Below, piece by piece: positions 1-8,217 of a stretch of 8,217 bases of DNA. Every line of letters starts with the position of its first letter. The first letter of the stretch is position 1. Made by a program: the position numbers and the translations under genes. The notes under the pieces were generated by a model. The model ran no database searches. It was given only the letters and a program-made list of their open reading frames with translations, and was not told the DNA's origin. Source of the stretch: JBHIER01 sp046760705 [NCBI: bacterium] (GTDB taxonomy: Bacteria; JBHIER01; G020348925); NCBI GenBank assembly GCA_046760705.1, contig JBHIER010000127.1, positions 1 through 8,217 of the forward strand, given 5' to 3'.

Positions 1-802
1 TGAGATTCCGTTTGCCAAAATGGTGGGGGCCGGCAATGACTTTATTCTTGTCGATAACCGGGCCGGCCTTCTGACGGACGACGTCTCATCCTTCGTAAAC
101 AGGGTCTGTTCGCGCCGGGTCTCGGTCGGCGCTGACGGAGTCCTGCTCTTGGAGCAGAGCCGGGTCTCCGATTTCAAGATGCGTTATTTCAACGCCGATG
201 GGGGAGAAGCCGAGTTTTGCGGAAATGGGGCCCGGTGCATCGCCCTCTATGCTTTCCTCAATGGGATCGGTGCAAAGGAGATGTCCTTCGAATCCCGGGC
301 CGGAGTCCGAAGGGCCCAGGTGGACGGGAGTCGGGTCACCATAGAGATGCCGGATCCGACGGACATCAGACTCCGTCTGCCTCTCTCGGAGGAGACTCTC
401 CCGGCCCATTTTGTCAACGTCGGGGTGCCCCATGTGGTCCTCTTTTTGGAGCGCGTTGATGAGGCCGACGTAGTCAGGCGCGGCAGAGCAGTCAGGAAGA
501 TGGACCGGTTTCAACCGGCAGGGACCAATGTCAATTTTGTTCAACTGCTCAATTCGGCCAGGCTGAAGGTGCGCACGTACGAAAGGGGGGTAGAGGATGA
601 GACCTATTCGTGCGGCACCGGGGTGTGTGCCAGTGCTGTGATGGCTCATCTGGTGCATCGAGTTCCATCCCCGGTGAGGGTGTTGACCAGGGCCGGAGAG
701 ACATTGACCGTCTCCTTCCGCCCTCAGGGGGGAAGGATCACCCACTGCACCTTGACGGGGCAGGCGCGGATTGTCTACCACGGAACGCTCATTTTCGATT
801 AG
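1..802 (+). CDS. dapF: Diaminopimelate epimerase, 5' end cut by window edge
   Basis: Interconverts LL- and meso-diaminopimelate in the cytoplasm, late in lysine and peptidoglycan precursor synthesis. The frame is open from position 2, giving EIPFAK ahead of the Met at 20. DapF proteins normally start a few residues before this FxKM.GxGNDF motif, so the true start lies just outside the window and the Met at 20 is internal. Counting from that Met, GAGNDF is at 3-8, the first catalytic cysteine is Cys67 in EFCGNGARC, and the second is Cys198 in SCGTG. The two-lobed epimerase pattern is therefore complete, and 266 visible residues is near the usual family length. The stop at 800-802 overlaps the Shine-Dalgarno region of the next gene, which starts 11 nt later, so the two are probably co-transcribed. 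Identity is secure; only the N-terminus is missing. Confidence 0.95.
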   Translation, partial: EIPFAKMVGAGNDFILVDNRAGLLTDDVSSFVNRVCSRRVSVGADGVLLLEQSRVSDFKMRYFNADGGEAEFCGNGARCIALYAFLNGIGAKEMSFESRAGVRRAQVDGSRVTIEMPDPTDIRLRLPLSEETLPAHFVNVGVPHVVLFLERVDEADVVRRGRAVRKMDRFQPAGTNVNFVQLLNSARLKVRTYERGVEDETYSCGTGVCASAVMAHLVHRVPSPVRVLTRAGETLTVSFRPQGGRITHCTLTGQARIVYHGTLIFD

Positions 803-813
803 GAGGGAGATGT

Positions 814-1974
814 ATGGGAATCTTTATCGGTCGCGGGCGAAAAGCTCGGCGCTGTTACGGGTTCGATGAGATCGCTCTGGCCCCAGGAGATATGACCATC
901 AACCCCGATGATGTGGACACCAGTTGGCATCTGGGAGGGGCCAAATTTGATGTTCCCATCATTGCGGCAGCGATGGATGGTGTGGTCGATACGAAATTTG
1001 CCATTGCCATGGGGAAGTTGGGTGGTTTGGCGGTCCTCAATTTAGAGGGGGTGCAGACGCGGTACGAAAATCCGGAGGAGGTCTTCGCCAGAATTGCCGA
1101 GGCCCCTTCTGAGGAGGCAACGCATCTCGTCCAGGACATTTATAAAGAGCCGATCAAGGAGGAGCTCATCTGCGCCCGCATCGAAGAGATCAAATCGGCC
1201 GGTGTGCCGGCAGTGGTATCGGCCATTCCCCAGCGGGCCGAGCGGTTCGGCAAGATTGCCCAGGAGGCCGGGGTTGACCTTTTCGTCGTGCAGTCGACGG
1301 TGACAACGGTCAAACACATCTCTTCGCAGTACAAAAGTCTCGACTTCACAAAATTTTGCAAAGAGATGTCGGTGCCGGTCATCGTCGGCAACACAGTTTC
1401 CTACGAAGTGGCTCTGCAGCTCATGGAGGCAGGTATCGATGCTCTGCTGGTGGGCATCGGCCCAGGGGCAGCCTGCACCACAAGGGGTGTATTGGGGATC
1501 GGAGTGCCCCAGGTGACAGCCACCGTCGACTGTGCTTCTGCCAGAGACTTTTATTACACCCAGACCGGCCGATACGTCTCTATTATTACCGACGGTGGCA
1601 TGAGCATTGGGGGAGACATCTGTAAGGCCTTTGCCTGTGGCGCTGATGCAGTGATGGTGGGCTCTGCCTTTGCCCGAGCCGAAGAGGCCCCCGGCAGGGG
1701 CTATCACTGGGGTATGGCCACACCCCATGCCAACTTACCCCGGGGCACCCGCATTCGGGTGGGGACTACGGGCACCCTCGAACAGATCCTCTTCGGACCC
1801 GCGGAACTGGACGATGGATCCCAAAATCTGATGGGGGCGCTGAGAACGTCCATGGGCAATTTGGGGGCGAAGAATATTAAAGAGATGCAGTTGACAAAGA
1901 TTATTGTTGCTCCTGCCTTTCAAACGGAAGGCAAGGTCTTCCAGAAAGCCCAACGGGTCGGTATGGGTAAATAG
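814..1974 (+). CDS. guaB3: IMP dehydrogenase family protein, GuaB3 type without CBS domains
   Basis: A 386-residue TIM-barrel protein of the IMP dehydrogenase/GMP reductase family, expected to act in purine nucleotide (GMP) metabolism. The catalytic loop GIGPGAACTTR is at 214-224, with the nucleophilic Cys221. The phosphate-binding stretch DGGMSIGGD is at 260-268, followed by GADAVMVGSAFA (276-287). The barrel runs without a break where classical GuaB carries two CBS domains; length and N-terminus (GRGRKARRCYGFDEIALAP) match the GuaB3 subgroup. From family knowledge such proteins are often annotated IMP dehydrogenase-related; whether this one is a dehydrogenase or a reductase cannot be read from sequence alone. 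The start at 814 is chosen over the in-frame upstream ATG at 610, which overlaps dapF, because AGGAGGGAG (801-809) lies just upstream. It follows dapF by 11 nt. Subgroup call fairly sure, exact reaction less so. Confidence 0.9.
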   Translation: MGIFIGRGRKARRCYGFDEIALAPGDMTINPDDVDTSWHLGGAKFDVPIIAAAMDGVVDTKFAIAMGKLGGLAVLNLEGVQTRYENPEEVFARIAEAPSEEATHLVQDIYKEPIKEELICARIEEIKSAGVPAVVSAIPQRAERFGKIAQEAGVDLFVVQSTVTTVKHISSQYKSLDFTKFCKEMSVPVIVGNTVSYEVALQLMEAGIDALLVGIGPGAACTTRGVLGIGVPQVTATVDCASARDFYYTQTGRYVSIITDGGMSIGGDICKAFACGADAVMVGSAFARAEEAPGRGYHWGMATPHANLPRGTRIRVGTTGTLEQILFGPAELDDGSQNLMGALRTSMGNLGAKNIKEMQLTKIIVAPAFQTEGKVFQKAQRVGMGK

Positions 1975-2035
1975 ATCGAACGCCGACCGGGACACCTTGA
2001 AGAAAGTTCCTGGGATTGAGTCAAAGGAGTGAGAT

Positions 2036-2371
2036 ATGGGTGAGTTATTGACCTTTACCGATGGAAACTTCCAGAAGGAAGTGAAAGAGTCTTCTGTGCC
2101 CGTGGTGGTCGATTTCTGGGCGGTGTGGTGTGCTCCCTGTACCATGATCGCCCCCATTGTCGAAGAGATCGCCACCGAGTATGGGGACAGGATTAAGGTT
2201 GGAAAGTTGGATGTTGACTCCAATCAAAGGACAGCGGCCGAGTTTGGCATCCGCAGCATCCCCAGTCTGCTGATCTTTAAAGAGGGTAAGGTGGCCGAAC
2301 AGATCATCGGAGCCGTGCCCAAGAAAGAGATTGTTAAGAAGGTGGAGTCGGTGCTCTCACCCTCGGCGTGA
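2036..2371 (+). CDS. trxA: Thioredoxin
   Basis: A 111-residue cytoplasmic single-domain thioredoxin that reduces protein disulfides and is normally recharged by thioredoxin reductase, which is not in this window. The active site WCAPC is at 31-35 (redox Cys32 and Cys35), preceded by VVVDFWAVW. The buried Asp26 of the family is present in VVVDF, and the cis-proline loop RSIPSLLIF has Pro76. The centre of the active site is Ala33 instead of the commoner Gly (WCGPC), a variation seen in bona fide thioredoxins that may shift the redox potential slightly. AAAGGAG at 2023-2029 gives a good ribosome-binding site for the ATG at 2036. It lies 61 nt after the GuaB3-like gene on the same strand and may share its transcript. 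No signal peptide is present. Confidence 0.95.
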   Translation: MGELLTFTDGNFQKEVKESSVPVVVDFWAVWCAPCTMIAPIVEEIATEYGDRIKVGKLDVDSNQRTAAEFGIRSIPSLLIFKEGKVAEQIIGAVPKKEIVKKVESVLSPSA

Positions 2372-2373
2372 GC

Positions 2374-2523
2374 TTTTTTGGATTTTGGGTCCCTTTTGGA
2401 TTTCGTATTTCATATTTCGTATTTTGCATTTTGCGTTTTAGATCCGCCGGCTTCGCGGAGCACAAGTTTTGAGTTTTGAATTTTGGATTTCTTTTGGATT
2501 TTGGATTTTCGATTTCGGATTTA
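2374..2523. repeat. Degenerate 7-nt tandem repeat array (GATTTTG / ATTTCGT type)
   Basis: The gap between the thioredoxin and cutA genes is almost wholly T-rich low-complexity DNA with a clear 7-base period. Near 2402-2440 units read ATTTCGT, ATTTCAT, ATTTCGT, ATTTTGC, ATTTTGC, GTTTTAG. Near 2494-2523 they read GATTTTG, GATTTTC, GATTTCG, GATTT. The two halves are separated by a GC-rich spacer with a 5-bp inverted repeat, TCCGC (2443-2447) and GCGGA (2455-2459). The minus-strand frame of the array gives a spurious Asn-Pro-Lys/Glu-Ile-rich peptide. This resembles heptanucleotide short tandem repeats known from cyanobacteria and several candidate phyla. The array stops 3 nt before the cutA ATG. 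I see no conventional terminator for the thioredoxin transcript here. Confidence 0.8.
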
Positions 2524-2526
2524 AAG

Positions 2527-2841
2527 ATGTACGTCACTGTCTATGTGACCGTTGCTGATAGCGGTGAGGCCGAGCGCATCGCCCGAACCCTGGTGGAGGA
2601 GAGGTTGGCCGCCTGCGTCAATTTTTTCCCATGCCGTTCGGTGTACCGATGGAAGGGGGAGATCGAGGAGGCGGCCGAATATGTTCTCATCTGCAAGACG
2701 CAGAAGAGTCTGTTTCGGCGGCTGAAAAGCAAGGTCAAGGAGCTCCATTCCTACGAGGTGCCGGCTATTGTGGCTTTTGACATCGTCGAAGGCCACGGCC
2801 AGTTTCTGAGGTGGATCGGCGATACGACACTGGAGAGATGA
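2527..2841 (+). CDS. cutA: CutA1-type divalent cation tolerance protein
   Basis: A 104-residue protein of the CutA1 family, small very stable trimers with a ferredoxin-like fold, linked to divalent metal tolerance in E. coli though the molecular role remains poorly defined. Family hallmarks are present in order: VEERLAACVNFF (23-34), SVYRWKGEIEEAAEYVLICK (38-57) and LHSYEVPAIVAFDI (73-86), ending with FLRWI. Length matches the family. An in-frame ATG at 2476 would add 17 residues read from the heptad repeat, so ATG 2527 (MYVTVYVTV, the usual first strand) is preferred. No clear Shine-Dalgarno precedes it, because the repeat runs up to the start. Translation may be weak, leaderless or coupled. 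No signal peptide is present. Confidence 0.92.
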   Translation: MYVTVYVTVADSGEAERIARTLVEERLAACVNFFPCRSVYRWKGEIEEAAEYVLICKTQKSLFRRLKSKVKELHSYEVPAIVAFDIVEGHGQFLRWIGDTTLER

Positions 2842-2879
2842 GATCACATCCAGCACCGGGAAGAATTTTAAGAAAAGGC

Positions 2880-2908
2880 TTGACTTTTGATATTTTCAAC
2901 TCTATCTT
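2880..2908 (+). promoter_or_regulatory. Sigma70-like promoter of the cobalamin unit
   Basis: TTGACT at 2880-2885 and TATCTT at 2903-2908 are separated by exactly 17 bp. They match the vegetative -35 and -10 consensus at 5 of 6 and 4 of 6 positions. Transcription would start near 2915, about 15 nt before the riboswitch aptamer, which is the expected arrangement for a leader RNA. The intervening DNA is A+T-rich. The position after cutA and directly ahead of the aptamer supports the call; the start site itself is not demonstrated. Confidence 0.65.
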
Positions 2909-2929
2909 AGACCAAAACTGAATAGGATC

Positions 2930-3118
2930 GATCCAGGTGCCCCGAGTCTGTCGGGGAGAATAGCGGAAGACGGTGAGATTCCGTCGCGGCCCCGCCACTG
3001 TGATCGGTTTGAGGCGAGGGGATTGCCTCACCTCCTCCTGGAGCCACTGTTCTGGCATACTGGAATGGGAAGGCTTGGAGGAGGAGACGCCGTCAGTCAG
3101 GAGACCTGCCTGTGTCGC
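2930..3118 (+). promoter_or_regulatory. Cobalamin riboswitch (B12 element)
   Basis: This leader RNA binds a cobalamin and controls the two downstream genes. Recognisable conserved pieces in order are AGGTGCCCCG (2935-2944) with GGGGAGAATAGCGGAA, GGTGAGATTCCGTCGCGG (2972-2989), CCCCGCCACTGTGAT (2990-3004), GAGCCACTG (3041-3049), GGGAAGGC (3067-3074), and the B12 box GTCAGGAGACCTGCC (3096-3110). An 8-bp pairing of CCTCCTCC (3031-3038) with GGAGGAGG (3077-3084) encloses the peripheral arm. The order and spacing are those of the classical AdoCbl-type element, though the preferred ligand form is not decided here. It lies about 145 nt upstream of the S-component start, with intrinsic terminators in between, which suggests control by transcription termination. 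Confidence 0.93.
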
Positions 3119-3173
3119 ATATTTCGTTGGCCTTCGAGGGAAGGTGAGACGGTATTTTTATATTGTATCGGAG

Positions 3174-3208
3174 AACTCCGACCTCCCAAGAGGTTGGAGT
3201 TTTTTTTT
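3174..3208 (+). terminator. Riboswitch-linked intrinsic terminator, proximal
   Basis: A 12-bp hairpin pairs 3174-3185 (AACTCCGACCTC) with 3190-3201 (GAGGTTGGAGTT) across a CCAA loop, with one G-T pair, followed by an unbroken T run through 3208. This is a textbook Rho-independent terminator about 56 nt after the aptamer and 53 nt before the S-component gene, so it is the likely expression platform. A possible antiterminator partner is GGGAAGGT at 3138-3145, which could pair with ACCTCCC at 3181-3187 with one bulged base; this pairing is inference. Confidence 0.85.
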
Positions 3209-3245
3209 ATTGCTCCCACTGGGAGGTTGGGGTTTTTTGTTTTTC
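3174..3245 (+). terminator. Alternative distal terminator sharing the same 5' arm
   Basis: A second 3' arm, GGGAGGTTGGGGTT at 3221-3234, is followed by a T-rich tract (TTTTTTGTTTTTC). It is complementary to AACTCCGACCTCCC at 3174-3187, allowing G-T pairs, and nearly copies the first 3' arm GAGGTTGGAGTT. A smaller local hairpin, CTCCC (3213-3217) with GGGAG (3221-3225), is also possible. The leader thus has one 5' arm and two successive 3' arms, each with a T tract. The distal one may be a back-up terminator or a relic of arm duplication. Confidence 0.5.
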
Positions 3246-3261
3246 AACCAGGGTGCTCAAA

Positions 3262-3825
3262 ATGATGGTTTTAACGAGGCGAGTTGCTCCAGTTTCTATT
3301 TTCATTGCCTTGGCAGTTGCTGCGGGCCTGGCTTTAATTGAAATCCCTAATGTTGAGCTGATGTCCACTATTGTTTTTCTCTCCGGGTTTTTTCTCGGAT
3401 TTTGGCATGGGGCATTGGTTGGGGGGGTGTCCATGTCTCTTTTTTCGACTTTCAATCCTTTGGGAGTCCCTGTCTTTCCAGTGCTCTTGGCTCAAGTGGG
3501 TATCATGTCCTTTATAGGTTTTGCAGGAGGTGTGTTACGATCCAGCGGAATCAAAGTGAGTGGACCTATTTCCATGGGGTGGTTAGCTCTCATAGGCTTT
3601 TCTCTGACACTCGTTTACGATATAGGAACAAATCTTGGGTTCGCCGTGGCTTTTGGTCTGATTTCCAAGCTGCCAGAGATTGTTGTAGCCGGGCTCATTT
3701 TCTCGGCGGTCCATTTAGTAGCCAATACGATTTTCTTTGCATTTTTGATTCCACCTGTAGTGAGAGTTGTTGGTAAGGTCAGAACTGCTCATACCAACGA
3801 GATGCAGGACTCTTTCAAAATGTAA
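3262..3825 (+). CDS. ECF-type transporter S component, candidate cobalamin/precursor uptake
   Basis: A 187-residue very hydrophobic inner-membrane protein with five to six predicted membrane segments (about 8-27, 33-60, 70-92, 104-122, 124-137, 139-168) and a short polar C-tail. Size, topology and the stretch GFFLGFWHGALVGGVSMSLF (42-61) followed by NPLGVPVFPVLLAQ (65-78) fit a substrate-binding S component of energy-coupling factor transporters. From family knowledge, S components pair with an EcfT membrane protein and EcfA/A' ATPases; none is encoded here, so a shared module elsewhere or solitary function must be assumed. Position behind a cobalamin riboswitch and 11 nt before a BtuB-like receptor argues for cobalamin, cobinamide or a related precursor as substrate, which is inference. 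ATG 3262 (or 3265) is chosen; earlier in-frame codons lie within the terminators. AGGGTG at 3250-3255 is a modest ribosome-binding site. Confidence 0.75.
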   Translation: MMVLTRRVAPVSIFIALAVAAGLALIEIPNVELMSTIVFLSGFFLGFWHGALVGGVSMSLFSTFNPLGVPVFPVLLAQVGIMSFIGFAGGVLRSSGIKVSGPISMGWLALIGFSLTLVYDIGTNLGFAVAFGLISKLPEIVVAGLIFSAVHLVANTIFFAFLIPPVVRVVGKVRTAHTNEMQDSFKM

Positions 3826-3836
3826 GGAGGGAGACA

Positions 3837-5702
3837 ATGCACTACAAGAGATTGTTAGTAGGGTTGGGTGGCTTGCTGAGTTTGCTCGGTCAAACCCTTT
3901 CAGCGCAGGAGCCTGCCGGACAAGATACTGTTTATCAATTGGAAGAGATCGTGGTGACGGCGACGCGTTACCCATTGGCCTTATCAGAGGCTGCGGGCAA
4001 TGTCACGGTGATCACCCGCGAAGAGATCGAACAGTCGACAGCAGAGAGTTTAGGAGATATTCTGCTCATTTATTCAGGGATCGACATAGGCGATCACGGA
4101 CCCTTTGGCTCTCTCCAGACAGCCAGTCTCAGGGGTTCATGGTCAAATGAGGTATTGAGTCTGTTAGATGGCCGGCCTTACAACAACCCTCAGAATGGTT
4201 CCTTGGATCTGAATGTCTTTCCCTTGGAGTCAATAGAGAGAGTTGAAGTCGTGGACGGTGCGCTGTCATCCCTATACGGTGCCAGTGCTGTTGGAGGAGT
4301 GATCAATATAATAACAAAAGCCCCCAAGTCAACCAGACCCTACTCCCAGATACACATCGAAAAGGGGAAGAATAGATTAGACCTTAATAAGTTCCAATTT
4401 GGAAAGGTCTATGGTGAGAATCTCAGTCTGTATTTAACCGGTAGTTTCAATGGTTCGGACGGATATGTGGAGAATAGTGATTACGACGCTCGAGGGTTCA
4501 CCGGCAAGCTCTCCTATTTTTTGAATCCCTCTTTAAGATGCTTGGTTTGGGGTAAATATAGGCAAGGCGAGCTGGGAGTTCCTGGTTCCAGCCCTAATGC
4601 TCGTCAAAAAGATCGGCGAAGCGATTTCGATTTTGAGCTCAGCGGGCAGCTCCTGGAGGACCAAGACACTAAACTCAGACTCTATGGGTCGCACATCAAA
4701 AGAGATTATAAGGATCCGGATTTGGGGACAAAGTCTCTGCATAAGAATACGTTTTACGGAGTTGATGCTCAGCAAAGCATAGATTTGCAGCCGAAGGGCA
4801 AGATCCTATTTGGTTTTAATGCTGAGCGACGGAAAATTGACAGTACTGACGATGGGAAACATTCGACTGGTCAAGAGGCGGTCTTCGGGCTCATAAATGT
4901 GGAGGCGGTCCGGGGCCTCAAGGTCGGACTTGCTGCCCGGCTGGATCGACACTCTGTTTACGGTGTTCAGTTTTCACCAGGCGTCAGTCTGAGATATGAA
5001 GTTTGGCCAGACTTTGCGCTATATTCCTCTGCTGAGAGAGCCTTTAGAGCGCCCAATTTTGATGAGCTCTATGGGTATTATCCTAACTGGCAGTTTTATG
5101 GCAATCAGGATCTCCGGCCCGAGAGGAGTTTCTCCTTTGAAGGGGGTGCAATTGTTAATATCATTGAAGGGGTAAGGCTCTTTGCGAGCTATTATGATCG
5201 AAGAGTTAAAGACATCATCACAACTCAGCTTGATCCGGTTAAATTTGTGACCACTTTCGTAAATAAAGATAAGACTGTTTTCAATGGGTTTAACCTCAAA
5301 GTCGAGGCACATCTGTTCCAAAACGCAGGATTGAAATTAAACTACGATTATCTTAGAGCAAAGGATGTCACAAAAGGGGAGAAATTGCTTTATCGACCAG
5401 AACATTCTATCTCCGGCTATCTGACGTTAGAGAGGAGTTTTATCCAAGACGAAATAAGAACCAAACTTTGGCTTGGAGGAGAGTACATAGGGGGGCGAAC
5501 AGGTTACGATTATAGCACATATTCGCAGGTCGAGATGAAAGGTGTCCCTGTGGCTAACATCAAAGTCACAGTGAAAATCATCGATTTCGAGATTTTCTAT
5601 GCTCTTAAGAATCTACTTGACGAGAAATACCAACTGCGCATTGGGTATCCTATGCCTCGACGGATCTATAAATGGGGATTCACTTGGGAATTTTGGGACT
5701 GA
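3837..5702 (+). CDS. btuB: TonB-dependent outer-membrane receptor, BtuB-like
   Basis: A 621-residue outer-membrane beta-barrel, probably the cobalamin importer energised by TonB-ExbBD; E. coli BtuB is of similar size. An N-terminal signal peptide (1-23, cleavage after LSA) precedes the TonB box EIVVTATR (37-44). The plug covers about 47-163, with SLRGSWSNEVLSLLDGRP (97-113) and SSLYGASAVGGVINIIT (144-160). The barrel follows, including the family segment FRAPNFDELYGYYPNWQFYG with LRPERS near 402-428, and the chain ends in strand FTWEFWD. One oddity: the plug reads VVDGALSSLYG where many receptors have VRGPxSxLYG. The start is fixed by AAGGAGGGAG at 3823-3832 directly before ATG 3837, 11 nt after the S component, so both genes lie under the riboswitch. 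Receptor identity is sure; the cobalamin substrate rests on context and BtuB resemblance. Confidence 0.88.
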   Translation: MHYKRLLVGLGGLLSLLGQTLSAQEPAGQDTVYQLEEIVVTATRYPLALSEAAGNVTVITREEIEQSTAESLGDILLIYSGIDIGDHGPFGSLQTASLRGSWSNEVLSLLDGRPYNNPQNGSLDLNVFPLESIERVEVVDGALSSLYGASAVGGVINIITKAPKSTRPYSQIHIEKGKNRLDLNKFQFGKVYGENLSLYLTGSFNGSDGYVENSDYDARGFTGKLSYFLNPSLRCLVWGKYRQGELGVPGSSPNARQKDRRSDFDFELSGQLLEDQDTKLRLYGSHIKRDYKDPDLGTKSLHKNTFYGVDAQQSIDLQPKGKILFGFNAERRKIDSTDDGKHSTGQEAVFGLINVEAVRGLKVGLAARLDRHSVYGVQFSPGVSLRYEVWPDFALYSSAERAFRAPNFDELYGYYPNWQFYGNQDLRPERSFSFEGGAIVNIIEGVRLFASYYDRRVKDIITTQLDPVKFVTTFVNKDKTVFNGFNLKVEAHLFQNAGLKLNYDYLRAKDVTKGEKLLYRPEHSISGYLTLERSFIQDEIRTKLWLGGEYIGGRTGYDYSTYSQVEMKGVPVANIKVTVKIIDFEIFYALKNLLDEKYQLRIGYPMPRRIYKWGFTWEFWD

Positions 5703-5796
5703 GTCTGTTTCTGTTTCTTTTTGGAGCAGAGAGGGAACATCACGGATTAACAGGAAATAGCAAGGAACAGTAGGGGAAAGACCCATACTGCACAAA

Positions 5797-6060
5797 TCAC
5801 TCAGTCAGCACCATCCTCTTAGTATCGTTGAACTTTCCGCCGCTATCAGACGATAGAAGTAGATTCTGTCCCACGTGACGGTCGAGTCACCAGGCTCTTT
5901 GAGCTCATCCACCAATGTCCTGATCTCCAGCCCCAGAAGATTGTAAATCCTCAGGCTGGTGTGGACAGGACTACTCACCAATCACCGGAAGGGAGTAGTG
6001 GATGTGGCTCACTGGATTAAAGGGATTGGGATAGTCATGGGAGGGCACGCAGAAGAGGCA
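5797..6060 (-). pseudogene. Remnant of a secreted protein's FlgD-like / T9SS-type C-terminal sorting domain
   Basis: Read on the minus strand this gives HDYPNPFNPVSHIHYSLP (YPNPFNP at 6033-6013). After a TAG stop (5973-5971) and a frameshift it continues as LRIYNLLGLEIRTLVDELKE and then STVTWD, and after another shift as GKFNDTKRMVLTE, ending at TGA 5799-5797. This matches the C-terminus of the intact secreted protein at 7217-8020 segment by segment. About a dozen residues between VTWD and IYFYRL (GKDSGG..VASG) are missing, so there is a real deletion near 5866 and not only sequencing indels. The upstream catalytic or binding part of the parent protein is absent; only a few uncertain residues precede the YPNPFNP motif. 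It is a genuine gene relic. Confidence 0.8.
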
Positions 6061-6069
6061 ATTGTGAGG

Positions 6070-6329
6070 TCAACTGTGCTCACCTTCAAATAAAGAAACA
6101 CCGCTGGATAGCTTCTTCACTTTTGCAATGAGTTTCCCAATATCTTCCGCTGAAACTTCTACGATTTCAGGAGTCATTTCATTCTCATAGAAGTTTTTAT
6201 GTAAGCCATTTTTTTAGCCGCAGTCATCTTGATAGTCAGTGCAGCGCCGGCCCATAGCTTTTCAGAGGATCGAACGAGATCTCCCTTGTTCAAGAGCCCC
6301 CTGCCCTCAGCCATGTATTTGTCACTGAT
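6070..6329 (-). pseudogene. PaREP1-like small protein, frameshifted at an A7 run and internally shortened
   Basis: On the minus strand, ATG 6314-6312 opens a frame MAEGRGLLNKGDLVRSSEKL followed by WAGAALTIKMTAAKK, then stops at 6176-6174. The -1 frame, joined at seven A residues (plus-strand T run 6209-6215), reads NGLHKNFYENEMTPEIVEVS and on through EDIGKLIAKVKKL to TGA 6072-6070. Both halves resemble the PaREP1 family (Pfam PF05942): the GDxVxASEKLWGAAALxxK helix and the LHxNFYExxxxPExV C-terminal helix. A middle segment of some 30 residues present in relatives appears missing. Joined, the product would be about 81 residues. PaREP1 function is unknown; these proteins are common in archaea and scattered in bacteria. 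Decay is the likeliest explanation; slippage on the A7 run or a homopolymer sequencing error could also restore the frame. Confidence 0.5.
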
Positions 6330-6948
6330 TCAGAGCAAAGTCAAGTGAAAAATCTCACCTTCGAAAATTTTGCCGATGGACCGTCGATCACGGTGATGTA
6401 GATTGCTTCAAATTGTCAGGCACTTTCAGCACCACCGTCTCCTATCGCCCTTAATACATCGAACCAATTCCGGAATGGGATGGTATAAGACAAGCACGAT
6501 TTAGACACCTGTACAGATACTCACCTCTATCCACGATCATTTTGGACAGCCATAAACTTTTACCTTGATCATCATTCTCGATTCCTTTTATGGTACAGAA
6601 ATCCTCTCATAGTATCTACCATTTGTATATATAGCCTCGGCCGTCTTAAGGAAACTTTTGATCGATCCCCAGCGAATATTAAATTAGATTGGGGTGGAAT
6701 TTCTGTGGAAAGGAGATTATACAGTGGGGCTATTTCGACTCACTTTTTTAGGGAATGGGACGAGCTGAACCCAGTCCGGAGAATATGAAAAAGCACGTCC
6801 ACTTCATTCACGGTATATCCCCATGTGTGTCAAAATCTTGGCGTCGTCTACGATTCGTCCGCCTTTCTTGAATCCCTGGCATAGGATTTGCACAGAGGAA
6901 GTGGGAAGCTTCGCGAATCGCTTGTTCAGTTTGCGAAACGGAGGAGGA

Positions 6949-7189
6949 ATGCGGAACCGTTTTTTTCATGGTTGGAATGGTTTTGGTTGCCTCAATCCTT
7001 GTCAGTCCGGGAAAGAGGTGCCAGGGAGAAGAGGCGGCAGCTTTCAAGCCTCCTTTTCTCCTCGGTCAAAGCGTCCTCGAAACCGGGCTCCCCGCGATCT
7101 GCACCGGTTGCCGAATCACGGCCATTGGGACGTACATACCTGTTCCGTGCAAAATGCCTGGGCAAAATGCCCCATTTTTGGTCAAATGA
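6949..7189 (+). pseudogene. Small exported-protein ORF with signal peptide split by a T7 run
   Basis: GGAGGAGG (6940-6947) closely precedes ATG 6949, which reads MRNRFF and then runs into seven T residues (6960-6966). In the next frame the sequence is MVGMVLVASILVSP followed by GKRCQGEE. With one T fewer the two join into MRNRFFMVGMVLVASILVSP, an excellent signal peptide: basic start, hydrophobic core, small residues. The remaining frame runs to TGA 7187-7189, for about 79 residues in total, with cysteines in AICTGC and PVPCKMPG. No family is recognised in the mature part. It lies 27 nt before the next secreted protein gene. It could be a broken gene, an expressed gene needing slippage, or a correct gene carrying a homopolymer miscount; starting at ATG 6968 would lack both ribosome-binding site and basic n-region. 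Confidence 0.45.
7160..7179 (+). terminator. Weak hairpin with T5, possible terminator
   Basis: GGGCA (7160-7164) pairs with TGCCC (7168-7172) across an AAA loop and is followed by CCA... more exactly C-A and five T residues to 7179. The stem is only 5 bp, so termination would be inefficient. It overlaps the last codons of the small exported ORF and lies before the ribosome-binding site of the next gene, so it could be chance. Confidence 0.25.
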
Positions 7190-7216
7190 GGTTTGAAAAG
7201 GAAAGGAGGTGATAAC

Positions 7217-8020
7217 ATGAAGGAACGGATTCTTACCGGTGGTTGGCCCGCAGCCGTGGGGTTGACGGCTCTCCTGCTCGTCTTCAGCGGACCCCTGCTG
7301 GCTGAAGGGACTGGGAAGACGGCCACCGTATCTATGGGGGAACAACTGCCTCTCCGGGCTGAGGGCAGGGTTGAACTGCCTGTGGTAGTCAACACCAGCG
7401 AGCCCATAGCTGGAGTCCAAATCCGGGCCAGCTACGATGCTGCTCTGATGACCCCCGGAACACCCCGGCTCACCGAGCGCAGTGCGGAGATGACGGTGGC
7501 ATTCAACGACCAGGACGGGGAATTGACCGTTATCGTTTACAGCGCTTTGGGGGAGGTGATTCCAGCGGGTGAGGGGCCTGTGTTAGCTATACCTTTTAAG
7601 GTAGAAGACTTTGGACTTTGGACCTCGGACTTAGGACTGGATTTTGAGGAGGTCATTTTGGCCAGTCCGGCGGCCGAAGCTCTCCCAGTGACGGTCAAAC
7701 CGGGTTCGGTTTCGATAGGGAAGCCAGTACCTACTCGCTACAATCTGGCTCAGAACTATCCTAATCCCTTCAACCCCGAAACCAGTATTCAGTACTCAGT
7801 GGTCAGTGATCAGTCCCCTCCCCACATCACACTAAAGATTTACAATATCCTCGGGGAGGAGGTAAGAACGTTGGTGGACGAGCTGAAAGACGCGGGATAC
7901 TATACGGTCACCTGGGATGGAAAGGATAGTGGTGGCTTGGGTGTCGCCAGTGGGGTGTATTTCTACCGTTTGACGGCGGGTGATTTCACCAGCACGAAGC
8001 GAATGGTTCTCCTGAAGTGA
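7217..8020 (+). CDS. Secreted protein: cohesin-like domain plus FlgD-like / T9SS-type C-terminal sorting domain
   Basis: A 267-residue exported protein. A signal peptide (1-29, core AAVGLTALLLVFSG, cleavage after LLA) leads to a beta-rich region (about 36-167) with the pattern of cohesin-type domains: VELPVVVNTSEPIAGVQIRA (52-71), later GEGPVLAIPFKV (118-129) and a closing VKPGSVSI (160-167). A linker then reaches YPNPFNP (181-187) and the FlgD-like Ig fold (LKIYN, VRTLV, VTWDGKDSGG, GVYFYRLTAG) ending KRMVLLK. In FCB bacteria such tails mark cell-surface or T9SS export. Start 7217 is preferred over 7193 because GGAGGTGAT precedes it and the signal peptide follows at once. Two heptanucleotide repeats lie in frame at residues 131-141 and 191-200. 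The role may be binding or adhesion to a surface partner; no catalytic residues are evident. Confidence 0.8.
   Translation: MKERILTGGWPAAVGLTALLLVFSGPLLAEGTGKTATVSMGEQLPLRAEGRVELPVVVNTSEPIAGVQIRASYDAALMTPGTPRLTERSAEMTVAFNDQDGELTVIVYSALGEVIPAGEGPVLAIPFKVEDFGLWTSDLGLDFEEVILASPAAEALPVTVKPGSVSIGKPVPTRYNLAQNYPNPFNPETSIQYSVVSDQSPPHITLKIYNILGEEVRTLVDELKDAGYYTVTWDGKDSGGLGVASGVYFYRLTAGDFTSTKRMVLLK
7607..7641 (+). repeat. In-frame heptanucleotide repeat (GACTTTG type)
   Basis: Five consecutive 7-nt units lie inside the secreted protein gene: GACTTTG, GACTTTG, GACCTCG, GACTTAG and GACTGGA. They encode DFGLWTSDLGL (residues 131-141) in the cohesin-like region. Because 7 is not a multiple of 3, the frame is kept only by the overall length of the insert. 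The sequence differs from the T-rich array before cutA but has the same 7-nt period. Confidence 0.75.
7788..7815 (+). repeat. In-frame heptanucleotide repeat (TCAGTGA type)
   Basis: Four 7-nt units, TTCAGTA, CTCAGTG, GTCAGTG and ATCAGTC, lie within the FlgD-like tail of the secreted protein. They encode about IQYSVVSDQS (residues 191-200), between the first strand after YPNPFNP and the LKIYN strand. That loop tolerates length variation in the family. The decayed relative on the minus strand carries GGTGATT-GGTGAGT at the corresponding place. Confidence 0.75.
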
Positions 8021-8048
8021 AAGAGTCTCGCCCATAGGCATAAGTATC

Positions 8049-8085
8049 CCAGGCGGGCTGTCAGGCTTTGGGATGGCCCGTCTGG
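8049..8085. terminator. 10-bp inverted repeat after the secreted protein gene, no T tract
   Basis: CCAGGCGGGC (8049-8058) pairs with GCCCGTCTGG (8076-8085), with one G-T pair, around a 17-nt loop, 29 nt after the stop codon. A second smaller stem follows: AACACTC (8088-8094) with GAGTGTT (8102-8108). Neither is followed by a T run, so a classical intrinsic terminator is not supported. The position suggests 3' end formation or transcript protection. Confidence 0.4.
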
Positions 8086-8141
8086 TGAACACTCCTTTGC
8101 AGAGTGTTGGTTTACAGAGGAAGGGAACACAGTTCTCTCCA

Positions 8142-8169
8142 TCACTCCAACGTTCCAACACTCCATTGC
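8142..8169. repeat. Short degenerate CACTCCAA-type repeat
   Basis: The stretch before the last start codon reads CACTCCAA, CGTTCCAA, CACTCCAT in succession, a 7-8 nt period. It resembles in style the heptad repeats elsewhere in this window but has a different unit. It sits between the hairpin and the ribosome-binding site of the next gene. Confidence 0.45.
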
Positions 8170-8191
8170 TGACTCTGTAGGAAGGTGATGC

Positions 8192-8217
8192 ATGAAGCGA
8201 CAGTTGTATCAATTCTG
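8192..8217 (+). CDS. Start of a further gene, cut by window edge
   Basis: GGAAGGTGAT (8180-8189) followed by GC and ATG 8192 closely imitates the GGAGGTGAT-AAC-ATG arrangement of the preceding secreted protein gene. The visible residues are MKRQLYQF, a basic start compatible with a signal peptide. An alternative ATG at 8188 (MHEATVVSIL) has less space for the ribosome-binding site. Product unknown; context suggests another exported protein, which is inference. Confidence 0.45.

What the first reader, a model, noticed from the sequence alone, without database searches (positions are those of the whole stretch)
7607..7815. Two different heptad repeats inserted in frame within one secreted protein
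GACTTTG-type units (residues 131-141) and TCAGTGA-type units (191-200) both sit inside an otherwise conserved two-domain protein, probably in surface loops. Since 7 nt units shift frame unless repeats total a multiple of three, retention of frame implies selection. This could be a route for generating loop diversity in surface proteins.
Basis: partly seen in the sequence, partly recalled or inferred. Interest (0 to 1): 0.65.

Follow-up and report, generated by a model that had tools for sequence, protein, structure and literature searches.

The report
Seven-base repeats inside secretion-tail loops
A secreted bacterial protein carries two real arrays of seven-base DNA repeats inside its coding sequence, and one of them lies at a spot in the secretion tail where many sister genes in the nearest sequenced relative carry such repeats too, which points to a DNA-level repeat process tolerated in one protein loop rather than to a special adaptation of this gene.

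Summary
Both 7-mer arrays are real: 7607-7638 and 7783-7814, the second larger than reported. Each exceeds synonymous recoding of its own peptide (p=0.0015; 0 of 2000). The protein (7217-8020) is a cohesin-like region plus a T9SS type A sorting tail.

'Inserted in this protein' is only partly right. In the nearest relative found (CP070758.1 = G001) I counted 137 in-frame tails. The general loop length (28 residues: 72 tails, and 23 of 24 tails from other genomes) shows no 7-periodicity (0 of 72 at p<=.01). A form three residues longer (54 tails, the window's type) shows it in 24 of 54. Some longer loops carry unrelated units. In 2.0 Mb, tail loops (6.6 kb) hold 9 strong arrays, other coding sequence (1.76 Mb) 1. 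Units change together at lags 7 and 14. The one frameshifted G001 loop found is a pseudogene with a sixth unit. Array 1 has no counterpart in 42 paralogue loops.

Best reading: STRR-like heptad dynamics tolerated in one loop, frame kept by purifying selection; no evidence for loop diversification. New variant of a known kind.

The parts
7217..8020 (+). Secreted two-domain protein, 267 aa: N-terminal hydrophobic segment (signal-peptide-like, by eye), cohesin-like region, T9SS type A sorting tail
   Evidence: ORF; TIGR04183 40.9 bits over cut-off 23; FlgD_ig PF13860 45.7 bits over 27, Por_Secre_tail PF18962 26.1 under 27, Cohesin PF00963 23.8 bits under 24.1
7607..7638 (+). Array 1: GACTTTG-type units, 4.6 copies, residues 131-141 (DFGLWTSDLGL) just after the cohesin-like match; no counterpart found in paralogues
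   Evidence: 0 of 42 paralogue loops at p<=.01, 2 of 42 at .05
7783..7814 (+). Array 2: CAGTNNN units, 4.6 copies, residues 189-200 (TSIQYSVVSDQS), overlapping the conserved TxIxY stretch and the following loop of the sorting tail
   Evidence: heptads at the same place in paralogues
7748..8017 (+). T9SS type A (FlgD-Ig-like) sorting tail
   Evidence: FlgD structures matched by sequence
2400..2522 (.). Three intergenic 7-mer runs between the thioredoxin and cutA genes; units of the run at 2492-2522 (GATTTTG) differ from array 1 (GACTTTG) by one base; the relative L001 also has a 7-mer array in this spacer
   Evidence: L001 11575-11610
5806..6040 (-). Degenerate sorting-tail remnant downstream of the TonB receptor gene, frame changed inside the loop and again further on; the relative has an open 28-type tail gene at the same place

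Best explanation
The gene encodes a T9SS cargo. Array 2 is the local copy of a heptad array that belongs to a lineage-specific form of the sorting tail. In that form the strand and loop between PNPFN and LKIYN (T-x-I-x-Y-x-[LIV]...) are written as about five seven-base units. A seven-base unit gives the same seven-residue cyclic peptide in every frame, and units such as CAGATAT (QISDIRY) or CAGTATT (QYSVFSI) give the alternating polar/non-polar pattern that the strand needs. Units are homogenised at DNA level (replication slippage or unit-to-unit conversion, inferred), while purifying selection keeps the reading frame and strand pattern. The loop is the one place in coding sequence where such arrays are commonly tolerated, so unrelated heptad families also appear there in other paralogues. 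Array 1 is a private array, of a unit close to the intergenic one, in a loop at the end of the cohesin-like region, with little or no net length change. Shown: arrays, lag-7 excess over synonymous recoding, place-specific recurrence in one relative, coupled changes between units, a sixth unit that shifts the frame in a pseudogene tail. Inferred: slippage or conversion as the motor; tolerance rather than function as the reason for the place.
For: Lag-7 excess over synonymous recoding in 31-residue tails: 24 of 54 at p<=.01 (33 of 54 at .05) against 0 of 72 28-residue tails at either level. In an earlier set of 130 tails lags 5, 6, 8, 9, 10 gave 5, 0, 0, 0, 0 of 51 31-residue tails at .05. Census of 2.0 Mb, runs >=11: tail loops 9 in 6.6 kb, intergenic 5 in 219 kb, other coding 1 in 1.76 Mb. 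Unrelated units in long loops, read by eye: GGAGACC, GGAGAAC, GCGGAGA, CCTCTTG; 4 of 6 loops of 37-53 residues reach p<=.05. Same-letter deviations from consensus in 45 tails: 39 against 15.8 expected at lag 7, 26 against 11.1 at lag 14, 0 of 300 column shuffles each; without L081 and L097 25 against 11.4 and 18 against 9.4, again 0 of 300. Window against L081: three A/G differences exactly seven bases apart. Codon identity of array codons +0.21 over expectation against +0.07 elsewhere in the tail (p=0.003), no rise in 28-residue tails. Pseudogene tail with six CAG-led units, frameshift and stop in the loop. CAGATAT x3 with up to 3 mismatches: 67 overlapping matches in G001, 1 in the 13 other genomes searched (in G055), reversed-pattern control 0.
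Against: Coupled-change counts treat related paralogues as independent. The codon-identity test has 6 against 41 codons; arginine and serine codon islands inflate some values, and codons 36, 41, 52 and 65 outside the array are high too. The tail tree is weak, so a single ancestral array inherited by all 31-residue tails with slow decay fits part of the data. 30 of 54 31-residue tails do not reach p<=.01, 2 of 6 long loops and all 5 loops of 32-36 residues do not reach .05. A changed unit number was seen once, in a pseudogene. The window's own genome is not held, so its other tails were not seen, and the recurrence rests on one relative.
Confidence: 0.6

Rival explanations
1. Inheritance plus protein constraint only: the strand pattern TxIxYxL happens to be codable with a 7-base near-repeat, one ancestral tail had it, and paralogues inherited it; no ongoing DNA process.
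For: In the tail tree 43 of 52 31-residue rows fall in one group, which also holds 17 of 67 28-residue and 8 of 12 longer rows (support 92, drawn open), and one origin is not excluded; synonymous recoding of the 31-residue peptides already gives lag-7 identity 0.377.
Against: Observed lag-7 identity is 0.494 (z 13); array codons stay alike while many flanking conserved codons are near random; coupled changes at lags 7 and 14; unrelated units at the same loop; array 1 has no counterpart.
Confidence: 0.2
2. One reading: heptad change is a selected generator of surface-loop diversity.
For: Loops of 32-53 residues exist in 11 of 137 tails, 4 of them 7-periodic at .05; the tail marks exported proteins.
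Against: 126 of 137 tails have one of two loop lengths and none has length 38; the window's loop 2 has the same length as that of L081. No allele data.
Confidence: 0.1
3. Contingency (phase-variation) switch: gain or loss of one unit frameshifts the tail and turns sorting off reversibly.
For: A 7-base unit always shifts the frame; one tail with a sixth unit is frameshifted with a stop in the loop; the window's degenerate tail changes frame in its loop.
Against: Both frameshifted tails are decayed with further damage; two other decayed tails of G001 (B0 53036, B0 316113) read through the loop in frame; no frameshifted loop was found in an otherwise intact tail; arrays are short and imperfect.
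Confidence: 0.06
4. The arrays are joints for recombination that swaps or converts tails between cargo genes, or targets for a heptad-specific insertion mechanism.
For: 152 hits to the protein in one genome, list cut; heptads at one place with several unit families; codon identity highest in the array on average.
Against: Codon identity is back at expectation for codons 27-33, although single codons further on are high again, so no long conversion tract is evident; no enzyme or element was found, and none was searched for.
Confidence: 0.1

Closest known systems
Short tandemly repeated repetitive (STRR) heptanucleotides of cyanobacteria and heptameric long SSRs of bacteria
   Same: 7-nt units, several unrelated sequences, direct arrays dispersed in one genome; passages of PMC4679880 and PMC4692102 read
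   Different: Those passages stress sites between genes (TAACTGA upstream of start codons; G-rich heptads under-represented in coding regions). PMC4679880 does consider translated repeats and possible tolerance between modules of a protein, but the passages seen show no recurrent site inside one domain; here the densest site is one loop in many protein genes
Heptad repeats in structured RNA: trnL intron P6b of Nostoc (PMC4476775, passages) and STRR within RNase P RNA (Vioque 1997, seen only as a title in a reference list)
   Same: One stem-loop is occupied by one of two unrelated seven-base classes, with repeated replacement of one class by the other; works alike
   Different: RNA loop instead of protein loop; not many paralogues in one genome
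PARCELs (PMC2996958, abstract) and Rickettsia palindromic elements (recalled; search listing only)
   Same: Repeat DNA spread within protein genes; PARCELs code an amphipathic pattern
   Different: Far longer units (25 residues for PARCELs; RPE size and in-frame habit are recalled); here the unit is 7 nt, not shown to be palindromic or mobile
Coding tandem repeats of Borg elements (PMC9879509, title and start of abstract in a listing)
   Same: Tandem repeats that arise independently and alter protein regions
   Different: Different element type; other details not read
T9SS type A sorting tails (TIGR04183; FlgD Ig-like fold)
   Same: The tail is a member by score; the nearest relative encodes SprA and PorU
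   Different: Loop three residues longer than the general form in the window and in 54 of 137 tails of the relative

Membership tests
STRR / heptameric long SSR | Tandem direct units of 7 nt, more than chance | tested here: met
STRR / heptameric long SSR | Several arrays dispersed in the genome, several unit families | tested here: met
   5 runs in the window; in the relative
STRR / heptameric long SSR | Mainly intergenic, avoided in coding sequence | tested here: not met
   In the relative 9 of 15 runs >=11 lie in tail loops, 5 intergenic, 1 other coding; outside the tail loop the rule holds
STRR / heptameric long SSR | Unit-number variation between strains | not testable with these tools
   No reads or second strain; one pseudogene tail with a sixth unit
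Contingency locus | Reversible frame change in an otherwise intact gene | tested here: inconclusive
   No frameshifted loop found in an otherwise intact tail of G001; the two frameshifted ones seen are decayed; reads needed
T9SS type A sorting tail | TIGR04183 over cut-off | tested here: met
   40.9 bits against 23; the Pfam model PF18962 is just under its own cut-off, 26.1 against 27
T9SS type A sorting tail | T9SS machinery in the genome | tested here: inconclusive
   Met in the relative G001 (SprA 708 bits with neighbours in the frame, PorU 738 bits); the window's own genome is not held
Cohesin domain | PF00963 over gathering score | tested here: not met
   23.8 against 24.1 bits; called cohesin-like only
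Rickettsia palindromic element / PARCEL | Long palindromic coding unit | tested here: not met
   Units are 7-nt direct repeats; no inverted repeat of 14 nt or more overlaps the arrays

The most novel reading that the evidence does not exclude
In this lineage a DNA-level heptad process (slippage and unit conversion) writes protein sequence: it keeps seven-base periodicity in one strand-loop of many secretion tails while many synonymous sites around it have randomised, drives parallel base changes in successive units, some of which change amino acids, and lets one heptad family replace another without breaking the fold, because any stop-free 7-mer array reads as the same cyclic peptide in all frames.
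Probability: 0.3. Interest if true: 0.72.

Novelty: new variant of a known kind. Interest (0 to 1): 0.5.

Why it matters
Heptad repeats are common in bacteria but are described mostly between genes, and why seven bases is an open question. Here is a natural set of paralogous coding arrays, with matched paralogues lacking them as controls, in which one can measure whether repeat dynamics override protein-level selection. It also warns that tail-loop residues in such proteins may reflect DNA repeats and not binding function.

Tried and rejected
Structure of the window protein from a single sequence: pLDDT 33.5, unusable, so loop position rests only on sequence alignment to FlgD and paralogues. 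Period-7 excess by TRF at score >=30 was weak against Markov shuffles in G001 (52 against 36); at >=36 it was 16 against 1, and the compartment census was then done with a lag-run score. Frameshift hunt for phase variation: the 33 regex misses were, by reading, intact tails except three cut by masked N stretches; one true frameshifted loop came. Pattern GACTTTG x3.5 in the relative: 0 matches; the 'phylum' of G001 holds only that genome. Paralogue loop 1: 0 of 42 at p<=.01, 2 of 42 at .05, near chance; these 42 come from tblastn hits up to E 1e-4, so some may not be the same loop.

Counts from different sets: 112 tails (one of them the window), 130 (used for the coupling, tree and other-lag tests), 137 (used for the main counts). 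Of 151 regex places 14 were dropped: two intact tails missed by the C-terminal pattern (B1 301047, E206 16941), three masked, the frameshifted B2 76850, and eight taken as chance by eye, one of which (B0 1086380) starts PNPFNP and may be a decayed tail. Further tails with variant PNPF motifs appear and are not counted. The 31 form is defined by length and the 137 by being in frame, so neither constancy is itself evidence; the evidence is the absence of length 38 and the rarity of frameshifted loops. The set of 45 was meant to leave out the TSIQY kind but kept L081 and L097; one search repeats it without them. 20 of the 120 fetched stretches were chosen for tail hits and kept out of the census but not out of the tail tests; two census blocks (2.0-2.4 and 2.6-3.0 Mb) were also picked with an eye on the list. 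Coding and intergenic labels come from a crude open-reading-frame caller; the one 'other coding' array (TTTTGGA, G001 about 2,231,476) probably lies before the true start, and the 'intergenic' array at 2,676,879 is the pseudogene tail.

Full report
What is there. The window holds dapF (named by eye), an IMPDH/GMP-reductase-like gene, thioredoxin, cutA, a cobalamin riboswitch, a small membrane protein (by eye; 0 Pfam and 0 NCBIfam matches), a B12-receptor-like TonB gene (TIGR01779 213 bits, under its cut-off of 599.7), a stretch with remnants, and at 7217-8020 a 267-residue secreted protein. It has a cohesin-like region (23.8 bits, just under 24.1) and a C-terminal T9SS type A / FlgD-Ig-like sorting tail (TIGR04183 40.9 bits against 23). 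The two arrays are real: GACTTTGGACTTTGGACCTCGGACTTAGGACT at 7607-7638 and CAGTATTCAGTACTCAGTGGTCAGTGATCAGT at 7783-7814. The window has five lag-7 runs of score 8 or more where shuffles give 0.14, and none at lags 4, 5, 8, 9, 10 or 12. Against synonymous recoding of the same peptides with codon usage of the relative, array 1 has p=0.0015 and array 2 is reached in 0 of 2000, so the periodicity is in the DNA beyond what the peptide requires. A pure TCAGTGA array would read SVISDQ-stop; the actual units avoid it.

Where it comes from. The window's own genome is not held. It encodes SprA and PorU over their cut-offs and has 152 matches to the window protein. The best is L081 (51% identity over query residues 17-267, 270-aa frame), a likely orthologue. 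In L081 loop 2 has the same length (YAVVGDQSPPH for YSVVSDQSPPH); loop 1 is two residues shorter and not repetitive.

The sister genes. I held 2.4 Mb of G001 in 120 stretches of 20 kb. A pattern for the tail gave 137 in-frame tails. Measured from N-x-P-N-P-F-N to IYN, 72 have 28 residues, 54 have 31, 11 have 32-53. Of 24 distinct tails read from loci of other genomes 23 have 28 and one 34. The window has 31. In each tail the best lag-7 run was compared with 400 synonymous recodings: at p<=.01, 0 of 72, 24 of 54, 0 of 5 (32-36) and 2 of 6 (37-53); at p<=.05, 0, 33, 0 and 4. Other genomes: 1 of 24 at .05. In an earlier set of 130 tails lags 5, 6, 8, 9, 10 gave, at .05, 0-3 of 67 (28), 5, 0, 0, 0, 0 of 51 (31), and 0 of 12 (longer) except 3 of 12 at lag 9. 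Most 31-residue arrays are CAGATAT-like (TDIRYQI...), some CAGTATT-like (TSIQYSV..., the window's kind); among long loops I read GGAGACC, GGAGAAC, GCGGAGA and CCTCTTG units by eye. CAGATAT x3 with up to 3 mismatches has 67 overlapping matches in G001 and 1 in the 13 other genomes searched; the reversed pattern has none.

Enrichment. In 2.0 Mb, runs of 11 or more at lag 7 are: tail loops 9 in 6.6 kb, intergenic 5 in 219 kb, other coding 1 in 1.76 Mb. At lags 6, 9 and 12, which keep codon phase, other coding has 16, 7 and 5 and tail loops none. The 'other coding' lag-7 array probably precedes the true start and one 'intergenic' one is a pseudogene tail. So strong 7-mer arrays in proteins of this relative are nearly confined to this loop.

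How it behaves. In 45 31-residue tails, letters that depart from consensus do so with the same letter seven bases on 39 times (15.8 expected) and fourteen bases on 26 times (11.1 expected), 0 of 300 shuffles each; lags 5 and 12 are slightly high (24 and 23 of 300 shuffles reach them), and no other lag tested stands out. Without L081 and L097 the values are 25 against 11.4 and 18 against 9.4, and with only the TDIxY/TEIxY kind (40 tails) 23 against 10.9 and 16 against 7.5, each 0 of 300; lag 12 is again slightly high (57 and 10 of 300). Between the window and L081 three A/G differences lie exactly seven bases apart; two of them change an amino acid, the middle one is at a third codon position. 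Where the amino acid is conserved, array codons agree between paralogues by +0.21 over expectation against +0.07 in the rest of the tail; 28-residue tails show no such rise (+0.04 against +0.06). One tail copy in G001, at 2,676,879, has six CAG-led units; it is out of frame, stops in the loop and carries a further stop. It is the only frameshifted loop that I found in the G001 stretches; two other decayed tails read through the loop in frame. The window's own remnant at 5806-6040 changes frame in the loop, where the relative has an open 28-type tail.

Array 1. It has no counterpart in 42 paralogue loops at p<=.01 (2 at .05, near chance); 9 of 42 have the window's loop length and 14 are two residues shorter. 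Its unit differs by one base from the intergenic GATTTTG run of this window. It is thus a private array of a unit close to the local intergenic one, with at most a small change of length.

Interpretation. A stop-free unit of seven bases reads as the same cyclic heptapeptide in all frames, so heptads can be gained at any frame, while a net change not divisible by three breaks the tail. The simplest account is DNA-level homogenisation of heptads, tolerated where the strand pattern fits, with frame kept by purifying selection. Plain inheritance of one ancestral array explains part (the tree joins 43 of 52 31-residue rows in one weak group that also holds 17 28-residue and 8 longer rows). A switch function cannot be excluded without reads.

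Known relatives. Heptameric repeats in bacteria, their mainly intergenic place and the proposed link to polymerase slippage are described in PMC4679880 and PMC4692102 (passages read). The nearest parallel in behaviour is the Nostoc trnL P6b loop, where one seven-base class replaces another at one structural site (PMC4476775, passages). I saw no paper on heptads in T9SS tails in the capped listings of searches of the held library, which lacks most subscription journals.

Noticed in passing
window 5806-6040 (-): Degenerate T9SS sorting tail with frame changes, downstream of the TonB receptor gene; CP070758.1 has a 1160-codon open frame ending in a 28-type tail in the same position (L001 14203-17682).
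   Followed up: partly
window 2918-3127 (+): Cobalamin riboswitch (Rfam 100.7 bits) ahead of a small membrane protein and a BtuB-like TonB receptor.
   Followed up: no
window 8137-8165: Period-8 array (CTCCAACA, 3.6 copies) downstream of the finding's gene.
   Followed up: no
L140 and L210 (G001 580,001-600,000 and 4,760,001-4,780,000): Tail loops of 51 and 53 residues: the one in L210 holds CCTCTTG-type units next to CAAGAA-like units (by eye); the one in L140 has a long insert without significant 7-periodicity.
   Followed up: partly
G001 2,676,879-2,676,918: The strongest CAGATAT array of the census (score 24), in an orphan decayed tail after an unrelated gene.
   Followed up: partly
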